From: Novosphingobium aerophilum
GTDB taxonomy: Bacteria > Pseudomonadota > Alphaproteobacteria > Sphingomonadales > Sphingomonadaceae
Direction: 5' to 3'
NCBI RefSeq assembly: GCF_014230305.1
Contig: NZ_JACLAU010000004.1
Span: forward strand, 62,001-126,000
DNA: 64,000 bases
Below the pieces are notes generated by a model. It had not been told where the DNA came from, searched no databases, and saw only the letters and a program-made list of their open reading frames with translations. Shown here one piece after another: positions 1-64,000 of this stretch. Position 1 is the first letter of the stretch, and each line of letters begins with the position of its first letter. The position numbers and the translations under genes are program-made.

Positions 1-192
1 TACATGCCGGTCCATCGCGCCGAAATGATGGCCGAGGCCATCCGCCATGCCATCGCCGCGGCGCGGCCCGGCGACGTGGTGCTGCTTTCTCCGGCCTGCG
101 CCAGCTTTGACCAGTTCCGCGACTACGAGGCCCGCGGCGATGCCTTCCGCCAGATCGTGGCCGCCTTGCTGGAAGGGGACGGCACGCCATGA
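1..192 (+). CDS. murD: UDP-N-acetylmuramoylalanine--D-glutamate ligase, C-terminal end only
   Basis: Last 63 codons of MurD, the cytoplasmic ATP-dependent ligase that adds D-glutamate to UDP-MurNAc-L-Ala. The visible part holds the Mur-ligase C-terminal signature [16 protein letters not shown] followed by RGDAFRQIV, typical of the MurD C-terminal domain. The reading frame is open at the left edge, so the gene starts outside the window; the first visible ATG at position 4 is internal. The stop overlaps the ftsW start (ATGA), which is normal for a translationally coupled dcw cluster. The identity rests on this short but distinctive tail and on the synteny murD-ftsW-murG. Confidence 0.9.
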
Positions 193-1451
193 CCACCCCC
201 GGGTCCACCCTCAGCCCTCTGGCCCCGCTGGCCGCGCAGACCCCCTTCGTGCCCGGCACCGGCAGCGTCACCGGGTTGCGGCGGCGGCGCAACCGGCGGC
301 ACGATATCGGCGTGTGGTGGCGCGAGATCGACCGGGTCCTGCTGCTGCTGGTGCTGTCGCTGATGGCGATCGGCGCCGCTGCCGTGGCCGCTTCCTCGCC
401 GGCCAGCGCCCGGCGCCTGTCGACAGCGGCGGTCCGGCTGGACGATCTGCACTTTTTCGTGATCCACCTGCGCTGGCAGTTCGTCGGCCTGGTGGCGATG
501 GTCGTGGCCTCGGCGCTCCCGCGGGAGACGGCGCGGCGGGCCGGGATCCTGCTTGGCTTCGGCATGATCTTCGCTTTGATGCTGGTCCCGGTGATTGGCA
601 CCAACGTCAACGGGGCCAAGCGCTGGCTCAACCTCGGCGTGTCGCTGCAGCCGTCGGAATTCCTCAAGCCGGCCTATGCCATCGCCATGGCCTGGGTCCT
701 GTCCTGGCGGGTGCGTGATCCGAAGCTGCCGGTCGTCGCCATCACCGGGACCATCACCCTGCTGGTCGCGGCGCTGCTGATGATGCAGCCCGATTTCGGC
801 TCGACCGTGCTTTACGTCGGGGTCTGGTTCGTGCTGGTGCTGCTGTCCGGCCTGCCGATGAAGCGCATCGCGATGGCCTGTGGCGGCGGGATCGCGGGGA
901 TCGTCGCGACCTACTTCCTCTATGACAACGCCCGCCACCGGATCGACAGCTTCCTGGGCGGCGGCACCGCTTACGACCAGGTCGACCTGGCCTCGCGCAC
1001 GCTCAATGCCGGGGGCTGGACCGGGTCGGGTCTGTGGCTCGGCACGCGCAAGCTGGCCTTGCCCGAAGCTCACACCGACTACATCTTCTCGGTCATCGGC
1101 GAGGAGTTCGGGCTGCTGATCTGCGCGCTGATCGTGGTGCTCTACATGGCCCTGGTGGTGCGGGTGCTGCTGCGTCTGACCGACGAGGAGGACCTTTTCA
1201 CCGTGCTCGCCGCGACGGGCCTCACCGCCCAGTTGGGGGGCCAGGCCTTCATCAACATCCTGGTCAACCTGCGGCTGTTCCCGTCCAAGGGCATGACCCT
1301 GCCGCTGATCTCCTACGGCGGCTCGTCCACCATCGCCCTGTGCCTGGGGGTGGGGTTCCTGCTGGCCATCACCCGCCGCAATCCGTTCATCCAGCGCGAG
1401 CGTCTGACCCTGAGGGATGTAGGGCGGGACGCCGGAGTGTTTTCCCGATGA
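189..1451 (+). CDS. ftsW: Lipid II polymerase / division protein FtsW (SEDS family)
   Basis: Polytopic inner-membrane glycosyltransferase of the SEDS family that polymerises septal peptidoglycan together with its class B PBP. 420 aa, with about ten hydrophobic segments after a cytoplasmic N-terminus of about 55 residues rich in arginine. The family signature [13 protein letters not shown] lies at about residues 371-383, and the [16 protein letters not shown] segment at about residues 155-170 is typical of FtsW/RodA/SpoVE. Both ends overlap neighbours by four bases (murD and murG), so translation is coupled. The position in the dcw cluster makes FtsW rather than RodA the right call. Confidence 0.97.
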
Positions 1452-2695
1452 CCGTCGTCAGCCGCCACTATGTCCTTGCGGCCGGAGGGACCGGCGGGCA
1501 CCTGATCCCCGCCTTCGCGCTGGCCACCGAACTGGTGAAGCGCGGCCATCATGTCGCGCTGGTGACCGACAGCCGCGGCGCCGCGATTCCCGGCAAGCCC
1601 GATTTCCTGCCCGCCCACGTCATCCCCGCCGGGCGGCTGGGCGGCAAGAACCCCCTGAACTGGCTGCGCGGACTGCGCGCGATCATGGAAGGGCGGCGCA
1701 TGGCGCTGCGCCTGTTCGAAAGCTTTCAGCCCAGCGCGGTGATCGGTTTCGGCGGCTATCCCGCCTTTCCGGCGGTGATCGCCGCGCACAAGGCCGGCCT
1801 GCCGACGATCATCCATGAACAGAACGCCGTGCTCGGGCGGGTCAACCGGTTCCTCGCCGACAAGGTCGACGCGATTGCCACGGCCTATCGCGAGATCGCG
1901 CGGCTCGATCCGAAGCACGAGGGCAAGGTCCACCTGGTCGGCAACCCGGTGCGCGAGGACGTGCTGGCCCTGCGTGAGCAGCCTTATCCGCCGTTCACCG
2001 AGGACGGCCTGCTGCGCGTGCTGGTGACCGGCGGCAGCCAGGGCGCGCGCGTCCTGTCCGAGGTCGTGCCCGATGGCCTGGCCATGCTCCAGCCCGCGCT
2101 GCGCACCCGTCTGCAGGTGACCCAGCAATGCCGCGCCGAGGATATCGACGCGGTGCGGCAGCGCTATGCCAGCCATGGCATCCCGGCCGAGCTGGCCACC
2201 TATTTCGAGGACATGGCCGAACGTCTGGCCGATGCCCATCTGTTCATCGGCCGCTCGGGCGCCTCGACCATCGCCGAACTGACCGCGGTGGGCCGCCCCG
2301 CGATCCTGATCCCGCTGCCGATCGCCACCGACGACCACCAGGCCGCCAACACGCGCGAGATGGTCGAGGCCGGCGGCGCGCGGGCGATCCGGCAGCCCAT
2401 GGCGACGGTGCCCAATCCGGCCAATTATGACGGTGACCGACGGAACCAGATGCTGCGCCAGCAGGCCGGACTGTTCCACGACATGGCAAAGGACATCTGC
2501 CGGCAGATCCAGGCGATCGCGCAGGATCCCCACAGCCTGGGCAATGCCGCTCATGCCGCGTGGAACTGCGGCTATCCCAATGCCACCAGCGACCTGGCCG
2601 ATCTGGTCGAGAGCTTCGGCGCCGCTCCGCTGATGGACGTGATCCGGATGGGGGGCGCTGCCCCGGCCGCGGCCGGGCGGGAGGCGACGGCGTGA
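1448..2695 (+). CDS. murG: UDP-GlcNAc:lipid I N-acetylglucosaminyltransferase MurG
   Basis: Peripheral membrane GT-B enzyme that adds GlcNAc to lipid I to make lipid II on the inner face of the cytoplasmic membrane. 415 aa with the chosen ATG, which overlaps the ftsW stop. The glycine-rich loop GGTGGHLIPA is at residues 13-22. A second glycine-rich loop (TGGSQGAR) lies mid-protein, and the UDP-GlcNAc site RSGASTIAEL follows. It is longer than E. coli MurG (355 aa); much of the excess is a C-terminal tail ending in an Ala-rich stretch. An upstream in-frame opening exists inside ftsW but carries no MurG homology. Confidence 0.97.
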   Translation: MTVVSRHYVLAAGGTGGHLIPAFALATELVKRGHHVALVTDSRGAAIPGKPDFLPAHVIPAGRLGGKNPLNWLRGLRAIMEGRRMALRLFESFQPSAVIGFGGYPAFPAVIAAHKAGLPTIIHEQNAVLGRVNRFLADKVDAIATAYREIARLDPKHEGKVHLVGNPVREDVLALREQPYPPFTEDGLLRVLVTGGSQGARVLSEVVPDGLAMLQPALRTRLQVTQQCRAEDIDAVRQRYASHGIPAELATYFEDMAERLADAHLFIGRSGASTIAELTAVGRPAILIPLPIATDDHQAANTREMVEAGGARAIRQPMATVPNPANYDGDRRNQMLRQQAGLFHDMAKDICRQIQAIAQDPHSLGNAAHAAWNCGYPNATSDLADLVESFGAAPLMDVIRMGGAAPAAAGREATA

Positions 2696-2723
2696 TGCGC
2701 ATGGGGCTGATGATCGCGTGCAG

Positions 2724-2802
2724 CCTTCGACAGGCTCAGGCTGAGCGGGCTTGGTTCCTAGTCTCTTCTCAACATCCGCTCGGCCTGAGCTTGTCGAAGG
2801 CC
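2724..2802. repeat. Paired inverted REP-like repeat in the murG-murC gap
   Basis: Two copies of a 27-base unit in opposite orientation, 2724-2750 (CCTTCGACAGGCTCAGGCTG...) and 2776-2802 (...CTGAGCTTGTCGAAGGCC), separated by 25 bases. The transcript could fold into a long hairpin. The same unit recurs near 17055, 48074 and 48192. The pair fills most of the 145-base gap that breaks the otherwise overlapping murG-murC junction. Confidence 0.85.
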
Positions 2803-2840
2803 ACGCACCACACCAGCCCAGCAGCCACCGGAGCAAACCA

Positions 2841-4259
2841 GTGAAAGGCGTCGGCACCGAAATCGGCACGATCCACTTCGTCGGCATCGGCGGGATCGGC
2901 ATGTCCGGGATCGCCGAGGTGATGAACAACCTGGGCTATACGGTGCAGGGATCGGACATCGCCGAGGGCTATGTGGTCGAGGGGCTGCGCAGCCGGGGGA
3001 TCAAGGTGATGATCGGCCATGCGGCGGAGAACCTGGGCGATGCCGCCGTCGTGGTCACCTCGACCGCGGTGAAGCGCGACAACCCCGAGGTGGTCGCCGC
3101 GCTGGAGAACCGCATTCCGGTGGTGCGCCGGGCCGAGATGCTGGCCGAGCTGATGCGGCTCAAGAACACGGTCGCCGTGGCCGGGACCCACGGCAAGACC
3201 ACCACCACCTCGATGGTCGCCTGCCTGCTCGACGCGGGCGGGGTCGATCCCACGGTGATCAACGGCGGGATCATCAATTCCTACGGCTCGAACGCCCGGC
3301 TCGGCGCCTCGGACTGGATGGTGGTCGAGGCCGACGAGAGCGACGGTTCGTTCCTGCGGCTCGACGGCACGATCGCCGTGGTGACCAACATCGATCCCGA
3401 GCATCTCGACCATTACGGGTCGTTCGACCGGGTCAAGGACTGCTTTGTCGAGTTCATCGAGAACGTGCCGTTCTATGGCGCGGCGGTGCTGTGCATCGAT
3501 CACCCGGAGGTCCAGGCGATCATCCCCAAGGTGCGTGATCGCCGCGTGGTGACCTACGGCTTCTCGGCCCAGGCCGACGTGCGCGGGGAAGGGGTGACGC
3601 CTTATCCCGGCGGCAACCGCTTCACCGCCGTGCTGCGCCAGCGCGACGGCTTGTTCCGCCGGATCGAGGACATCGAATTGCCCATGCCCGGGCGGCACAA
3701 CGTCCAGAACGCGCTCGCCGCGGTGGCCGTGGCGGTGGAGATGGGGGTGTCGGACGATCTGATCCGCACCGGCTTCGGCAAGTTCGGCGGGGTCAAGCGG
3801 CGCTTCACCAAGGTGGGCGAGGTGGCCGTCGGCGCGGGCAGCGCGGTGGTGATCGACGACTATGGCCATCACCCGGTGGAAATCCGCGCCGTGCTTTCGG
3901 CCGCGCGGGAAGGGGCACGGGGGCGGGTCATCGCGGTGGTCCAGCCGCACCGCTTCACCCGGCTGCGCGATCACCTGGCCGATTTCCAGGGCGCCTTCAA
4001 CGATGCCGACGTGGTCTACGCCGCGCCGGTCTATCCGGCCGGCGAGCCGCCGATCGAGGGGATCGATTCCGCCACCCTGATCGACGGCGTCAAGGCCCGT
4101 GGGCATCGCGCCGCCTTCGTCATCGATGGACCGGCCGCGCTGGCCGACAGCCTGGCGCCAAGCCTGCAGGAAGGTGATATGGTGGTGTGCCTGGGTGCGG
4201 GCGACATCACCAAGTGGGCCGCCGGCCTGGCCGACGCGATCCGCGCCCGGAGGGCATGA
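2841..4259 (+). CDS. murC: UDP-N-acetylmuramate--L-alanine ligase MurC
   Basis: Cytoplasmic ATP-dependent ligase that starts the muramyl peptide. 472 aa from a GTG start ([19 protein letters not shown]); an earlier in-frame ATG at 2751 falls inside the upstream repeat and does not match the family, so GTG at 2841 is preferred. UDP-binding Rossmann motif [14 protein letters not shown] at about residues 13-26, P-loop GTHGKTTTT at residues 115-123, and the central-domain sequence [11 protein letters not shown]. Length matches the family. The repeat upstream means translation is not directly coupled to murG. Confidence 0.97.
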
Positions 4260-4271
4260 CAGGAGACAGGC

Positions 4272-4505
4272 ATGACGAAAGGCATGTTCCCCAATCCGGC
4301 CGACTGGATGCGCCTGCTGGTCGATGCGCAGCAGGCGCAGATCGACGTGACCAAGACCATGGTCGACGCCGGGGCCGCGATGCTCGATCCGAGCAAGGCC
4401 GACGAAGCCGCGCGCAAGCTGGAGGAGGCTGGCAAGCAGGCGCTCGACGCCGCCGAGGCCCTGGCCCGCGCCCAGATCGAGTGGCTCAGCTTCTGGCGAT
4501 GCTGA
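4272..4505 (+). CDS. Small helical hypothetical protein between murC and murB
   Basis: 77-aa protein with a strong Shine-Dalgarno (AGGAGA) 12 bases after the murC stop; its 3' end overlaps the murB start by seven bases. The sequence is rich in Ala, Asp, Lys and Glu, predicted to be almost entirely amphipathic helix (KADEAARKLEEAGKQALDAAEALARAQIEWLSFW), with no signal peptide or membrane span. The pattern recalls short phasin-like or coiled-coil proteins, but no family is recognised. Placement and ribosome-binding site argue that it is translated with the murein precursor genes; function unknown. Confidence 0.6.
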   Translation: MTKGMFPNPADWMRLLVDAQQAQIDVTKTMVDAGAAMLDPSKADEAARKLEEAGKQALDAAEALARAQIEWLSFWRC

Positions 4506-5395
4506 CCGCGCCCCCGCTTCCCCAGGTGCGCGGCAAGTTGACCGCCGATGCGCCGCTGGCTCCGCTCGTCTGGTTCAAGGCGGGCGGCGCGGCGCAGTGG
4601 CTGTTCGAACCGCAGGATGCCGACGATCTGTCCGCCTTCCTGCGCGGGCTCGATCCGGCGGTGCCGGTCATGGCGCTGGGGCTGGGATCGAACCTGATCG
4701 TCCGCGACGGCGGCGTGCCGGGGGTGGTGGTGCGGCTGGGCAAGGCTTTCGCGAAGGTCGCGGCGGTTGATCCCCTCACGCTCGACTGCGGCGGCGGGGC
4801 CAGCGGCATCCTGGTCTCCTCCACCGCGCGGGACGCGGGGATCGCCGGGCTGGAGTTCCTCCGCTCGATCCCCGGCACGGTCGGCGGCTTCGTCCGCATG
4901 AACGGCGGCGCCTATGGCGGCGAGGTCAAGGACGTGCTGATCGACTGCGACGTGATCCTCCGCTCGGGTGAGCCGGTCACCCTGCCGGTGGCGGACCTGC
5001 ATTACACCTACCGCCATTCCGAACTGCCCGAGCAGGCGATCGTGGTCGCCGCCCGGTTCCGCGGCCGTCCGGGCGAGCCCGCGGCGATCCAGGCCGAGAT
5101 GGACCGCATCTCCGCCAGCCGCGAGGCCAGCCAGCCGCTGCGCAGCAAGACCGGCGGTAGCACCTTCAAGAACCCGCCCGGCGAAAAGGCCTGGGAACTG
5201 GTCGACCGCGCCGGCTGTCGCGGGCTGCAACTGGGCGGGGCGCAGGTCAGCGAGAAGCACACCAACTTCCTGATCAACACCGGCGAAGCGACCAGCGCCG
5301 AGATCGAGGCGCTGGGCGACGAGGTGCGGCGGCGGGTGAAGGCGCAGTCCGGCGTGGAGCTGGAGTGGGAAATTCAGAGAGTGGGGCGGCCATGA
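4499..5395 (+). CDS. murB: UDP-N-acetylenolpyruvoylglucosamine reductase MurB
   Basis: FAD-dependent cytoplasmic reductase converting UDP-GlcNAc-enolpyruvate to UDP-MurNAc. 298 aa from the ATG at 4499, which overlaps the preceding small ORF; an upstream open frame has no MurB homology. FAD-binding signatures GLGSNLIVRDGG and SIPGTVGGFVRMNGGAYGGE are present. The catalytic serine lies in GGSTFKNP at residue 221 (equivalent to E. coli Ser229), and the C-terminal substrate-binding region (SEKHTNFLINTG) is intact. It is a type II-like short MurB. It overlaps the next gene by ATGA. Confidence 0.97.
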   Translation: MLTAPPLPQVRGKLTADAPLAPLVWFKAGGAAQWLFEPQDADDLSAFLRGLDPAVPVMALGLGSNLIVRDGGVPGVVVRLGKAFAKVAAVDPLTLDCGGGASGILVSSTARDAGIAGLEFLRSIPGTVGGFVRMNGGAYGGEVKDVLIDCDVILRSGEPVTLPVADLHYTYRHSELPEQAIVVAARFRGRPGEPAAIQAEMDRISASREASQPLRSKTGGSTFKNPPGEKAWELVDRAGCRGLQLGGAQVSEKHTNFLINTGEATSAEIEALGDEVRRRVKAQSGVELEWEIQRVGRP

Positions 5396-5901
5396 TAGAC
5401 CACCCATTTGGTGAACCGATGACCGAGCGTCATGGTCAGGTGTTAGATCTGGTTACAGAGCACGGCTACTGCGCGATGCTGATATCAGATCCGGACAGCG
5501 ATGAGCCAGATTGGGGCTATTCGGTCGGATTTCCGAAGTCGCTCGGTCAGGGCGAGGTTATCGTGTTCGGTCTGTCCGATGACGTGCACCGCCACATGAT
5601 TTGCGAGGTCTTTGCCAAATGCCAGGGTGCGGGGCTGCGCCTGACCGATGGCGTCCGCATAGACGGGCTGCTGCAGGGCTTCGATGTCATTGCCCGCAAG
5701 GTTCATGTGAGCAACATCCACACCGATCATCTAAGATTCGCGATGTGGTGCAGTCTGTTCATGTGCCATCAGCCTCTGACCGAAGTCTATCAGCTGGTCT
5801 GGCCTTCCGCTGCCACCGGCCTCTTCCCGTGGGATTCCGGCTGCCACCCCGACGTGATCGCCCTCCAGCCCGCCCTCTACCAGCCGAGACTGAATTCATG
5901 A
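5392..5901 (+). CDS. DUF4262 family protein inserted in the dcw cluster
   Basis: 169 aa from ATG 5392, overlapping the murB stop, and ending with a four-base overlap onto ddl. It matches the DUF4262 pattern: an N-terminal H/Y-rich start, WGYSVGFPKSLGQGEVIVFGL at about residues 40-60, then a Cys/Met-rich second half. No signal peptide or transmembrane span. Base composition is visibly lower in GC, with AT-ending codons unlike its neighbours, which suggests a later arrival. DUF4262 proteins have no established biochemical role. The neat overlaps show it is co-translated with murB and ddl despite being foreign to the canonical cluster. Confidence 0.8.
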   Translation: MIDHPFGEPMTERHGQVLDLVTEHGYCAMLISDPDSDEPDWGYSVGFPKSLGQGEVIVFGLSDDVHRHMICEVFAKCQGAGLRLTDGVRIDGLLQGFDVIARKVHVSNIHTDHLRFAMWCSLFMCHQPLTEVYQLVWPSAATGLFPWDSGCHPDVIALQPALYQPRLNS

Positions 5902-6866
5902 CCCTCCCCAAGCTCCATGTCGCGGTTCTCATGGGTGGCTGGTCATCCGAGCGGCCGGTCTCGCTGATGAGCGGCGAGGGCGTGGCCAAGGCGCTCGAGG
6001 CGCGGGGCCACAGGGTCACGCGGATCGACATGGGCCGCGATGTCGCGCTGAAGCTGGCCGAGGCCGCTCCCGATGTGGTGTTCAACGCGCTCCACGGCGC
6101 GCCGGGCGAGGACGGCACGGTGCAGGGGCTGATGGACCTGATGGGGCTGACCTACACCCATTCGGGCCTCGCCACCTCGGTCATCGCGATCGACAAGGAG
6201 CTGACCAAGCAGGCGCTGGTCCCGCACGGCATCCCGATGCCCGGCGGGCGCATGGTCCACCGCGACGAGCTGTTCCAGCGCGATCCGCTGCCGCGCCCCT
6301 ATGTGCTGAAGCCGGTCAACGAGGGGTCCTCGGTCGGCGTGGCGATCGTCACCGAGGGGGGCAATTACGGCAATCCGATCGGGCGCGACGTCGCCGGGCC
6401 GTGGCAGCGCTTCGAGACGCTGCTGGCCGAACCCTTCATCCGCGGCAAGGAGCTGACCACCGCGGTGATCGGCGACCGCGCCCTGACCACCACCGAGCTG
6501 AAGCCCAAGACCGAGTTCTACGATTTCGATGCCAAGTACACCGATGGCATGACCGACCACATCTGCCCGGCCGAGATCCCGGACGCGGTGATGGAGGCCT
6601 GCAAGGACATCGCCCTGCGCGCGCACCGTCTGCTCGGCTGCAAGGGGACGAGCCGGTCCGATTTCCGCTGGGATGACGAACGCGGGGTGGAAGGGCTGTT
6701 CCTGCTCGAGGTCAACACCCAGCCCGGCATGACGCCGCTCAGCCTCGTGCCCGAACAGGCGCGGCATTGCGGGATGAGCTATGAGGATCTGGTCGAGGCG
6801 ATCGTCGCCGAGGCTCTGGCCGATGCCGCGGCCCGCGCGCCGCAGACGGAAGGGGTCCCGGCATGA
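5898..6866 (+). CDS. ddl: D-alanine--D-alanine ligase Ddl
   Basis: ATP-grasp ligase making the D-Ala-D-Ala dipeptide used by MurF. 322 aa from the ATG that overlaps the DUF4262 stop; the upstream open frame lacks homology. The N-terminal VLMGGWSSERPVSLMSG signature is at about residues 10-26, the ATP-binding stretch PYVLKPVNEGSSVGV lies mid-protein, and the Mg/ATP-binding loop LLEVNTQPGMTPLSLVPEQA is near the C-terminus. The serine, arginine and glutamate positions expected of D-Ala-D-Ala ligases are retained, with no sign of the D-Lac/D-Ser type changes. It overlaps ftsQ by four bases. Confidence 0.97.
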   Translation: MTLPKLHVAVLMGGWSSERPVSLMSGEGVAKALEARGHRVTRIDMGRDVALKLAEAAPDVVFNALHGAPGEDGTVQGLMDLMGLTYTHSGLATSVIAIDKELTKQALVPHGIPMPGGRMVHRDELFQRDPLPRPYVLKPVNEGSSVGVAIVTEGGNYGNPIGRDVAGPWQRFETLLAEPFIRGKELTTAVIGDRALTTTELKPKTEFYDFDAKYTDGMTDHICPAEIPDAVMEACKDIALRAHRLLGCKGTSRSDFRWDDERGVEGLFLLEVNTQPGMTPLSLVPEQARHCGMSYEDLVEAIVAEALADAAARAPQTEGVPA

Positions 6867-7927
6867 GCCAGACGATCCGGCGCAAGGCCTCCGGGGCGCG
6901 CAAGGCGGCGGCGCGGCAGGGCAAGGCCCGCAAGGTCAACGCGGCCCGCGCCCGCACCGGCTCCGCCTTCGATGCCGTGCTCGAGGCCCTGCCCTTCAGC
7001 GACGAGCAGCTTCACCGCATCTTCGTGGCGACGATCCTGGCGCTGGCGGCCATCGCCGCGTGGATTGTCGCGAGCATGGCCGGGCTGCCCGCGCTGGCCA
7101 GCCAGCAGTTCGCGGCGGTGGCCGCCGACGCAGGCTTCGCCGTGCACCGGGTCGACGTGCGCGGGGTCAATCACCTCAACGAGCTGAAGGTTTACGAAAA
7201 GGCTCTGGCCGAGCGCGACGCGGCCATGCCGCAGGTCGATCTCGAGCGGCTGCGGGCCGAGCTGTTGCAGTTGTCCTGGGTCGAGGACGCCCGCGTCTCG
7301 CGCCAACTGCCCGACACGCTGGTGATCGATATCGTCGAGCGCAAGCCCCACGCAGTACTGCGCAAGCCGGATCGCCTGGTGCTGATCGATGCCCAGGGTC
7401 ATGAGCTGGAGCCGGTGTCCTCCCGCGCGGCACGTGATCGGCTGGTGATCTCGGGGCCCGGCGCGGGCGCGCGGGTGGAGGACCTGACCGCGCTGCTCGA
7501 TGCCGCGCCCGCGCTCAAGCCGCAGGTGGCCGAGGCGGAATGGGTCGGCAACCGGCGCTGGAACCTGAAGTTCGGCACTGGCCAGGTGCTGGCCCTGCCC
7601 GAGGGCGAGAAGCAGTCGGCCGGGGCGCTGATCGCCTTCGCCCGGCTCGACGGGGTCAACCGCCTGCTGGGCGGCAAGGTTGCCGCCTTCGACATGCGCG
7701 CGCCTGACCGGATCTATCTGCGCGTTCCCGGCCGCACCGACGAGGAGGCCCGCGCCGCCGGCGCCGCCGCCGCGGCCAAGGCCCAGGCCGCGGCCGAGCG
7801 GGCCGATGCTGGCAGCGACGGGGTTAGCAGCGACGGAGTTGGCAGCGATGGGGCCGGGACGGGCAAGGCGACCAAGCCCGAGAAGGCGGCCGCCTCGGGC
7901 AGGGCAGGCCAGCGGGACAACACCTGA
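6863..7927 (+). CDS. ftsQ: Cell division protein FtsQ
   Basis: Bitopic inner-membrane divisome protein. 354 aa: a cytoplasmic N-terminus of about 55 residues very rich in Lys/Arg/Ala, one transmembrane helix (FVATILALAAIAAWIVASMAGL) at about residues 54-75, then a periplasmic POTRA domain beginning at FAVHRVDVRGVNHL and a beta domain containing WVEDARVSRQLPDTLVIDIVERKP. The C-terminal 65 residues are an Ala-rich helix followed by a short degenerate Gly-Ser-Asp-Gly repeat (near 7809-7858). It starts in a four-base overlap with ddl and is followed 16 bases later by ftsA. Confidence 0.95.
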   Translation: MSQTIRRKASGARKAAARQGKARKVNAARARTGSAFDAVLEALPFSDEQLHRIFVATILALAAIAAWIVASMAGLPALASQQFAAVAADAGFAVHRVDVRGVNHLNELKVYEKALAERDAAMPQVDLERLRAELLQLSWVEDARVSRQLPDTLVIDIVERKPHAVLRKPDRLVLIDAQGHELEPVSSRAARDRLVISGPGAGARVEDLTALLDAAPALKPQVAEAEWVGNRRWNLKFGTGQVLALPEGEKQSAGALIAFARLDGVNRLLGGKVAAFDMRAPDRIYLRVPGRTDEEARAAGAAAAAKAQAAAERADAGSDGVSSDGVGSDGAGTGKATKPEKAAASGRAGQRDNT

Positions 7928-7943
7928 TGCCTGGTGACCGTTC

Positions 7944-9224
7944 ATGACCGGCCCCCGGATCGACCGCGTCATCGGCGCGGTGAACCTCGGTTCATTCCGC
8001 GTCTCGGCCATGCTTGCGGGGATCACCGAGACCGGCGAGCTGATCGTCCTGGGATCGGCCCATCGCGCCGCCCAGGGTCTCAAGCGCGGCTTCGTCACCG
8101 ACATGACCGCGGCGACCTATGCCGTGCGCGACGCGATCGAACGGGCCGAGAAGATTGCCCAGACCAGCGTCGACACCGTGCTGATCGGCACGGCCGGGGC
8201 AGGGCTCGCCAGCCAGGTTGCCCATGTCGAGATCGACGTGTCCGGGCGGCGGATCGAACAGGACGACATCGATCACCTGCTCTTGGCCGGGCGCGACGTG
8301 ATCCAGCCGGACGGGCGGCTGGTGCTCCATGCCCAGCCCACCCATTACACGCTCGACGGCGCGCATGGGGTGGCCAATCCGCGCGGCCTCCATGCCGAGC
8401 GTCTCGGGGTCGACATCCACATCATGCTGGCCGACGGTGCCCCGGTCCGCAATCTGACCGAGGCGGTGCAGAACGCCCATCTCAAGGTGGAGGCGGTGGT
8501 CGGCTCGCCGGTCGCAGCGGGCCATGCCTGCCTCAACGCCGAGGAGCGCGATCTGGGCGTGGCCCTGGTGGAGTTCGGCGGAGACGTGACCAATGTCGCG
8601 GTCTACGCCGGGGGCATGCTGCTCGGCCTCGCCTCGATCCCGCTGGGTTCGGGCGACATCACCGACGCGATCGCCTCGGCCTTCGGCATCCGCCGCTTCC
8701 AGGCCGAGCGGCTGAAGTGCGTGAACGGATCGGCCCTCGCCAGTCCGTCCGACCATCGCGAGATGATCCCGGTCCATGGCCCCGGCGAAGAGCCGTCCGG
8801 TCCGCCCGCGCGCCATGCCGACGATGCGGGGCGCATCCCGCGGGCCGAACTGGTCTCAGTGATCACGGGGCAGCTCGGGCGGATCATGGAGGAGATCAAC
8901 CGTGCGCTGAAGGGGCTGGGCTTCACCGGTCAGCGCGGGCAGCAGGTGGTGTTCACCGGCGGCGGGGCCGAGCTGGTCGGGCTGGCCGATTTCGCCCAGT
9001 CGGCCCTGGGCAAGCCGGTGCGGATCGGGCGCCCGCCACAGCTGCGTGGCCTGCCCGAAACCCATGCCAAGCCGGGCTTCGCCACGCTGGTCGGGTTGGT
9101 GCTGCACGCCGCCAGCGAGCCGGTCGACATCCGCAAGATCGGGCCGCCGGGCCAGGCGGCCGACGGTAACGGGTGGTCCGGCCTGGTTGGCCGGATATAT
9201 CATGCCATTCTGGAGTATTTCTGA
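7944..9224 (+). CDS. ftsA: Cell division protein FtsA
   Basis: Actin-like ATPase that tethers FtsZ filaments to the membrane. 426 aa with actin-family nucleotide-binding segments: GAVNLGSFRVSAMLAG near the N-terminus (phosphate 1), ALVEFGGDVTNVAVYAGGML (phosphate 2, about residues 210-230) and FTGGGAELVGL (adenosine). The SHS2/1C domain lies between the first two. The C-terminus ends in a short hydrophobic/aromatic amphipathic tail (WSGLVGRIYHAILEYF), the expected membrane-targeting sequence. Sixteen bases downstream of ftsQ, followed by a 144-base gap before ftsZ. Confidence 0.96.
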   Translation: MTGPRIDRVIGAVNLGSFRVSAMLAGITETGELIVLGSAHRAAQGLKRGFVTDMTAATYAVRDAIERAEKIAQTSVDTVLIGTAGAGLASQVAHVEIDVSGRRIEQDDIDHLLLAGRDVIQPDGRLVLHAQPTHYTLDGAHGVANPRGLHAERLGVDIHIMLADGAPVRNLTEAVQNAHLKVEAVVGSPVAAGHACLNAEERDLGVALVEFGGDVTNVAVYAGGMLLGLASIPLGSGDITDAIASAFGIRRFQAERLKCVNGSALASPSDHREMIPVHGPGEEPSGPPARHADDAGRIPRAELVSVITGQLGRIMEEINRALKGLGFTGQRGQQVVFTGGGAELVGLADFAQSALGKPVRIGRPPQLRGLPETHAKPGFATLVGLVLHAASEPVDIRKIGPPGQAADGNGWSGLVGRIYHAILEYF

Positions 9225-9368
9225 TGCCCCATCCCGGGCCCGCGCCTGGGCTTGGGATTGTGGACAAAGCCTTTGACCCCCTTGGTCCACCGATTCGAAG
9301 CGTGCAATTGTCTGTAATTGGCGAAGGATCGGCAGGCTGCGCGCGGCAGGCCCTGCGTGGAGAGCAAG
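9225..9368 (+). promoter_or_regulatory. ftsA-ftsZ intergenic region with a small inverted repeat
   Basis: The only sizeable gap in the ftsQ-ftsZ stretch. It contains a short inverted repeat, CAATT at 9305-9309 and AATTG at 9316-9320, in an AT-richer patch, and a TTTGACC element upstream near 9273 that could be part of a promoter. A separate ftsZ promoter is usual in alphaproteobacteria. No CtrA-type TTAA-N7-TTAA site was seen. The regulatory role is inference. Confidence 0.35.
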
Positions 9369-10943
9369 ATGAGCATCAATATCGGACCTCCGGCTGTCGA
9401 AGAGCTCCGTCCGCGGATCACGGTGATCGGCGTTGGTGGGGCCGGCGGCAATGCCATCGCGAACATGATCGAAGCCCAGATCGAGGGCGTCGACTTCATC
9501 GTGGCCAACACCGATGCCCAGGCGCTCAACGCCTCGATCGCCGAGCATCGCATCCAGCTTGGCCCTGACATCACTCAGGGCCTTGGCGCCGGATCGCGGC
9601 CCGAAGTGGGCCGGGCCGCGGCCGAGGAAACCCTGGCCGAGATCGAACGGGCGCTGGAAGGCGTGCACATGGTCTTCATTGCGGCCGGCATGGGCGGCGG
9701 CACGGGGACCGGCGCCGCGCCGGTCATCGCCAAGATCGCGCGCGACAAGGGCGTGCTGACCGTGGGCGTGGTGACCAAGCCCTTCCTGTTCGAGGGCACC
9801 CGCCGGATGCGCTCGGCCGAGGCGGGGATCGAGGAGCTGCAGAAGCACGTCGACACCCTGATCGTTATCCCCAACCAGAACCTGTTCCTGGTGGCCAAGG
9901 CGGAAACGACCTTCAAGGAAGCCTTCATGCTCGCCGACGAGGTGCTGCAGCAGGGCGTCCGCTCGATCACCGACCTGATGGTCATGCCGGGCCTGATCAA
10001 CCTCGACTTTGCTGACGTCCGCTCGGTCATGGGCGAGATGGGCAAGGCGATGATGGGCACGGGCGAGAGCGCCGGGGCCAATCGCGCGCTGGAAGCGGCC
10101 GAGCAGGCAATTTCGAACCCGCTGCTCGACGGCGTATCGATGCAGGGCGCCAAGGGCGTGATCATCTCGATCATCGGCGGCGACGACATGAAGCTGCTGG
10201 AAGTGGACGAGGCCGCGAACCATATCCGCGATCTGGTCGATCCCAACGCCAACATCATCTGGGGTTCGGCCTTCAATCCCGATCTGCAGGGCAAGATCCG
10301 CGTCTCGGTGGTTGCCACGGGGATCGAGCAGACCGCGCAGCAGCAGCAGGACATTGCCCGCACCGGCTTCCCGCTCGGTGGCACCCGTGGCGGTATCGCC
10401 CGTCCTGGTCCGCAGGTCGAGGCGGCTCCGGCTCCGGCTCCGGCGGCCGAGCCCGCGCCTTTCGCTGCCCCGGCCGAGCCTGCTCCGCCGCCCCCGCAGG
10501 CCGAGGCTTATGCCGAGCCCGAGCCGCTTGAGCTTGGTCCCGAGCAGATGTCGGCTGAGCCGCTGGAGCTCGAACTCGACGACATGGCCGAACCGGACGG
10601 CGCCACGCCGGCCCCGTCGCTCGGCGGCGCGGCTTTCGCCCCGCCCATGCCGCAGAGCCCGCCGGCTCCCGCGGTCGAGGGTGAGGATTATGGCATGAGC
10701 GGCGGGATTCCGGTCTCCGACGATCCGGCATCCCCGCTGGTCGCGCGCCGGCGGCCGCTGGTGTCCGAACAGGAGGACCGTGCGCCGCGGTTGTCGGGGG
10801 GGGGCAGCACCCTGTTCGAGCGCATGGCCAACCTCAGCCGGGGCGCCGCACGTCCCGACCTGGAGGAGGAGGGCGGAGAAGAGACGGGCGAAGGCCAGTC
10901 GATCTCGATCCCGCGCTTTCTCGGGCGCCAGAACAACCAGTAA
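9369..10943 (+). CDS. ftsZ: Tubulin-like division GTPase FtsZ
   Basis: Forms the cytokinetic Z-ring. 524 aa from the ATG in AAGATGAGCATC; the upstream open frame lacks homology. The G-box [12 protein letters not shown] is at about residues 107-118, the T7 loop [11 protein letters not shown] follows, and the core ends near residue 320. An unusually long Pro/Ala/Glu-rich linker of about 190 residues then leads to the conserved C-terminal peptide [13 protein letters not shown], which binds FtsA and other partners. E. coli FtsZ is 383 aa; long linkers are common in alphaproteobacteria. It is the last canonical gene of the dcw cluster here. Confidence 0.98.
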
Positions 10944-11083
10944 GGCCTGACGGGGCGGGCTGCGACCTGCAGGTCGTTCCCGTCCCGGGCCCGTTCCGCG
11001 CCGGTTCAGGCGTCGACCGGCAAGCGTCGGCACGGCAGGGACCATGGTGAACTTGTGGAAGACGCGGGGTTGAAGACGCGGCG

Positions 11084-13135
11084 ATGACGATGATCGGTGG
11101 CAAGCGGCTGCTGCTGGCGGCCATGCTGCTCTCCGGCGCCACGGCGATGCCCGGTGTCTGGCCGGGCGGTCCGGCGCAGGCCCAGCCGGTGGTCCAGCCG
11201 CTGCCCCGGGTCTCCGCCAGCCAGGCGCTGAATGCGGCCCTGGCGCGGCTGGGGCGTGATCCCAAGGATCTCGATGCGCTGATCGATGCCGGCAAGGCCG
11301 CGCTGGGCATGGGCGATATCGATGCCGCGATCGGCTTCTTCGCCCGCGCCGACCAGCTTTCGCCCGACAACATGCGGGTCAAGGGCGGGCTCGCCGGGGC
11401 GCTCGTCCGCAGCGAAAACCCCTATGACGCGATCCCCCTGTTCGCCGAGGCGGACCGGGCCGGCTCGCTCGATCCGATGCTGATCGCCGATCGCGGCCTG
11501 GCCTATGACCTGGTCGGCGACAATGCCACGGCGCAGCGCTACTACCGCGACTCGCTCAACGCCCAGCCGAATGACGATACGATCCGGCGCCTCGCGCTGA
11601 GCCAGGCAATCGCCGGGGATCGCGCCGGGATGGAGCTGACCCTGGCCCCCCTGCTGCAGCGCCAGGACAAGGCGGCGTGGCGGACCCGGGCCTTCGCGCT
11701 CGCGATCCTGCAGAAGCCCGAAGAGGCGATCGCCATCGCCGATCAGACCATGCCCGACGAGATGGCGCAGAGCATCGCGCCCTATCTGCGCTACATGCCG
11801 CGCCTGACCCCGGCCCAGCAGGCGGCGGCGGCCAATTTCGGACGCTTCCCCCGGGCCGCGGAGATCGGTCGCGACGATCCCCGCGTCGCGCTTTATGCCC
11901 CGCCCAAGCGGGTGGCGGTGGCCGAGGCGCTGGTGCCGTCGGGGCAGCCGCTGGGGCGCAGCAAGCCGGCGCGGGAAGATCGGCGTGACGATCGGCGGGG
12001 CAGGGCCAAGCCTGCCGAGCCGCCCGTCCTCGCCGCTTTGGCCGCGCCGCGCAGTGCCCCGCCCGATCCCATGCCCACGCGGGAGGTTGCTCCGGCTCCG
12101 GCCCTGGCGGTCAGCACGCCGCCTCCGCCGGTGTCGTCCACCCGCAGCGGCCGGGCGAGTGCGGCGCCGCAACCCGCAACGCCCGCCGCGGCGGCCCCTC
12201 CGCCGCAAGTGGCGCTCGCCCCGTCCGCAGCTGCACCCTCCGCCCAGCGCAGTGCGACACCGGGCCAGACCGCGTCGGGCCAGACCGCGTCCGGCCAGAC
12301 GGGTCCTGGCCGGGCCGCGCTGGTGCCCGGGGGCGGGTTCGACCTGGCACGCCTCGACGCGACCCGGTCCCCTGGCTCTGCACCGGCTCAGGTTGCGCCA
12401 CCGCCTCCCGCCACGGCGATCGCCCCTGCGGCTCAAGGCCAACCGGCGCCCGTCTCGCCAGTCCCGGTCCAGCCAGCCCCGGTCCAGCCAGCCCCGGTCC
12501 AGCCAGCCCCGGTCCCGCCCGCACCGGCCACGGCGGTTCCGCCCAGCCTGGCTCTGGCCAGTCCGCCGCCTGCGGCCGGGGTGGCTCCGTCGGTGCCGGC
12601 AACCCTGGGCGAAGGGCCGCGGGTCACCCCGCCGGCGGGAACCGGTCCTGCTGGCGTCGCCGGGGCGGCGGCCAGTCCGCTTCCGGCTCCGGCGCCAACT
12701 CCGGCCGTCCCCCCGGCGCCGCGACCGCAGCCGGCGCGGCGCGCCCTGGCTGACGCCTTCGCCGACCTGGCTGTGCCCCAGGGCCCCGCAGCCCCCGCAC
12801 CCGGCGCGGTCGACGTGCGCAAGATCGCGGCCGCCAAGCCCAAGCCGGTCGAACCGCCCAAGCCGGTCCATCCCAGCCGGATCTGGGTTCAGGTCGGGAC
12901 CGGGCGCAACCTGTCGGCGCTGGCCTTCACCTGGAAGGGCCTGGTCAAGGACAACCCCGACCTGTTCCGTGGCAAGTCGGCCCTGACCACCGACTGGGGG
13001 CGCACCAACCGCCTGCTGACCGGCCCGTTCGGCACTGAGGCTCAGGCGGAAGCCTTTCTTTCCAAACTGAAAAAGGCCGGATTGGACGCCTTCCTGTGGC
13101 TCAGCCCAGCAGGCCAGGTGGTGGACGATCTCTAG
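11084..13135 (+). CDS. Secreted TPR and SPOR domain protein downstream of ftsZ
   Basis: 683 aa. N-terminal signal peptide (GGKRLLLAAMLLSGATAM..., cleavage likely around AQA), a TPR-like helical repeat region at about residues 45-230 (DALIDAGKAALGMGDIDAAIGFFARAD), a low-complexity Pro/Ala/Gln linker of about 350 residues, and a C-terminal SPOR domain from about residue 600 (RIWVQVGTGRNLSALAF ... LLTGPFGTEAQAEAFLSKLKKAG). SPOR domains bind septal peptidoglycan stripped of stem peptides, so a periplasmic division or cell-wall role is inferred. The linker contains 15-base tandem repeats near 12266-12301 and 12464-12515, which encode repeated QTASG and PVQPA. Confidence 0.85.
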   Translation: MTMIGGKRLLLAAMLLSGATAMPGVWPGGPAQAQPVVQPLPRVSASQALNAALARLGRDPKDLDALIDAGKAALGMGDIDAAIGFFARADQLSPDNMRVKGGLAGALVRSENPYDAIPLFAEADRAGSLDPMLIADRGLAYDLVGDNATAQRYYRDSLNAQPNDDTIRRLALSQAIAGDRAGMELTLAPLLQRQDKAAWRTRAFALAILQKPEEAIAIADQTMPDEMAQSIAPYLRYMPRLTPAQQAAAANFGRFPRAAEIGRDDPRVALYAPPKRVAVAEALVPSGQPLGRSKPAREDRRDDRRGRAKPAEPPVLAALAAPRSAPPDPMPTREVAPAPALAVSTPPPPVSSTRSGRASAAPQPATPAAAAPPPQVALAPSAAAPSAQRSATPGQTASGQTASGQTGPGRAALVPGGGFDLARLDATRSPGSAPAQVAPPPPATAIAPAAQGQPAPVSPVPVQPAPVQPAPVQPAPVPPAPATAVPPSLALASPPPAAGVAPSVPATLGEGPRVTPPAGTGPAGVAGAAASPLPAPAPTPAVPPAPRPQPARRALADAFADLAVPQGPAAPAPGAVDVRKIAAAKPKPVEPPKPVHPSRIWVQVGTGRNLSALAFTWKGLVKDNPDLFRGKSALTTDWGRTNRLLTGPFGTEAQAEAFLSKLKKAGLDAFLWLSPAGQVVDDL

Positions 13136-13326
13136 GGCCCCGGCCTGTCCGGAGCGGCTGCGGGAACCCCCAGCTTTTCCACACCTTGTAAACAGGGTTA
13201 TGGAGTTTTGCGCAGGCAAGCGCAGGGGGTGGATTGTCGCTGAACGTCCCGAGGACGCATCCATCGCTGGCCCGGTCGCAAGCGCCGCGGTGGCAACAGA
13301 CTGGCCGGGTGCCGACAGGAGTTGAT

Positions 13327-13836
13327 GTGAGGACCGTTCAGAACGACATGGAACGCGACGATGACGATGCTGCCCCTGTCGACATGCTGGCCTCGCTGTT
13401 CGAGGCCCGGGGCTGGCCCCACGAATATGTGGGTGACGACGAGCTGACCGGCGAGGTCCAGGGGTCCTGGGCCAAGTACCAGGTCCGTGGCATCTGGCGG
13501 CGCGAGGATCACGTCCTCCAGCTGCTGTGCCTGCCCGACATCCGCGTGCCCGATGACAAGCGCCAAGCCATGTTCGAGGTGCTGGCCCTGGTCAACGAGC
13601 AGATGTGGCTGGGCCATTTCGACGTCTGGTCCAACGGCATGGTCCTGCTTTACCGCCATGCCCTGATGCTGGGCGATGACGGCTTGCTGTCGATCGCCCA
13701 GGCGCAGACCGCGGTCGAGGCGGCGGTGGACGAGTGTGACCGCTTCTATCCCGCCTTCCAGTTCATCCTGTGGGGGGACAAGACCCCGGCCGAGGCCCTG
13801 GCCAGCGCATTGGTCGACGCGGCCGGCGAGGCCTAG
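13327..13836 (+). CDS. YbjN domain-containing protein
   Basis: 169 aa from GTG 13327, which has AGGAG six bases upstream; an ATG at 13234 in frame lacks a ribosome-binding site. The protein is acidic, with no signal peptide or membrane span, and carries the YbjN (type III secretion chaperone-like) fold pattern: GDDELTGEVQGSWAKYQVRGIWRREDHVLQLLC at about residues 30-65, then MFEVLALVNEQMWLGHFDVW and FYPAFQFILWG. Alphaproteobacterial members are widely conserved beside proC; the function is not established, though E. coli YbjN has been linked to stress responses. It ends five bases before proC, so the two are probably co-transcribed. Confidence 0.8.
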   Translation: MRTVQNDMERDDDDAAPVDMLASLFEARGWPHEYVGDDELTGEVQGSWAKYQVRGIWRREDHVLQLLCLPDIRVPDDKRQAMFEVLALVNEQMWLGHFDVWSNGMVLLYRHALMLGDDGLLSIAQAQTAVEAAVDECDRFYPAFQFILWGDKTPAEALASALVDAAGEA

Positions 13837-13841
13837 TCGTC

Positions 13842-14642
13842 ATGCGGATGCTCCAGATCGGCTGCGGCAACATGGGCGGCGCCATGCTGGCCGGATGGCT
13901 GGCGGGCGGGATGGCGGCGGATGGCTTTACCGTGGTCGATCCGGTTCTGGCCGAGGCCCCCCCGGGGGTGCGACTGCTGCGTCAGGCGCCAAGCGGCGAG
14001 GCGCCGTTCGACATGCTGCTGCTGGGGTTCAAGCCGCAGCAGTTCACCCAGATCGCGCCCGGGCTCGAGCCGTTGGCCGGCGAGGGGACGGTGGTGCTGT
14101 CGGTCCTTGCCGGGGTCGAGCTGGCGACCCTGCGCGCGCGCTTTCCCCGTGCGCGCGGGATCGTGCGGGTCATGCCCAACCTGGCCGCGGCCCTCGGCAA
14201 GTCGCCGATCGGGCTGGTCGGCGAGGTGGACGAGGCGGATCGCGCCGCGGTGGACCGGCTCATGGCGCCGCTTGGCCAGGCCGAATGGCTGGTCGACGAG
14301 GAGACCATGCATCTGGTCACCGCGCTCGCCGGCTCGGGCCCGGCCTTCGTCTACCGGATGATCGATGCCCTGGCTGCCGGGGCCGCCGCCCTGGGCCTGC
14401 CGCGTGATCAGGCGGACCGGCTTGCCCTGTCGATGGTCGAGGGCGCCGCCGCGCTGGCCGCCGCATCCGAGCATTCGCCGGGCGAGCTGGCTGACCGGGT
14501 CGCGAGCCCGGGCGGGGTCACCCGCGCCGGGATGAACGTGCTGGACGCCGAGAATCGGATGCTGGCGCTGATGACCGACACCTTGCGTGCGGCGCGCGAT
14601 CGCAACATCGAGATGGCCGAAGAGGCGCGCGCGGCCGGGTAG
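13842..14642 (+). CDS. proC: Pyrroline-5-carboxylate reductase ProC
   Basis: Last step of proline synthesis: NAD(P)H reduction of pyrroline-5-carboxylate. 266 aa from ATG 13842; a second ATG two codons later is possible. Rossmann motif LQIGCGNMGGAMLAGWL at the start, LPRARGIVRVMPNLAAALGKSP-like central segment, and the family signature ALAGSGPAFVYRMIDALAAGA with SPGGVTRAGMNVLD at the active site. It is close behind the YbjN gene. ProB, the first enzyme of the route, is encoded 4 kb away, while ProA is not in the window. Confidence 0.96.
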   Translation: MRMLQIGCGNMGGAMLAGWLAGGMAADGFTVVDPVLAEAPPGVRLLRQAPSGEAPFDMLLLGFKPQQFTQIAPGLEPLAGEGTVVLSVLAGVELATLRARFPRARGIVRVMPNLAAALGKSPIGLVGEVDEADRAAVDRLMAPLGQAEWLVDEETMHLVTALAGSGPAFVYRMIDALAAGAAALGLPRDQADRLALSMVEGAAALAAASEHSPGELADRVASPGGVTRAGMNVLDAENRMLALMTDTLRAARDRNIEMAEEARAAG

Positions 14643-14764
14643 GGCCGGCCTCCGACACATTTTGTCACAAATGGCTTCGCCGGTTGTTCTTGAATCGTTA
14701 GGGGTGAAGGGCGATATTCCCTTCATCGGCCCACTTCCGGGCCGGAATTGGAGCAAGAGCTGAC

Positions 14765-15505
14765 ATGGCAAACTGGAACGACCCCCAGCCCACCCGGACG
14801 GGCTTTGGCGCGTCCCCGAGCCTGAATCCGGCCGGCCGCAGCGCGACCTATGACATGGGTCTGCGCCGGTACATGCTGTCGATCTACAATTACATGGCCT
14901 CGGGCGTGCTGCTGTCGGGCATCGTCGCCCTGGTCTTCGCGCGCTCGGGCGCGGCCGAGGCGGTCTTCGCCACCCCGCTGCGCTGGCTGATCGCGCTCGC
15001 CCCGCTGGGCTTCATCATGGCGATGAGCTTCGGCCTGAACCGCATGACCACGGCAACGCTCAAGGCCTGCTTCTGGGCGTTCAGCGTGGCGATGGGCCTG
15101 TCGCTGTCGTCGATCTTCTTCGTCTACACCGGCCCGTCGATCGCCTCGACCTTCTTCGCCACGGCGGCGGCCTTCGCCGGGCTGAGCCTGGTTGGCTACA
15201 CCACCAAGAAGGACCTGTCGGGCTTCGGCAGCTTCCTGATCATGGGCGTGTGGGGCCTGCTGGCGGCGATGATCATCAACATGATCTGGCCGTCGCAGGG
15301 GCTGGGTCTCGCCATCTCGCTGCTCGGCGTGCTGATATTCGCGGGCCTGACGGCTTATGACACGCAGAAGATCAAGGGCATGTACCAGTATGTCGCGGGC
15401 ACCGAGTTCGCCGGCAAGGCGGCGATCATGGGGGCTCTGAGCCTCTACCTCGACTTCATCAATATGTTCACGTTCCTGCTGCAGTTGCTCGGCGATCGCC
15501 GCTGA
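14765..15505 (+). CDS. Bax inhibitor-1 / YccA family membrane protein
   Basis: 246 aa integral membrane protein with seven hydrophobic helices and the UPF0005/BI-1 signature region (GLSLSSIFFVYTGPSIASTFF ... GLTAYDTQKIKGMY), ending in the typical helix LYLDFINMFTFLLQLLGDRR. BI-1 proteins are calcium-leak or stress-modulating channels; E. coli YccA inhibits the FtsH protease. Which of these applies here is not shown by the sequence. Single gene with its own upstream region and a downstream terminator. Confidence 0.92.
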   Translation: MANWNDPQPTRTGFGASPSLNPAGRSATYDMGLRRYMLSIYNYMASGVLLSGIVALVFARSGAAEAVFATPLRWLIALAPLGFIMAMSFGLNRMTTATLKACFWAFSVAMGLSLSSIFFVYTGPSIASTFFATAAAFAGLSLVGYTTKKDLSGFGSFLIMGVWGLLAAMIINMIWPSQGLGLAISLLGVLIFAGLTAYDTQKIKGMYQYVAGTEFAGKAAIMGALSLYLDFINMFTFLLQLLGDRR

Positions 15506-15558
15506 CGGAGACCATCGGTCCGGCGCCCAAAGCGCTGACCGGACGCACAAAAACCACT

Positions 15559-15590
15559 GCCCGGCGCGCCACCTTGCGCGCCGGGCATTT
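15559..15590 (+). terminator. Rho-independent terminator after the BI-1 gene
   Basis: Perfect 11-bp stem, GCCCGGCGCGC (15559-15569) and GCGCGCCGGGC (15576-15586), with a six-base loop, followed by ATTTTCATTT. Confidence 0.8.
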
Positions 15591-15679
15591 TCATTTGCGG
15601 CGACGCGGGATAAGGCCGCCGTCCTGCCTCATCCCTTGATTCAGCGGCCTCGGCCGCGGCGACCAGAGAAAGTGCGACG

Positions 15680-16420
15680 ATGATCCGATCCCCAGCCCAG
15701 ACCCGGTGGCTGATCGCGACCGCCACGGGCGCGACCCTGCTGGTCGCTGGTTGCGGTGAAAAGGCGCCGCCGCCCAGGCCCCTGCCGCCGCCACCCCCGC
15801 CGCCGGTCGTGGTGGTGATCCCGCCCAAGCCGACCCCGCCCAACCAGGCTTCCCCCGATCTGACGGTGCCGCAGACCGACGCCACCGGCCTGAGGGTGAG
15901 CGTCAACCGCAACATCACTCCGGCGCAGACGGTGTGGAACCTGCGGTCGGCCTACAACGTCGCCGCACTGAACTGCCGCGCGCCCGAACATGCCGAGATC
16001 GTCCCCAATTACCGCGCCTTCCTGAAGGCTCACGACAAGGGCCTGGCCAAGGCCAACCGGACGGTCGATGCCGAGTTCAAGGGCAAGTACGGCGCGGGCT
16101 TCATCGTCCCGCGCGAACGCTACATGACCGAGGTCTACAACCACTTCGCCCTGCCGCCGACGATGACCGAATTCTGCACCGCGGTGCTGGCGGTCAGCCG
16201 CGACGGCCTGACGCTGAAGCCGGCCGAGCTGGAGGCCTTTGCCCAGCGCAGTCTGCCTTCGATCGAGGTGGTCTTCGACGATTTCTACCGCCGCTACGAT
16301 GCCTATCGCACCGCGCTGGCCGATTGGTACGCCCGCTATGGCCAGCCCGCGCCGACCACCGCCCCGTCGCCCGGGGTGATGCTGCCCGTCACGGTGCCGG
16401 CCGCCAGCGGATCGCGCTGA
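15680..16420 (+). CDS. Putative lipoprotein, proline-rich N-terminus
   Basis: 246 aa. The N-terminal hydrophobic segment ends in a good lipobox (LLVAGC, Cys at about residue 25), so lipid anchoring after signal peptidase II cleavage is expected. A Pro-rich stretch follows (about residues 30-55). The rest is soluble and conserved-looking, with [30 protein letters not shown] at about residues 85-115 and two later Cys-containing helices ([27 protein letters not shown]). I do not recognise a named family; similar lipoproteins are common in sphingomonads. It follows the BI-1 terminator and is probably monocistronic. Confidence 0.75.
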
Positions 16421-16496
16421 CCGGCACGGGCGCACGGCGCTGCGCTTCGCCGGGGCTTCGGTCCGTATGGCCGGTTCTGGCGGGTTGCGGACTTTT

Positions 16497-16623
16497 GCTC
16501 TCTCCCTTTCAGGGGAGAGATACGGAGGCTTGTCCCAAAGGGACTAGCCGAAGTTGAGAGGGGATTTGGGCAGTGATGCGCGCTGGCCCCTCTCCCAACC
16601 CTCTCCCCTGAAGGGGAGAGGGC
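16497..16623. repeat. Mobile-element-like palindromic repeat, copy 1
   Basis: About 127-base element with hairpin ends: GCTCTCTCCCTTTCAGGGGA near 16497 and CTCTCCCCTGAAGGGGAGAG ending at 16623. A second, inverted copy lies at 24967-25096 and matches over nearly its whole length. No coding capacity, so this looks like a non-autonomous MITE-like repeat. It occupies much of the 398-base gap 16421-16818, which holds no gene. Confidence 0.8.
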
Positions 16624-16818
16624 TAAGGCAGCTCCCCACCCGATAACGCCGTTCCATGATCCCCGGGCGGTGCCACCACCGGATTGGTCCTCACCGGATG
16701 GCGGGGGCAGGGGCGTGTCGGTGGGGCAACTTAGGACTTTTCTTCCGCGGCCCGCTTCGCTAAGGGGGCCGCTCCCGCGGACCGGGGGCTTGCCGCCAGT
16801 CCGCACTCGCACTGGAAC

Positions 16819-16894
<76 letters not shown>

Positions 16895-16946
16895 GTGCAT
16901 TGATAATTCCGCCAGCCCGGCCTGCGAAGAGCCGTCTTCTGCGCTT

Positions 16947-17081
16947 CCGGTGCTCACGACCTTGTGGTCGCTGCACGCCGGTTCTCGAAGCCAGCCCTTC
17001 TCGGCTCGGCCTGACGAAATTCTCAACGCACTGGCGCTCCTCCGGACGCCAAACCCGCTCAGCCTGAGCTTGTCGAAGGCC
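16947..17081. repeat. Repeat remnants downstream of tRNA-Ala
   Basis: An imperfect hairpin at 16947-16981 (CCGGTGCTCACGACC, loop TTGT, GGTCGCTGCACGCCGG), and at 17055-17081 one copy of the 27-base unit (CCGCTCAGCCTGAGCTTGTC...) that is also found at 2724-2802 and 48074-48218. The gap between the tRNA and obg otherwise shows nothing coding. Confidence 0.7.
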
Positions 17082-17120
17082 ACGCGCGACACTTGCGGCT
17101 GAACAGGTTAGATTGATCCC

Positions 17121-18176
17121 ATGCATTTTCTCGACCAGGCCAAGATCTACATCCGCGCGGGCTCCGGTGGCCCGGGAGCCGTGGCGTTCCGGCGCGAGAA
17201 GTACGTGCAGTATGGCGGACCCAACGGCGGCAATGGCGGCAAGGGGGGCGATGTCGTCTTCGAGGCTGTGGCCGGGCTCAATACGCTGATCGACTTCCGC
17301 TATACCCAGCATTTCAAGGCCCCCCGCGGTGGGCATGGCCAGGGCCAGAACCGGACCGGGGCCGCCGGCGAGGATCTGGTGATCCGGGTTCCGGTGGGCA
17401 CGCAGATCATCTCGGACGAGGACCGCGAGACCGTTCTGGCCGACCTGACCGAAGCCGGGCAGCGCGTGGTCCTGCTTGAAGGCGGGATGGGCGGGCGCGG
17501 CAATGCCAGCTACAAGACCAGCACCAACCGCGCCCCGCGCCAGCATCAGCCGGGCATTCCCGGTGAGGAGCTGTGGGTCTGGCTGCGGCTCAAGCTGCTC
17601 GCCGACACCGGTCTGGTCGGGCTGCCCAATGCCGGCAAGTCGACCTTCATCAACCAGATCACCAACACCAAGGCCAAGGTGGGTGACTATGCCTTCACCA
17701 CCCTGCGCCCGCAGTTGGGCGTGGTGCGCCACCGCGACCGCGAGTTCGTGCTGGCCGATATCCCGGGCCTGATCGCCGGCGCCGCCGACGGTGCCGGGGT
17801 GGGTGACCGGTTCCTGGGCCATATCGAGCGGTGCCGGGTGCTGATCCATCTGATCGACGTGCAGGGCACCGATCCGGTCGAGGCGATGGAGATCGTCGAG
17901 GAAGAGCTTGCCGCCTATGGTGCCGGGCTCGACGACAAGCCGCGGCTGATCGCGCTTAACAAGATCGATCTGGTCGATGCCGAACTGGTCCAGGCGTTCA
18001 GCGCCGAGCTGATCGAGGCCGGCGCGGCCGAGGTCTTCCCGATTTCGGGCGCGACCGGCAAGGGGATCGATGCGCTGCTCGATGCGGTGAGCGCCTATCT
18101 GCCCGCCGCCACCGTGACCGAACGTCCCGCCGGTGAGCGCGAGGAGACCGACGAGACGCCCTGGTCGCCGATCTGA
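17121..18176 (+). CDS. obg: Obg-family GTPase (CgtA/ObgE)
   Basis: Essential ribosome-associated GTPase involved in 50S maturation and stress response. 351 aa: an N-terminal glycine-rich Obg fold (residues 1-158; GSGGPGAVAFRREKYV, GGPNGGNGGKGGDV), then a G domain with G1 GLPNAGKS (residues 167-174), G3 DIPGLIAGA, G4 NKID and G5 ISGATG. The C-terminal OCT domain of some Obg proteins is absent, as in many alphaproteobacteria. The usual rplU-rpmA partners upstream are not present; a tRNA gene and repeats precede it. Confidence 0.96.
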   Translation: MHFLDQAKIYIRAGSGGPGAVAFRREKYVQYGGPNGGNGGKGGDVVFEAVAGLNTLIDFRYTQHFKAPRGGHGQGQNRTGAAGEDLVIRVPVGTQIISDEDRETVLADLTEAGQRVVLLEGGMGGRGNASYKTSTNRAPRQHQPGIPGEELWVWLRLKLLADTGLVGLPNAGKSTFINQITNTKAKVGDYAFTTLRPQLGVVRHRDREFVLADIPGLIAGAADGAGVGDRFLGHIERCRVLIHLIDVQGTDPVEAMEIVEEELAAYGAGLDDKPRLIALNKIDLVDAELVQAFSAELIEAGAAEVFPISGATGKGIDALLDAVSAYLPAATVTERPAGEREETDETPWSPI

Positions 18177-18197
18177 GGGTCTCATCGCTTTGGCGTT

Positions 18198-18354
18198 CGT
18201 CATCCTGAACTTGTTTCAGGATCCATCCATCCTCGCGCGCGAACCGTTCGATCAGGCGACGCGGCCGAGCGGCGAGTCCGGATAGCTCCTTGCCTGGCGG
18301 CAGAATGGATCCTGAAACAAGTTCAGGATGACATGAAACTAGTTCAGGATGACA
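18198..18354. repeat. Paired inverted repeat with a third partial copy
   Basis: CGTCATCCTGAACTTGTTTC... (18198-18226) and its inverse ...GAAACAAGTTCAGGATGACA (18305-18332), plus a truncated third copy at 18336-18354. The same pair is at 43741-43876. It lies between obg and proB; the 294-base gap holds no gene. Confidence 0.85.
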
Positions 18355-18470
18355 TGGGCTCACATGCGGCGACCTGTGCAACGTTGTCCTGTCAATCGAC
18401 CCCCGAATCCCGTCACCTGTCTCAACCCCCCTTTGCCATGCCGCGCTGCACCCGCTAAGCGCCGGGGCCG

Positions 18471-19601
18471 ATGAAGATCACGACGCTCTCCGATCTGGCC
18501 GATCCGGCCCGCTGCCCGCGCCTTGTGGTCAAGGTGGGCTCGGCGCTGCTGGTCGCGCGTGACGGGCCGCGGCGGGCGTGGATCGAGGCGCTGGTCGGCG
18601 AACTCGCCGCGGCGCGGGCGCGCGGGCAGGACGTGATCGTGGTCAGCTCGGGCGCGATCGCGCTGGGCGCGCGCACGCTGGGGCTCGACAAGGGCGGGCG
18701 CGGCAGTCTGGCCGATGCCCAGGCCGCCGCCGCCGTGGGCCAGATCGCCCTGTCGGGGCTGTGGGCCGAATTGCTCGGCGCACATGGCCTGACCGCGGCG
18801 CAGCTGCTGCTCACGCTCGAGGACCTGGAGGATCGCCGCCGCTACCTCAACGCCACCGCCACGCTCGGGCGGCTGCTGGATGCCGGGGCCGTGCCGGTGA
18901 TCAACGAGAACGATTCGGTCGCCACCGAGGAGATCCGCTTCGGCGACAACGATCGCCTGGCCGCGCGGGTCGCCCAGGCGGCGCGGGCGAGCGCGGTGCT
19001 GCTCCTGTCCGACGTCGACGGGCTCTATGATCGCAACCCGGCCGATCCGGCGGCGGTGCGCCTGCCGGTGGTCCACGGGGTGACCGCCGAGATCCGCGCG
19101 ATGGCCGATGGCGGCTCCGCCTCGGGGCTGGGGTCCGGCGGGATGACCTCCAAGCTCCAGGCCGCCGAGATCGCCGAGCGCGCCGGGATCGCGCTGGTGA
19201 TCGGCAACGGAACCCATGACGCGCCGGTCGCCCGGGTGATCGAACAGGGCGTGGGCACGCTGTTCCTGCCCCGCCGCAAGGCGGCCGCGCGCAAGGCCTG
19301 GCTGGGCGGGCGATTGCGGCTGAAAGGCACGCTGGCGGTCGATGCCGGAGCGGCACGGGCCCTGGCCGGCGGCGCCAGCCTGCTGGCCAAGGGGATAACC
19401 GCGGTAACCGGCGATTTCGTCCGCGGCGATGCCGTGGCGATTCTCGGCCCCGATGGCGCGGCGCTGGCCAACGGCCTGTCGGAATACGACGCCGCAGAGT
19501 GCCTGCGCCTGATCGGGACCCACACCAGCGAACAGGCCGGTCTGCTCGGCTATGCCCCGCGCTCGGCCGTGGTCCACCGCGACCAGCTCGTGCTGCTGTG
19601 A
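18471..19601 (+). CDS. proB: Glutamate 5-kinase ProB
   Basis: First step of proline synthesis: ATP-dependent phosphorylation of the gamma-carboxylate of glutamate. 376 aa: an amino-acid-kinase domain (about residues 15-265) with RLVVKVGSALLVARDGP near the N-terminus, VIVVSSGAIALGAR, PVINENDSVATEEIRFGDND and LLSDVDGLYDRNP, plus the GSGGMTSKLQAAEIAERAG segment. A C-terminal PUA domain follows (about 280-376, LAVDAGAARALAGGASLLAKGI). Length is typical. The next gene begins 24 bases later and may share the transcript. Confidence 0.97.
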   Translation: MKITTLSDLADPARCPRLVVKVGSALLVARDGPRRAWIEALVGELAAARARGQDVIVVSSGAIALGARTLGLDKGGRGSLADAQAAAAVGQIALSGLWAELLGAHGLTAAQLLLTLEDLEDRRRYLNATATLGRLLDAGAVPVINENDSVATEEIRFGDNDRLAARVAQAARASAVLLLSDVDGLYDRNPADPAAVRLPVVHGVTAEIRAMADGGSASGLGSGGMTSKLQAAEIAERAGIALVIGNGTHDAPVARVIEQGVGTLFLPRRKAAARKAWLGGRLRLKGTLAVDAGAARALAGGASLLAKGITAVTGDFVRGDAVAILGPDGAALANGLSEYDAAECLRLIGTHTSEQAGLLGYAPRSAVVHRDQLVLL

Positions 19602-19625
19602 CGCTCCCACGATGATTCTGGCCCG

Positions 19626-20540
19626 ATGACCCTTGTCGCCATCACCGGTGCCACCGGCTTCGTCGGCCAGGCCCTGCTCGACCGCGCCCTCGCCGAAGGC
19701 TACGCCGTGCGCGCCCTGACCCGGCGCGAGCAGCCCGCGCGTCCGAACCTGACCTGGGTTCGGGGCGATCTGGAGGACCCCGCCGCGCTCGCCCGGCTGG
19801 TGCGCGGGACCGAGGCGGTGATCCATGTCGCCGGGGTCGTCAACGCGGCCGATCCGGCCGGGTTCGAGGCGGGCAACGTCGCCGGAACGCTCAATGTGGT
19901 CGAGGCGGCCAAGCAGGCCGGGGTGGACCGCTTCATCTTCGTCTCGTCGCTCTCGGCGCGTGAGCCGAAGCTGTCCGCCTATGGCGCATCCAAGGCCAAG
20001 GCGGAAAAGCTGCTCAAGGCCAGCGGGCTCGACTGGACGGTGGTGCGGCCACCATGGATCTACGGACCCGGCGACCGCGAGACGCTCGACATGTTCAAGG
20101 CGGCGAAGTGGCACGTCGTGCCGATGCCGCCCAAGGTCGGCCGGACATCGGTGATCCATGTCGACGATCTGGCGCGGCTGCTGCTCGCCCTGGTGCCGCC
20201 GCTGGCCACCGTGGTGCACAAGACCTTCGAACCCGACGATGGCCGGCCCGGTGGCTGGAGCCATTACGAGATGGCCCGGGCGATCGGCTGGGCGGTCGGC
20301 CGCCGGCCCTGGGTGCTGCACCTCGCGCCGCGGGTGCTGGGCTGGGCCTCGCGCCTGGACGTGGCGCTGCGCGGGGCCAAGGCCAAGCTCACCGCTGACC
20401 GGGTCGGCTACATGGTCCACCCCGACTGGGTCGTGCGCGAACGCGCCCGCCCGCCCAAGCGCCTGTGGACCGCGCGGATCGAAACCCGCCAGGGGCTGTG
20501 CAGCACGGCGGACTGGTATCGCGCGCAGGGTTGGCTCTGA
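19626..20540 (+). CDS. NAD(P)-dependent extended SDR / epimerase-like protein
   Basis: 304 aa. N-terminal cofactor-binding motif TGATGFVGQALLD (GxxGxxG) at residues 8-20, active-site YGASKAKAE (YxxxK) at about residue 120, and VVRPPWIYGPGDRETL as in extended or atypical SDRs. The C-terminal half is rich in aromatic and basic residues and is presumed to be the substrate domain. The substrate cannot be deduced: nucleoside-sugar epimerase, NDUFA9-like and flavonol-reductase-like families share these motifs. It lies 24 bases after proB. Confidence 0.8.
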   Translation: MTLVAITGATGFVGQALLDRALAEGYAVRALTRREQPARPNLTWVRGDLEDPAALARLVRGTEAVIHVAGVVNAADPAGFEAGNVAGTLNVVEAAKQAGVDRFIFVSSLSAREPKLSAYGASKAKAEKLLKASGLDWTVVRPPWIYGPGDRETLDMFKAAKWHVVPMPPKVGRTSVIHVDDLARLLLALVPPLATVVHKTFEPDDGRPGGWSHYEMARAIGWAVGRRPWVLHLAPRVLGWASRLDVALRGAKAKLTADRVGYMVHPDWVVRERARPPKRLWTARIETRQGLCSTADWYRAQGWL

Positions 20541-20576
20541 GGGTCTTGCTTCGCGCAGTGGCGCGGAGATTCATGG

Positions 20577-20729
20577 GTTCGCGCAAAGGCGCAAAGGCGC
20601 GAAGGTGCCGAACTCGCGACGACGTCACCCTGCCAGTCGGGCCTTCCGATACGCAGCCAATTCAGTTGTGAGCCGCTTGCGCGGCGATCGGGAACGCCCC
20701 TTTTCGCGCCTTTGCGCCTTTGCGCGAAC
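20577..20729. repeat. Inverted repeat with internal CGCAAAGG duplications
   Basis: GTTCGCGCAAAGGCGCAAAG... at 20577-20605 and its inverse ...CTTTGCGCCTTTGCGCGAAC ending at 20729. It lies at the convergent junction of the SDR gene and cysH; nothing coding in the gap. Confidence 0.8.
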
Positions 20730-20761
20730 TCAGGAGGCCATAGCCGGAAGGGCCGATGGCC

Positions 20762-21550
20762 TCAGAACACCGGATCGAACCCCGGCGGCAGTTCGCCGTC
20801 GGCGGCACCCGGCACATGGATGCCGCATTCGGTCTTGTCCCAGCCCTTCCACCGGCCCGACCGCGGGTCCTCGCCCGGGGCGACCTTGCTGGTGCAGGGC
20901 GAGCAGCCGATCGAGGGATAGCCCTGGGCCACCAGCGGATGGGCCGGCAGGTCGTGCGCGCGGAAGTACGCGGCCACGTCCTCGGCCGTCCAGTCGATCA
21001 GGGGATTGACCTTGAGCCGCCCGGCCGCGTCGGTGGTGTCGATTTCGAAGCGCGGCAGGTTGGCGCGGGTCGCCGCCTGGAAGGCCTTGCGCCCGGTGAT
21101 CGAGGCATCGAACCCGGCCATCGCCCCGGCCAGCGGCGCGACCTTGCGGATTTCGCAGCAGCCGTCGGGATCATAGGACCAGCGCAGCCCGTTGGCATCG
21201 CGCCGGGCCATCGTTTCGGGATCGGGGACCAGCACCTGCAGGTTGGTCAACCCCAGCTGCGCCACCAGTCGGTCGCGATAGGCCAGCGTTTCGGCAAAAT
21301 GCTTGCCGGTGTCGAGGAATAGCACGGCCGTGCCGGGATCGATCTGCGCGAGCAGATGCAGCAGCACCGCGCTTTCCGCCCCGAAGCTGGACACCGCGGC
21401 CGCGCGCCCGACCAGCCCTTCACGCAGGACCGTGGCCAGCCAGTCCGCAGTCGCCGCTCCGGCGAACCGCGCATTGAGCCGCGCGGCGTCAGCCGCAGTA
21501 AAGCGCGGGCCGGTGTCGAGCAGATCGACCTTGCGGATCGGGGCGGTCAT
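20762..21550 (-). CDS. cysH: Phosphoadenylyl/adenylyl-sulfate reductase CysH, iron-sulfur (APS) type
   Basis: Reduces APS (or PAPS) to sulfite with thioredoxin. 262 aa from ATG 21550; a longer open frame upstream runs into the DUF934 gene and is disregarded. SSFGAESAVLLHLLAQIDP and FLDTGKHFAETLAYRD form the nucleotide site. The cysteine pairs Cys131-Cys132 (GCCEIRKVAPL) and Cys216/Cys219 (GCSPCT) mark the [4Fe-4S] class that usually prefers APS. The catalytic cysteine is in ECGIH at residue 242. It sits 13 bases after DUF934 and is last in the cobA-cysI-cysH run. Confidence 0.95.
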   Translation of the reverse strand: MTAPIRKVDLLDTGPRFTAADAARLNARFAGAATADWLATVLREGLVGRAAAVSSFGAESAVLLHLLAQIDPGTAVLFLDTGKHFAETLAYRDRLVAQLGLTNLQVLVPDPETMARRDANGLRWSYDPDGCCEIRKVAPLAGAMAGFDASITGRKAFQAATRANLPRFEIDTTDAAGRLKVNPLIDWTAEDVAAYFRAHDLPAHPLVAQGYPSIGCSPCTSKVAPGEDPRSGRWKGWDKTECGIHVPGAADGELPPGFDPVF

Positions 21551-21563
21551 CGCCGTGTGCCGT

Positions 21564-21998
21564 TCAGGCGAGGCCGTGCCGCTTGGCCCAGATCGCCGGG
21601 CGCCCGTCGACGGTCGGCGAATAGACCTCGGGATAGCGCGCCAGGGCGGCCTCGGCATCGGCGGCGTTGAGCGGATGCTCCGGCGCGAAGCTGTCGAACC
21701 CGCAGCGGCGCAGGAAAGCGAGCTGATCGATCAGCACGTCCCCCACGGCGCGCAATTCGCCGGCGTAGCCGGCCTCGCGCAGGATGCGGGCGGCGGAATA
21801 GCCGCGGCCATCCCCGAAGACCGGGAAGTTGACCTCGACCAGCCGGATCCGGTCCAGATGCGGCAGCAGCACGCGGGCATCGTCGCCCGGTTCGATGCGC
21901 ACGGCCGAGGCATTGGTCTGCTCGCCGAAGGAATCGACCGTCACCGCCGGATCGCCGGCCGGCTCGTCATCGCGGAAGCGAAGCTGGGTCTCGACCAT
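21564..21998 (-). CDS. DUF934 family protein of the sulfite-reduction operon
   Basis: 144 aa, no signal peptide. It shows the DUF934 core DRIRLVEVNFPVFGDGRGYSAARILREAGYAGELRAVGDVLIDQLAFLRRCGFDSF at about residues 49-103. The family is found almost exclusively beside sulfite reductase genes in proteobacteria and is suspected to help its assembly or electron supply, but no activity is established. The start codon overlaps the cysI stop (TAATG), so translation is coupled. Confidence 0.9.
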   Translation of the reverse strand: MVETQLRFRDDEPAGDPAVTVDSFGEQTNASAVRIEPGDDARVLLPHLDRIRLVEVNFPVFGDGRGYSAARILREAGYAGELRAVGDVLIDQLAFLRRCGFDSFAPEHPLNAADAEAALARYPEVYSPTVDGRPAIWAKRHGLA

Positions 21999-23638
21999 TA
22001 CACGGCGTCCTTTGCGTAGATGGCGTCCTTGAACGGCGCCATGCCGATCCGGCGATAGGTGTCGAGGAAGCGCTCGCCGTCCTGCCGGTTGGCGAGATAG
22101 ACCGACGTGGCCTTCTCGACCGCGTCGACAATGCCCTCCTCGTTGAAGCCGGGCCCGGTGATCGTGCCGAGCGAGGTGTCCGCCCCCTCGCTGCCGCCGA
22201 GCAGCAACTGGTAGTTCTCGACGCCCTTGCGGTCGACGCCGAGGATGCCGATGTGGCCGGCGTGGTGGTGCCCGCAGGCGTTGATGCAGCCCGAGATCTT
22301 GAGCTTGAGCTCGCCGATCTCCTGCTCGCGCCCGGCGAAGCGCTCGCTGATCTTCTGCGCCACCGGGATCGACCGCGCGTTGGCGAGCGAGCAGTAGTCG
22401 AGCCCCGGACAGGCGATGATGTCGCCGATCTTGTCGAGGTTGGGCGTGCCCAGGCCCGCTTCGTCGAGCTGCTGCCAGACGGCGTGGAGATCGGCCTTGC
22501 GGACATGCGGCAGCACGATGTTCTGGGCGTGAGTCACGCGCAGTTCGTCGAACGAGTACCGCTTGGCCAGTCGCGCCATCAGGCGGATCTGGTCGGCCGA
22601 GGCGTCGCCCGGAATGCCGCCGACCGGCTTCAGACTGATTGTGACGATCGCATAGCCGGGCGCCTTGTGGACCTGGACGTTGTTGTCCAGCCAGACGGCG
22701 AAATCGGGGTCGCTGCGGTCCACTGTCTCATCCAGCGCGATCTCGAACGGAGGATCGGCGAACTGCGCCTTGATCCGCTCCAGCTCGGCCAGCGGAGGTT
22801 CGATGTTCTGGGTGAGCAGGTGCGCGAACTCGGCTTCGACCTGGCGGGTGTATTCGTCCTTGCCCAGCTCATGGACCAGGATTTTGATCCGCGCCTTGTA
22901 CTTGTTGTCGCGCCGGCCATGGCGGTTGTACACCCGCAGGCAGGCCTCCGAATAGGTGATCATCTGGTCGATCGGCACGAAGGCGTTGATGCAGGGCGCG
23001 ATCATCGGGGTGCGGCCCATGCCGCCACCGACATAGAAGGCCGCGCCCAGCTCGCCCGCATCGTTGCGCACGATCTGGATGCCGATGTCATGCAGCCGCA
23101 TCGCCGCCCGGTCGGTGTCGCTGGCGATCACCGCCATCTTGAACTTGCGCGGCAGGAAGCTGAATTCCGGGTGGAAGGTGGACCACTGCCGGATCAGTTC
23201 GGCATAGGGCCGGGGGTCCACCACCTCGTCGGCGATCGCCCCGGCATACTGGTCGCTGGTGGTGTTGCGGATGCAGTTGCCGCTGGTCTGGATGGCATGC
23301 ATCTCCACCTTGGCCAGATCGGCCAGGATGTCGGGTGCCTCTTCCAGCTTGATCCAGTTGTACTGGATGTTCTGCCGGGTGGTGAAGTGGCCATAGCCGC
23401 GATCGTACTTGTCGGCGATGTCGCCCAGCATGGTCATCTGGGCCGAGTTCAGCGTGCCATAGGGCACGGCGACGCGCAGCATGTAGGCGTGCAATTGCAG
23501 GTACAGCCCGTTCATCAGCCGCAGCGGGCGGAACTGCTCCTCGGCCAGGCTGCCATCCAGCCGGCGGCGGACCTGGTCGCGGAACTCGGCGACGCGGGCG
23601 TCGACCATGGCCTGATCATAGGAATCGTACTTGTACAT
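21998..23638 (-). CDS. cysI: Sulfite reductase (siroheme/[4Fe-4S] hemoprotein)
   Basis: Six-electron reduction of sulfite to sulfide in the cytoplasm. 546 aa with two ferredoxin-like halves: GHFTTRQNIQYNWIKLEEAPD and ETSGNCIRNTT-like sequence in the first, GVHTVQN-type equivalents in the second. The siroheme/Fe-S ligands are Cys410 and Cys416 (CPGLDYC) and Cys451 and Cys455 (GCINACGHHH), the family pattern C-x5-C-x34-C-x3-C. No CysJ flavoprotein is encoded nearby, so the electron donor is probably ferredoxin or supplied elsewhere. The DUF934, cysH, DUF2849 and cobA neighbours support assimilation of sulfate rather than nitrite. Confidence 0.95.
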   Translation of the reverse strand: MYKYDSYDQAMVDARVAEFRDQVRRRLDGSLAEEQFRPLRLMNGLYLQLHAYMLRVAVPYGTLNSAQMTMLGDIADKYDRGYGHFTTRQNIQYNWIKLEEAPDILADLAKVEMHAIQTSGNCIRNTTSDQYAGAIADEVVDPRPYAELIRQWSTFHPEFSFLPRKFKMAVIASDTDRAAMRLHDIGIQIVRNDAGELGAAFYVGGGMGRTPMIAPCINAFVPIDQMITYSEACLRVYNRHGRRDNKYKARIKILVHELGKDEYTRQVEAEFAHLLTQNIEPPLAELERIKAQFADPPFEIALDETVDRSDPDFAVWLDNNVQVHKAPGYAIVTISLKPVGGIPGDASADQIRLMARLAKRYSFDELRVTHAQNIVLPHVRKADLHAVWQQLDEAGLGTPNLDKIGDIIACPGLDYCSLANARSIPVAQKISERFAGREQEIGELKLKISGCINACGHHHAGHIGILGVDRKGVENYQLLLGGSEGADTSLGTITGPGFNEEGIVDAVEKATSVYLANRQDGERFLDTYRRIGMAPFKDAIYAKDAV

Positions 23639-23650
23639 CTAACCCTTACC

Positions 23651-23716
23651 CCGTTCGCCTCGACAGATGTGGCGAGGCGTTGCGCGGCGTGTCTCGACTG
23701 CGCTCGACACGAACGG
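23651..23716. repeat. REP-like inverted repeat between DUF2849 and cysI
   Basis: CCGTTCG at both ends with the nested unit GTGTCTCGACTGCGCTCGAC... (23689-23716). This palindromic unit is common between sphingomonad genes. It lies in the 92-base gap inside the sulfur cluster and may act as an attenuator or mRNA stabiliser. Confidence 0.7.
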
Positions 23717-23730
23717 CTGCTGTGGAACCC

Positions 23731-24027
23731 TCAGATCACGTAGCTGCCCGCATCCGGATCGGCCGGCTTGACCGACAGGTCCAGCCGCACGGTCGGACCA
23801 AGGGCGCGGATGCGATCCTTGATGTGGGCGGGGCGGGGGCCGTCCGGGCCGTTCTCGCCATCGATCACGTAAGGCGCGACCACGCGGCGCGCGGCGTTCT
23901 CGCGCGCGGCGATCTCGTCGCCATGCTCGCCGACGTCGGTGGCCTCGGCGACGTGCAGCGACCAGCCTTCGCCGGTCCACCAGGTCACGGCCCCGGTCTT
24001 CAGATCATTTCCCGTCAGAATCTTCAT
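23731..24027 (-). CDS. DUF2849 domain protein
   Basis: 98 aa small soluble protein, starting ILTGNDLKTGAVTWWTGEGW and containing DGENGPDGPRPAHIKDRIRALGPTVRLDLS, the DUF2849 pattern. The family is nearly always encoded next to siroheme synthase/sulfite reductase genes in alphaproteobacteria, so a role in sulfite reduction is inferred; the mechanism is unknown. It begins 18 bases after cobA and precedes cysI. Confidence 0.85.
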   Translation of the reverse strand: MKILTGNDLKTGAVTWWTGEGWSLHVAEATDVGEHGDEIAARENAARRVVAPYVIDGENGPDGPRPAHIKDRIRALGPTVRLDLSVKPADPDAGSYVI

Positions 24028-24045
24028 TGCGTCCGACCCGCTCCC

Positions 24046-24831
24046 TCAGAATGCGTGCCCCAGGGGGGCCTGTTCCCGCGCCAGGGCGCGCAGTGCGTTA
24101 TCCTCGCGCGCGGCGACCTCGCCGATCACGATCAGCGCGGGGCTCTTGACGCGGTGGCGCTGCACCAGATCGGCCAGGCCCGCGATCGGCCCGCGCAGCA
24201 CGCGCATCGACGGCCGCGTCGCGTTCTCGATCACCGCCAGCGGCATGTCCGGGGCCAGACCATCGGCGATCAGCTTCTCGGCGATCGGCTCGGCGGTGGC
24301 GACGCCCATGTAGATCACCAGGGTCCGGCCCTTGCCAGCCAGCCCCGACCAGTCCTGCTCGGTCAGGCCCTTGCACTGCCCGGCCACGAAGGTGACCATG
24401 CTGGCCGCATCGCGGTGAGTCAGCGGGATCTGGGCCGCCGCCGCCGCGCCCAGCGCGGCGCTGATCCCGGGGACGACTTCCACCGGCACCCCGGCGGCGC
24501 GGCAGGCCTCGGCCTCCTCGCCACCGCGTCCGAACACGAAGGGATCGCCGCCCTTCAGCCGGATCACCTCGTTCCCGGCCAGCGCCTCGCGCACCAGCAG
24601 GGCGTTGATCTCGTGCTGCTGGAGGGTGTGGCGCGACCGGCTCTTGGCGACGGAGACGAAGCGCGCACCCTTGGGGGCGAGTTCGAGGATCGCGGGTTCG
24701 ACCAACCCGTCGTGGACGATCACCCGCGCGTTCATCAGCAGCCGCGCGGCGCGCAGCGTCAGCAGGTCGGGATCACCGGGACCGGCGCCGACCAGCCAGA
24801 CCTTACCGGCAGGGGGGGCAATATTGCTCAT
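24046..24831 (-). CDS. cobA: Uroporphyrinogen-III C-methyltransferase (siroheme route)
   Basis: SAM-dependent SUMT that makes precorrin-2, precursor of the siroheme cofactor of CysI. 261 aa from the ATG giving SNIAPPAGKVWLVGAGPGDP; a GTG nine codons upstream (24858) is also possible, but neither has a clear Shine-Dalgarno. Signature sequences: VWLVGAGPGDPDLLTLRA, RLKGGDPFVFGRGGEEAEA and VVPGISAALGAAAAAQIPLTHRDAA. It is the single-domain form: the CysG dehydrogenase/ferrochelatase domain is not fused and is not in the window. Confidence 0.94.
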   Translation of the reverse strand: MSNIAPPAGKVWLVGAGPGDPDLLTLRAARLLMNARVIVHDGLVEPAILELAPKGARFVSVAKSRSRHTLQQHEINALLVREALAGNEVIRLKGGDPFVFGRGGEEAEACRAAGVPVEVVPGISAALGAAAAAQIPLTHRDAASMVTFVAGQCKGLTEQDWSGLAGKGRTLVIYMGVATAEPIAEKLIADGLAPDMPLAVIENATRPSMRVLRGPIAGLADLVQRHRVKSPALIVIGEVAAREDNALRALAREQAPLGHAF

Positions 24832-24966
24832 GCCGGCGCAGATGGTCGCGAATGGCACGACTTGCCAGCGAGAATGGGTTGCGGGGGGTGAAGGAAAGCT
24901 TGGGGGGAGGGGACGCTGACGGGGGAGCCGCCGGGCGGTGGCGGGAATGGGTGGGGAGCTGCCAAA

Positions 24967-25096
24967 GCCCTCTCCCCTTCAGGGGAGAGGGTTGGGAGAG
25001 GGGCAGGCGCGACGTCGCCGGCACCAAGCCCCTCTCAACTCCGGCTAGCCACTGCGTGGCAAGCCTGCGTATCTCTCCCCTGAAGGGGAGAGAGCA
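24967..25096. repeat. Mobile-element-like palindromic repeat, copy 2 (inverted relative to copy 1)
   Basis: Reverse-complement copy of the element at 16497-16623: its left end (24967-25003) matches the right end of copy 1, and its right end (25028-25096) matches the left end. Internal differences are modest. It lies upstream of cobA in a gap of about 430 bases (24859-25287) that holds this and the next repeat but no gene. Confidence 0.8.
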
Positions 25097-25153
25097 ATCG
25101 TCCGACTTCGGGCGCCAGCGGTCATTGAGCCAGATCCACCCCGCATCCTGCGC

Positions 25154-25260
25154 TGTCATCCCAGCGAAGGCTGGGATCTCTCACCGGATCGCGCCGCGTC
25201 CAGAACGCACATGCCGCGGGAGCCGAGCCGCAAGAGATGCCAGCCTGCGCTGGCATGACG
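25154..25260. repeat. Paired inverted repeat, TGTCATCCCAGC family
   Basis: TGTCATCCCAGCGAAGGCTG... (25154-25180) and its inverse ...GCCTGCGCTGGCATGACG (25234-25260), about 50 bases apart. It lies between the metC and cobA genes. Confidence 0.8.
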
Positions 25261-25287
25261 GGAATCGGGGGGAAAGGTTGTTCTGAT

Positions 25288-26523
25288 CTACCCGGTCGCC
25301 CCCCGCCAGGCCGCGAGGCCGCGTTCCAGATCGGCTTGCAGGTCCTCCAACGCCTCGAGCCCGATCGACAGACGCACACCGAAGCGGTCGGCCGGGTCCA
25401 TGTCGGGCAGGGGCCAGGGAGTGGCGCTGCGGGTGCCGGCGGGGTCGAGCGGAGTGACCAGGCTTTCGAACCCGCCCCACGAATAGCCGATCCCGAACAG
25501 TTCCAGCGCGTCGATCAGGGCGTTGCGCGCTGCCGCGTCCTTGCCGCGCAGCACCACGCTGAACAGCCCGCAGCCGCCGGAGAAATCGCGGCGCCACAAG
25601 TCATGCCCGGGCGATCCCGGCAGCATCGGGCAGAGCACCCGGGCCACCTCGTCACGGGTCCCCAGCCATTCGGCCAGGGCCAGGGCACTGGCGGTTTCCT
25701 GCTGGAGCCTGAGCCCCATCGTGCGCAGCCCGCGCAGGGCCAGCGCGGCATCGTCGGGCGACACGACCTGCCCGGTGAGCTGGGCCATCCGGCGCAGCTT
25801 CCCGTACCACTCGGGCCCGGCGGAGGCACTGCCCATCATCAGGTCGCTGTGGCCGCCGACGTGCTTGGTCAGGCTCATCACCGTGATGTCGGCGCCCTTT
25901 TCGAGCGCCGGAAAGCCCAGCGGTCCGGCCCAGGTGTTGTCGACGATCACGCACAGACCATGCTCGTGCGCGGTGGCAGCCAAGCCGGGCACGTCCTGCA
26001 CCTCCATGGTCAGGCTGCCCGGGCTTTCCAGCAGCACCGCCTTGCTGCGCGGGCAGAGTGCCGCGGCGAAGGCGCCCGGGTCCTGCGGATCGAACCAGCG
26101 GGTCTCGATGCCGAATTCGTGCAGCCACTGCCGGCCAAGGGTGCGGCTGGGTTCGTAGGCGTTGTCGGTCATCAGCAGCACGTCGCCCGGGCGCAGCGCG
26201 GCCAGCAGTGCGCCGAAGATGGCGGCCACGCCCGAGGGATAAAGCATCGTCCCGGCCGCGCCGGGTTCCAGCTCGGTCAGCGCCTCGGCCAGGGCCCACT
26301 GCGTTGGAGCGCCGCGCCGGCCATAGTAGAACCGGCCGTCCTCGTTCTTCGCCGGGCCGGTCTTCAGCGAGGCCGTATCGGGGTAGAGGTGCGTGCTGGC
26401 GCGATAGACCGGAGGATTGACCACCGCGCCCGGCTGGTCCGCGGTTCCGGTCCATTCGGCCCGGCGCCCTCCGGTGACCAGGCGGGTGGCGGGGGCGAGC
26501 GGACGGGACGGGGTCTTGACCAT
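25288..26523 (-). CDS. metC: PLP-dependent cystathionine beta-lyase / Cys-Met metabolism enzyme
   Basis: 411 aa, fold-type I aminotransferase of the Cys/Met metabolism family. YYGRRGAPTQWALAEALTELEPG near residue 65, LYPSGVAAIFGALLAALRPGDVLL, and the PLP lysine in VMSLTKHVGGHSDLMMG at about residue 215. The overall match is to cystathionine beta-lyase (cystathionine to homocysteine), but gamma-lyase or O-acyl-homoserine sulfhydrylase activity cannot be excluded from sequence alone. The neighbouring sulfur genes (sseA, cobA/cysI/cysH) fit a role in sulfur amino acids. Forty-nine bases separate it from sseA upstream, so they may form one transcript. Confidence 0.85.
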   Translation of the reverse strand: MVKTPSRPLAPATRLVTGGRRAEWTGTADQPGAVVNPPVYRASTHLYPDTASLKTGPAKNEDGRFYYGRRGAPTQWALAEALTELEPGAAGTMLYPSGVAAIFGALLAALRPGDVLLMTDNAYEPSRTLGRQWLHEFGIETRWFDPQDPGAFAAALCPRSKAVLLESPGSLTMEVQDVPGLAATAHEHGLCVIVDNTWAGPLGFPALEKGADITVMSLTKHVGGHSDLMMGSASAGPEWYGKLRRMAQLTGQVVSPDDAALALRGLRTMGLRLQQETASALALAEWLGTRDEVARVLCPMLPGSPGHDLWRRDFSGGCGLFSVVLRGKDAAARNALIDALELFGIGYSWGGFESLVTPLDPAGTRSATPWPLPDMDPADRFGVRLSIGLEALEDLQADLERGLAAWRGATG

Positions 26524-26572
26524 GTCCGGGTGCTAGCCAGCGCGCGGCATGGCGGCAAGCCGCGAGGTGAGG

Positions 26573-27439
26573 TCAGGCCCCGACGGTGGGGCGCGGCCCG
26601 GCCGGACCCTGCGCCTTCGGCGTCGCCGGATCGGCGCCCCATTCGGCCCAGCTGCCGTCGTACAGCGCCACATCGTCCTTGCCGATCAGGTGGAGGGCGA
26701 AGGCCACCACACAGGCGGTCACGCCGCTGCCGCAACTGGTCACCACCGGCCGTGACAGATCGATCCCGGCGTCCAGGAACACCCGCCGCAGGCTCGCCCG
26801 GTCCTTGAAGGTCCCGTCCACCTGGAACAGCCCGGTGTAGGGCACGTTGCGCGATCCGGGGATATGGCCACTGGCCAGGCCCGGACGCGTTTCCGCCACT
26901 TCGCCGGTGAAGCGCCCGGCACCGCGGGCGTCGATCACCTGCTCGGCCTCGCTGGCGATATTGGCCAGCATCTGCACCTTGTCGCGCACCTGGCCCTCGT
27001 CGCGCCACGGGGTGTAGTGGCGATGCCGCAGGGTGCGCTGACCGGTTTCGAGCGGGCGGCCCTCGGCGCGCCACTTGGCGATGCCGCCGTCGAGGATCGC
27101 GACATTGGTGGCGCCGAACATGCGCAGCATGAACCAGGCCCGCGCCGCGGTGCGGATCGCCGAATCGTCGTAGAGCACGATACGGCTGCCGTCGCCCAGG
27201 CCCAGCGATTGCATCCGGCTGGCGAACTTCTCGGCGGAGGGCAAGGTGTTCTCGACCGGAGCGCCCTGATCGACCAGATCGTCGAGGTTGAGGAACACCG
27301 CACCGGGAATGTGTCCGGCCAGATACTCGGCTGCGGCATCCCGCCCGGCCTCGGGCAGGTGCTTGCTCGCATCGACGATTCGCAGGTCGCTGGCGCCCAT
27401 TTCGTTGGCCAGCCAGTCGGTCGAGACCAGACTCTCCAT
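26573..27439 (-). CDS. sseA: 3-mercaptopyruvate sulfurtransferase (double rhodanese)
   Basis: 288 aa from ATG 27439 (ESLVSTDWLANEMG); a longer open frame upstream has no homology. Two rhodanese domains: the first, inactive, at about residues 5-140 (LRIVDASKHLPEAGRD, GHIPGAVFLNLDD); the second at about 165-280 with the catalytic Cys236 in the loop CGSGVTAC, the mercaptopyruvate-type rather than thiosulfate-type loop. It transfers sulfane sulfur from 3-mercaptopyruvate to a thiol acceptor. It lies directly upstream of the metC-type gene in the sulfur region. Confidence 0.93.
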   Translation of the reverse strand: MESLVSTDWLANEMGASDLRIVDASKHLPEAGRDAAAEYLAGHIPGAVFLNLDDLVDQGAPVENTLPSAEKFASRMQSLGLGDGSRIVLYDDSAIRTAARAWFMLRMFGATNVAILDGGIAKWRAEGRPLETGQRTLRHRHYTPWRDEGQVRDKVQMLANIASEAEQVIDARGAGRFTGEVAETRPGLASGHIPGSRNVPYTGLFQVDGTFKDRASLRRVFLDAGIDLSRPVVTSCGSGVTACVVAFALHLIGKDDVALYDGSWAEWGADPATPKAQGPAGPRPTVGA

Positions 27440-27727
27440 TGCCGCGCGACCTCCCTCATTCGCTGCGCCTGCGAACAGGACTAGCCTCACCGCGCTCCGC
27501 AGTCGAGGCCTATTGCGCTGAAATTGCGTTCGATTGCAGAGATGCAGGGGAACTGTTGCAGCCGATGTCCGGCCTGCGGCTGCGATCGGCCCGCTCGCGC
27601 GAACCGATGGGCGAGGTGACCTGTGGGGCAACCGGGAGGCCATCCACGACGCGCGCGGTTGTCCCCTGCGGGGCCCTGACCACAGAGGCGGCTTGTGCGG
27701 ACCGTGCGGCGCGGGCATGGCGCGGCC

Positions 27728-28186
27728 ATGACCGACTCTCCCCAACCGCTGCACCTCGGCCGCCAGAGCGATCTGCCCGCCTCGCCCGAGGCGGCCGTGC
27801 TCGACTATGTGCCCAACCCGCGCCCCGGCGCGCTGTACTGCATCCGCTTCGCCGCGCCGGAATTCACCTCGCTCTGCCCGGTCACCGGTCAGCCCGATTT
27901 CGCGCATCTGGTGATCGACTATGCCCCGGGCCAGACGATCGTCGAATCGAAGTCGCTCAAGCTGTTCCTCGGCTCGTTCCGCAACCATGCCGGGTTCCAT
28001 GAGGACGTGACCGTGGGGATCGGCCAGCGGCTGTTCGCGGAGATGGCCCCGGCCTGGCTACGGATCGGCGGATACTGGTATCCCCGCGGCGGCATACCGA
28101 TCGACGTGTTCTGGCAGAGCGGCGCTGCGCCGGCCGGGCTGTGGGTGCCCGATCAGGGCGTGGCACCCTATCGCGGACGCGGCTGA
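27728..28186 (+). CDS. queF: NADPH-dependent 7-cyano-7-deazaguanine reductase QueF
   Basis: Reduces preQ0 to preQ1 in queuosine synthesis. 152 aa from ATG 27728, the single-domain YkvM type. The catalytic Cys50 is in [13 protein letters not shown], and the QueF signature [21 protein letters not shown] follows. A GTG eleven codons upstream is in frame but less likely. The gene is divergent from sseA; the 288-base gap between them (27440-27727) shows no gene, and I could not recognise a preQ1 riboswitch in it. Confidence 0.94.
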
Positions 28187-28210
28187 GCTGCTCCGCGGGG
28201 GCCGGTCCGG

Positions 28211-29104
28211 TCAGGCCGGATCGACCGGGTCCGGCTCTCCGGAGGCCGCCGGCGCGGCATAGCGGACGGCTTCCACGTCCAGCGCGAAGGGGCGCAGCGG
28301 CAGGCCGCGGATCGTCACCAGCGCGGCTTCGATCCGGCGCCGCGCCTCGGCCGCGATGGCCTTGCGTCCGCCGATCTCCTGCGGGGCGAAGGGTTCCAGG
28401 TAGTGCACCCGCAGTTCGAACGAGCCGGGGTGCGAGAGGATGCGCAGCGCGTTGTGGAGGCCCGGTTCGACCCCGACCCAGGCGATCCATTCGCTGGCCG
28501 GGCCATAGTCGAGCACCACCGGCTGGACCAGGATCCCGGCGGGTGGCGGGTCGAGCACCTTGAGGATCGACGACTTGAACGGCAGCAACGACCAGCCATC
28601 GGTGGTCGTTCCTTCGGGGAAGACCGTGATCGACCAGTTGTCGGCCAGCGCCTCGCGCACGGAGTTGATCTGCTCGGCCACGTTGAGCCGCGCCTCGCGC
28701 TGGACGAAGACCGTGCGGTTGAGCCGGCAGAGCCAGCCCAGGATCGGGGCCTTGGCGATCTCCGCCTTGGCGACGAAGGCCGTGCCGCTGCTGCCGGCGA
28801 GGGCAGGGATGTCGACCCAGGACATGTGGTTGGCGATGAAGAACACGTCCCGCCGCAGCGGTGTGCCGAACACCTTCAGCCGGGCCCCGACGATCCGGGT
28901 GGTCAGGAACAGGAACAGCTTGGGCAGTGGCGAGCCGTAAGCCACCACGCGGTAAGCGTAGTGCAGCGGCACGCAGACCAGCAGCGCCAGCGCGATCATG
29001 GCCAGGCGCAGGCCGATGCGGATGATCGCGATCGGGCCAAGCACGAGCGGAGGGGTGGAAGGAGCGGCCGGGTAGTCCTGCGCGGCCACGAGGGGCGGCA
29101 CCAT
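28211..29104 (-). CDS. plsC: 1-acyl-sn-glycerol-3-phosphate acyltransferase PlsC
   Basis: Inner-membrane acyltransferase making phosphatidic acid. 297 aa with an N-terminal hydrophobic segment (about residues 24-45), the acyl-acceptor/catalytic motif NHMSWVDI (NHxxxxD, about residue 90) and FPEGTTTDG, the glycerol-3-phosphate binding motif. The start codon overlaps the fur stop (TGATG), so it is coupled to fur, an arrangement seen in alphaproteobacteria. The miaB gene that often follows is not here; queF converges on it instead. Confidence 0.92.
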   Translation of the reverse strand: MVPPLVAAQDYPAAPSTPPLVLGPIAIIRIGLRLAMIALALLVCVPLHYAYRVVAYGSPLPKLFLFLTTRIVGARLKVFGTPLRRDVFFIANHMSWVDIPALAGSSGTAFVAKAEIAKAPILGWLCRLNRTVFVQREARLNVAEQINSVREALADNWSITVFPEGTTTDGWSLLPFKSSILKVLDPPPAGILVQPVVLDYGPASEWIAWVGVEPGLHNALRILSHPGSFELRVHYLEPFAPQEIGGRKAIAAEARRRIEAALVTIRGLPLRPFALDVEAVRYAAPAASGEPDPVDPA

Positions 29105-29559
29105 CAGCGCCTGCGCGGACCCATCGGCGCGATCGGCGCCCCTTCGCGGTCGATCCGCACGCCATAGAGCTCCATCCGGTGATCGACCAGGCGATAGCCC
29201 AGCCGCTCGGCGATCTGGCGCTGGAGGGCTTCGAGTTCGGGATCGACGAATTCGATCACCTTGCCGGTCTCCACATCGATCATGTGATCATGATGCGCTT
29301 CCGGCGCGGCCTCGTACCGGGCGCGCCCGTCGCCGAAATCGTGGCGGTCGAGAATCCCGGCCTCTTCGAACAGGCGGACAGTGCGGTAGACCGTCGCGAT
29401 CGAGATCCCCGGATCGAGCGCCGAGGCCCGCTCATAGAGCTTGTCGACGTCGGGGTGGTCCTGGCTTTCCGACAGGACCTTGGCGATCACCCGGCGCTGT
29501 TCGGTGATCCGCAGCCCGCGTTCATTGCAGAGCGCTTCGATGTCGATCGGCTGGTGCAC
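29104..29559 (-). CDS. fur: Fur family metal-dependent transcription regulator
   Basis: 151 aa: N-terminal winged helix (about residues 1-85; RGLRITEQRRVIAKVLSESQDHPD, SIATVYRTVRLFEEAGIL), then the metal/dimerisation domain starting with the His-rich HHDHMIDVETGKVIEF. Alphaproteobacterial Fur-type proteins may sense iron or manganese (Mur), so the metal is not certain; Zur and Irr signatures were not evident. There is no CxxC zinc site in the C-terminal domain. It overlaps plsC and lies 164 bases downstream of mucR, with a terminator between. Confidence 0.9.
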   Translation of the reverse strand: MHQPIDIEALCNERGLRITEQRRVIAKVLSESQDHPDVDKLYERASALDPGISIATVYRTVRLFEEAGILDRHDFGDGRARYEAAPEAHHDHMIDVETGKVIEFVDPELEALQRQIAERLGYRLVDHRMELYGVRIDREGAPIAPMGPRRR

Positions 29560-29631
29560 GGTGGATCTGTCCTGGTCGGCTGGGCGGGTCGGCTGGGCGG
29601 GATCGTTTGCGCGCGGTCATCACACCGACGA

Positions 29632-29667
29632 AACGGCCTCGCCCGATATGGACCGGGCGAGGCCGTT
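29632..29667 (-). terminator. Terminator hairpin after mucR
   Basis: 14-bp perfect stem AACGGCCTCGCCCG / CGGGCGAGGCCGTT with an 8-base loop, read on the minus strand downstream of the mucR stop and followed by T residues (TTTCG). The T-run is short, so termination may be incomplete; it also separates the fur-plsC pair. Confidence 0.6.
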
Positions 29668-29723
29668 CTGCAACCGTTGCCAGCCGCCCGCATCGCCCGT
29701 GCCGGGCGAAACGGGCGTCAGGA

Positions 29724-30164
29724 TCAGCCCTTGGCGCGTCCGCGCGTGGCCTTGGCGCCGGGCTTGCGGCCCAGCCCGATCTTCTTCGCCAGTTCACGCC
29801 GCTTTTCGGCATAGTCCGGCGCGACCATCGGATAGTCGGCGGGCAGGTTCCAGCGCGCGCGATACTGTTCCGGGGTCATGTTGTAGTGCGTCATCAGGTG
29901 ACGCTTCAGCATCTTCAGCTTCTTGCCGTCTTCCAGGCACACGATGTGGTCGGGCTTGACCGACGAACGGATCGACACGGCCGGCTCGGGCGGGGTTTCC
30001 ACCACCGGGGCAGCCTGACCAAGACCGGAGAGAGCATTGTACACGTTGCTGATCAGCGTCGGGAGATCACCCACCGACACGCTGTTGTTGCTGACATGCG
30101 CGGCCACAATGTCGGAAGTGAGGGTGATGAGCGTTTCGCTCAAATCGCTTTGTGGGCTGTCCAT
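29724..30164 (-). CDS. mucR: MucR/Ros family transcriptional regulator
   Basis: 146 aa from ATG 30164, with GAGG eight bases upstream; an in-frame opening to 30269 is not supported. The N-terminal half is helical (oligomerisation) and ends in a Pro-rich hinge. The Ros-type zinc-finger region IVCLEDGKKLKMLKRHLMTHYNM is at about residues 74-96, with Cys76, His89 and His93 but Asp79 where most MucR proteins have a second cysteine. A basic tail (GRKPGAKATRGRAKG) follows. MucR proteins are global, nucleoid-like regulators binding AT-rich promoters. The upstream 30165-30335 region is AT-rich relative to the window, which fits autoregulation (inference). Confidence 0.93.
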   Translation of the reverse strand: MDSPQSDLSETLITLTSDIVAAHVSNNSVSVGDLPTLISNVYNALSGLGQAAPVVETPPEPAVSIRSSVKPDHIVCLEDGKKLKMLKRHLMTHYNMTPEQYRARWNLPADYPMVAPDYAEKRRELAKKIGLGRKPGAKATRGRAKG

Positions 30165-30335
30165 GGTGAAATCCTCGAAGTGTACGACCTTATGATTGCT
30201 CCGGCCGATAAACCTATAAAGGGTCAACTGCGGAGAAAGTTTCTCCTGAACCCACATTGGGCTAAGCACAAGTAGAAAAAGATGAAATGCCTACCAAAAT
30301 GGAGGTGAAAGGCCTATTCGCGCCGAAGCGGCCGT

Positions 30336-30815
30336 TCAATCGCCCAAGATGCGGACGAACGTGATCGCATCAAGTCTGGGACCGCTTAACGTCCGGTAAT
30401 AATTTGACCGCACGCCCATCGGTACAAAGCCGTGGCGGCGATAAAGGGATTCTGCAGCATTACCACGCCGCATCTCGAGCAGCAGGCGATTGGCCCCGCG
30501 CTCGCGCGCCTCGGAGGCAAAGCGCGACAACAGACGATCACCAATTCCGCGGCGGCGTGACTGCGGGACCACTCCGAACAGCAGCAGTTCTTCTTCGTCG
30601 GGATTGCTGCGGCTGAGGGCGAAGCCGGCGGCCGTCCCGACCGGCGCTTCGGCGGCCAGCGGTTCCCCGTCCGGACCGGCCAGCAGATAGTGGCACTGTC
30701 CCAGGATCAGGGCATCCTCCACCTGACGCCGGGTCCAGGCCTCGCCGAACTCCGGATCGAAGGCGCAGTCCATCACCGCCATGATCCGGTCGATGTCGTC
30801 GGCCTCGGGCGTCAT
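30336..30815 (-). CDS. rimI: GNAT N-acetyltransferase, RimI-like
   Basis: 159 aa. Acetyl-CoA-binding motif A VVPQSRRRGIGDRLLSRF (Q/R-x-x-G-x-G/A) at about residues 82-99, and the C-terminal segment GNAAESLYRRHGFVPMGVRSNYYR, as in ribosomal protein S18 alanine N-acetyltransferase. It starts inside a four-base overlap with the tsaB stop, the usual tsaB-rimI pair, which supports the RimI call over other GNAT activities. Confidence 0.85.
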   Translation of the reverse strand: MTPEADDIDRIMAVMDCAFDPEFGEAWTRRQVEDALILGQCHYLLAGPDGEPLAAEAPVGTAAGFALSRSNPDEEELLLFGVVPQSRRRGIGDRLLSRFASEARERGANRLLLEMRRGNAAESLYRRHGFVPMGVRSNYYRTLSGPRLDAITFVRILGD

Positions 30816-31510
30816 CGCGCGGCAACCTCTCCCCCGCGCGCTGCGGCGGGCAGCCGTGCATCGGGCGCGCGGCCGTACAACGGCGTGGTGTCGCCGGTCA
30901 GCAGGTGGGCCGGAAGCAGGGGAAAGGCCCGGGCATCGGGCCAGCAGGCCAGCGCCTGGCCGTACCCGCGGCGTTCGACCAGGGCCTCGGCCTGGCTGCC
31001 GGCCACCAGGCCGGCCTGCGCCAGCGCGGCCGCGGCGGCCGGGGTCGCCGACACCAGTTCGCCCAGGGCCTGGCCCTGTTCATCGAACTCCTGCACGAAC
31101 CATTCGCCGTGCCCGCCGGTCGTGGCCACGCAGACCGCCCGGGCGGCGGCGTCCGGCGCTTCACCGGACCGTCCTCCACCCGCCATGGCCGCACCAGCTT
31201 GGGCCTGGGCCCGAGCCTGGGCCGCGATCAGCGCGAGGGTGGGGTAGCCCACCAGTTCGGCACCCCAGGCCAGGGCAAGGGCGCGGGCCGCTGCCAGGCC
31301 AACGCGCAGTCCGGTGAAGCTCCCGGGGCCACGGGCCACCGCGATGCGCGGGGCGCGCCCGCGGCCGGGCAGGGCGGCGATCATCGGCACGAGCTGTTCG
31401 GCATGGCCCCGGCCGAGCAGGCGGAAGTCGGCGGCGATCACCGCGCCCGCGCGGATCAGCGCGACCGAACAGGCTTCCGTGGCAGCGTCGATGACGAGCG
31501 TATCGGGCAC
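30812..31510 (-). CDS. tsaB: tRNA N6-threonylcarbamoyladenosine synthesis protein TsaB
   Basis: 232 aa. ASKHA-fold protein that, with TsaD and TsaE, makes t6A37 on ANN-decoding tRNAs. LVIDAATEACSVALI at the N-terminus, ARGPGSFTGLRVGLAAARALA at about residues 62-82, then an Ala-rich insertion. It lacks the TsaD metal-binding HxxxH, as expected for TsaB. It lies nine bases after the Nfu-type gene and overlaps rimI. Confidence 0.93.
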   Translation of the reverse strand: MPDTLVIDAATEACSVALIRAGAVIAADFRLLGRGHAEQLVPMIAALPGRGRAPRIAVARGPGSFTGLRVGLAAARALALAWGAELVGYPTLALIAAQARAQAQAGAAMAGGGRSGEAPDAAARAVCVATTGGHGEWFVQEFDEQGQALGELVSATPAAAAALAQAGLVAGSQAEALVERRGYGQALACWPDARAFPLLPAHLLTGDTTPLYGRAPDARLPAAARGGEVAAR

Positions 31511-31518
31511 CGGGCCGG

Positions 31519-32097
31519 TCAGGCCGCGCGGACCTCGCTGACCTCAGGCACGTAGTGCTTGAGCAGCGACTCGATGCCGTGCTTCAGCGTGGCCGAGCTG
31601 GACGGGCAGCCGGCGCAGGCGCCCTGCATCGTCAGGAAGACCACGCCCTCGCGGAACCCGCGATAGATGATGTCGCCACCATCGTTGGCGACGGCGGGAC
31701 GGACCCGTGTTTCGATCAGGTCCTTGATCTGTTCGACGATATCGGCGTCGGCGGGATCGTGACCCCAGGTTTCGTCATCGTCGGCCGGAACGGCGATCCC
31801 GGCCGCATCGCCCCCGGTGAACAGCGGGGCGCCCGACACGAAATGGTCGAGCAGCATGGCCACGACCTGCGGCTTCAGCGTCGCCCAGCTCACCCCGGGG
31901 GCCGCGGTGACCGACACGAAATCGCGGCCGAAGAACACCCCGGTCACCTCGCCCAGATCGAACAAGGCTTCGGCCAGCGGCGAGGCGGCGGCATCCTCGG
32001 GTGAGGTGAACTCGCGCGTGCCCGCGGCCATCACCGGCTGACCGGGAAGGAACTTGAGCGTGGCCGGGTTCGGCGTGGGTTCGGTTTCGATGTACAT
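31519..32097 (-). CDS. Nfu/NifU-type iron-sulfur cluster carrier
   Basis: 192 aa from ATG 32097 (YIETEPTPNPATLKFLPGQ). The N-terminal Nfu_N domain (about residues 1-90) ends in LFTGGD, and a C-terminal NifU domain carries the cluster-binding CxxC in GACAGCPSSS. This is the eukaryotic/alphaproteobacterial Nfu1-like architecture delivering [4Fe-4S] clusters to targets such as lipoate synthase. It heads the run nfu-tsaB-rimI. Confidence 0.92.
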   Translation of the reverse strand: MYIETEPTPNPATLKFLPGQPVMAAGTREFTSPEDAAASPLAEALFDLGEVTGVFFGRDFVSVTAAPGVSWATLKPQVVAMLLDHFVSGAPLFTGGDAAGIAVPADDDETWGHDPADADIVEQIKDLIETRVRPAVANDGGDIIYRGFREGVVFLTMQGACAGCPSSSATLKHGIESLLKHYVPEVSEVRAA

Positions 32098-32340
32098 GGC
32101 CCTCGCGCATGTAGGCGCGCGGGTCGGCCGGTCAAGGGGCACTTCGTGCGAGGCTCCGCAGAATGGGCCCAGAGAACCGTCTTGGAGAACCTGTCCAGAG
32201 CGGCCAGCCAGCGGATCGATGACCCGGCTTGCTGCCTGTCGCCGGCTGGCCTAAGCGGCGGCGGCCTGATCGGTGCATCGGGTGACCGGGGCAGACTGCC
32301 CGGGCGGATCAGACCCGCTGGGACCAGAAAAGGACAACCG

Positions 32341-32868
32341 ATGAAGAAGACCACCGCCGCGTTCGTTCTGGTCGGGCTGGCCGCCGCCACCACCGCAGCC
32401 GTCGCGATCGGCCAGAATCTGACCGGGATCATTCCCCTGCCGCTGCAGCCGGTGGTCGAGGCCGACAAGCGCACCTGCGCCAAGCTGACCCCGTCGGGCC
32501 TGGGCTATACCGAACTGCGTCCGGGCACCGGTCCGAAGGCGGGTGCATCGGATTACGTGCTGATCGATTACATCGGCTATCTGGCGGCGGACGGGAAGGT
32601 GTTCGACCAGAACACCCGCACCCCGATGAAGGCCGATGGGGTGATCCCCGGCTTCAGCGAGGGCCTGCAGATGATCCCGCGCGGCGGCGTCTACCGGTTC
32701 TGCATCCCGGCGGCGTTGGGCTATGGCAAGCAGGGGGCCGGCCCGATCCCGGCCGACGCCAATCTGGTGTTCCAGGTGGAACTGCTGGATTCGCGCACCG
32801 CCGCCGAGGTCGAGGCGATGCGCCAGGGCAGCGCCGCCGCCGCCCCGGCCGAGCCGGCGAAGCCCTGA
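32341..32868 (+). CDS. Exported FKBP-type peptidyl-prolyl isomerase
   Basis: 175 aa from ATG 32341. N-terminal signal/anchor (KKTTAAFVLVGLAAATTAAVAIG), then an FKBP domain: LGYTELRPGTGPKAGASDYVLIDYIGYLAADGKVFD ... TPMKADGVIPGFSEGLQMIPRGGVYRFCIPAALGYG. Two cysteines flank the domain and could be disulfide-linked in the periplasm. An Ala/Pro-rich tail ends the protein. Periplasmic folding of envelope proteins is inferred. The 243-base region before it (32098-32340) holds no other gene and should carry divergent promoters with the Nfu gene. Confidence 0.92.
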   Translation: MKKTTAAFVLVGLAAATTAAVAIGQNLTGIIPLPLQPVVEADKRTCAKLTPSGLGYTELRPGTGPKAGASDYVLIDYIGYLAADGKVFDQNTRTPMKADGVIPGFSEGLQMIPRGGVYRFCIPAALGYGKQGAGPIPADANLVFQVELLDSRTAAEVEAMRQGSAAAAPAEPAKP

Positions 32869-33028
32869 CCAGGGACCAGTCCGGGGGACCGGACAGAGGA
32901 AACGGGGCCAGCGGGGCGGTCGCGCCGGCGCGGCCCGCGCTGACCGGTCTGCTCCCGTTGGGGCGACGCCCGGACCGGGTTGGCCTATTCACTGGTCCTT
33001 CACCGTTCGTCCTCCTATACCGGCGGTG

Positions 33029-36016
33029 ATGAACCAGACGTCCCGCGCCGCCCGAGCCCTGCTGTCCGCCCTGTCGATCGCCACGGTCGCAACAATCCTC
33101 TCGCTCGGCTCGCTGCCGGGCGCGGTCGCGGCCCGTCCGGCCCGGGGCAAGCCCGCTCCGGCCGCCGCCGCCCCGGCCCGACCAGCCGCTCCAGCCCGAC
33201 CAGCCGTCGCGCCGGCAGCCAAGCCCTACACCGGTCCCTGGCTCTACCGCGGCAGCGACGTGCCGCAGGATCCCGCCTGGGTCTTCGGCGAGCTGCCCAA
33301 CGGCCTGCGCTATGCGGTGCGGACCAATGGCGTGCCCCCGGGGCAGGTCTCGATCCGGGTGCGCGTCGATGTCGGCTCGCTGAACGAGCGGGACGACGAG
33401 CGTGGCTATGCCCACTTCATCGAGCATCTGGTGTTCCGCCAGTCCGAGCATCTGGCCGAGGGCGAGGCGATCCACGCCTGGCAGCGGCTGGGCGCCTCGT
33501 TCGGCAGCGACACCAATGCCGAGACCACCCCCACCGGGACGACCTATTCGATCGACCTGCCCGAGGCGACCGACGCCGGGCTCGACGAATCGATGAAGTA
33601 CCTGTCGGGCATGGTCATCGCGCCGACTCTCAGCGACAAGAACATCCAGACCGATCTGCCGATCGTGCTCGCCGAAAAGCGCGAGCGGGGTGGAGCGGCC
33701 GCGCGGGTGCAGGATGCCCTGCGCGAAGTGCTCTATGCCGGGCAGCCGCTGGCCCTGCGTTCGCCGATCGGCACCGAGGAAACGCTGAAGGCCGCCACCC
33801 AGGCATCGGTCCGGGCGTTCCACGCGCGCTGGTACCGGCCCGAGAACACCGTGGTCGTGCTCGCCGGGGATCGCCCCACGGCCGAGCTGGAGGCGCTGGT
33901 GCGCAAGTGGTTCGCGCGGTGGAATCCCTCCGGCGCCCATGTTCCCGCGCCCAGCTTCGGCGATCCCGTCGCGCCTCCGGGGGCCGTGCGGGCCGCGGGG
34001 ATTGGTGGGCTGCTCGGCCAGACCCGCGTGATCGTCGAGCCCGACCTGCCGCGCAACGTGACCTGGGCCACGCTGCGGCCGTGGCGCCAGGTGAACGACA
34101 CGATCGCCTACAACCAGGGACTGATGATCGATCAGGTTGCCCAGGCGGTGATCAACCGCCGGCTCGAGGCGCGGGCGCGGGCCGGGGGCAGCTTCCTGAT
34201 CGCGCAGGTCAACCAGCAGGACGTGTCGCGCTCGACCGACGCCACCTTCGTCAGCGTCACCCCGCTGGGCGAGGACTGGCAGGCGGCGGTCAAGGACGTG
34301 CGCGCCGTGATCGCCGACGCCATGGCCATTCCGCCCACCGCCGAGGAGATCGCCCGCGAAGTGGCCGAGCTCGACGTGGCCTTCGCCAGCGCGCAGGAGC
34401 AGCAGACCCTGCAGCCCGGTTCGCGCCTGGCTGACGACATTGTCCAGGCGGTCGACATTCGCGAGACCGTGGCCAATCCGGAAGCCGTGCTGCGCATCTT
34501 CCGCCAGTCGGTCCCGCTGATCACCCCCCAGGCCGTGCTGCAGCACACCCGCCAACTGTTCAACGGCACGGTCACCCGCGCCGCGCTGGTCACCCCGCGG
34601 GCGAGCGACGGCACCGCCGTCACCCTGCGCCAGGCCCTGGCCGCCCCGGTGATCGCCGACGGCAAGGCGCGGCTGGCCAACAAGTCGATCTCGTTCGACC
34701 AGTTGCCGCCGATCGGCACGCCCGGTCGGGTTGTCGCGGCGATCCCGACCGGGATCGGGCAGATCGAGCAGATCGAACTCGCCAACGGGGTCAAGGCGCT
34801 GATCTGGCCGAGCAACGACGAGCCGGGCCGGGTGACCGTGAAAGTCCGCTTCGGCGCGGGCTATCGCGCTTTTGCCCCGGGTGATGCGGCCTATATCCAG
34901 TTGGGCCAGATGGCACTGGTCGGCTCGGGCGAGGCGACGCTGGGCCAGGAAGAGCTCGACCGCATCTCCACCGGGCGCAAGATGGGGTTCGATTTCCGCA
35001 TCGACGATGCCGATTTCACCTTCAGCGCCGACACCCGCCAGGCCGATCTGGCCGACCAGCTCTACCTCTTCGCCGCCAAGCTGGCGCTGCCGCGCTGGGA
35101 CGAGGCCCCGGTGCTGCGCGCCCGGGCGGCCGCACGATTGCAGTACGATGGCCTGGCCACCTCGCCGCAGGGCGTGCTTCAACGCGATCTGAAACTGCTG
35201 CAGCACAATGGCGATCCCCGCTATCGCACCCCGGCGCCGGCCGATCTCGACGCGGCCACTCCCGCCGGCTTCCGCCAGGTCTGGGCCCCGATCCTCGCCT
35301 CGGGTCCGATCGAGGTGCAGGTGTTCGGCGACATCAACCGCGACAGCACGGTCGAGGCCCTGGTGCGGACCTTCGGCGCCCTGGCGCCGCGGGACGAGGC
35401 GCCGGGGCTCAAGGCTTCGATGACCGGGCTGGTCCCGCGCGGCGGCGGCGCGCCGATCGTGATTCCCCATCATGGCGATGCCAACCAGGCGGCGGTGCTG
35501 GTCTCGTGGCCGACCGGAGGCGGATCGGCCGGGGTGCGCGTCTCGCGCCAGCTGGAGATCCTCACCAATCTGCTGTCGAACCGCCTGCTCGATCGCCTGC
35601 GTGAGAAGCTGGGGGCCAGCTATGCGCCGCAGGTCTTCTCCAGCTGGCCGATGGACCTCGACGCGGGGGGATCGATCACCGCCGTGGCCCAGCTGCAGCC
35701 GCGCGATGTCCCGGTGTTCTTCCAGACCGCCGACGAGATCGCGGCCGATCTGGTGGCCAATCCGCCGACCGCCGATGAGCTGGCCCGGGTGACCGAGCCG
35801 CTCAAGCAGCAGGTCACCCGCGCCGCGACCAGCAGCGCCTTCTTCATGAACCTGCTCGAAGGTGCGACCCGCGATCCCACCCGCTTTGTCGGCATCCGCA
35901 CGATCATCCCGGACTACACCGTGACCACGCCCGCGATCATGCAGGAGCTGGCCAAGCAGTTCCTCGTCAAGGACCGCGCCTGGCGGGCCCAGATCGTGCC
36001 GCAGCCGCGGGGGTGA
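33029..36016 (+). CDS. Large exported M16 family zinc peptidase (pitrilysin/PqqL type)
   Basis: 995 aa from ATG 33029: signal peptide (ALLSALSIATVATILSLGSLPGAVA), an Ala/Pro linker, then two M16 units in tandem. The first has the inverted zinc motif HFIEHLVF (HxxEH) at about residue 130 and DPAWVFGELPNGLRYAVR before it. The second half repeats the fold (IEQIELANGVKALIWPSNDEPGRVTVKVRFGAGYRAF) but lacks HxxEH, the usual inactive partner. The arrangement matches PqqL-like and other two-domain M16B/C enzymes. Substrate unknown; periplasmic peptide turnover is a reasonable inference. Confidence 0.9.
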   Translation: MNQTSRAARALLSALSIATVATILSLGSLPGAVAARPARGKPAPAAAAPARPAAPARPAVAPAAKPYTGPWLYRGSDVPQDPAWVFGELPNGLRYAVRTNGVPPGQVSIRVRVDVGSLNERDDERGYAHFIEHLVFRQSEHLAEGEAIHAWQRLGASFGSDTNAETTPTGTTYSIDLPEATDAGLDESMKYLSGMVIAPTLSDKNIQTDLPIVLAEKRERGGAAARVQDALREVLYAGQPLALRSPIGTEETLKAATQASVRAFHARWYRPENTVVVLAGDRPTAELEALVRKWFARWNPSGAHVPAPSFGDPVAPPGAVRAAGIGGLLGQTRVIVEPDLPRNVTWATLRPWRQVNDTIAYNQGLMIDQVAQAVINRRLEARARAGGSFLIAQVNQQDVSRSTDATFVSVTPLGEDWQAAVKDVRAVIADAMAIPPTAEEIAREVAELDVAFASAQEQQTLQPGSRLADDIVQAVDIRETVANPEAVLRIFRQSVPLITPQAVLQHTRQLFNGTVTRAALVTPRASDGTAVTLRQALAAPVIADGKARLANKSISFDQLPPIGTPGRVVAAIPTGIGQIEQIELANGVKALIWPSNDEPGRVTVKVRFGAGYRAFAPGDAAYIQLGQMALVGSGEATLGQEELDRISTGRKMGFDFRIDDADFTFSADTRQADLADQLYLFAAKLALPRWDEAPVLRARAAARLQYDGLATSPQGVLQRDLKLLQHNGDPRYRTPAPADLDAATPAGFRQVWAPILASGPIEVQVFGDINRDSTVEALVRTFGALAPRDEAPGLKASMTGLVPRGGGAPIVIPHHGDANQAAVLVSWPTGGGSAGVRVSRQLEILTNLLSNRLLDRLREKLGASYAPQVFSSWPMDLDAGGSITAVAQLQPRDVPVFFQTADEIAADLVANPPTADELARVTEPLKQQVTRAATSSAFFMNLLEGATRDPTRFVGIRTIIPDYTVTTPAIMQELAKQFLVKDRAWRAQIVPQPRG

Positions 36017-36067
36017 TGACGGGAGCCCGTTGACCCGTCTGCTCGCCGCGGTCGTCCATCCCTTGGG

Positions 36068-36631
36068 CTACGGGGCGAGATTCGCCCGCGTGTAGCATTC
36101 CACCAGCAGCGCCAGCGGGCGGCCGTCGGGCAGGCGGAGCAGGGCACGGTGCGCCAGGATCGTGCCGCGCGGGCAATCGCGGTGGCCGCGCGGCAGGGTG
36201 CCGAGCCGCTCGCGCCGGAAGCCGAGCGGGGCGGCAACCTTGCCGAAGGGCACCGAGCTGGTGTCCAGCGTGCGGTTCATCTCCGCGGTGAGGCGCGCCG
36301 GCACGTACCAGTTGTGCGCTTCGGACAGCACGGTGCCGCCGCAGGCGAGGCGCACGTGGCGATAGCCGAGCCGCTCGGTGTCCGGCAGGTCCAGCAGGTG
36401 GCGGGCATCGGCCGGTGCCGTCGCGGGCGCCGAGTTCAGCACGCTGGCGGTAACCCGGGCCGGATCGGCGATGTGCCGGGCCGCGCACCATTGCTCCAGC
36501 GCGGTGGTGGCGCTGTCGTTGGCGGCCAGCGTCGCGGCAAAGGGGGCCAGGCGTGGGTCCGGGGTTCCGGCACAGCCATGGAGCGCGGCGGCAAGGCCCA
36601 GCAGGGCCATCCGGCACCGGCCAGGCATCAC
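36068..36631 (-). CDS. UbiC/UTRA-fold-like putative lipoprotein
   Basis: 187 aa. A short hydrophobic N-terminus ends in LHGCAG, a weak lipobox (His at -2). The mature part resembles the chorismate-lyase/UTRA fold: YRHVRLACGGTVLSEAHNWYVPARLT and VPFGKVAAPLGF line up with the UbiC pattern REV-GDG-PWV-AR-VVP followed by PLG, and ALLRLPDGRPLALLVECYTRANL with its C-terminal strand. UbiC itself is cytoplasmic, so an exported member would be a different activity. The match is by eye and tentative. It sits four bases after the molybdopterin-binding-domain gene. Confidence 0.5.
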   Translation of the reverse strand: MMPGRCRMALLGLAAALHGCAGTPDPRLAPFAATLAANDSATTALEQWCAARHIADPARVTASVLNSAPATAPADARHLLDLPDTERLGYRHVRLACGGTVLSEAHNWYVPARLTAEMNRTLDTSSVPFGKVAAPLGFRRERLGTLPRGHRDCPRGTILAHRALLRLPDGRPLALLVECYTRANLAP

Positions 36632-36635
36632 CGGC

Positions 36636-37409
36636 TCAGATGCCCCCGGGGACCGCAGCCCGGCCGGTCGCTTCCAGCCCGAGCGACAGGGCCGCGCAAC
36701 AGGCCGCGAGCCGGTCTGCGTCGGTTGAGCGGACCACGAAGTTCGCCCCGGTGCGTCCCTCGCGCCAGAACGGGTAGGAGCCGATCTGGCACCCCTCGTG
36801 GCTCTTCTCGGTCTGGCGCAGCAGGTCGGCCACTTCGCTCTCGCCCACCCAGCAGCCGATCGTCTCGCTCAGCAGCGGGGCGCCGCCCTCCAGCGTGCCG
36901 GTCAGGGCCTCGAGCATGCCGGCGGTGATCGAGGGGACGCCGGCCATGATGAAGATGTTGCCCCAGCGGATGCCGGGAGCGCCGGTGAAGCGGTTGGGGA
37001 TCAGATCGGCCCCGGCAGGCACGCGCGCCATGCGCAGGCGGGCCTCGGTCAGCCCGCCGCGGGTGGTGTAATAGTCTTCCAGGATGGCCCGCGCCTCGGG
37101 ATGGACCTCGACCGCCACACCCAGCGCGGCGGCGATCGCGTCCACGGTGATGTCGTCATGGGTCGGGCCGATTCCGCCGGTGGTGAACAGATAATCGTTC
37201 CGCGCCCGCAGGGCGTTGACCGCCTCGATGATCGCGGGCTCCTCGTCGGCGACGACGCGGACCTCCTTCAGGCGGATCCCCTGGACCTGCAGCCAGGTGG
37301 CGACCTGCGCGATGTTCTTGTCATGCGTGCGGCCGGACAGGATTTCGTCACCGATCACGATCAGCGCGGCGGTGAAGATGCGGGCGGGGGTGGCGCTCTG
37401 GTCGGACAT
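36636..37409 (-). CDS. Molybdopterin-binding (MoaB/MogA, CinA N-terminal type) domain protein
   Basis: 257 aa. ALIVIGDEILSGRTHDKNIAQVATWL at the N-terminus and FTTGGIGPTHDDITVDAIAAALG at about residues 74-96 are the MoCF-fold signatures of CinA N-terminal/competence-damage proteins. The C-terminal CinA nicotinamide-mononucleotide deamidase domain is absent; the last 90 residues are a family-specific extension. In such standalone proteins the activity is often ADP-ribose or CoA-related pyrophosphatase, but this is not demonstrable here. Four bases separate it from the downstream UbiC-like gene, implying one transcript. Confidence 0.85.
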   Translation of the reverse strand: MSDQSATPARIFTAALIVIGDEILSGRTHDKNIAQVATWLQVQGIRLKEVRVVADEEPAIIEAVNALRARNDYLFTTGGIGPTHDDITVDAIAAALGVAVEVHPEARAILEDYYTTRGGLTEARLRMARVPAGADLIPNRFTGAPGIRWGNIFIMAGVPSITAGMLEALTGTLEGGAPLLSETIGCWVGESEVADLLRQTEKSHEGCQIGSYPFWREGRTGANFVVRSTDADRLAACCAALSLGLEATGRAAVPGGI

Positions 37410-37515
37410 GGCGGCTGGTTAGGTCAGCCCGGGCCTGCGGGCAAGCGCGCTGAGGGGACAGGTCGGCGCCGCGCGGTGATTGCCAGAGCGCATCGACTTT
37501 GCCACACCCTGCGCC

Positions 37516-38490
37516 ATGCCGATCATCGCCGCGCGCCGTTATTCCGCCGGATGCACCGAAGACCACGCGCTCGCGCTGGATGGGCAGCCCCGCGTGCCGC
37601 TGCCGCCTGACAGCTTCGACTGGATCGGGCTGTGCGAGCCGACCACGGCCGAGATGGAGCAGGCGCGCCGCCAGTTCGATCTTCACCCGCTGGCGGTCGA
37701 GGACGCGCTCAACCCGACGCAGATGCCCAAGGTCGAGATCTATGGCCAGAGCCTGTTCATCGTCGCGCGCACGGCCGAGCTCGAGGAGGGCGAGAAGATC
37801 GCCTATGGCCAGACCGCGCTGTTCCTGGGCCGCGATTACCTGGTCACCGTCCGGTTCGGCTCGTCCCGCGCGCACAACCCCGTGCGCGATCGGCTCGAGG
37901 CCAATGCCGAGCGCATGGCCGAAGGGGTGGACTATGTCGCCCACGCCATCCTCGACTTCATCGTCGACGGGTTCCAGCCGATCATCGACCGGTTCGAGGA
38001 GGCGGTCCAGGTCATGGAGGAGCGGGCGATCGACACCTTCCCGCAGCCCTCGACCATCCGCCGCATCTTCCGCCTGCGCCGCCAGATCCGCCGCTTCGAA
38101 CGGATCGCCGGGCCGATGGAGGAGGTCTGCGAACGGCTGGCCACCACCGACCTGCCGGTGATCGATCCCGGGGCGCGGATCTGGTTCCGCGACGTGCTCG
38201 ACCATTCGCGCCGCGCGCTGGCGCGCATGCGCGGGCTCAAGGAGACGCTGGCCTCGATCGTCGAGACCGCCAGCCTGCTCGAACAGCACCGCCAGGGCGA
38301 AATGACCCGCCAGCTCGCCGCCTGGGCGGCGATCCTCGCCGTGCCCACCGCGATCGCCGGGATCTATGGGATGAACTTCAGCTTCATGCCCGAGCTGAAG
38401 TGGCGCTACGGCTACTTCATGGCGCTGGGGCTGATCGTCTCGGTCTGCACCGGGCTGTGGTGGCGGTTCCGGCGCATCGGCTGGCTGTAA
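37516..38490 (+). CDS. corA: CorA family Mg2+/Co2+ transporter
   Basis: 324 aa from ATG 37516; a TTG twelve codons upstream is less likely. A large cytoplasmic N-terminal domain (about residues 1-255) with a long helix region (FEEAVQVMEERAIDTFP, LRGLKETL-like), then two transmembrane helices with the diagnostic GMN motif in AIAGIYGMNFSFMPELKW between them. Pentameric channel for magnesium and other divalent cations. Monocistronic by position. Confidence 0.93.
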   Translation: MPIIAARRYSAGCTEDHALALDGQPRVPLPPDSFDWIGLCEPTTAEMEQARRQFDLHPLAVEDALNPTQMPKVEIYGQSLFIVARTAELEEGEKIAYGQTALFLGRDYLVTVRFGSSRAHNPVRDRLEANAERMAEGVDYVAHAILDFIVDGFQPIIDRFEEAVQVMEERAIDTFPQPSTIRRIFRLRRQIRRFERIAGPMEEVCERLATTDLPVIDPGARIWFRDVLDHSRRALARMRGLKETLASIVETASLLEQHRQGEMTRQLAAWAAILAVPTAIAGIYGMNFSFMPELKWRYGYFMALGLIVSVCTGLWWRFRRIGWL

Positions 38491-38620
38491 CGGCGAAGCC
38501 ATGGCGGCGGCCTCCGCTGCCGGCGGTGCCGGATGCGGGAAGGGTGCCGGCCGGGCTGCCGTCGGGGCTTGGCTAGTCCCCGCGATCCTCTAGACTGCGT
38601 GCCATGCCCATCGCATCGCT

Positions 38621-40399
38621 ATGGCCGCAATGAGCGGCGCCGAAGGCCACGTCTCGCTCGTCCGCGACGGGTTCCTGCTGCTCGGCTTCGCCCTGGCCTT
38701 CGTGCTGGTGTTCCGCCGGCTCGGCCTGGGGGCGACGCTGGGCTACCTGCTGGCCGGCGCCGTCGTCGGACCGCAAGCGCTGCATCTGGTGGGCGATCCC
38801 GAGGGCAAGCTGGGCATCGCCGAGCTGGGCATCACCCTGCTGCTGTTCATCGTCGGGCTGGAGCTGAACCCCGCGCGGCTGTGGCGGCTGCGGCGCGAGA
38901 TCTTCGGGCTGGGCCTGCTGCAGGTCACCGCCTGCGGCATCGCCATCGCGGCGATCGTCGCGCTCGGCGTCGGCTTCACCCCGGCCGCCGCGCTGGCCCT
39001 GGGGCTGCCGCTGGCACTGTCGTCGACCGCGCAGGTCCTGCCGATGCTCCAGTCTTCCGGCCGGCTGCGCACCCCCTTTGGCGAGCGCGCCTTTGCCATC
39101 CTGCTGTTCCAGGACCTGTCGATCATCCCGATGATCACGATCATCACCGCGCTCAGCCGCAATCCGGCCGATGCCGGTGGTCCGCCGGGCTGGCTGCTGG
39201 GGCTCTCCACGATCGGCGCGATCCTGGGGCTGATCCTGGCCGGCCGTTACCTGCTGCGCCCGCTGTTCCGCCTGATCGGCAACCTGGGCGAGCGCGAGAT
39301 GTTCGTCACCGCGGCCCTGTTCACCGTGATGGCCTCGGCCGCGGTGATGGAGCTGCTGGGGCTGTCCACTGCGCTCGGGGCCTTCATCGCGGGCGTGATG
39401 CTCGCCGATTCGCCGTACCGGCACGAGCTGGAGGCCGATGTCGAGCCGTTCCGCTCGATCCTGCTCGGCCTGTTCTTCCTGGCCGTGGGCATGATGCTCA
39501 ACCTCCACGCCATCGCCGAGCGGCCGCTGTTCGTCGCCGGCATGGCGCTGGCGCTGATCGCCGCCAAGACCCTGGTGATCTTCGCCATCGCGCGGGTCTT
39601 CGGCATGACCAGCCGGGCCGCGCTGGGCCTTGGCCTGCTGCTCAGCCAGGGCGGCGAGTTCGGCTTCGTCCTGTTCGCCCAGGCACAGAACGCGCTGCTG
39701 ATCTCGCCCGAGGCCGCCAGCCTGTTCGGCGCGGTGGTGACCCTGTCGATGGCGACCACCCCCTTCCTGATGACCGTCACCCGCCGCATCCGGGACGAAC
39801 CGGTCACCGCCGGCACCGAGGAGCGGGAAGGGCCCCAGGCCGATGGCGCCAACGCGCTGGTGGTCGGCTATGGCCGCTTCGGCCAGACCGTGGCGCAGAT
39901 GCTGATCGCCAGCGACGTGCCGGTGACGCTGATCGATTCGGACATCGAGATGATCGATGTCGCCGGGACCTTCGGCGCCAAGGTCTATTTCGGGGACGGC
40001 ACCCGGCTGGACCTGCTGCGCCAGGCCGGGGCCGAGGAGGCCGAACTGATCCTGTTCTGCATCGACGGGGACCAGCTCAGCGCCGAATTCCTCGAGGCCG
40101 TCCACGAAGCCTTTCCCAATGCCGCGATCTATGTCCGCGCCTACGATCGGCGGGCGGTGGTGCGGCTCAAGGGCAGCCCGGCCCGGCGGATCGTGCGCGA
40201 GGTGCTCGAATCGGCGATCGTCATGGCCCGCCGCGCGCTGGAGGACAGCGGGGTTGCCCTGGCCGAGATCGACCGCGCCGAATCGATGTTCCGCGCCCGC
40301 GACCGCGAACGGCTGCGCCTGCAGATCGAAACCGGCGACATGCGGGTTGCGCGGGACAAGATCATCACCCAGCCTGTGCGCGAGAGCGGTGGGGGCTAA
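38621..40399 (+). CDS. Monovalent cation:proton antiporter-2 (Kef-type) with TrkA-N domain
   Basis: 592 aa. Twelve-helix Na+/H+ exchanger domain (about residues 15-385) with typical LSSTAQVLPMLQSSG and LFQDLSIIPMITII segments and FLAVGMMLN, followed by a cytoplasmic RCK/TrkA-N domain: ALVVGYGRFGQTVAQMLIASDVPVTLIDSD at about residues 405-435. This is the KefB/KefC architecture (glutathione-gated K+ efflux) but the ligand is not shown. The first ATG (38621) is annotated; an ATG three codons later is equally possible. A long helical C-terminal tail ends it. Confidence 0.92.
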   Translation: MAAMSGAEGHVSLVRDGFLLLGFALAFVLVFRRLGLGATLGYLLAGAVVGPQALHLVGDPEGKLGIAELGITLLLFIVGLELNPARLWRLRREIFGLGLLQVTACGIAIAAIVALGVGFTPAAALALGLPLALSSTAQVLPMLQSSGRLRTPFGERAFAILLFQDLSIIPMITIITALSRNPADAGGPPGWLLGLSTIGAILGLILAGRYLLRPLFRLIGNLGEREMFVTAALFTVMASAAVMELLGLSTALGAFIAGVMLADSPYRHELEADVEPFRSILLGLFFLAVGMMLNLHAIAERPLFVAGMALALIAAKTLVIFAIARVFGMTSRAALGLGLLLSQGGEFGFVLFAQAQNALLISPEAASLFGAVVTLSMATTPFLMTVTRRIRDEPVTAGTEEREGPQADGANALVVGYGRFGQTVAQMLIASDVPVTLIDSDIEMIDVAGTFGAKVYFGDGTRLDLLRQAGAEEAELILFCIDGDQLSAEFLEAVHEAFPNAAIYVRAYDRRAVVRLKGSPARRIVREVLESAIVMARRALEDSGVALAEIDRAESMFRARDRERLRLQIETGDMRVARDKIITQPVRESGGG

Positions 40400-40423
40400 C
40401 GACCGCGCCGGGAGGCCGCCACG

Positions 40424-41059
40424 ATGAACCTGTCCGCGTCATCCCCTTCGGCCGTCCGCTCGGTGGGAATCCTGCTCTTTCCGGAGGTTGAGGTGCTCGA
40501 CTTTGCCGGCCCGTTCGAGGTCTTTTCGGTCGCCGCGCGGATTGCCCCGCGCCTGCTCGGGCTGCCCACGCCGCCTTTTGCGGTGTTCACGGTCGCTCGC
40601 GATGCGCAGCCGGTCTGCGCACGCCACGGGCTGATCGTCGTGCCCGGCCACGGCTTCGCCGATGCGCCACCGATCGACGTGCTGATCGTTCCGGGCGGGG
40701 TGGTCGACCAGCCGCTGGGCTGCCGCACCACGCTGGACTGGCTGCGCCAGACCGCCGCCACCGCGGGCCTGACTGCCTCGGTCTGCACCGGCGCCTTCCT
40801 GCTGGCCGAGCTCGGCCTGCTCGATGGCCGGCGCGCCACCACCCATTGGGAGGATCTCGCAGATCTGCGCGCCGCCTATCCCCGGGTCAGCGTGATCGGG
40901 GGTGTCCCTTACGTGGACGAAGGCGCCGTGGTGACCTCGGCCGGGATCTCGGCCGGGATCGGGATGAGTCTCCATCTGGTCGGTCGGCTGGTCAGCCCGG
41001 AGCTCGCCCGGCTGACCGCGCGGCAGATGCAGTACGACTGGCGTCCGGAAGCAGGGTGA
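40424..41059 (+). CDS. DJ-1/PfpI family protein (isonitrile hydratase-like)
   Basis: 211 aa with the class I glutamine amidotransferase-like fold. VGILLFPEVEVLDFAGPFEVFS at the N-terminus, IDVLIVPGGVV, and the nucleophile elbow SVCTGAFLLAELGLLDGRRATTHW, the cysteine being the presumed catalytic residue. This sequence class includes isonitrile hydratase InhA and the N-terminal domain of GATase1-AraC regulators; no DNA-binding domain is fused here. It lies 24 bases after the antiporter gene, so the two may be co-transcribed. Confidence 0.85.
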   Translation: MNLSASSPSAVRSVGILLFPEVEVLDFAGPFEVFSVAARIAPRLLGLPTPPFAVFTVARDAQPVCARHGLIVVPGHGFADAPPIDVLIVPGGVVDQPLGCRTTLDWLRQTAATAGLTASVCTGAFLLAELGLLDGRRATTHWEDLADLRAAYPRVSVIGGVPYVDEGAVVTSAGISAGIGMSLHLVGRLVSPELARLTARQMQYDWRPEAG

Positions 41060-41082
41060 GCGCGGCGATGGCGTGTGGCTGC

Positions 41083-41174
41083 CGTCATCCCGGGCTCGAC
41101 CCAGGACCGCTGGCCTCATCGACGCGAGGCCGGTCCGATCCGGCCCGCGGTCCTGGGTCGAGCCCGGGATGACG
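41083..41174. repeat. Paired inverted repeat, CGTCATCCCGGG family
   Basis: CGTCATCCCGGGCTCGACCC... (41083-41110) and its inverse ...GGGTCGAGCCCGGGATGACG (41147-41174), 36 bases apart. It follows the DJ-1 gene and lies beside the rimO-side terminator. Confidence 0.85.
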
Positions 41175-41179
41175 ATGAC

Positions 41180-41275
41180 CAAAAAAAGGGCCCGGTCGTT
41201 GCCGACCGGGCCTTTGGAAGTTTTGGGAGAGGATGCCTGAAAGGCACCCCCTATGTGGGCCCGACTCGGTTTTGC
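41180..41275 (-). ncRNA. Candidate small RNA downstream of rimO
   Basis: Read on the minus strand: an 8-bp hairpin GGGTGCCT-TTC-AGGCATCC (genomic 41231-41249), then a single-stranded C/T-rich stretch TCTCCCAAAACTTCC resembling the anti-Shine-Dalgarno loops of alphaproteobacterial sRNAs, then a strong terminator hairpin ending in seven T. No ORF. The 5' end is a guess. It could instead be the rimO 3' UTR, but the structured layout favours a trans-acting RNA. Confidence 0.4.
41185..41215. terminator. Bidirectional terminator between the DJ-1 gene and rimO
   Basis: AAAGGGCCCGGTCG-TTGC-CGACCGGGCCTTT, a GC-rich stem with a four-base loop. It is preceded on the left by more A (seven in all), giving a full T-run for minus-strand transcripts and a short one for plus-strand transcripts. 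Confidence 0.85.
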
Positions 41276-41324
41276 TGCAAGTGCGAATAGTGCGTACACG
41301 ATTGCATGAAACGCAACTGCGGCG

Positions 41325-42704
41325 TCATGATCCTGCAACAAAGCCGTAGAGATCGTGGGCATCGGCCTCTTCCACGGTGACCTGGACGATGTCACCCGGC
41401 TGCAACGTGGCGGGCACCTGGCGCAGGTAGACCGCGCCGTCGATCTCCGGGGCGTCGGCCTGGCTGCGGCCGGTGGCACCAACATCGCCGTCCTCGTCGG
41501 GTTCGCCCACCTCGTCGATGATCACCGGCAGGGTGCGACCGACCTTGGCGGCCAGCCGCGCGGCGCTGATCGCCTCGGTCTTTTCCATCAGCCGGGCATA
41601 GCGCTCTTCCTTGACCGCTTCGGGCACGGCCCCGGGCAGGTCATTGGCGCTGGCCCCGGCGACAGGTTCGAAGCGGAAGCCGCCGACGCGGTCGAGCTGG
41701 GCCTCGTCCAGCCAGTCGAGCAGGTACTGGAAGTCGGCCTCGGTCTCGCCGGGGAAGCCGACCACGAAGGACGATCGGATCGCGATGTCCGGGCAGATTG
41801 CGCGCCACTGGCGCAGCCGCTCCAGCACCTTGGCCTCGTTCGCCGGACGCTTCATCGCCTTCAGCACCGAGGGCGCGGCGTGCTGGAACGGGATGTCCAG
41901 ATAAGGCGTCAGCAGCCCCTCGGCCATCAGCGGGATCACCGCGTCGACATGGGGGTAGGGGTAGACGTAGTGCAGCCGCACCCAGGGCGTCTGCCCGTCC
42001 GGGCTGCGGAGCTGGCCCAGTTCCCGGGCCAGGTCGGTCATGTGGGTGCGCACGGCGCGGTCCTTCCAGGTCCGCTCCTCGTGGCGCACGTCGACGCCAT
42101 AGGCCGAGGTGTCCTGGCTGATCACCAGCAGCTCGCGCGTGCCCGCAGCGACCAGCTTTTCCGCCTCGCGCAGCACGGCATCGATCCGCCGGCTGGCCAG
42201 CTTGCCGCGCAGTTGCGGGATGATGCAGAACGAGCAGGCGTGATTGCAGCCCTCGGAAATCTTGAGATAGCCGTAGTGCCGCGGGGTCAGCTTCACTTCG
42301 CCGGGATCGGCCTGCGGGATCAGGTCGATATAGGGGCCCAGGCTGGCCGGGGCCGCCTGATGCACCGCTTCGACCACGGCCTCGTACTGGTGCGCTCCGG
42401 TGACGGCCAGCACGTCGGGGAACCTAGCGCGGATCAGCTCGGCCTCGTTCCCCATGCAGCCGGTCACGATGACCCGGCCGTTCTCGGCAATCGCCTCGCC
42501 GATCGCGCTCAGGCTTTCCTCCTTGGCCGAATCGAGGAAGCCGCAGGTGTTGACCAGCACCACGTCGGCGCCGGCATAGTCCGCGCTCATCGCATAGCCG
42601 TCGGCGCGCAGCCGGGTGAGAATGCGCTCGCTGTCGACCAGCGCCTTGGGACAGCCCAGGCTGACCATGCCGACCTTGCGCGGAGAGGGGATTTCCAGTG
42701 CCAT
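41325..42704 (-). CDS. rimO: Ribosomal protein S12 methylthiotransferase RimO
   Basis: Radical-SAM enzyme that methylthiolates the conserved aspartate of ribosomal protein S12. 459 aa: an MTTase N-terminal domain with [24 protein letters not shown] and [12 protein letters not shown] (auxiliary cluster cysteines), the radical-SAM motif CNHACSFC (CxxxCxxC) at about residue 155, and a C-terminal TRAM domain. [12 protein letters not shown] and the short N-terminus favour RimO over MiaB. Divergent from the hypothetical gene at 42767. Confidence 0.95.
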
Positions 42705-42766
42705 ATGCCGCGCGCCCCTACACGCAGTTGGCGCCCGCGTCGATTGCCGCGTATGAAGCGGCGATC

Positions 42767-43279
42767 ATGCGCATCACCATCACCAAGGGGCAGGCCGACG
42801 ACGGGATCGCCGGGATTCGCGATGATGGCAGCCGTTTCGCCACCCGCTTCCCCAAGAAAGGGCCGCTGCCGCACGATGCCGTGCACCTGTTCGTCGAACA
42901 GGAACTGGGCCTGCGCGGGGCCTTCTGGGGCATGGTCGCCGGGGGCTATCACCCGGAAGAGATCGCCGCGATCGCCCATGCCGCCGGCCACGCCAGCGCC
43001 AGCCGCGCCCAGGTGCCCCAAGCGCATATCGTCGAACTGCTCCAGGCCGAACGGATCGTGGAATGCTTCGAGGCCGACCTGTGGTCGGGCGGGAAGGGCG
43101 ATCCGGCGCTGCTGATTGCCGTGGCCGCCACGGCCTGCGCCGATTCGTTCGTGCCGCTGCCCACGTTCGGCCCGGCCGACGTGGCGGCGGTGCGGGACCA
43201 GATCCGCGGGTTTTCGGCCCGGTGGCTGCCCGCTGCGCCCGGGCATGGCGAAACCATCGAATGGCGCGAGGGAGACTGA
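42767..43279 (+). CDS. Conserved hypothetical protein
   Basis: 170 aa from ATG 42767; an earlier ATG at 42698 in frame overlaps the rimO start region and is not preferred. No signal peptide or membrane span. RDDGSRFATRFPKKGPLPHDAVHLFVEQELGLRGAFWGMVAGG at about residues 18-62 is the most conserved-looking part; the rest is Ala-rich helices. I recognise the pattern as a recurrent alphaproteobacterial hypothetical but no named family. The DUF1761 gene follows four bases later, so the two are co-transcribed. Confidence 0.7.
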   Translation: MRITITKGQADDGIAGIRDDGSRFATRFPKKGPLPHDAVHLFVEQELGLRGAFWGMVAGGYHPEEIAAIAHAAGHASASRAQVPQAHIVELLQAERIVECFEADLWSGGKGDPALLIAVAATACADSFVPLPTFGPADVAAVRDQIRGFSARWLPAAPGHGETIEWREGD

Positions 43280-43282
43280 GCC

Positions 43283-43693
43283 ATGGGTGCGATCAACTGG
43301 CTGGCCGTGTTGCTGGCCCCCGGACTGGCCGCCGCGATCGGCCGGGTCTGGTATGGCCCGCTGTTCGGCGGCCTTCCCCCCTTCGCCTTCATGCAGACCG
43401 ACCGGCGCCCGGACGCCGGCCCGGTGCGCGATGCCATCGCGGGCCTGTTCCTGCTGGCCTTTCCCGCGCTGATGCTGGGGCACAGCCTGGCCCGGATCGG
43501 GGCCGAGACCCTGGCGGTCAAGCCGTGGCTCTACTGGATGCAGTCGGGCGGCGTGGCGCTGTTCTTCGTGATCCCGGCGGTGTGGATCAACCAGGCCCGC
43601 CACGGCGTGACCCTGCGCGAGGCGCTGGTCGACGCCGGCTTCTGGCTGGTGGCCTACCTCGCCATGGGCACGGTGTTCTGGACGCTGGGGTAA
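43283..43693 (+). CDS. DUF1761 family membrane protein
   Basis: 136 aa with four predicted transmembrane helices. The start INWLAVLLAPGLAAAIGRVWYGPLFGG is the DUF1761 signature. Function unknown. It begins four bases after the preceding hypothetical gene. The downstream 226-base gap carries a paired repeat. Confidence 0.85.
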   Translation: MGAINWLAVLLAPGLAAAIGRVWYGPLFGGLPPFAFMQTDRRPDAGPVRDAIAGLFLLAFPALMLGHSLARIGAETLAVKPWLYWMQSGGVALFFVIPAVWINQARHGVTLREALVDAGFWLVAYLAMGTVFWTLG

Positions 43694-43740
43694 GGGTGCC
43701 AAAGGGCAGCCGAGACGAGGATTGATCCTCCGATTGTCTT

Positions 43741-43876
43741 CGTCATCCTGAACTTGTTTCAGGATCGATCTCTCCTGTGGCGCGGAGCCATCGTGGAAGT
43801 CATTGGCCTCGGTGGCGTATCGCAGCCGGACCTGCCTTCATGGCACGATGGATCCTGAAACAAGTTCAGGATGACG
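43741..43876. repeat. Paired inverted repeat, same family as 18198-18354
   Basis: CGTCATCCTGAACTTGTTTC... (43741-43769) and the inverse ...CAAGTTCAGGATGACGA (43847-43876). It sits at the convergent end of the DUF1761 and LytM genes. Confidence 0.85.
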
Positions 43877-43919
43877 AGACGTCAGGCCACCGCACTTGTG
43901 AAACGCTCGCTCGCAACCC

Positions 43920-44918
43920 TCACCGCTTCGGCAGCAGCGCCTCGGGATCGCGGGGTACGGTGTTGCGGCGGATTTCGAAGTGGAGTTCGGTGGTGCTGGT
44001 CGATCCGGTGTTGCCGATCAGCCCGACCCGCTCGCCGGCGCGGACCAGTTCGCCCTTTTTCACGGTGACCCTGGACAGCTTGGCATAGGCCGAGAACCAA
44101 CCCCGGCCGTGATCGATGATCACCACGTTGCCATAGAGGTTGGGTTCCTTGCCGGCGAACCACACCAGCCCCGGCGCGGCGGCGCGGACCGGGTCGCCCT
44201 TGGCCCCGGCGATGTCGATCCCGTCGTGCGGGCTGGTCTTGCTGCGGCGGGCGCGGCTTTCGCTGCTGCTCACCCCCTTGGCGCGCAGGACGAAGCCGCG
44301 GCGGACCTTGCCCGGCGCGGGCCAGGCGAAGCGCAGCGCCGCCGGCTGGTCGGCGCGGGCGGCGGACCTGGTCTCGTCGGCTTCGTCGTCGCTGTCCGGG
44401 GTGGCGGGAGCGGCAACGGGGGGCGGGGCCTTGGTGAGGGTCGGGATCACCAGGGTCTGCCCGGCGCGCACCCGGCCCTTGGGGTCGATCCCGTTGGCCA
44501 CGGCGATCGCGCTCCACGACACGCCATAGTCCATGGCGATGGCAAAGCCGGTCTCGCCCTCCTTGACCGTGTGGCTGCGGCGGCGCGGGATCACCAGCAC
44601 CTGGCCTTCGCGCACGGCATAGGGCGGCTTCAGCCCGTTGGCCTCGATGATCAGGATGCGCGGCACCTCGGCCCGGCCCGCGATCCCGCCCAGGGTCTCG
44701 CCGGCGAGGACCTTGTGGCGGGTCTCGGTGGTGGGATCGGTGTCGGCGGCGGGGGCAGCCTTGGCGGGGGTCTTGGGGGCGGCCTTGGAAGGGGCCTTGG
44801 GCTTAGCCTTGGCCTGGGACCTGGTCGGCTTGTCGGTCGCCGCCAGTGCGGGCAGCGCCGCGGCCAGCGCCAGTCCCGCGATCAGGCGACCCGCCCGGCG
44901 CATCAGGCCCCGGCGCAT
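43920..44918 (-). CDS. LysM and degenerate LytM/M23 domain protein (NlpD-like)
   Basis: 332 aa. Signal peptide, a Lys/Pro/Ala-rich linker, two LysM modules (HKVLAGETLGGIAGRAEV and HTVKEGETGFAIAMDYGV, roughly residues 65-165) and an M23/LytM domain. Zinc ligands are kept: His231 and Asp235 (PHDGID) and His313. The two catalytic histidines are replaced, by Lys280 (YAKLS) and Glu311 (ELHFEI), the pattern of amidase activators such as NlpD/EnvC rather than active endopeptidases. It starts one base inside the surE stop, and surE-nlpD proximity is also known from enterobacteria. An ATG at 44903 is an alternative start. Confidence 0.9.
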   Translation of the reverse strand: MRRGLMRRAGRLIAGLALAAALPALAATDKPTRSQAKAKPKAPSKAAPKTPAKAAPAADTDPTTETRHKVLAGETLGGIAGRAEVPRILIIEANGLKPPYAVREGQVLVIPRRRSHTVKEGETGFAIAMDYGVSWSAIAVANGIDPKGRVRAGQTLVIPTLTKAPPPVAAPATPDSDDEADETRSAARADQPAALRFAWPAPGKVRRGFVLRAKGVSSSESRARRSKTSPHDGIDIAGAKGDPVRAAAPGLVWFAGKEPNLYGNVVIIDHGRGWFSAYAKLSRVTVKKGELVRAGERVGLIGNTGSTSTTELHFEIRRNTVPRDPEALLPKR

Positions 44919-45679
44919 CAGGCGTAGCGGGCCTTGAGCCCGGTCAGCGAACCCTCGTGGGTCAGGTCGAGCTGGAGCGGGGTCACCGTGACGAAGCCTT
45001 CCGCGATCGCTTCCAGATCGGTGTCGTGACCGGGGGTGTGCTCGATCCCGTGCAGTCCGAACCAGAAGTAGGGGAAGCCGCGCGGATCGACCGCCTCGAC
45101 CAGCGAGCCGCGGGCGTAGTCGTGGAAGCCCTGGCGCACCGCCTTGATGCCGCGCACCTCGGCCGCGGGCAGGGGCGGGAAGTTGATGTTGATCAGGGTG
45201 CGCGCGGCGAACGGGGTTTCCAGCAGCGGGGCAATGGCCCTGGCGCCCCAGTCCTCGGCAGCATCGAACCGCACGTTGTTGCCCACGCCTTCCTTGGTGT
45301 AGACTTGGCTCAGCGCGATCGAGGGGATGCCCGCTAGCGTCCCTTCCATCGCCGCCGCGACCGTGCCCGAATAGGTCACGTCGTCGCCCAGGTTGGCCCC
45401 GCGGTTCACCCCCGACAGGATCAGGTCGGGCGCCTGCGGCATGACCTTGCGCAGCGCCATGGTGACCGCGTCGGTCGGCGTTCCCGACACCGAAAAGCGC
45501 CGTTCGGCATGCTGGCGCAGCCGCACCGGCTTGGTCAGGGTGAGCGAATGGCCCGCGCCCGACTGCTCCTCGGCCGGGGCGCAGATCCAGACATCGTCGG
45601 AAAACTGCCGGGCGATCCGCTCCAGCACGGTCAGCCCGGGAGCGTTGATGCCGTCATCGTTGGTCAGGAGAATGCGCAA
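44918..45679 (-). CDS. surE: 5'/3'-nucleotidase SurE
   Basis: Metal-dependent nucleotidase/survival protein. 253 aa with ILLTNDDGINAPG at the N-terminus (metal-binding Asp-Asp), LSGVNRGANLGDDVTYSGTVAAAMEG at about residues 85-110 and NINFPPLP. Length and motifs are standard. It lies 15 bases after serS and overlaps the LytM gene, forming serS-surE-lytM. Confidence 0.96.
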   Translation of the reverse strand: MRILLTNDDGINAPGLTVLERIARQFSDDVWICAPAEEQSGAGHSLTLTKPVRLRQHAERRFSVSGTPTDAVTMALRKVMPQAPDLILSGVNRGANLGDDVTYSGTVAAAMEGTLAGIPSIALSQVYTKEGVGNNVRFDAAEDWGARAIAPLLETPFAARTLININFPPLPAAEVRGIKAVRQGFHDYARGSLVEAVDPRGFPYFWFGLHGIEHTPGHDTDLEAIAEGFVTVTPLQLDLTHEGSLTGLKARYA

Positions 45680-45694
45680 GGGGTGAGGGTCCGA

Positions 45695-46975
45695 TCAGTT
45701 GGCGGGGGTCAGGCGGGTGATCCCGCCCATGTAGGGGAGCAGGGCGGCGGGAATCGTGACGGAGCCGTCCGCCTCCTGGTAATTCTCCAGCACGGCCACC
45801 AGCGTGCGACCCACCGCCAGGCCCGATCCGTTGAGCGTGTGGACGAACTCGGTCCCCTTCTGGCCTTCCGGGCGGAACCGCGCGTTCATCCGCCGCGCCT
45901 GGAAATCGCCGCAGTTGGAACACGAAGAAATCTCGCGATAGGCGTCCTGCCCCGGCAGCCAGACTTCCAGATCGTAGGTCTTGCGCGCGGTGAAGCCCAT
46001 GTCGCCCGAACACAGCAGCATCTTGCGATAGGGCAGGTCCAGCCCCTGCAGGATCGCCTCGGCGGCGGCGGTCATCCGCTCGTGCTCGGCGGGCGAGTCC
46101 TCCGGCTTGCAGATGGTGACGAGCTCGACCTTCTCGAACTGGTGCTGGCGGATATAGCCGCGCGTATCCCGCCCCGCCGCGCCCGCCTCGGAGCGGAAGC
46201 AGGGGGTCAGCGCGGTCAGCCGCAGCGGCAGGTCCGCCTCGGCGAGGATCTGCTCGCGCACCGAGTTGGTCAGCGAGACCTCGGCGGTGGGGATCAGCCA
46301 GCGGCCGTCGGTGGTGCGGAACAGGTCCTCGGCGAACTTGGGGAGCTGGCCGGTGCCGAAGGCGGCCTCGTCCCGCACCAGCAGCGGGGTTGCACACTCG
46401 GTGTAGCCCGCTTGCAGGGTCTGTGTATCGAGCATGTACTGCCCCAGCGCGCGCTGCAGCCGGGCCATCTGGCCGCGCAGGAAGGTGAACCGCGCGCCCG
46501 AGATCAGCGCCCCGGTCTCGAAGTCCAGGCCCAGCGCCGGACCCAGGTCGGCATGCTCCTTCGGCGCGAAGGCGAAGCTGCGTGGGGTGCCCCAGCGGCT
46601 GACCTCGACATTGCCGGCCTCGTCCTCGCCCTCGGGCACGGCGGCATCGGGCAGGTTGGGCCAGCGGGCCAGCTCGTCCTGCAGCCGGGCGGTCAGGTCG
46701 CGCTCCTCGGTTTCCAGCTTCGGCAGAACATCTTTCAGTTCAGCCACTTCGGCCTTCAGCCGCTCGGCCTCGTCCTTGTCGCCCTTGCCCATGGCCGCAC
46801 CGATCGCCTTGGAGGCCTCGTTGCGGCGGCTCTGCACCTCCTGCATGCGGGTCGCCACGGCCCGGCGTTCGGCATCCAGCGCGAGGATCGCGGCAGCTTG
46901 CGGCTCAACCCCGCGCCGGGCGAGGCCTGCGTCGAAGGCCTCGGGATTGTCGCGGATCAGCTTGATGTCATGCAT
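45695..46975 (-). CDS. serS: Seryl-tRNA synthetase SerS
   Basis: 426 aa from ATG 46975 ([21 protein letters not shown]); a longer open frame upstream is not homologous. The N-terminal antiparallel coiled coil (about residues 30-100) binds tRNA-Ser, and the class II catalytic core has motif 2 ([25 protein letters not shown]) and motif 3 ([18 protein letters not shown]). Standard length. First gene of the serS-surE-lytM run. The 201-base gap before the next plus-strand gene shows nothing coding. Confidence 0.97.
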
Positions 46976-47176
46976 GGCCGCGCCATGCCGCAGCCGCCGC
47001 GCAGGCGCAAGCCGGGGCGGGGTCCATGGGGCGCTCACTTGTGGGGAAGGGGCGATGACCCGGCCGGAGCCCGGTCGCCGCCGCGAGTCCGCCACCACTC
47101 GGCGAATAGGGCTCGGAACGAAGGCCCAGCTGCGGCATCGTAGCCGGGAGAGGGTAGTCGGGAGAGGAGAGAGGCC

Positions 47177-47554
47177 ATGTCGTTTGTCGATGGGTTCGTG
47201 ATTGCCGTGCCGCATGCCAACAAGGAACAGTTCGTGGAGCATGCCCGCCACTTCGACGAGATGCTGATGGCCGAGGGCGCCTTGCGCGTGGTCGAATGCT
47301 GGGGGGTCGATGTGCAGGCGGGCCAGCACACCGATTTCCGCCGCGCGGTCGATGCGCGCGAGGATGAGGCGGTGTGCTTCAGTTGGGTCGAATGGCCCGA
47401 TCGCGCCACCCGCGATGCGGCCCACGCGCGCTTCGCCGAGAAGATGGCCTCCGGCGAATGGGCCGAGACGGCGGGGAGCCAGCCGGACATGCCCTTCGAC
47501 GGCAAGCGGCTGGTGTTCGGCGGTTTCGAGCCGGTGCTGGTGCTCGACCGCTGA
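47177..47554 (+). CDS. DUF1428 (YbaA-like) protein
   Basis: 125 aa. [41 protein letters not shown] and [17 protein letters not shown], then [17 protein letters not shown], match the DUF1428 ferredoxin-like fold. Function unknown. A Shine-Dalgarno (GGAGAGGAGAG) precedes the start. Monocistronic. Confidence 0.88.
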
Positions 47555-47606
47555 CCGGCGCATGCCAGCCCTGTCGCAACGATCCTTGGGGAAAGCCCGG
47601 AGGGAA

Positions 47607-47681
47607 TGGTGGGCGCGACAGGGATTGAACCTGTGACCCCACCCGTGTGAAGGGTGTGCTCTACCGCTGAGCTACGCGCCC
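47607..47681 (-). tRNA. tRNA-Val (anticodon CAC)
   Basis: 75 nt on the minus strand including encoded CCA: acceptor GGGCGCG/CGCGCCC, D arm GCTC-AGCGGTA-GAGC, anticodon loop TTCACAC giving CAC (reads GUG), T arm ACAGG-TTCAATC-CCTGT. Confidence 0.96.
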
Positions 47682-47758
47682 ATTCCGCCGGGAGCAGCGC
47701 CCATAGAGGCCTCCGCACGAATTGACAAGCGGGGAATGGAGCCTAGAGGCGCTTGGCC

Positions 47759-48046
47759 ATGAGCGAAGAAACCTCCTCCGGTCCGGACACCCCGCCCGAT
47801 CGCCTCGCGATCAATCCGCGCAGCCCCTTTTTCGACGCGGACAAGCTCCAGCGCGGCGTGGGCATCCGCTTCAAGGGCGTGGTGCGCACCAATGTCGAGG
47901 AATACTGCATTTCCGAAGGCTGGGTGCGCGTCCAGGCGGGCAAGACGCTGGATCGCAAGGGGCAGCCGTTGACGATCAAGCTCAGCGGCCCGGTCGAGGC
48001 CTGGTTCGAGGATCTGGGCGCGAACGCGCCAGTCGCCAAGGCCTGA
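47759..48046 (+). CDS. DUF3297 family protein
   Basis: 95 aa from ATG 47759; a TTG two codons earlier is possible. It matches DUF3297: PPDRLAINPRSPFFDADKLQRGVGIRFKG then EYCISEGWVRVQAGKTLDRKG. No signal peptide or membrane span. The family is small, soluble and of unknown function in proteobacteria. Divergent from tRNA-Val. Confidence 0.88.
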   Translation: MSEETSSGPDTPPDRLAINPRSPFFDADKLQRGVGIRFKGVVRTNVEEYCISEGWVRVQAGKTLDRKGQPLTIKLSGPVEAWFEDLGANAPVAKA

Positions 48047-48073
48047 GAGCGGCTGGGGCCAAGCCTGGCGCAT

Positions 48074-48218
48074 GGCCTTCGACAGGCTCAGGCCGAGCGG
48101 GCCTTGCTGAATGGTGCGGTCCCTCCGCCTTGGCGGAGTGGGTTGCGGTGACCGGGGAACAGGCGCCTGCCGTCGTCCGCCGGCACAAGATCCGCTCAGG
48201 CTGAGCTTGTCGAAGCCC
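48074..48218. repeat. Paired inverted repeat, same unit as 2724-2802
   Basis: GGCCTTCGACAGGCTCAGGC... (48074-48103) and the inverse ...GGCTGAGCTTGTCGAAGCCC (48192-48218), about 90 bases apart, in the convergent gap between the DUF3297 and CHAP genes. Confidence 0.8.
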
Positions 48219-48240
48219 ACGCGCTGGCGCAGCACCGGGC

Positions 48241-48891
48241 TCAGCGCTTCACCGCCAGCCGCGCGGCGATGATGGCGCCGATCGGATCGGACACCGAATC
48301 GATCACGCGGGTGCCCCTGGGGGTCTGGTCGATCCGCTTGGGATAGATGAAGCCCTGCACCGGCCAGGCGGTGGACCCCAGGTTCTGGATCGGGGCGAAC
48401 CACACGCGCACCTGGCTCCAATCATTGTCGGGCGAAACATCGACCGCGCGGACATTGTCCTCGATCTGGCCGCGGCGTCCGTTGATCGGGCTCCAGTTGG
48501 CATGGCGCAGCAGCACGGTGCGCGAATCGACGATCCGGCTGACCGCAGCGACATGGCCCAGTTCCATGCGACCATAGGGCTGGAACGTCATCACCGCACC
48601 GACCCGCGGCCGGTTGCCCCGGGCATAGCGGCCCTCGGCCTGGCTCCACCAGGTCCAGGCATCGCCGCGGATCTGGATGCCGCTGACCTGCCGGGCGTAA
48701 GGCACGCACTGCAGGTAGGGCGGAAGTTCGCTGCCGCCGCCGCCAGACACGCTGTCCCGCTCGTCGTCGTCGTGGCGGTCGCCCCGCGCGCGCTCGACAT
48801 CGATGGCCGATTCGGCGTGGACCGGGGCGGTCGCGGCAAGGAGAGCGCAGGCGCCCAGCAGGGCAGAAAGGCGCGGATGGGCAGTTCGCAT
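48241..48891 (-). CDS. Exported CHAP domain protein
   Basis: 216 aa from ATG 48891. Signal peptide (SALLGACALLAATAPVHA), an Asp-rich linker, then a CHAP (NlpC/P60-like) domain: the catalytic Cys in LQCVPYARQVSGIQIRGDAWTWW at about residue 62 and the His in LGHVAAVSRI at about residue 115, with HANWSP after it. CHAP domains are amidases or endopeptidases acting on peptidoglycan, so a cell-wall role is inferred. Two direct TTAACCA-type elements precede it. Monocistronic. Confidence 0.85.
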   Translation of the reverse strand: MRTAHPRLSALLGACALLAATAPVHAESAIDVERARGDRHDDDERDSVSGGGGSELPPYLQCVPYARQVSGIQIRGDAWTWWSQAEGRYARGNRPRVGAVMTFQPYGRMELGHVAAVSRIVDSRTVLLRHANWSPINGRRGQIEDNVRAVDVSPDNDWSQVRVWFAPIQNLGSTAWPVQGFIYPKRIDQTPRGTRVIDSVSDPIGAIIAARLAVKR

Positions 48892-48912
48892 CGTCCGGCT
48901 CTTGCGCGGTTT

Positions 48913-48944
48913 GTGGTTAAGCGAGGGTCGCGGAAAATGGTTAA
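48913..48944 (-). promoter_or_regulatory. Possible CtrA-type elements upstream of the CHAP gene
   Basis: On the minus strand: TTAACCAT (48944-48937) and TTAACCA (48920-48914), the same orientation, 24-base period, 22-53 bases from the CHAP start. TTAACCAT matches the half-site form of the alphaproteobacterial cell-cycle regulator CtrA. Regulation is inference. Confidence 0.4.
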
Positions 48945-49042
48945 CGCGATCCTTGCAATGCAATAAGGGGAATGCCGGGGCAACCCGCCCGCGGCCGGTC
49001 GTGCTTGCGCCCGGCGCGGAAAAGCGGCAGGGCGGCGCTTCC

Positions 49043-50422
49043 ATGCTCCCCCAGGTCATCATCATCGGGCGTCCCAACGTCGGCAAGTCGACCCTGTTCA
49101 ACCGGTTGGTCGGCAAGAAGCTGGCGCTGGTCGACGATCAGCCGGGGGTCACGCGGGACCGCCGCTTCGGCGAGGCTCACCTGCTCGGGCTCGATTTCAC
49201 CGTGGTCGACACCGCCGGGTGGGAGGACGATGATCCTGCCAGCCTGCCCGGCCGCATGCGCGCCCAGACCGAGGCCGCGCTCGAGGGGGCCGACGTCGCC
49301 CTGTTCGTGATCGACGCGCGCGCGGGGCTGACCCCGCTCGACGAGGAGATCGCCCGCTGGCTGCGCGAACAAAGCGTGCCGATCGTCCTGCTCGCCAACA
49401 AGGCCGAGGGGCGCCAGGGCGATGGGGGGCTCTACGACGCCTTCTCGCTGGGCTTCGGCGAGCCCATCGCGTTTTCGGCCGAGCATGGCCAGGGGCTGGG
49501 CGACCTGTTCGAAGCGCTGCTCCCGCTGATCGAGGACAAGCAGCCCGATCCCGCGGACGAGGCGAGCGCCGACGAGGAAGACTACGATCCCAAGGCCGTG
49601 CTCAAGCTGGCCATCGTCGGCCGGCCGAATGCGGGCAAGTCCACCCTGATCAATGCGATGCTGCGCGAGGACCGCCTGCTGACCGGGCCCGAAGCCGGGA
49701 TCACCCGCGATTCGATCGCGGTCGACTGGGCCTGGACCGATCCGGCAAGCGGCGAGGAGCGGCCGGTGCGGCTGATCGACACCGCGGGGATGCGCAAAAA
49801 GGCCCAGGTGGTCGAAAAGCTCGAAAGGCTCTCGGTCGCCGATGCCCGCCGGGCGATCGACTTCGCCGAGGTGGTCGTGCTGCTGCTCGACGCCACGCGC
49901 GGGCTTGAGCATCAGGACCTCAAGATCGCCTCGCTGGTGCTGGAAGAGGGCCGCGCGCTGATCATCGCGATCAACAAGTGGGACGTGGCGGAGAACGCCT
50001 CGGGCCTATTCAACGGGATCCGCGCGGCGCTGGACGAAGGCCTCGCGCAGGTTCGCGGCGTGCCGCTGCTCTCGGTCTCGGCGCGCACCGGCAAGGGGCT
50101 CGATGCGCTGATCGGCGCGGCCTTCTCGATCCGCGATGCCTGGTCCAAGCGCGTGCCGACCGCCGCGCTCAACCGCTGGTTCGACGATGCCCTGTCGGCC
50201 AACCCGCCGCCGGCGCCGGGCGGCAAGCGGATCAAGCTGCGCTACATCACCCAGGCCAAGACGCGTCCGCCCAGCTTCGTCATGTTCGGCACCCGGCTCG
50301 ACATGCTGCCGGAAAGCTATCGTCGCTACCTGATCAACGGGATCCGGCGCGAACTGGGCTTCGATGCGGTGCCGATCCGGCTTACCCTGCGCAGCCCGAA
50401 GAATCCCTTCGCCAAGGACTGA
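49043..50422 (+). CDS. der: Double-domain ribosome biogenesis GTPase Der (EngA)
   Basis: 459 aa from ATG 49043. Two consecutive G domains: G1 IGRPNVGKSTLF (about residues 8-19) with DTAGWE, and the second VGRPNAGKSTLI (about 192-203) with DTAGMRKKAQV and NKWD. A C-terminal KH-like domain (about 365-459; LRYITQAKTRPPSFVMFGTR) follows. It assists 50S assembly. The upstream open frame lacks homology. Confidence 0.97.
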   Translation: MLPQVIIIGRPNVGKSTLFNRLVGKKLALVDDQPGVTRDRRFGEAHLLGLDFTVVDTAGWEDDDPASLPGRMRAQTEAALEGADVALFVIDARAGLTPLDEEIARWLREQSVPIVLLANKAEGRQGDGGLYDAFSLGFGEPIAFSAEHGQGLGDLFEALLPLIEDKQPDPADEASADEEDYDPKAVLKLAIVGRPNAGKSTLINAMLREDRLLTGPEAGITRDSIAVDWAWTDPASGEERPVRLIDTAGMRKKAQVVEKLERLSVADARRAIDFAEVVVLLLDATRGLEHQDLKIASLVLEEGRALIIAINKWDVAENASGLFNGIRAALDEGLAQVRGVPLLSVSARTGKGLDALIGAAFSIRDAWSKRVPTAALNRWFDDALSANPPPAPGGKRIKLRYITQAKTRPPSFVMFGTRLDMLPESYRRYLINGIRRELGFDAVPIRLTLRSPKNPFAKD

Positions 50423-50488
50423 ACAGCGCAGGCTCCGACCCGGCGGGGCGGGAGGCCGTTCGCCAGCGTTCCGGCTCGTCGCGCCCGT

Positions 50489-50662
50489 TCACGGTTCCAG
50501 CCCCAGCGCGGCCCAGAACTCCGCGGCGCTGAGCACGCGCGGAGAGCCGGTGCCGGCCTTTCCCTCGACCGCCCGCCGCCACGAGGAATGGGGCAAGGCG
50601 ATCGTGCCGCTGCGATAGGACCGGGGGGACGCCTTGCGGCGGGGAGATGAGGTGCGCGCCAT
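50489..50662 (-). CDS. Small basic hypothetical protein (57 aa)
   Basis: 57 codons with AGGA eight bases before the ATG. The sequence starts MARTSSPRRKASPRSYRS and ends RVLSAAEFWAALGLEP; the first half is Arg/Ser-rich, the second a short helix. No known family. It is read from a leader of about 150 bases containing a hairpin. Convergent with der. Real translation is plausible but unproven. Confidence 0.5.
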   Translation of the reverse strand: MARTSSPRRKASPRSYRSGTIALPHSSWRRAVEGKAGTGSPRVLSAAEFWAALGLEP

Positions 50663-50767
50663 GCTTCGTTTCCTTCAGGAAAACACGAATCGCGCGTTGG
50701 TCGCGTGGGTTCGTGCGCTTTAGCCTTTGGTGACGCGGGGCAAGCTGGACGGATCAAAAGCCGCGGC

Positions 50768-50809
50768 CGCTGCCGGGTGGGACACGGGAGAGAGGAGAGC
50801 CCGGCAGCG
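50768..50809 (-). promoter_or_regulatory. Leader hairpin and possible promoter upstream of the 57-codon ORF
   Basis: CGCTGCCGGG (50768-50777) pairs with CCCGGCAGCG (50800-50809) around a C/T-rich loop (CTCTCCTCTCTCCCG read on the minus strand). About 20-40 bases upstream, CTTGCT and TATCAG elements with a 16-base spacer may form a promoter. The 228-base gap 50663-50890 contains nothing else recognisable. Confidence 0.35.
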
Positions 50810-50890
50810 ACGGATTAATGTCTACTGATATGGTAGACTCGTGTCGAGCAAGTCTGTCTTGCGGCCGGCCAAGCCCAACTGTTCGCCCGC

Positions 50891-52102
50891 TCAGCGGCGC
50901 AGCGGCATCCGTCGGCCATAGGTCAGGCAGCGCCACAGCCATTCCAGCGGGCCATGGCGGAACCGTGCCAGCCAGGGCCGGCTCCACCCCAGCATCAGGG
51001 CCCAGCCGCCCAGCAGGAACGGCCAGAGCCAGTGCTCCGGAACCTGTCCCACCCAGCCCAGACCCCAGCCGTAGAACAGGCTGGTCATCACCACGGTCAT
51101 GCCCAGATAGTTGCTGAAGGCCATCCGTCCCGCCGCGACCAGCCGGTCGCCGAGCGCAGTGCGCAGCAGGGCAGGCGCGGCCAGGATCAATGCGGCGAGA
51201 TAACCGAGCGCCATCAGCAGGTGCGGCAGGGCCATGTGATAGGCCAGCATCTGCACCATCCGCACCGGCGGAAAATGGCGGCTCCAGGCGAAGGCCACGA
51301 GCAGGCCCGTCAGGAGACCGCCGATCCCGATCCCCAGCGCGGCGAGGCCGGCCAGCCGGCGCCGGGACCAATGTCCGGCGTACAGCCCGGTGCGGAACAG
51401 GGCCATGCCGATCAGCATCAGCGGCAGGCTTTCGCCCAGTGTGCCCACCGCTGCCCGCAGCGGCTCGTCTGGCTGGGTGCTCAGCTTGCCGATCACCTGG
51501 GCGGCAAAGCCGCGGCGATAGCCGGCCAACTCGCGTGCGGTGGCGACCGCATCCTTGCGCCGTTCGCGGGCATAGGCCTGCGCCTCGGCGGGTGGCGCGA
51601 CGGCCTGCAGAACCCGCTCCTCGGCGCGGATCTGGGGCAGGCCCACCGCCGCCATGGTCAGGTGCCAGCCCGCGAACAGCGTGACCCCGGCGATCATCAG
51701 GGCGGCGGGCCGGGCCTGGCGGAAAGCGAGCGCGGCAAACCCGGCGATCGCGTAAGTGAACAGGATGTCGCCCCACCACAGCAGCAGGAAGTGAAGGTAG
51801 CCGAACAGCGCCAGCCAGCCGAGCCGGCGCAATTGCAGGCGCTCGCCCGCCACGAGGTCGCCCGGATCTCGCGCCTCGGCGCGATCGATGAACAGCAGCA
51901 GCGAGGCGCCGAACAGCAGGGTGAACAGCGCGCGCATCTTCCCTTCGAAGATGATCGTGTTCAGCGCGAACCACGCTTCGTCCGCGCGGCTGCCGGGATC
52001 GGGGAGGTGCGGCGAAAGCGAGGCGGCGATCGGTCCGGCATAGGCGCCGAGGTTGATCGCCAGGATGCCGAGCACCGCGACCCCGCGCACGAGGTCAAGC
52101 AA
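50891..52102 (-). CDS. DUF418 (YeiB-like) multi-pass membrane protein
   Basis: 403 aa with about ten transmembrane helices. LLDLVRGVAVLGILAINLGAYAGP at the start and the C-terminal GRMAFSNYLGMTVVMTSLFYGWGLGW ... PLEWLWRCLTYGRRMPLR are diagnostic for DUF418. The family is implicated in acyl-group transfer or membrane lipid/sugar modification without proof. The start is uncertain: TTG at 52102 is annotated, but the frame stays open to a CTG at 52135 that would overlap the SPOR gene stop and add RLP ahead of LLDLVRG, a better match to relatives. Confidence 0.8.
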   Translation of the reverse strand: MLDLVRGVAVLGILAINLGAYAGPIAASLSPHLPDPGSRADEAWFALNTIIFEGKMRALFTLLFGASLLLFIDRAEARDPGDLVAGERLQLRRLGWLALFGYLHFLLLWWGDILFTYAIAGFAALAFRQARPAALMIAGVTLFAGWHLTMAAVGLPQIRAEERVLQAVAPPAEAQAYARERRKDAVATARELAGYRRGFAAQVIGKLSTQPDEPLRAAVGTLGESLPLMLIGMALFRTGLYAGHWSRRRLAGLAALGIGIGGLLTGLLVAFAWSRHFPPVRMVQMLAYHMALPHLLMALGYLAALILAAPALLRTALGDRLVAAGRMAFSNYLGMTVVMTSLFYGWGLGWVGQVPEHWLWPFLLGGWALMLGWSRPWLARFRHGPLEWLWRCLTYGRRMPLRR

Positions 52103-52131
52103 CGGCAGCCGGTCCGCTTCGGTCGGGATGG

Positions 52132-53316
52132 TCAGTCCTGCACGGGCAGGCAGGCGATGCCCGCCGCCGAGAGCGCCGAGCAGGCCCGGTTCGCCGCCTC
52201 ACGGCTGGCATAGCCGGTCGCGAGCAGCCGGGTCACCGCGCCAGCCTTGACGTTGGCGCGCGGGTGACCGGCGATCTCCGGACGCCCCTTGACCCGGGCC
52301 CACAGCGCATCGGCATTGCTGGCCACGCCGAAGGCACCAAGCTGAACCCGCCATGGCCCGGTTGCCGTGGCCACTGCGGCAGCCGGACGGGGCGCCGGGC
52401 GGACCACCGGGCGCGGAGCGGGCGGGGGAGCCTCGGCCATGTCACCCGGATCGGACGGTGCAGGTGCCGCCGGCGGCGTCTCGGCCTGGGCCAGACCGAA
52501 GGGCGGACGTGGCGCCGGGAGCGGGGCAGGGAGTGGCGCAGGCGGAAGCCCGGTCGGCACGGCCCCTGTCGACGGCAAGCCGGCCGTCGCCACCTGGGCC
52601 GGGCGGGGGGGCACGACCGGCCTGGCCGGGGCGGGCGGGCTGCCGCGGGGGGGCGAGGCCGGCGCGGCGGAAGCGGGCGCGGCAGGCGGGACGATCCGGC
52701 TGCCCAGGTCGGCGGCGGCCAATTGATTGCGCCGGTTGGTCTCGGCCTCCTCGCCCAGCTTGGCCGCCAGCGAGGCGGCGGCCTGCCGCTGGGCGAGCGG
52801 GATGTGCTGGTCCATCTGGGTGATCGCCGGCGCGGCCTGGGGCAGGCCCGCGCTCTGGGCCAGGGTCATCAGCGCATAGGCCCGGACCCAGTCCTTCGGT
52901 GCCAGATCGCCATTGAAGTGGGCAATGCCCAGCAGGTACTGTGCCCGCGGATCGCCGCGGTCCGCCGCCGAGCGGATATAGGGCATGGCGGCGGCACGCT
53001 CGCCGCGATCGAACATCATGAGGCCATAGAAATCGCCGGCCTCGAGGTGTCCCTGGGCGGAGGCCTTGCCGAACAGCATTTCGGCCTTGGCCAGATCGCG
53101 CGTTACGCCCCGGCCAAGGCGGTAGGCCTGGGCAAGGCGGAACTGGGCGTCGGGGTCGCCCTGCGCGGCGGGACCCTCCCATTCGCGAACCGCTGCGGCA
53201 TAGTCACCTCGGTTCCACGCATCTTCGCCAGTTTTGACATCGGCCATGGCCGGCACCGCCACGATGAGCGCCACGGCGGCGACCGAACAAAGACCCAGCG
53301 ATCGACCGAAAAGCAT
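52132..53316 (-). CDS. Exported Sel1-repeat and SPOR domain protein
   Basis: 394 aa. Signal peptide (GRSLGLCSVAAVALIVAVPAMA), Sel1/TPR-like repeats (about residues 30-160; WEGPAAQGDPDAQFRLAQAYRLG, ADRGDPRAQYLLGIAHFNGD), a Pro/Ala linker, and a C-terminal SPOR domain (about 325-394; GPWRVQLGAFGVASNADALW). The Sel1-SPOR layout is common in sphingomonads and points to septal cell-wall binding and scaffolding. It is divergent from parA; the 199-base gap 53317-53515 is presumed to carry both promoters. It precedes the DUF418 gene on the same strand. Confidence 0.88.
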   Translation of the reverse strand: MLFGRSLGLCSVAAVALIVAVPAMADVKTGEDAWNRGDYAAAVREWEGPAAQGDPDAQFRLAQAYRLGRGVTRDLAKAEMLFGKASAQGHLEAGDFYGLMMFDRGERAAAMPYIRSAADRGDPRAQYLLGIAHFNGDLAPKDWVRAYALMTLAQSAGLPQAAPAITQMDQHIPLAQRQAAASLAAKLGEEAETNRRNQLAAADLGSRIVPPAAPASAAPASPPRGSPPAPARPVVPPRPAQVATAGLPSTGAVPTGLPPAPLPAPLPAPRPPFGLAQAETPPAAPAPSDPGDMAEAPPPAPRPVVRPAPRPAAAVATATGPWRVQLGAFGVASNADALWARVKGRPEIAGHPRANVKAGAVTRLLATGYASREAANRACSALSAAGIACLPVQD

Positions 53317-53515
53317 TTCTGTTTCCCCACGCCCAACCGGCTCGCGCCGAGTACTGCCACAACCGCGGGACTCGTGGCAAAGACTTTGTCCTTACTGCCA
53401 ATCTTCCTTTACACCCGCTTTTCCCGCCCCCCGCCAGTTAACCCGATCTTAGGGGTGCGCGTGGTTTGTTGCCCCGGATTTGGCAGATTAGCCGGTATTC
53501 CGGGGGACTTAGACC

Positions 53516-54235
53516 GTGCGTGTATTGGCTCTGGCTTCGCAGAAGGGTGGATCGGGCAAGACCACCTTGTCCGGCCATCTCGCCGTGCAGGCCCAGCGGG
53601 CCGGGGCGGGGCCGGTGGTGCTGATCGACATCGACCCGCAAGGTTCGCTGGCCGACTGGTGGAACGAGCGCGAGGCCGACATGCCGGCGTTCGCCCAGAC
53701 CACCGTGGCGCGGCTCGCGGCCGATCTCCAGGTGCTGCGCCAGCAGGGCTTCAAGCTGGCCGTCATCGATACCCCGCCGGCGATCACCATGGCCATCCAG
53801 TCGGTCATCGCGGTCGCCGAACTGGTCGTCGTGCCGACCCGGCCGAGCCCGCATGACCTGCGCGCGGTCGGGGCCACGGTCGATCTGTGCGAGCGCGCCG
53901 GCAAGCCACTGATCTTCGTGGTCAACGCGGCCACCCCGAAGGCGCGGATCACCAGCGAGGCGGCCATCGCGCTCTCGCAGCACGGCACTGTCGCCCCGAT
54001 CACCCTGCACCAGCGCACCGATTTCGCCGCGTCGATGATCGACGGACGCACCGTGATGGAGGTGGATCCCACCGGCCGCTCCGCGATGGAGGTTGCCGCG
54101 CTGTGGAACTACGTGGCCGACCGGCTCGAGAAGAACTTCCGTCGCACCGTTTTCGCGGCGCCGGCGGCAACGCCGGGTCATGCCGCGGTGCATCGTCCGG
54201 TCGGCGGCTTCGGCCGCCGCGTCGCCGGTTCGTGA
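53516..54235 (+). CDS. ParA family ATPase, orphan type
   Basis: 239 aa from GTG 53516. Deviant Walker A ASQKGGSGKTTLSGHL at residues 7-22, Walker A' VLIDIDPQGSLADWW, Walker B VIDTPP and the P-x-x-R-P-S region VVVPTRPSPHDLRAV. No ParB or parS repeats lie nearby; the next gene is a ribbon-helix-helix candidate. ParA-type ATPases position DNA or protein cargo. The C-terminal 25 residues are an Ala/Pro-rich tail. The chromosomal ParA is expected at the origin, so this is a second, probably dedicated positioning ATPase. Confidence 0.88.
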   Translation: MRVLALASQKGGSGKTTLSGHLAVQAQRAGAGPVVLIDIDPQGSLADWWNEREADMPAFAQTTVARLAADLQVLRQQGFKLAVIDTPPAITMAIQSVIAVAELVVVPTRPSPHDLRAVGATVDLCERAGKPLIFVVNAATPKARITSEAAIALSQHGTVAPITLHQRTDFAASMIDGRTVMEVDPTGRSAMEVAALWNYVADRLEKNFRRTVFAAPAATPGHAAVHRPVGGFGRRVAGS

Positions 54236-54248
54236 GGGAGCGCCGCCG

Positions 54249-54863
54249 ATGACCAGCTCCCGCGCCTTCGCCTCGCTGTCCTCCGCGCTGCTCGCCCGCA
54301 AGGGTGGTGCGCGCCCCGCCATGCGCTCGGCCCTGCATGACCCGGCCCATGATTCGGCCGAAGCGCCCCGCCACGATCCGCTCAGCGATCTCGGCTGGAA
54401 CGACATGGGTTTCGACGTGGCGCCGGCATCGGTCCAGCCTGCTCCGGCCCCTGCCGACATGACCGCTCCGCTGGCCGTGGTGGTGTTTGAGCCGATGCAG
54501 GACCCCCTGCCGGACGCTGCGGCGCCGGCCCAACCGCCGGCCCAACTGCTCGCCTCCAAGCCGGCCCCGGCCGAGGTGGTGCCCCTCCTGCGCGAGGCGC
54601 CCGCCGCGCCGTCCGCCCGGTCCGCAGCCGCGCGACCGGCCTCGCTCGGCGAGATCGGCACCCGCGCGATCACCCGACGGACCCGCACCGCGGCCTTCAC
54701 GCTGCGGCTGGATCCGGACCGCCACTATCGCCTGCGGGTCGCCTGTGCGCTGCAGGCGCGCAGTGCCCAGTCGCTGGTGACCGAAGCCGTCGATCGTTTT
54801 CTCGACCAACAGCCCGACCTCAACCCGCTGGCCGCCGTTGGCGGTGCCCAGCGGATCGCCTGA
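54249..54863 (+). CDS. Hypothetical protein with C-terminal ribbon-helix-helix-like domain
   Basis: 204 aa from ATG 54249, 13 bases after the ParA gene. A low-complexity Ala/Pro/Asp first half (residues 1-130) is followed by RTAAFTLRLDPDRHYRLRV, CALQARSAQSLVTEAVDRFLDQQP (about 145-190), which has the beta-strand/helix/helix pattern of RHH proteins such as CopG/ParG. That would make it a DNA-binding or adaptor partner of the ParA protein. The assignment is by pattern, not by a named family. The SPOR gene follows 17 bases later. Confidence 0.65.
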   Translation: MTSSRAFASLSSALLARKGGARPAMRSALHDPAHDSAEAPRHDPLSDLGWNDMGFDVAPASVQPAPAPADMTAPLAVVVFEPMQDPLPDAAAPAQPPAQLLASKPAPAEVVPLLREAPAAPSARSAAARPASLGEIGTRAITRRTRTAAFTLRLDPDRHYRLRVACALQARSAQSLVTEAVDRFLDQQPDLNPLAAVGGAQRIA

Positions 54864-54880
54864 CCTGACAGGACCTTGCC

Positions 54881-56248
54881 ATGAACACCTCGCGCGAATT
54901 CCCTGGTCCGTTGCTGAGCCGCGCTGCGGCAGCGGTGAGCATTGCGGCCTCGCTGTCGATCCTGGGCGGTTGCGCCGGTTCGGCATCGCCGCGTTCGGCC
55001 TCGGCCGAGCCGGCGGCTTCGGTCCGCACCGCGGATCGCGCTCTGGCCAAGGCCGAACAGGCCGTGCAGCGGGCGCCGCAGGATGCCGCCGCACGCGCCG
55101 CCCTGGCCCAGGCCTACCTCGCGGCCGGGCGTTTCCAGTCGGCTGCGACGACCTTCGATGATGCGATGTCGCTGGGCGACAACAGCGCGCGCACCGCGCT
55201 TGGCCTGGCGCTGGCGCAGATCGGCCTCGGCCGCCAGCGCGAGGCCGTCGCCCTGCTGGACGACTGGCGCGCCGAAATTCCGGCGAGCGACCTGGGCCTC
55301 GCCCTCGCTCTGGCGGGGGAACCCGCGCGCGGCGTGGCGATCCTCAGCGACGCCGCCCGCTCGGGCGAGAGCACGCCCAAGCTGCGCCAGAACCTGGCCT
55401 ATGCCTATGCCCTGTCCGGCCGCTGGACCGAGGCGCGCGTCATGGCCGCGCAGGACCTGCCCGCGGCCGAACTGGACCGCCGCATGGCGATCTGGGCGCT
55501 CTCCGCGCTGCCGGACCGGACCCAGGAACGCGTTGCCGGCCTGATCGGCGCACCGCTGCGCAGCGATCCCGGCCAGCCGGCCGCGCTGGCGCTCCGCAGC
55601 GATCCCGGCCAGCCGGCCGCGCTGGCGCTCCGCAGCGATCCGGTGGGCGAGCAGCTTGCCGCCCAGTCCGCCCGTCCGCTGCCGGCCGCGCCGGCTCCGG
55701 TCGCCGCTACGGCTCTTGCCCAGGCCGGTGACGAACTGCCCGCCACCCCCGCCACTGCGGAATCGGTGGCCGTGACCCAGAACCTGGCGGCCCAGACCGA
55801 TCAGCCGGCGGCCGAACCCGCAGGCAAGGCCCTGCCGCGCCCCAGCGTCGCCTCGGCCTTTGCCCGGCTCACCCCCAAGCCCGCACGCTCGGCGCGCCCG
55901 GCCCTGATGGCGGCCGCAGCGGTCAGCGCCGTGCGCGGCACCCACCTGGTCCAACTGGGCGCCTTCTCCAGCAAGCAGGGCGCGCGGCGCGCCTGGGGCA
56001 TCTTCGTCCAGCGCACACCGCACCTTGCCAGCTTCCGGATGACGATCACCCAGGCCAATGTGCGCGGCAAGCAGCTGTGGCGTGTGGCGGCTGCCGGGCT
56101 TAACGGTTCGGGCGCGGCCAGCGGGCTCTGTTCGCAGGTCAAGTCCGGCGGAGGGGCCTGCTTCGCCTATGCCACGCCGCTGCGCCCCACCGCCGTGCCG
56201 GTGTTGCCCGGTCGCGACCTATCGGGCCCGCAGCGCGCGCGGCGTTAA
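54881..56248 (+). CDS. TPR lipoprotein with C-terminal SPOR domain
   Basis: 455 aa. Signal peptide with lipobox LGGCAG (Cys about residue 31), TPR-like helices (about residues 45-220; ADRALAKAEQAVQRAPQDAAARAALAQAYLAAGRFQSAATTFDDAM), a variable Ala/Pro-rich linker including two perfect 36-base tandem repeats, and a SPOR domain (about 345-430; GTHLVQLGAFSSKQGARRAWGIFVQRTPHLA). It should be an outer-membrane or periplasmic peptidoglycan-binding protein. It is the third gene of the ParA cassette and ends at a clear terminator. Confidence 0.88.
   Translation: MNTSREFPGPLLSRAAAAVSIAASLSILGGCAGSASPRSASAEPAASVRTADRALAKAEQAVQRAPQDAAARAALAQAYLAAGRFQSAATTFDDAMSLGDNSARTALGLALAQIGLGRQREAVALLDDWRAEIPASDLGLALALAGEPARGVAILSDAARSGESTPKLRQNLAYAYALSGRWTEARVMAAQDLPAAELDRRMAIWALSALPDRTQERVAGLIGAPLRSDPGQPAALALRSDPGQPAALALRSDPVGEQLAAQSARPLPAAPAPVAATALAQAGDELPATPATAESVAVTQNLAAQTDQPAAEPAGKALPRPSVASAFARLTPKPARSARPALMAAAAVSAVRGTHLVQLGAFSSKQGARRAWGIFVQRTPHLASFRMTITQANVRGKQLWRVAAAGLNGSGAASGLCSQVKSGGGACFAYATPLRPTAVPVLPGRDLSGPQRARR
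55559..55641 (+). repeat. 36-base coding tandem repeat
   Basis: Two identical 36-base copies (55559-55594 and 55595-55630) and an 11-base partial third, encoding RSDPGQPAALAL twice. In frame, in the linker of the SPOR lipoprotein; copy number probably varies between strains. Confidence 0.95.
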
Positions 56249-56302
56249 CGCTTCGACAGGATTTGACGGTCTATACCCGGCCCATCGACCAACCTTGTTC
56301 AG

Positions 56303-56332
56303 CCCCTCCGACATCCCTCGGAGGGGTTTTTT
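56303..56332 (+). terminator. Rho-independent terminator of the ParA-RHH-SPOR unit
   Basis: CCCCTCCGA (56303-56311), loop CATCCC, TCGGAGGGG (56318-56326), then six T. Strong. Confidence 0.92.
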
Positions 56333-56361
56333 CTTGTCCGCGGTGCCCGTTCGGTCGGGCG

Positions 56362-57594
56362 TCACGCCACCTGGGCCGCGCCCTTGAACAGCGCGGTGAC
56401 GCGGCCCTGGACCGGCTGGCGGTCGAACGGGGTGTTGCCCGCGCTGGCGGCCATCTTGTCCGAATCGACGATCCACGGCCGGTCCGGATCGATCACCGCC
56501 AGATCGGCGGCATGATCGATCGCCAGCACCCCGGCGGGCACATTCAGCAGGGTGGCGGGGGTGGCCGCCAGCAGGCGGAACGCGCGGGCCAGGTCGATCA
56601 CCCCGTCGCGCACCAGCGATAGCGTCATCGGCAGCACGGTCTCGGCCCCGGCCATGCCGGGTTCGGCATCGGCGAAGGGCAGGCGCTTGTCCTCTGGCCC
56701 GCGCGGATCATGGCCCGAGGCGATCACGTCGATCGTACCGTCGGCGATCGCCGCGATCACCGCCTTGCGATCGGCTTCCGAGCGCAGCGGCGGAGACAGC
56801 CGCAGGAAGGTGCGGAAGCCCGCCAGCGCCGTGTCCGACAGCATGAAGTGCGCCGGCGTGACCCCGGCGGTGACCGCGACGCCGCGCCGCTTGGCCGCGC
56901 GCACCAGATCGAGCCCGGCCGCAGTGGTCACCTGCCGCAGGTGCAGGCGCGCGCCGGCCAGTTCGGCCAGGGCGATGTCGCGGGCGACGGCGAGCGCTTC
57001 GGCCTCGGCCGGAGCCGAGGGCAGGCCCAGCCTGGTGGCCATCTCCGAGGCGGTCGCGACCGCCTGGCCGGTGATCCCGCTGTCCTCGGCGTGGCTGACC
57101 ACCACCAGATCGAGCATCGCGCAATAGCGCAGCAGCCGCAGCATGGTCCCCGAATCGGCGATCCACGCCCGTCCCGTGCTCACCGCCCGGGCCCCGGCAT
57201 CGCGCATCAGGGCGATCTCGGCGATCTCGCTGCCGTCGAGCGCGCGGGTTGCGGCAGCGAGGGGGTGGACCCACAGCCCGGGCTTGCCGCTCTGGGCGGC
57301 GAAGCGGACCCGGGCCGGATGGTCGAGCGGTGGTCCCTGGTCGGGCATCAGCGCGGCGCGGGTGATCCCGCCGAAGTGGAAGGCCGGCTTGTCGACCGCG
57401 AAGACCCCGAGATCGACGATCCCCGGGGTCACGAGCTGGCCCCGGGCATCGAACACCCGGTCGTCCGGGGCGGGCACCACGTCGGGCCCGAGGGCGACGA
57501 TCCGGTCGCCCTCGGTGCGCAGGGCCCCGGCAACAGGATCGCCCGAGGGCAGCACCAGCCGGGCGTTGATGATGGTCAGCGGCGCCGAAATCAT
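56362..57594 (-). CDS. Degenerate (non-catalytic) dihydroorotase paired with PyrB
   Basis: 410 aa amidohydrolase-fold protein, clearly related to class I dihydroorotases ([61 protein letters not shown]). The metal-binding HxH after PGIVDL is replaced: Gly63 and Phe65 in DLGVF. The catalytic TDHAPH motif has become SGHDPR. This is the PyrC' (PyrX) pattern, in which an inactive homologue stabilises PyrB, as in pseudomonads. Its start overlaps the PyrB stop (ATGA), so the two are made together. A separate active PyrC is expected elsewhere. Confidence 0.85.
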
Positions 57595-58604
57595 GCCCAG
57601 CCCTCCACCCCGCGCGCGCGGCGGGTCAGCACGTCCAGGCAGGCCATGCGGATCGCCACGCCCATTTCCACCTGCGTGGTGATCAGCGACACAGCCGGAT
57701 GATCGGCCACGTTGCTGTCGATCTCGATCCCGCGGTTCATCGGGCCGGGATGCATGACCAGCGCCCCCGGCGCGGCCCGGGCCAGCCGGTCGAGCGTCAG
57801 GCCATAGAGATGGCGGTACTCGCGCGGGGAGGGGACGAACTGGCCCTGCATCCGTTCCAGTTGGAGCCGCAGCATCATCACCACGTCGGCCCCGGCCAGC
57901 GCCGCGTCGAAATCGTGGAAGGGGGTGACCTTGAGCTGCTCGATCTCGGCCGGCATCAGCGCCGGAGGGGCGCAGACGCGCACCTCGGCACCCAGCGTGG
58001 TCAGGGCGTGGATGTTCGACCGCGCGACCCGGCTGTGCAGGATATCGCCGCAGATCACCACCTTGAGCCCGGCGAAGGGCTCGCCCGTCTCGCCCCGGGC
58101 GCGCAGCGCGCTGCGGATCGTCAGGGCATCGAGCAGGCCCTGGGTGGGATGTTCGTGCTGGCCGTCGCCGGCATTGAGCACCGGGCAGTCCACCTTGTCG
58201 GCGATCAGCCGCACCGCGCCCGAACTGGCATGACGGATGACGATGGCATCGGCGCGCATGGCGTTGAGCGTCAGCGCGGTGTCGATCAGCGTCTCGCCCT
58301 TCTTCACGCTGGAGGTGGCGGCATGCATGTTGACGACGTCGGCCCCCAGGCGCTTGCCCGCGATCTCGAAGCTCAGCAGGGTCCGCGTGGAATTCTCGAA
58401 GAAGGCGTTGATGATCGTCAGCCCGGCCAGGACTTCGGCCCGCTTGTGCGGCTGGCGGTTGAGCGCCACCCACGGTTCGGCCTCGTCCAGCAGGTAGAGC
58501 AGCTCATGCGGGGCCAGGCCAGCCAGCCCCAGCAGGTCGCGATGCGGGAAAGCGGCTCCGCCCGCAGGGTAGCGGCCGGTGTTCGGGAGAGATGGCGCTG
58601 TCAT
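57591..58604 (-). CDS. pyrB: Aspartate carbamoyltransferase catalytic subunit PyrB
   Basis: Condenses carbamoyl phosphate with aspartate, committing to pyrimidine synthesis. 337 aa from ATG 58604; an ATG-like upstream extension lacks homology. Carbamoyl-phosphate site [25 protein letters not shown] at about residues 70-95, [26 protein letters not shown] and [13 protein letters not shown]. Long pseudomonad-type PyrB that works with a PyrC'-like partner. The 155-base gap to sppA (divergent) is without a gene. Confidence 0.97.
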
Positions 58605-58759
58605 TGAAGACAGCGCACTAGCCGCGCCATGCCGTGGCAACAAGCCACCCGCGCAACTGTCCACTTTCTTATTTCCCGCGCCCGCCTATCTTGGAGGCTC
58701 AACCGGGAGGATCCGGGCCCCGGGCCCGCGCTCCTCCGCTGCGGGACGGACAAGAACCG

Positions 58760-60640
58760 ATGATTTTCGCGCGCAAGGTCTGGAAGCTGCTGGTCGCGAT
58801 CAAGGACGGGCTGGTCCTGCTGCTGATGCTCCTGTTCTTCGGGGCGCTCTATGCCGGGCTGTCGAGCCGGCCCAGTCCCGCCCAGGTGCGCGAGGGGGCC
58901 CTGCTGCTGCGGCTGAAGGGCGCCGTGGTGGAAGAGCCCGAGCAGGTCGATCCGCTCAGCGCGCTGGCCAGCCGCTCGATGCCGGTCACCCAGTACCGCG
59001 CCCGCGATCTGGTCCGCGCGATCCGGGCCGCGGCGAGTGATGCCCGGATCAAGGGCGTGGCGATTGACTTGACCGGGTTTCGCGGCGGCGGCTTCGTCCA
59101 TCTCAGCGAGATCGGCGAGGCGCTCGACCAGGTCCGCGCGGCGAAGAAGCCGGTGCTGGTCTATGGCACGGTCTACGACGATGACAGCGTGCTGCTGGCC
59201 GCGCATGCCAGCGAGGTCTGGATCCATCCGCTGGGCAGCGCCTTCGTTCAGGGCCCGGGTGGGCAGACCCCCTATCTCAAGGGGCTGATCGATCGCTTCA
59301 AGGTCAACGTCCACGTCTATCGCGTGGGCACCTACAAGGACTATGTCGAGCCGTTCGAGCGGACCGAGATGTCGGGCCCGGCGCGCGAGGCGCGGGGTGC
59401 CGTGCTCCAGGCGATCTATGGGCAATGGCAGGACAATGTCCGCAAGGCCCGGCCGGCGGCCAAGCTTGAGCTCGCCTCGGCGCAGTTGGCCCAGACGATC
59501 AAGGCGGCCGGCGGCGATAGCGCCAGGGCGGCGACCGCGTCCGGCCTGGTCGACAGGATCGGCGACCGTGCCGCCTTCGGCGACCGGGTCGCGGCGCTGG
59601 TCGGCAAGGACGATTCCGACAAGACCCCCGGCGCCTTCGCCCACACCTCGCTGCGCACCTGGATCGCCGCCAATCCGGCCCCGAGCGGGGGCAAGCGGAT
59701 CGGGGTGGTGACCGTCGCCGGCGAGATCGTCGACGGCGATGCCGGGCCCGGGACGGCAGGGGGTGATCGCATCGCCGAGCTGCTCGAATCCAGCCAGGCC
59801 GCCGATCTTGCCGGGCTGGTGATCCGGGTCGATTCGCCGGGCGGATCGGTCATGGCGTCCGAACGGATCCGCGGCGCGATCGAGCGGATCAAGGCCAAGG
59901 GCGTGCCGGTGGCCGTATCGATGGCCAATCTGGCGGCCAGCGGCGGGTACTGGGTGTCGACGCCGGGCACCCGGATCTTCGCCGAACCCGGCACGATCAC
60001 CGGATCGATCGGCATCTTCGCCGTGATCCCCTCGTTCGAACGGACCCTGGCCGATTACGGGGTCAAGTCCGACGGGGTCCGCACCACGCCGCTGTCCGGT
60101 CAGCCCGACGTGTTCGGGGGCTTCACCCCCGAGGTGGAGGCCGTGCTGCAGGCCAATATCGAGGGCGGCTACCAGCGCTTCCTGGGCCTGGTGGCGAAAT
60201 CGCGCGGCAAGACCCCGCAGCAGATCGATGCCGTGGCGCAGGGCCGCATCTGGGACGGCGGGACCGCGCGCCAGATCGGCCTGGTCGATCAATTCGGCTC
60301 GCTCGATGACGCGCTGAACTGGGTGGCGGGCCAGGCCAAGCTCGGCCAGGGCGCGTGGAGCCCGCTGTACCTGGGGCAGAGCGACAACCGCTATGCCTCG
60401 CTGCTGCAGAAGCTGTTCGGCCGCGACGACGAGAGCGAGGCGCCGGAGGGCGATGCCTTCGCCCAGTTGGCGGCGCGCCAGCAGGACAGGCTCCTCGGCA
60501 CGCTGGCCAGCGCGGAACGGGTGGTCGGCGGGCAGGGGGCCCAGGCCTATTGCCTCGGCTGCCCGCCGTCCGCGGCGGCCGGACGCATTGCGGCCCAGCC
60601 CGGGCCGCTGACCCGCTGGCTGGCGGGGTTGCTGCGGTAG
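58760..60640 (+). CDS. sppA: Signal peptide peptidase SppA, 67-kDa type
   Basis: 626 aa serine-lysine peptidase that degrades cleaved signal peptides in the inner membrane. N-terminal transmembrane anchor (KDGLVLLLMLLFFGALYAGL), then two S49 units. Catalytic Lys193 in GTYKDYVEPFER (first half) and Ser394 in MANLAASGGYW (second half), as in E. coli SppA. Long form typical of proteobacteria. ATG 58760; the earlier open frame has no homology. Followed by a repeat-containing gap of about 300 bases. Confidence 0.95.
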   Translation: MIFARKVWKLLVAIKDGLVLLLMLLFFGALYAGLSSRPSPAQVREGALLLRLKGAVVEEPEQVDPLSALASRSMPVTQYRARDLVRAIRAAASDARIKGVAIDLTGFRGGGFVHLSEIGEALDQVRAAKKPVLVYGTVYDDDSVLLAAHASEVWIHPLGSAFVQGPGGQTPYLKGLIDRFKVNVHVYRVGTYKDYVEPFERTEMSGPAREARGAVLQAIYGQWQDNVRKARPAAKLELASAQLAQTIKAAGGDSARAATASGLVDRIGDRAAFGDRVAALVGKDDSDKTPGAFAHTSLRTWIAANPAPSGGKRIGVVTVAGEIVDGDAGPGTAGGDRIAELLESSQAADLAGLVIRVDSPGGSVMASERIRGAIERIKAKGVPVAVSMANLAASGGYWVSTPGTRIFAEPGTITGSIGIFAVIPSFERTLADYGVKSDGVRTTPLSGQPDVFGGFTPEVEAVLQANIEGGYQRFLGLVAKSRGKTPQQIDAVAQGRIWDGGTARQIGLVDQFGSLDDALNWVAGQAKLGQGAWSPLYLGQSDNRYASLLQKLFGRDDESEAPEGDAFAQLAARQQDRLLGTLASAERVVGGQGAQAYCLGCPPSAAAGRIAAQPGPLTRWLAGLLR

Positions 60641-60740
60641 GAACGGGCGGACGGGCCGGGCCGAGTGGTGCGGGGGCGGCTAGCGCCTGAAGTCGGACAT
60701 CCAGATTCTCTCCACGCAGAGCAAACGCCCACCCCTTGAT

Positions 60741-60827
60741 CGTCGCCCCGGCCTTGAGCCGGGGCAGGGCTTGGTTCGCAACGGCCGGGTAAGAAGAGCC
60801 CTGTCCCGGGTCAAGCCCGGGACGACG
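60741..60827. repeat. Paired inverted repeat downstream of sppA
   Basis: CGTCGCCCCGGCCTTGAGCC... (60741-60772) and a variant inverse arm ...GGGTCAAGCCCGGGACGACG (60791-60827), the stems differing at several bases. The gap 60641-60938 holds this repeat and no gene. Confidence 0.75.
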
Positions 60828-60938
60828 ATGATCTTTTTCGGGTTAGCACCGGGTTGGCCGGCCCCGTCCCCGTGCGCCCCATGGCAGCTCTCCACCCAGT
60901 TCGGTCGTTCCAAGCACCACCGAACCCTGTCCGCTCGG

Positions 60939-61115
60939 CTAGAGCTCCGGCCATTCCGGGAGAGCGCGGTCGGGAACGTCGTCGTCCGGGGCAATCTCCG
61001 GGAACCCGTCAGGGTTCGCAGGGGGCGGTTCGGGAGCGATCACCGGGATCAGTTCATCCGGCAGGGTCGGGTCGATCGGGGTGGTCGGGTCGCTGGGGGC
61101 GGGCTGGGTGGCCAT
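60939..61115 (-). CDS. Small acidic proline-rich protein (58 aa)
   Basis: 58 codons with a strong Shine-Dalgarno (AGGAG, eight bases before ATG). The sequence, beginning MATQPAPSDPTTPIDP, is very rich in Pro and Asp (DELIPVIAPEPPPANP, EIAPDDDVPDRALPEW), with no basic residues until near the end. Intrinsically disordered in appearance; no known domain. Short disordered proteins of this kind occur in sphingomonads, but the function is unknown. It is isolated between sppA and tRNA-Leu. Confidence 0.6.
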   Translation of the reverse strand: MATQPAPSDPTTPIDPTLPDELIPVIAPEPPPANPDGFPEIAPDDDVPDRALPEWPEL

Positions 61116-61258
61116 TGGTCAGTCTCCTGCTGGGTCGCCCTCCCAGCGTCCGAAACCGCCCCCGGTTCCGCCCGTTCGGGCCATGTGCCGCCAACGCTTG
61201 CCCTTTTCGCGCCAGCCCGCTACGGGCCTGCCCTTCGGATTTCGGGCTTCGTCGGCTC

Positions 61259-61343
61259 GCGGGCGTGGCGGAACTGGTAGACGCGCTGGATTTAGGTTCC
61301 AGTATCGCAAGATGTGGGGGTTCGAGTCCCTTCGCCCGCACCA
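61259..61343 (+). tRNA. tRNA-Leu (anticodon UAG)
   Basis: 85 nt with encoded CCA: acceptor GCGGGCG/CGCCCGC, long variable arm (ATCGCAAGAT), anticodon stem CTGGA/TCCAG with loop TTTAGGT giving TAG (reads CUA). T arm GGGGG-TTCGAGT-CCCTT, with a G-U/G-T wobble. Confidence 0.95.
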
Positions 61344-61407
61344 GTTCAGCCACCGGTAGAGCGAGACGGCGGAGCGCATCGGCGTTTTTGAGAAGGCACT
61401 TATTGTC

Positions 61408-62976
61408 ATGCAGATTGTCGAGACCACCAACGAGGGTTTGAAGCGCGCCTACACGATCACCATCCCCGCCGCGGCGATCGCCGAGCGGGTCGAGGGCGAG
61501 ATCACCAAGATCGCCCCGCAGGTGCGCATGCCGGGCTTCCGCCCGGGCAAGGTGCCCGCCAACCTCGTGCGCAAGATGCATGGTCCGGCGATTCACCAGG
61601 AAGCGCTGAACACCACCATCCGTGAGGCGATGGACAAGCTGGTGGCCGACAAGCAACTGCGCCCGGCGGTCCAGCCTGCGGTGAGCCTGGGCGAAGGCTA
61701 TGCCGAGGGCCAGGACGCCGAGCTGACCGTCAGCCTGGAAGTGCTCCCCACCATCGCCGCGCCGTCGCTGGACGGGCTGAAGCTGGAAAAGCTGGTCGTG
61801 CCGGTCTCGGACGAGGCGGTTACCGAGGCGGTCGAGCGGATCGCGTCGGGCGCCAAGAGCTTCGTTGACGCGAAGAAGGGCAAGAAGGCCGAGAACGGCG
61901 ACCAGCTGGTGATCGACTTCGTCGGCAAGCTGGGCGACGAGGCCTTCGAGGGCGGTTCGGCCGAGGACACCGCGATCGAACTGGGCGCGGGCCGGTTCAT
62001 CCCGGGCTTCGAGGAGCAACTGGTCGGCGCCAAGGCCGGCGAGGAGCGCCAGATCAAGGTGACCTTCCCCGCGGACTACCCCGCCGCTCACCTGGCCGGC
62101 CAGGAAGCGACCTTCGACATCACCGTCAAGGCCGTGAAGATCGCGGGCGAGACCAAGATCGACGATGACTTCGCCAAGAACCTGGGCCTCGAGAGCCTGG
62201 AGCAATTGCAGGGCCTGCTGCGCGGCCAGTTGGAGCAGGAAACTGCCGGGCTGACCCGCACCCAGATGAAGCGCCAGTTGCTCGACATCCTGGCCGCCGG
62301 CCACGATTTCGAAGTGCCGCCGAGCATGGTCGAGGCCGAATTCGACCAGATCTGGCAGCAGTTGACCCAGGAAGCCGCCGGCGAGGAAGACCCTGCCGCC
62401 GCCCTGGCCGAGATCGAGGCCGAAAAGGACGATTACCGCAAGATCGCCGAGCGCCGCGTGCGGCTGGGCCTGCTCCTGTCGGAGATCGGCCAGGCCAACG
62501 GGGTCGAGGTGACCGCGCAGGAAATGTCGATGCTGCTCAACCAGGCGGCCCAGCAGTACCGCCCCGAGGACCGCCAGCGGTTTGTCGAGTACATCCGTTC
62601 GGAACCGCTCGCCGCGGCCCAGCTCCGCGCGCCGCTCTATGAGGACAAGGTGGTCGACTTCCTGTTCGACAAGGCCGAAGTGACCGAGCGGAGCGTGACC
62701 CGCGAGGAGCTGCAGGCCGCGATCGAGGCCGAGGAAGGCCACGTCCATGGTCCGGACTGCGGCCATGACCACGGTGACAAGCCCGCCGCCAAGAAGAAGG
62801 CTCCGGCCAAGAAGAAGGCTGCCGAGGACGCCGCTCCCGCCGCCGAAGAGGTGAAGCCGGCCAAGAAGGCGCCCGCCAAGAAGAAGGCCGCCGAGGCCGA
62901 GGCTCCGGCTGCCGAGGCCGAGGCCGCTCCGGCGCCGAAGAAGAAGGCTCCGGCCAAGAAGAAGGCCGAAGCCTGA
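61408..62976 (+). CDS. tig: Trigger factor, ribosome-associated chaperone
   Basis: 522 aa. N-terminal ribosome-binding domain with the signature GFRPGKVP at about residues 43-50, a PPIase (FKBP-like) domain around 150-240 (NGDQLVIDFVGKLGDEAFEGGSAEDTAIELGAGRFIPGFEEQLVGA), and a C-terminal arm. The tail after about residue 435 is unusual: a His-rich segment (EEGHVHGPDCGHDHGD) then four KKKAPAKKKA-type Lys/Ala/Pro repeats. Standard trigger factor (432 aa in E. coli) lacks this. A terminator follows; clpP is next. Confidence 0.96.
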   Translation: MQIVETTNEGLKRAYTITIPAAAIAERVEGEITKIAPQVRMPGFRPGKVPANLVRKMHGPAIHQEALNTTIREAMDKLVADKQLRPAVQPAVSLGEGYAEGQDAELTVSLEVLPTIAAPSLDGLKLEKLVVPVSDEAVTEAVERIASGAKSFVDAKKGKKAENGDQLVIDFVGKLGDEAFEGGSAEDTAIELGAGRFIPGFEEQLVGAKAGEERQIKVTFPADYPAAHLAGQEATFDITVKAVKIAGETKIDDDFAKNLGLESLEQLQGLLRGQLEQETAGLTRTQMKRQLLDILAAGHDFEVPPSMVEAEFDQIWQQLTQEAAGEEDPAAALAEIEAEKDDYRKIAERRVRLGLLLSEIGQANGVEVTAQEMSMLLNQAAQQYRPEDRQRFVEYIRSEPLAAAQLRAPLYEDKVVDFLFDKAEVTERSVTREELQAAIEAEEGHVHGPDCGHDHGDKPAAKKKAPAKKKAAEDAAPAAEEVKPAKKAPAKKKAAEAEAPAAEAEAAPAPKKKAPAKKKAEA

Positions 62977-63004
62977 TCAGCGGGCCAGTCGGCTGACATT
63001 CGGG

Positions 63005-63034
63005 AGGGGCGCGCCGCAAGGTGCGCCCCTTTTT
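63005..63034 (+). terminator. Rho-independent terminator after tig
   Basis: AGGGGCGC (63005-63012) pairs with GCGCCCCT (63023-63030), inner GCC-GCAA-GGT stem-loop, followed by TTTT. Confidence 0.85.
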
Positions 63035-63101
63035 GCTGGATCGGCGAACCGGGTCGGGTGTTCCATCTTCACCTCATCACCAGCATTTCACGGTAAACGC
63101 C

Positions 63102-63130
63102 CTTGAACATCGCGACGGGGCACGCGACAT
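63102..63130 (+). promoter_or_regulatory. Possible heat-shock (sigma-32) promoter of clpP
   Basis: CTTGAAC at 63102-63108 and CGACAT at 63125-63130, close to the alphaproteobacterial RpoH form (CTTG, long spacer, CYTAT-like), 29 bases before the clpP ATG. ClpP genes are commonly RpoH-controlled, but the -10 match is imperfect. Confidence 0.35.
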
Positions 63131-63158
63131 AGGCCGTCGCAATCAACGAGGGACCTTC

Positions 63159-63842
63159 ATGCTCGATCTGTTCGGCGCCGCCGGCGCGCAGGGTAAGTTC
63201 ACTGTCGATCCGGTTACCGGCGCGCTCGTGCCTGTCGTGGTCGAGCAGACCAGCCGTGGCGAGCGCAGCTTCGACATCTATTCGCGCCTGTTGCGCGAAC
63301 GCATCATCTTCATCACCGGCGAGATCGAGGACCACATGGCCTCGGTGATCGTTGCCCAGCTCCTGTTCCTGGAATCGGAGAACCCTTCCAAGGACATCTC
63401 GATGTACATCAACTCGCCGGGCGGCGTGGTGACGGCGGGCATGGCGATCCACGACACCATGCAGTACATCCGGCCGCGCGTGTCGACCGTGTGCATCGGC
63501 CAGGCCGCCTCGATGGGCAGCTTCCTGCTCGCGGCCGGTGAACCGGGCATGCGGATCGCCCTGCCGAATGCGCGGATCATGGTCCACCAGCCCTCGGGCG
63601 GGGCGCGCGGCATGGCCTCCGACATCGAGATCCAGGCGCGCGAGATCCTGCGGATGCGCAAGCGCCTGAATGACATGTACGTGAAGTACACGGGCAAGTC
63701 GCTCGACGAGATCGAGAAGGCGATGGACCGCGACACCTTCCTCGAGGCGGAAGAGGCCCTGGCCTTCGGACTGGTCGACAAGGTGTTCGACAGCCGCCCG
63801 GCGACGGACACCGTCGGCGGCGAACCGGACCCGATGGCCTGA
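63159..63842 (+). CDS. clpP: ATP-dependent Clp protease proteolytic subunit ClpP
   Basis: 227 aa from ATG 63159. Catalytic Ser118 ([11 protein letters not shown]), His143 (VHQPSGG) and an Asp downstream complete the triad; [33 protein letters not shown] is the usual axial region. It works as a tetradecamer with ClpX/ClpA. It stands between tig and, presumably, clpX just beyond the window, the order seen in many proteobacteria. Confidence 0.97.
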
Positions 63843-63936
63843 TGCTCACCGCGTGCGAACGGTTTCCGGGTTCGCACGTAGTTGCGACGAGGGGACCTTC
63901 AGGCCCCTGCAAGGATAGCGCGTTTACAGCGCGAAG

Positions 63937-63964
63937 TTGATAAAACCCCGCGTCGGGCTACACT
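63937..63964 (+). promoter_or_regulatory. Promoter for the gene after clpP
   Basis: TTGATA (63937-63942), 16-base spacer and TACACT (63959-63964), a good sigma-70-type match. It points at the gene beyond the right edge, expected to be clpX. Nothing else is visible in 63843-64000. Confidence 0.55.
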
Positions 63965-64000
63965 CGGCGAGTCGTCCCGCGCGGGGGCGAACAGGACAAG

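Follow-up and report, generated by a model that had tools for sequence, protein, structure and literature searches.

The window, a stretch of 64,000 nucleotides from Novosphingobium aerophilum, carries three open reading frames in tandem on the forward strand that encode a ParA-type ATPase, a 204-aa protein and a TPR-SPOR lipoprotein, separated by gaps of 13 and 17 bases. This succession had been described in a sequence-only reading of the same DNA, and the open reading frames were confirmed at the positions given below. The same reading had the genes end at a single shared terminator, and a terminator-like hairpin does lie 3' of the TPR-SPOR gene, in a scan of the stretch that returned two overlapping matches against 1.2 expected by chance. 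A divergent Sel1-SPOR gene on the other side of parA had been overlooked. The features of the locus are as follows:

52132..53316, - strand: Sel1-repeat and SPOR protein (SPOR 55.8 bits, Sel1 46.7 bits), N-terminus signal-peptide-like, divergent from the operon
53438..53452, + strand: CtrA-box-like element TTAACCCGATCTTAG, TTAA-N7-TTAA with one mismatch, 78 bases before the start of ParA
53516..54235, + strand: ParA-type ATPase, 239 aa, GTG start, with KGGSGKTT and a C-terminal FGRR
54249..54863, + strand: 204-aa partner with a basic N-terminal tail, a long low-confidence Ala/Pro linker and a predicted C-terminal ribbon-helix-helix (RHH) domain
54270..54317, + strand: partner N-terminal tail, residues 8-23, ASLSSALLARKGGARP, motif LLARKGxAxP, predicted ParA-contacting peptide
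54684..54818, + strand: predicted RHH domain, about residues 146-190 (profile match to ParG; model; VIA-align)
54881..56248, + strand: TPR-SPOR lipoprotein, 455 aa, with TPR_19, SPOR and a lipobox-like LGGC
55937..56167, + strand: SPOR domain of the lipoprotein (31.3 bits, cut-off 21)
56301..56328, + strand: intrinsic-terminator-like hairpin of 11 pairs (hairpin scan)

The ATPase has the deviant Walker A P-loop of the ParA/MinD family at residues 10-17, and it is short and without an N-terminal HTH, as type Ib ParA proteins are. It matched Pfam AAA_31 at 51.2 bits (cut-off 27) and, over residues 3-198, NCBIfam NF041546 'ParA family partition ATPase' at 164.9 bits, below the curated cut-off of 180; solved ParA and ParF chains (5u1g and 4dzz) were matched in the structure database at E 2.4e-15 each. 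Identity with MipZ was rejected: the MipZ profile (PF09140) scored 30.6 bits (cut-off 20.7), yet the match covers only the P-loop part of the profile (positions 2-53 of 262), and the genome's full-length MipZ is another gene, on contig C62 (394.6 bits). The canonical ParA-ParB pair of the genome is also separate, on contig C32, and the separateness of both was counted in favor of the interpretation that we prefer below. ParB_N matches in the genome fell on contigs C32, C39, C42, C72 and C109 and none on this contig, so the locus is not a canonical ParABS system. The earlier statement that ParA lacks a ParB was thus half right: no ParB_N-type ParB adjoins the gene, but type Ib ParA proteins use an RHH partner, and an RHH protein is what follows. 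Full-length ParA orthologs are 85-91% identical within the genus and 62-77% across the order, and outside the window's family 34 of 289 class genomes have this ParA at no less than 57% identity. An association of the FGRR at the ParA C-terminus with the RHH partner was rejected by its counts (4/4 RHH-less loci, 11/26 class RHH-type loci and 0/4 Kiloniellaceae-type loci).

The sequence-only reading had also proposed an RHH-like end for the Ala/Pro-rich 204-aa protein. As a single sequence, this protein matched RHH families only below threshold (18.4 bits; Pfam gathering cut-off 27), and its single-sequence fold was useless (mean pLDDT 46.7), and a model on 39 aligned sequences was used instead. 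Residues 150-190 of that model reach a pLDDT of about 95, with helices at 156-169 and 173-187, and VIA-align matched it mostly to RHH proteins, with Z up to 5.8 for PutA and CopASO. Furthermore, the best PDB match of a 33-row partner profile was ParG (E 2.3e-4). Foldseek gave no match to the model at E <= 0.001, its listed matches being mostly RHH proteins; ParG and omega are absent from the VIA match list, which does not exclude either. These data uphold the proposal, the partner's C-terminus being, by profile and predicted model, an RHH/CopG beta-alpha-alpha fold. The RHH gene lies directly 3' of parA at a 13-nt gap, as a type Ib partner does, and, judged by sequence, the ParA and its partner are of the type Ib plasmid-partition (ParF/ParG) kind.

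The N-terminal tail of the partner is predicted to be the peptide that contacts ParA. It is conserved just after ParA and occurs at one site only in this genome. Counted without ORF calling and with a strict tail expression, it was present within 450 nt after ParA at 17/17 order loci, 24/29 genus loci and 28/39 class loci, and also at 74 of 78 named loci, whose proportions are not frequencies because these loci come from the best 80 of 584 confirmed relatives and the first row of the scan was a TM-SPOR-type ParA. The tail followed ParAs of 30-40% identity at 0/18 loci and was found in 40 of 1600 random windows. Its invariant K and G are partly so by construction because the 33-row profile and another tail-bearing set were chosen by expressions requiring [KR][GS] or [KR]G; the profile also omits class loci with a misfit tail or ORF, among them L142, L143, L148, L149, L150, L153, L158, L162 and L163. 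Across 61 genomes, 41 held a total of 42 tail-pattern sites: 40 adjoin ParA, that of G012 is next to a ParA remnant, and that at G019:C18 lies elsewhere. The pattern misses Ile variants (e.g., G046), and its reversed control gave three matches. Nearly all sites in the window's relatives thus adjoin ParA, contrary to the idea that the tail might tag numerous client proteins.

The lipoprotein matched TPR_19 at 39.9 bits (cut-off 25), and its lipobox-like LGGC ends at residue 31. Both it and the Sel1-SPOR protein exceeded the SPOR (PF05036) cut-off of 21, at 31.3 and 55.8 bits respectively, and these two flanking genes account for two of the five SPOR matches that a profile search found in the genome. 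The SPOR proteins of the cluster are expected to bind the cell wall at the division site. The Sel1-SPOR homolog is divergent upstream of ParA at 12 of 17 order loci and within the cluster at three more. The TPR-SPOR gene lies close downstream of ParA on the same strand at 47 of 49 relatives' loci, the remaining two ending at contig edges; the ParA, partner and TPR-SPOR genes, previously read as one unit, are not scattered across the order. The RHH gene is absent from four genomes of the same genus (G002, G025, G029 and G032), in which ParA and TPR-SPOR are still adjacent, and G014 retains the RHH gene with a degenerate tail. G030, G037, G041 and G044 have TPR-SPOR but no ParA ortholog, and ParA is broken or cut in G012 and G016. 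At class level, 25 of 31 evaluable loci had no SPOR gene in the available flanking stretch (40 loci, part of the matches, less three of the window's family, five with ParA at or below 50% identity and one with no downstream sequence). Four Kiloniellaceae/Kiloniellales loci, too, combine an RHH-type ParA operon with a TPR-SPOR gene.

Upstream of ParA, a TTAA-N7-TTAA box with at most one mismatch was found within 300 nt at 32/32 family-level loci, the window's own included (first-order Markov control: mean 2.2, maximum 7), and the same box at 16 of the 17 loci from the order (control: mean 6.2, maximum 11); going by this box, the operon is possibly under CtrA-like control. No repeat-array centromere was detected in 53317-53520. 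One single-copy conserved upstream element is present in four of five relatives, with none within three mismatches in the fifth.

On plasmids, the gene after the ParA homolog (57-67% identity for those listed) encodes a short RHH-like protein whose N-terminal tail matches or resembles that of the window's partner. In Parvibaculum and others, the tail instead stands at the start of a protein with one TM helix and SPOR at its end, and six class-level partners combine tail, TM helix and SPOR. A phylum search with a TM-SPOR alignment was excluded from counting because it returned almost only SPOR-domain stretches in which the tail is missing. The tail-TM-SPOR protein is predicted to be a ParA-binding peptide fused to a septal-wall binder. 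Since the partner of ParA in these relatives is a TM-SPOR protein with this tail, the septal-wall link is independently supported, and the tail built into a wall-binding protein suggests a link from the chromosome to the dividing wall.

From the gene order, the tail conservation and the tail-TM-SPOR partners observed in these genomes, we infer a coupling of the ParA pair with SPOR proteins. The interpretation that we prefer, and to which we give an even chance, is that a chromosome-domesticated type Ib pair (ParF-like ParA and ParG-like RHH) acts together with SPOR proteins, so that the position or segregation of the nucleoid is coupled to the septal envelope. The nucleoid would carry ATP-bound ParA dimers, and the partner's basic tail would dock at the dimer and trigger ATP hydrolysis, as has been reported for ParG and, as regards binding and the release from DNA, for McdB. 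The partner's C-terminal module would give the address: in the window the RHH, targeting DNA and/or the operon's own promoter, while the TPR-SPOR lipoprotein and the divergent Sel1-SPOR protein would act from the periplasm on septal glycan that is denuded. In bacteria of the Parvibaculum type, a single protein carries the tail, a membrane helix and SPOR. A broader version, which we put forward tentatively and hold to be somewhat improbable, is a trans-envelope ParA system in which a nucleoid-bound partition ATPase would read a tail common to exchangeable partners. One class of these, membrane proteins, would sense denuded septal peptidoglycan through SPOR, which would mechanically couple the position of the chromosome to synthesis of the septal wall, and the window's RHH and TPR-SPOR would be a split form.

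Points counted against the coupling of the type Ib pair to the septal envelope were that the window version has no known membrane-spanning link between RHH and lipoprotein, together with the RHH-less genomes, the degenerate tail of G014, TPR-SPOR genes without ParA, the SPOR-less class loci and the lack of a repeat-array centromere. The earlier suggestion that the cassette places an envelope structure or coordinates segregation with the cell wall is accordingly supported in part, by the RHH, the gene order and the tail-TM-SPOR relatives, but only in part, because four same-genus genomes lack the RHH gene and 25 of 31 class loci lack a SPOR neighbor. Those SPOR-less loci would also fit an unlikely but serious alternative, a pure DNA role in which ParA and RHH segregate a chromosomal site, or serve as regulator and ATPase, with the SPOR genes only sharing a cell-cycle-timed transcript; the resemblance of the plasmid homologs to partition pairs and the conserved upstream element, which suggests shared regulation, are consistent with it. 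However, the tail is present on TM-SPOR partners, ParA and TPR-SPOR stay together where the RHH is lost, and TPR-SPOR accompanies the pair in Kiloniellaceae too. A role in placing an envelope apparatus, for example a Tad/Flp pilus, is improbable: a TPR lipoprotein, which we take to be TadD-like in layout, adjoins a ParA that would presumably play a TadZ/CpaE-like role, but by eye no tad gene is among the listed neighbors and the SPOR domain points to the septal wall. That the pair is a functionless relic of an integrated plasmid partition system beside an independently acting TPR-SPOR protein is very improbable, since its kinship with plasmid pairs and the two damaged ParA genes are set against full-length orthologs at the identities given above and a conserved gene order, tail and upstream box.

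Literature searches of open-licence PMC text found no paper describing the ParA-RHH-SPOR combination, nor was a system of exactly this composition known to the earlier reading. The ParA/RHH half has a precedent in ParF/ParG. Many ParA/MinD ATPases are termed 'orphans' because their partner is unknown, according to the discussion of PMC10241942. For one alphaproteobacterial ParA, a partner and a short contact peptide can here be predicted, as can a class of cargo over part of its range. If the coupling is true, nucleoid and septal cell wall would be physically connected by a path distinct from MipZ and ParABS, and the exchange of RHH for TM-SPOR behind a shared tail would illustrate how partition systems are redirected from DNA toward the envelope.

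ParF-ParG of TP228, a type Ib system, has an RHH partner with a flexible N-terminal tail (PMC7308502). The window's pair shares with it the small ParA without an N-terminal HTH, the RHH partner just downstream and the flexible N-terminal partner tail; unlike ParF-ParG, it is chromosomal, conserved across an order and has a long Ala/Pro linker, its operon includes a SPOR protein, no repeat-array centromere was seen upstream, and some of its relatives carry TM-SPOR instead of RHH. Delta-omega of pSM19035 is another type Ib partition system. McdA-McdB and other ParA/MinD cargo-positioning systems use a short basic N-terminal peptide of the partner as an address tag (PMC10241942, PMC12204374). The window likewise pairs a ParA ATPase with a partner bearing such a peptide; however, its cargo would be septal-envelope SPOR proteins, and the tail motif and partners differ. 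Similar to MipZ and canonical ParABS of alphaproteobacteria, it would tie chromosome and division through the ParA superfamily, but those are encoded by separate genes of the same genome. SPOR proteins of the FtsN/DamX/DedD type have a C-terminal SPOR and one TM helix. The variant partner has this same layout, whereas its cytoplasmic part opens with the tail of the ParA partners, and its gene immediately follows parA.

The sequence-only reading had set a ParA ATPase, a 204-aa protein with a ribbon-helix-helix (RHH)-like end and a TPR-SPOR lipoprotein in tight succession ahead of one terminator. The ORFs were recovered at the positions claimed, with gaps of 13 bases (ParA/204-aa ORF) and 17 bases (204-aa ORF/TPR-SPOR), and are followed by a terminator-like hairpin of a kind expected 1.2 times by chance in the whole stretch.

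52132-53316, divergent, upstream of ParA: Sel1-repeat/SPOR protein
53516-54235: ParA ORF
54249-54863: ORF of the 204-aa partner (the protein encoded right after ParA)
54881-56248: ORF of the TPR-SPOR lipoprotein
56301-56328: terminator-like hairpin of 11 pairs, from a hairpin scan

The genome (119 contigs, 4.19 Mb) contains five SPOR matches above the Pfam cut-off, two of which flank ParA; another belongs to a larger 683-aa protein (11084-13135, + strand; SPOR at about 12875-13093) with TPR-like repeats visible by eye. The TPR-SPOR linker carries a short in-frame tandem repeat, two copies of LRSDPGQPAALA (55556-55627). A canonical ParA-ParB pair is encoded on a different contig (C32; ParA 26784-27302, ParB_N 27737-28015) and a full MipZ on contig C62 (394.6 bits); thus, the ParA of the window is an additional ParA.

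As a single sequence, the 204-aa protein gave a weak RHH match (18.4 bits, cut-off 27) and weak ParG matches (Pfam E 0.22, PDB E 0.42). A 33-ortholog profile had ParG (1p94) as its best match (E 2.3e-4), ahead of omega, CopG and further RHH proteins; one-by-one scans at E <= 0.01 detected RHH_10 in 8 and Antitox_RHH in 7 of the 33 orthologs. The AlphaFold model (39 aligned sequences), of low confidence ahead of residue 140, reached a pLDDT of about 95 at residues 150-190, with helices at 156-169, 173-187 and 191-201, and VIA-align on residues 145-204 matched chiefly RHH proteins (PutA, CopASO, CopG, Arc, ParB of pCXC100; Z up to 5.8); Foldseek returned no match of significant E-value. Taken together, the profile, the model and these matches uphold the proposed RHH-like C-terminus, and the protein is predicted to consist of an N-terminal tail, a long linker and RHH. 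Within the linker, DLGWNDMG (residues 47-54; 54387-54410) occurs in most aligned Sphingomonadales partners; in a 33-row alignment of RHH-type partners picked by tail expressions, the motif is restricted to the three family-level rows.

A ParA match at E <= 1e-10 was present in 51 of 61 genomes (own included), and 49 of these have the window-type locus, of which G001 and G038 are interrupted by contig ends and G016 is truncated. In 47 of the 49 loci, a same-strand TPR-SPOR gene follows ParA within 2.5 kb; the remaining two are the contig-end cases, and the 47 include G016, where the first part of ParA is joined in frame to the TPR-SPOR protein (L296, G016:C21), possibly through deletion, an assembly effect or true fusion. 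All 17 order-level loci read have a tail-bearing partner after ParA and a TPR protein farther on, with a Sel1-SPOR gene between the two in three; of 21 TPR proteins scanned at E <= 0.01, all contained TPR and 20 contained SPOR. Among the same 17 loci, 12 have the Sel1-SPOR homolog upstream in divergent orientation and three (L079, L081, L082) have it within the cluster; it was not found in L076 or L080. The proposed ParA/RHH/TPR-SPOR unit is real and conserved in gene order across Sphingomonadales.

Neither the RHH partner nor SPOR is invariable. In G002, G025, G029 and G032, the search turned up no RHH gene adjoining ParA and, elsewhere in these genomes, no confident RHH match (best E 0.0096); ParA itself is complete, C-terminal FGRR included, and TPR-SPOR comes next, 2-21 nt away in L291, L292 and L295, with an ambiguous ORF start in L293. 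The RHH partner is therefore dispensable for whatever retains ParA. TPR-SPOR occurs without a window-type ParA in four genomes (G030, G037, G041, G044). Outside the family, the stretch read contained a SPOR gene in 6 of 37 class-level loci; once five loci whose ParA has <=50% identity and one lacking downstream sequence are set aside, 25 of the remaining 31 had none, indicating that SPOR is no universal companion of this ParA family. FGRR lies at 54209-54220 in the window. FG[RKE][RKQ] is present at the ParA C-terminus in 29/29 genus, 16/17 order and 38/38 named Sphingomonadales loci (among the best 80 of 584 relatives), and in 0/24 ParAs of the TM-SPOR type described below and 0/7 plasmid ParAs.

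The partner tail takes the form SLTxxLL(A/V)RKGxAxP. Read from DNA alone, with 40 of 1600 random windows matching as a control, it occurs within 450 nt after ParA in 24/29 genus (own included), 17/17 order, 28/39 class (one more too short) and 74/78 named loci (two more too short; best 80 of 584), and in 0/18 loci (a further two too short) whose ParAs have 30-40% identity. Across 61 whole genomes, the DNA pattern has 42 sites in 41 genomes, 40 of them adjoining ParA; the others are an extra site (G019:C18) and one in G012, where ParA is reduced to its last 29 residues ahead of a tail-RHH partner (L297, G012:C201). A der-like gene lies close upstream of this remnant, and no convincing Sel1-SPOR match was found on that contig. 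G014 has a degenerate tail and retains RHH. At L167, one ParA is followed by two tandem partner-like proteins, the second with a variant tail and a membrane-helix-like C-terminal stretch. Partners of ParA/MinD ATPases are described as generally shown or suggested to touch the ATPase via a positively charged, disordered N-terminus (PMC10241942); the first 20 residues of McdB are reported as necessary and sufficient (PMC12204374, preprint), and ParG combines RHH with flexible tails bearing arginine-finger-like motifs (PMC7308502). By analogy with these partners, the LLARKGxAxP-type tail may contact ParA.

In six class-level loci (L138, L144, L147, L152, L161, L166), the gene after ParA encodes the same tail, then a single membrane helix and SPOR at the C-terminus (TM-SPOR), the SPOR being confirmed in 6/6. 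Hydropathy maxima were 1.96-2.71 in these six versus at most 1.06 in 33 RHH-type proteins. Three of the genomes (G183, G069, G268) have a second, RHH-kind copy (L146, L160, L153), the L153 copy having a variant tail and lacking any Pfam match to RHH. In the named sample (best 80 of 584 relatives, biased towards SPOR-type loci), 15 partners were called SPOR-type (hydropathy 1.8-2.8; Parvibaculum, Rhodobiaceae, Kiloniellaceae and others), 38 RHH-type (at most 1.3) and 3 ambiguous. Among the 73 named loci whose downstream sequence reached at least 1.5 kb, a SPOR gene sits beside or downstream of the partner position in 39, and the first gene itself encodes SPOR in 19 (L281 among them, a TPR-SPOR case that lacks RHH); 9 carry RHH but no SPOR, and 6 show neither. 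Three Kiloniellaceae loci (L225, L233, L241) and one of Kiloniellales (L264, variant tail) combine an RHH-type operon with a TPR-SPOR gene that follows at a distance of about 1.25-1.35 kb. All four proteins match TPR clearly; SPOR passes the Pfam cut-off in L264 (34.6 bits) and falls short of it in the other three (15.5-19.2 bits). The three Kiloniellaceae loci have an extra gene between RHH partner and TPR-SPOR, with a sub-threshold PAS_5 match in L233 (16.3 bits, cut-off 22).

ParA matches at E <= 1e-30 were found in 141 plasmid records (57.4 to 67.5% identity among the 30 listed). Five of seven plasmid regions read have the strict tail after ParA and L178 a variant; L180 was too short for the tail count, yet its next gene bears the tail. 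A rep gene is annotated nearby in L175, L176 and L177. The chromosomal-partner profile, on which the RHH call rests, matched six of the seven small proteins at E 4e-14 to 3e-5 and L179 at 0.039, in a search set of only these seven. Pfam RHH_10 was above cut-off in L177 (29.8 bits) and below in L179 (19.2 bits), and a Pfam scan of the L175 and L176 proteins gave no RHH. Since plasmid kin of ParA precede tail-bearing genes that match the RHH profile, the chromosomal pair is, as judged from sequence, of the plasmid type Ib (ParF/ParG) kind. A quickly built ParA tree, weakly supported and flagged for long branches, placed three of the six plasmid sequences at its base and three slightly farther in; the TM-SPOR ParAs, which needed two label changes on it, may have a single origin.

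The 300 nt upstream of ParA contain a TTAA-N7-TTAA box (<=1 mismatch) in 32/32 family-level loci, a count inflated by relatedness (first-order Markov control mean 2.2, max 7), in 16/17 order loci (control mean 6.2, max 11) and in 15/34 class loci (mononucleotide-shuffle control mean 4.35, max 9). This is described as the CtrA consensus (PMC9437464); in Sphingomonas melonis, growth is reported as unharmed by CtrA loss, yet replication is influenced by CtrA (PMC8116508). A longer version of the element is single-copy in 4/5 genomes and has no site with up to 3 mismatches in the remaining one; the element may therefore be an operator of the RHH protein instead of a CtrA site.

Most likely, ParA would be bound to the nucleoid, the partner tail would trigger its ATP hydrolysis, and the partner module would set the address, which would be DNA in the RHH form and septal glycan in the SPOR form. 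FtsN and other SPOR proteins are described as recognising the naked peptidoglycan of the division site (PMC10336132). In the window form, what connects RHH with the periplasmic TPR-SPOR and Sel1-SPOR proteins is purely genetic; no membrane link is known. Literature searches aimed at the combination found no paper describing the ParA/RHH/SPOR unit, in agreement with the claim that its composition lacks a described precedent. Altogether, the cluster is a variant of ParA partition/positioning systems and not a separate kind of system.
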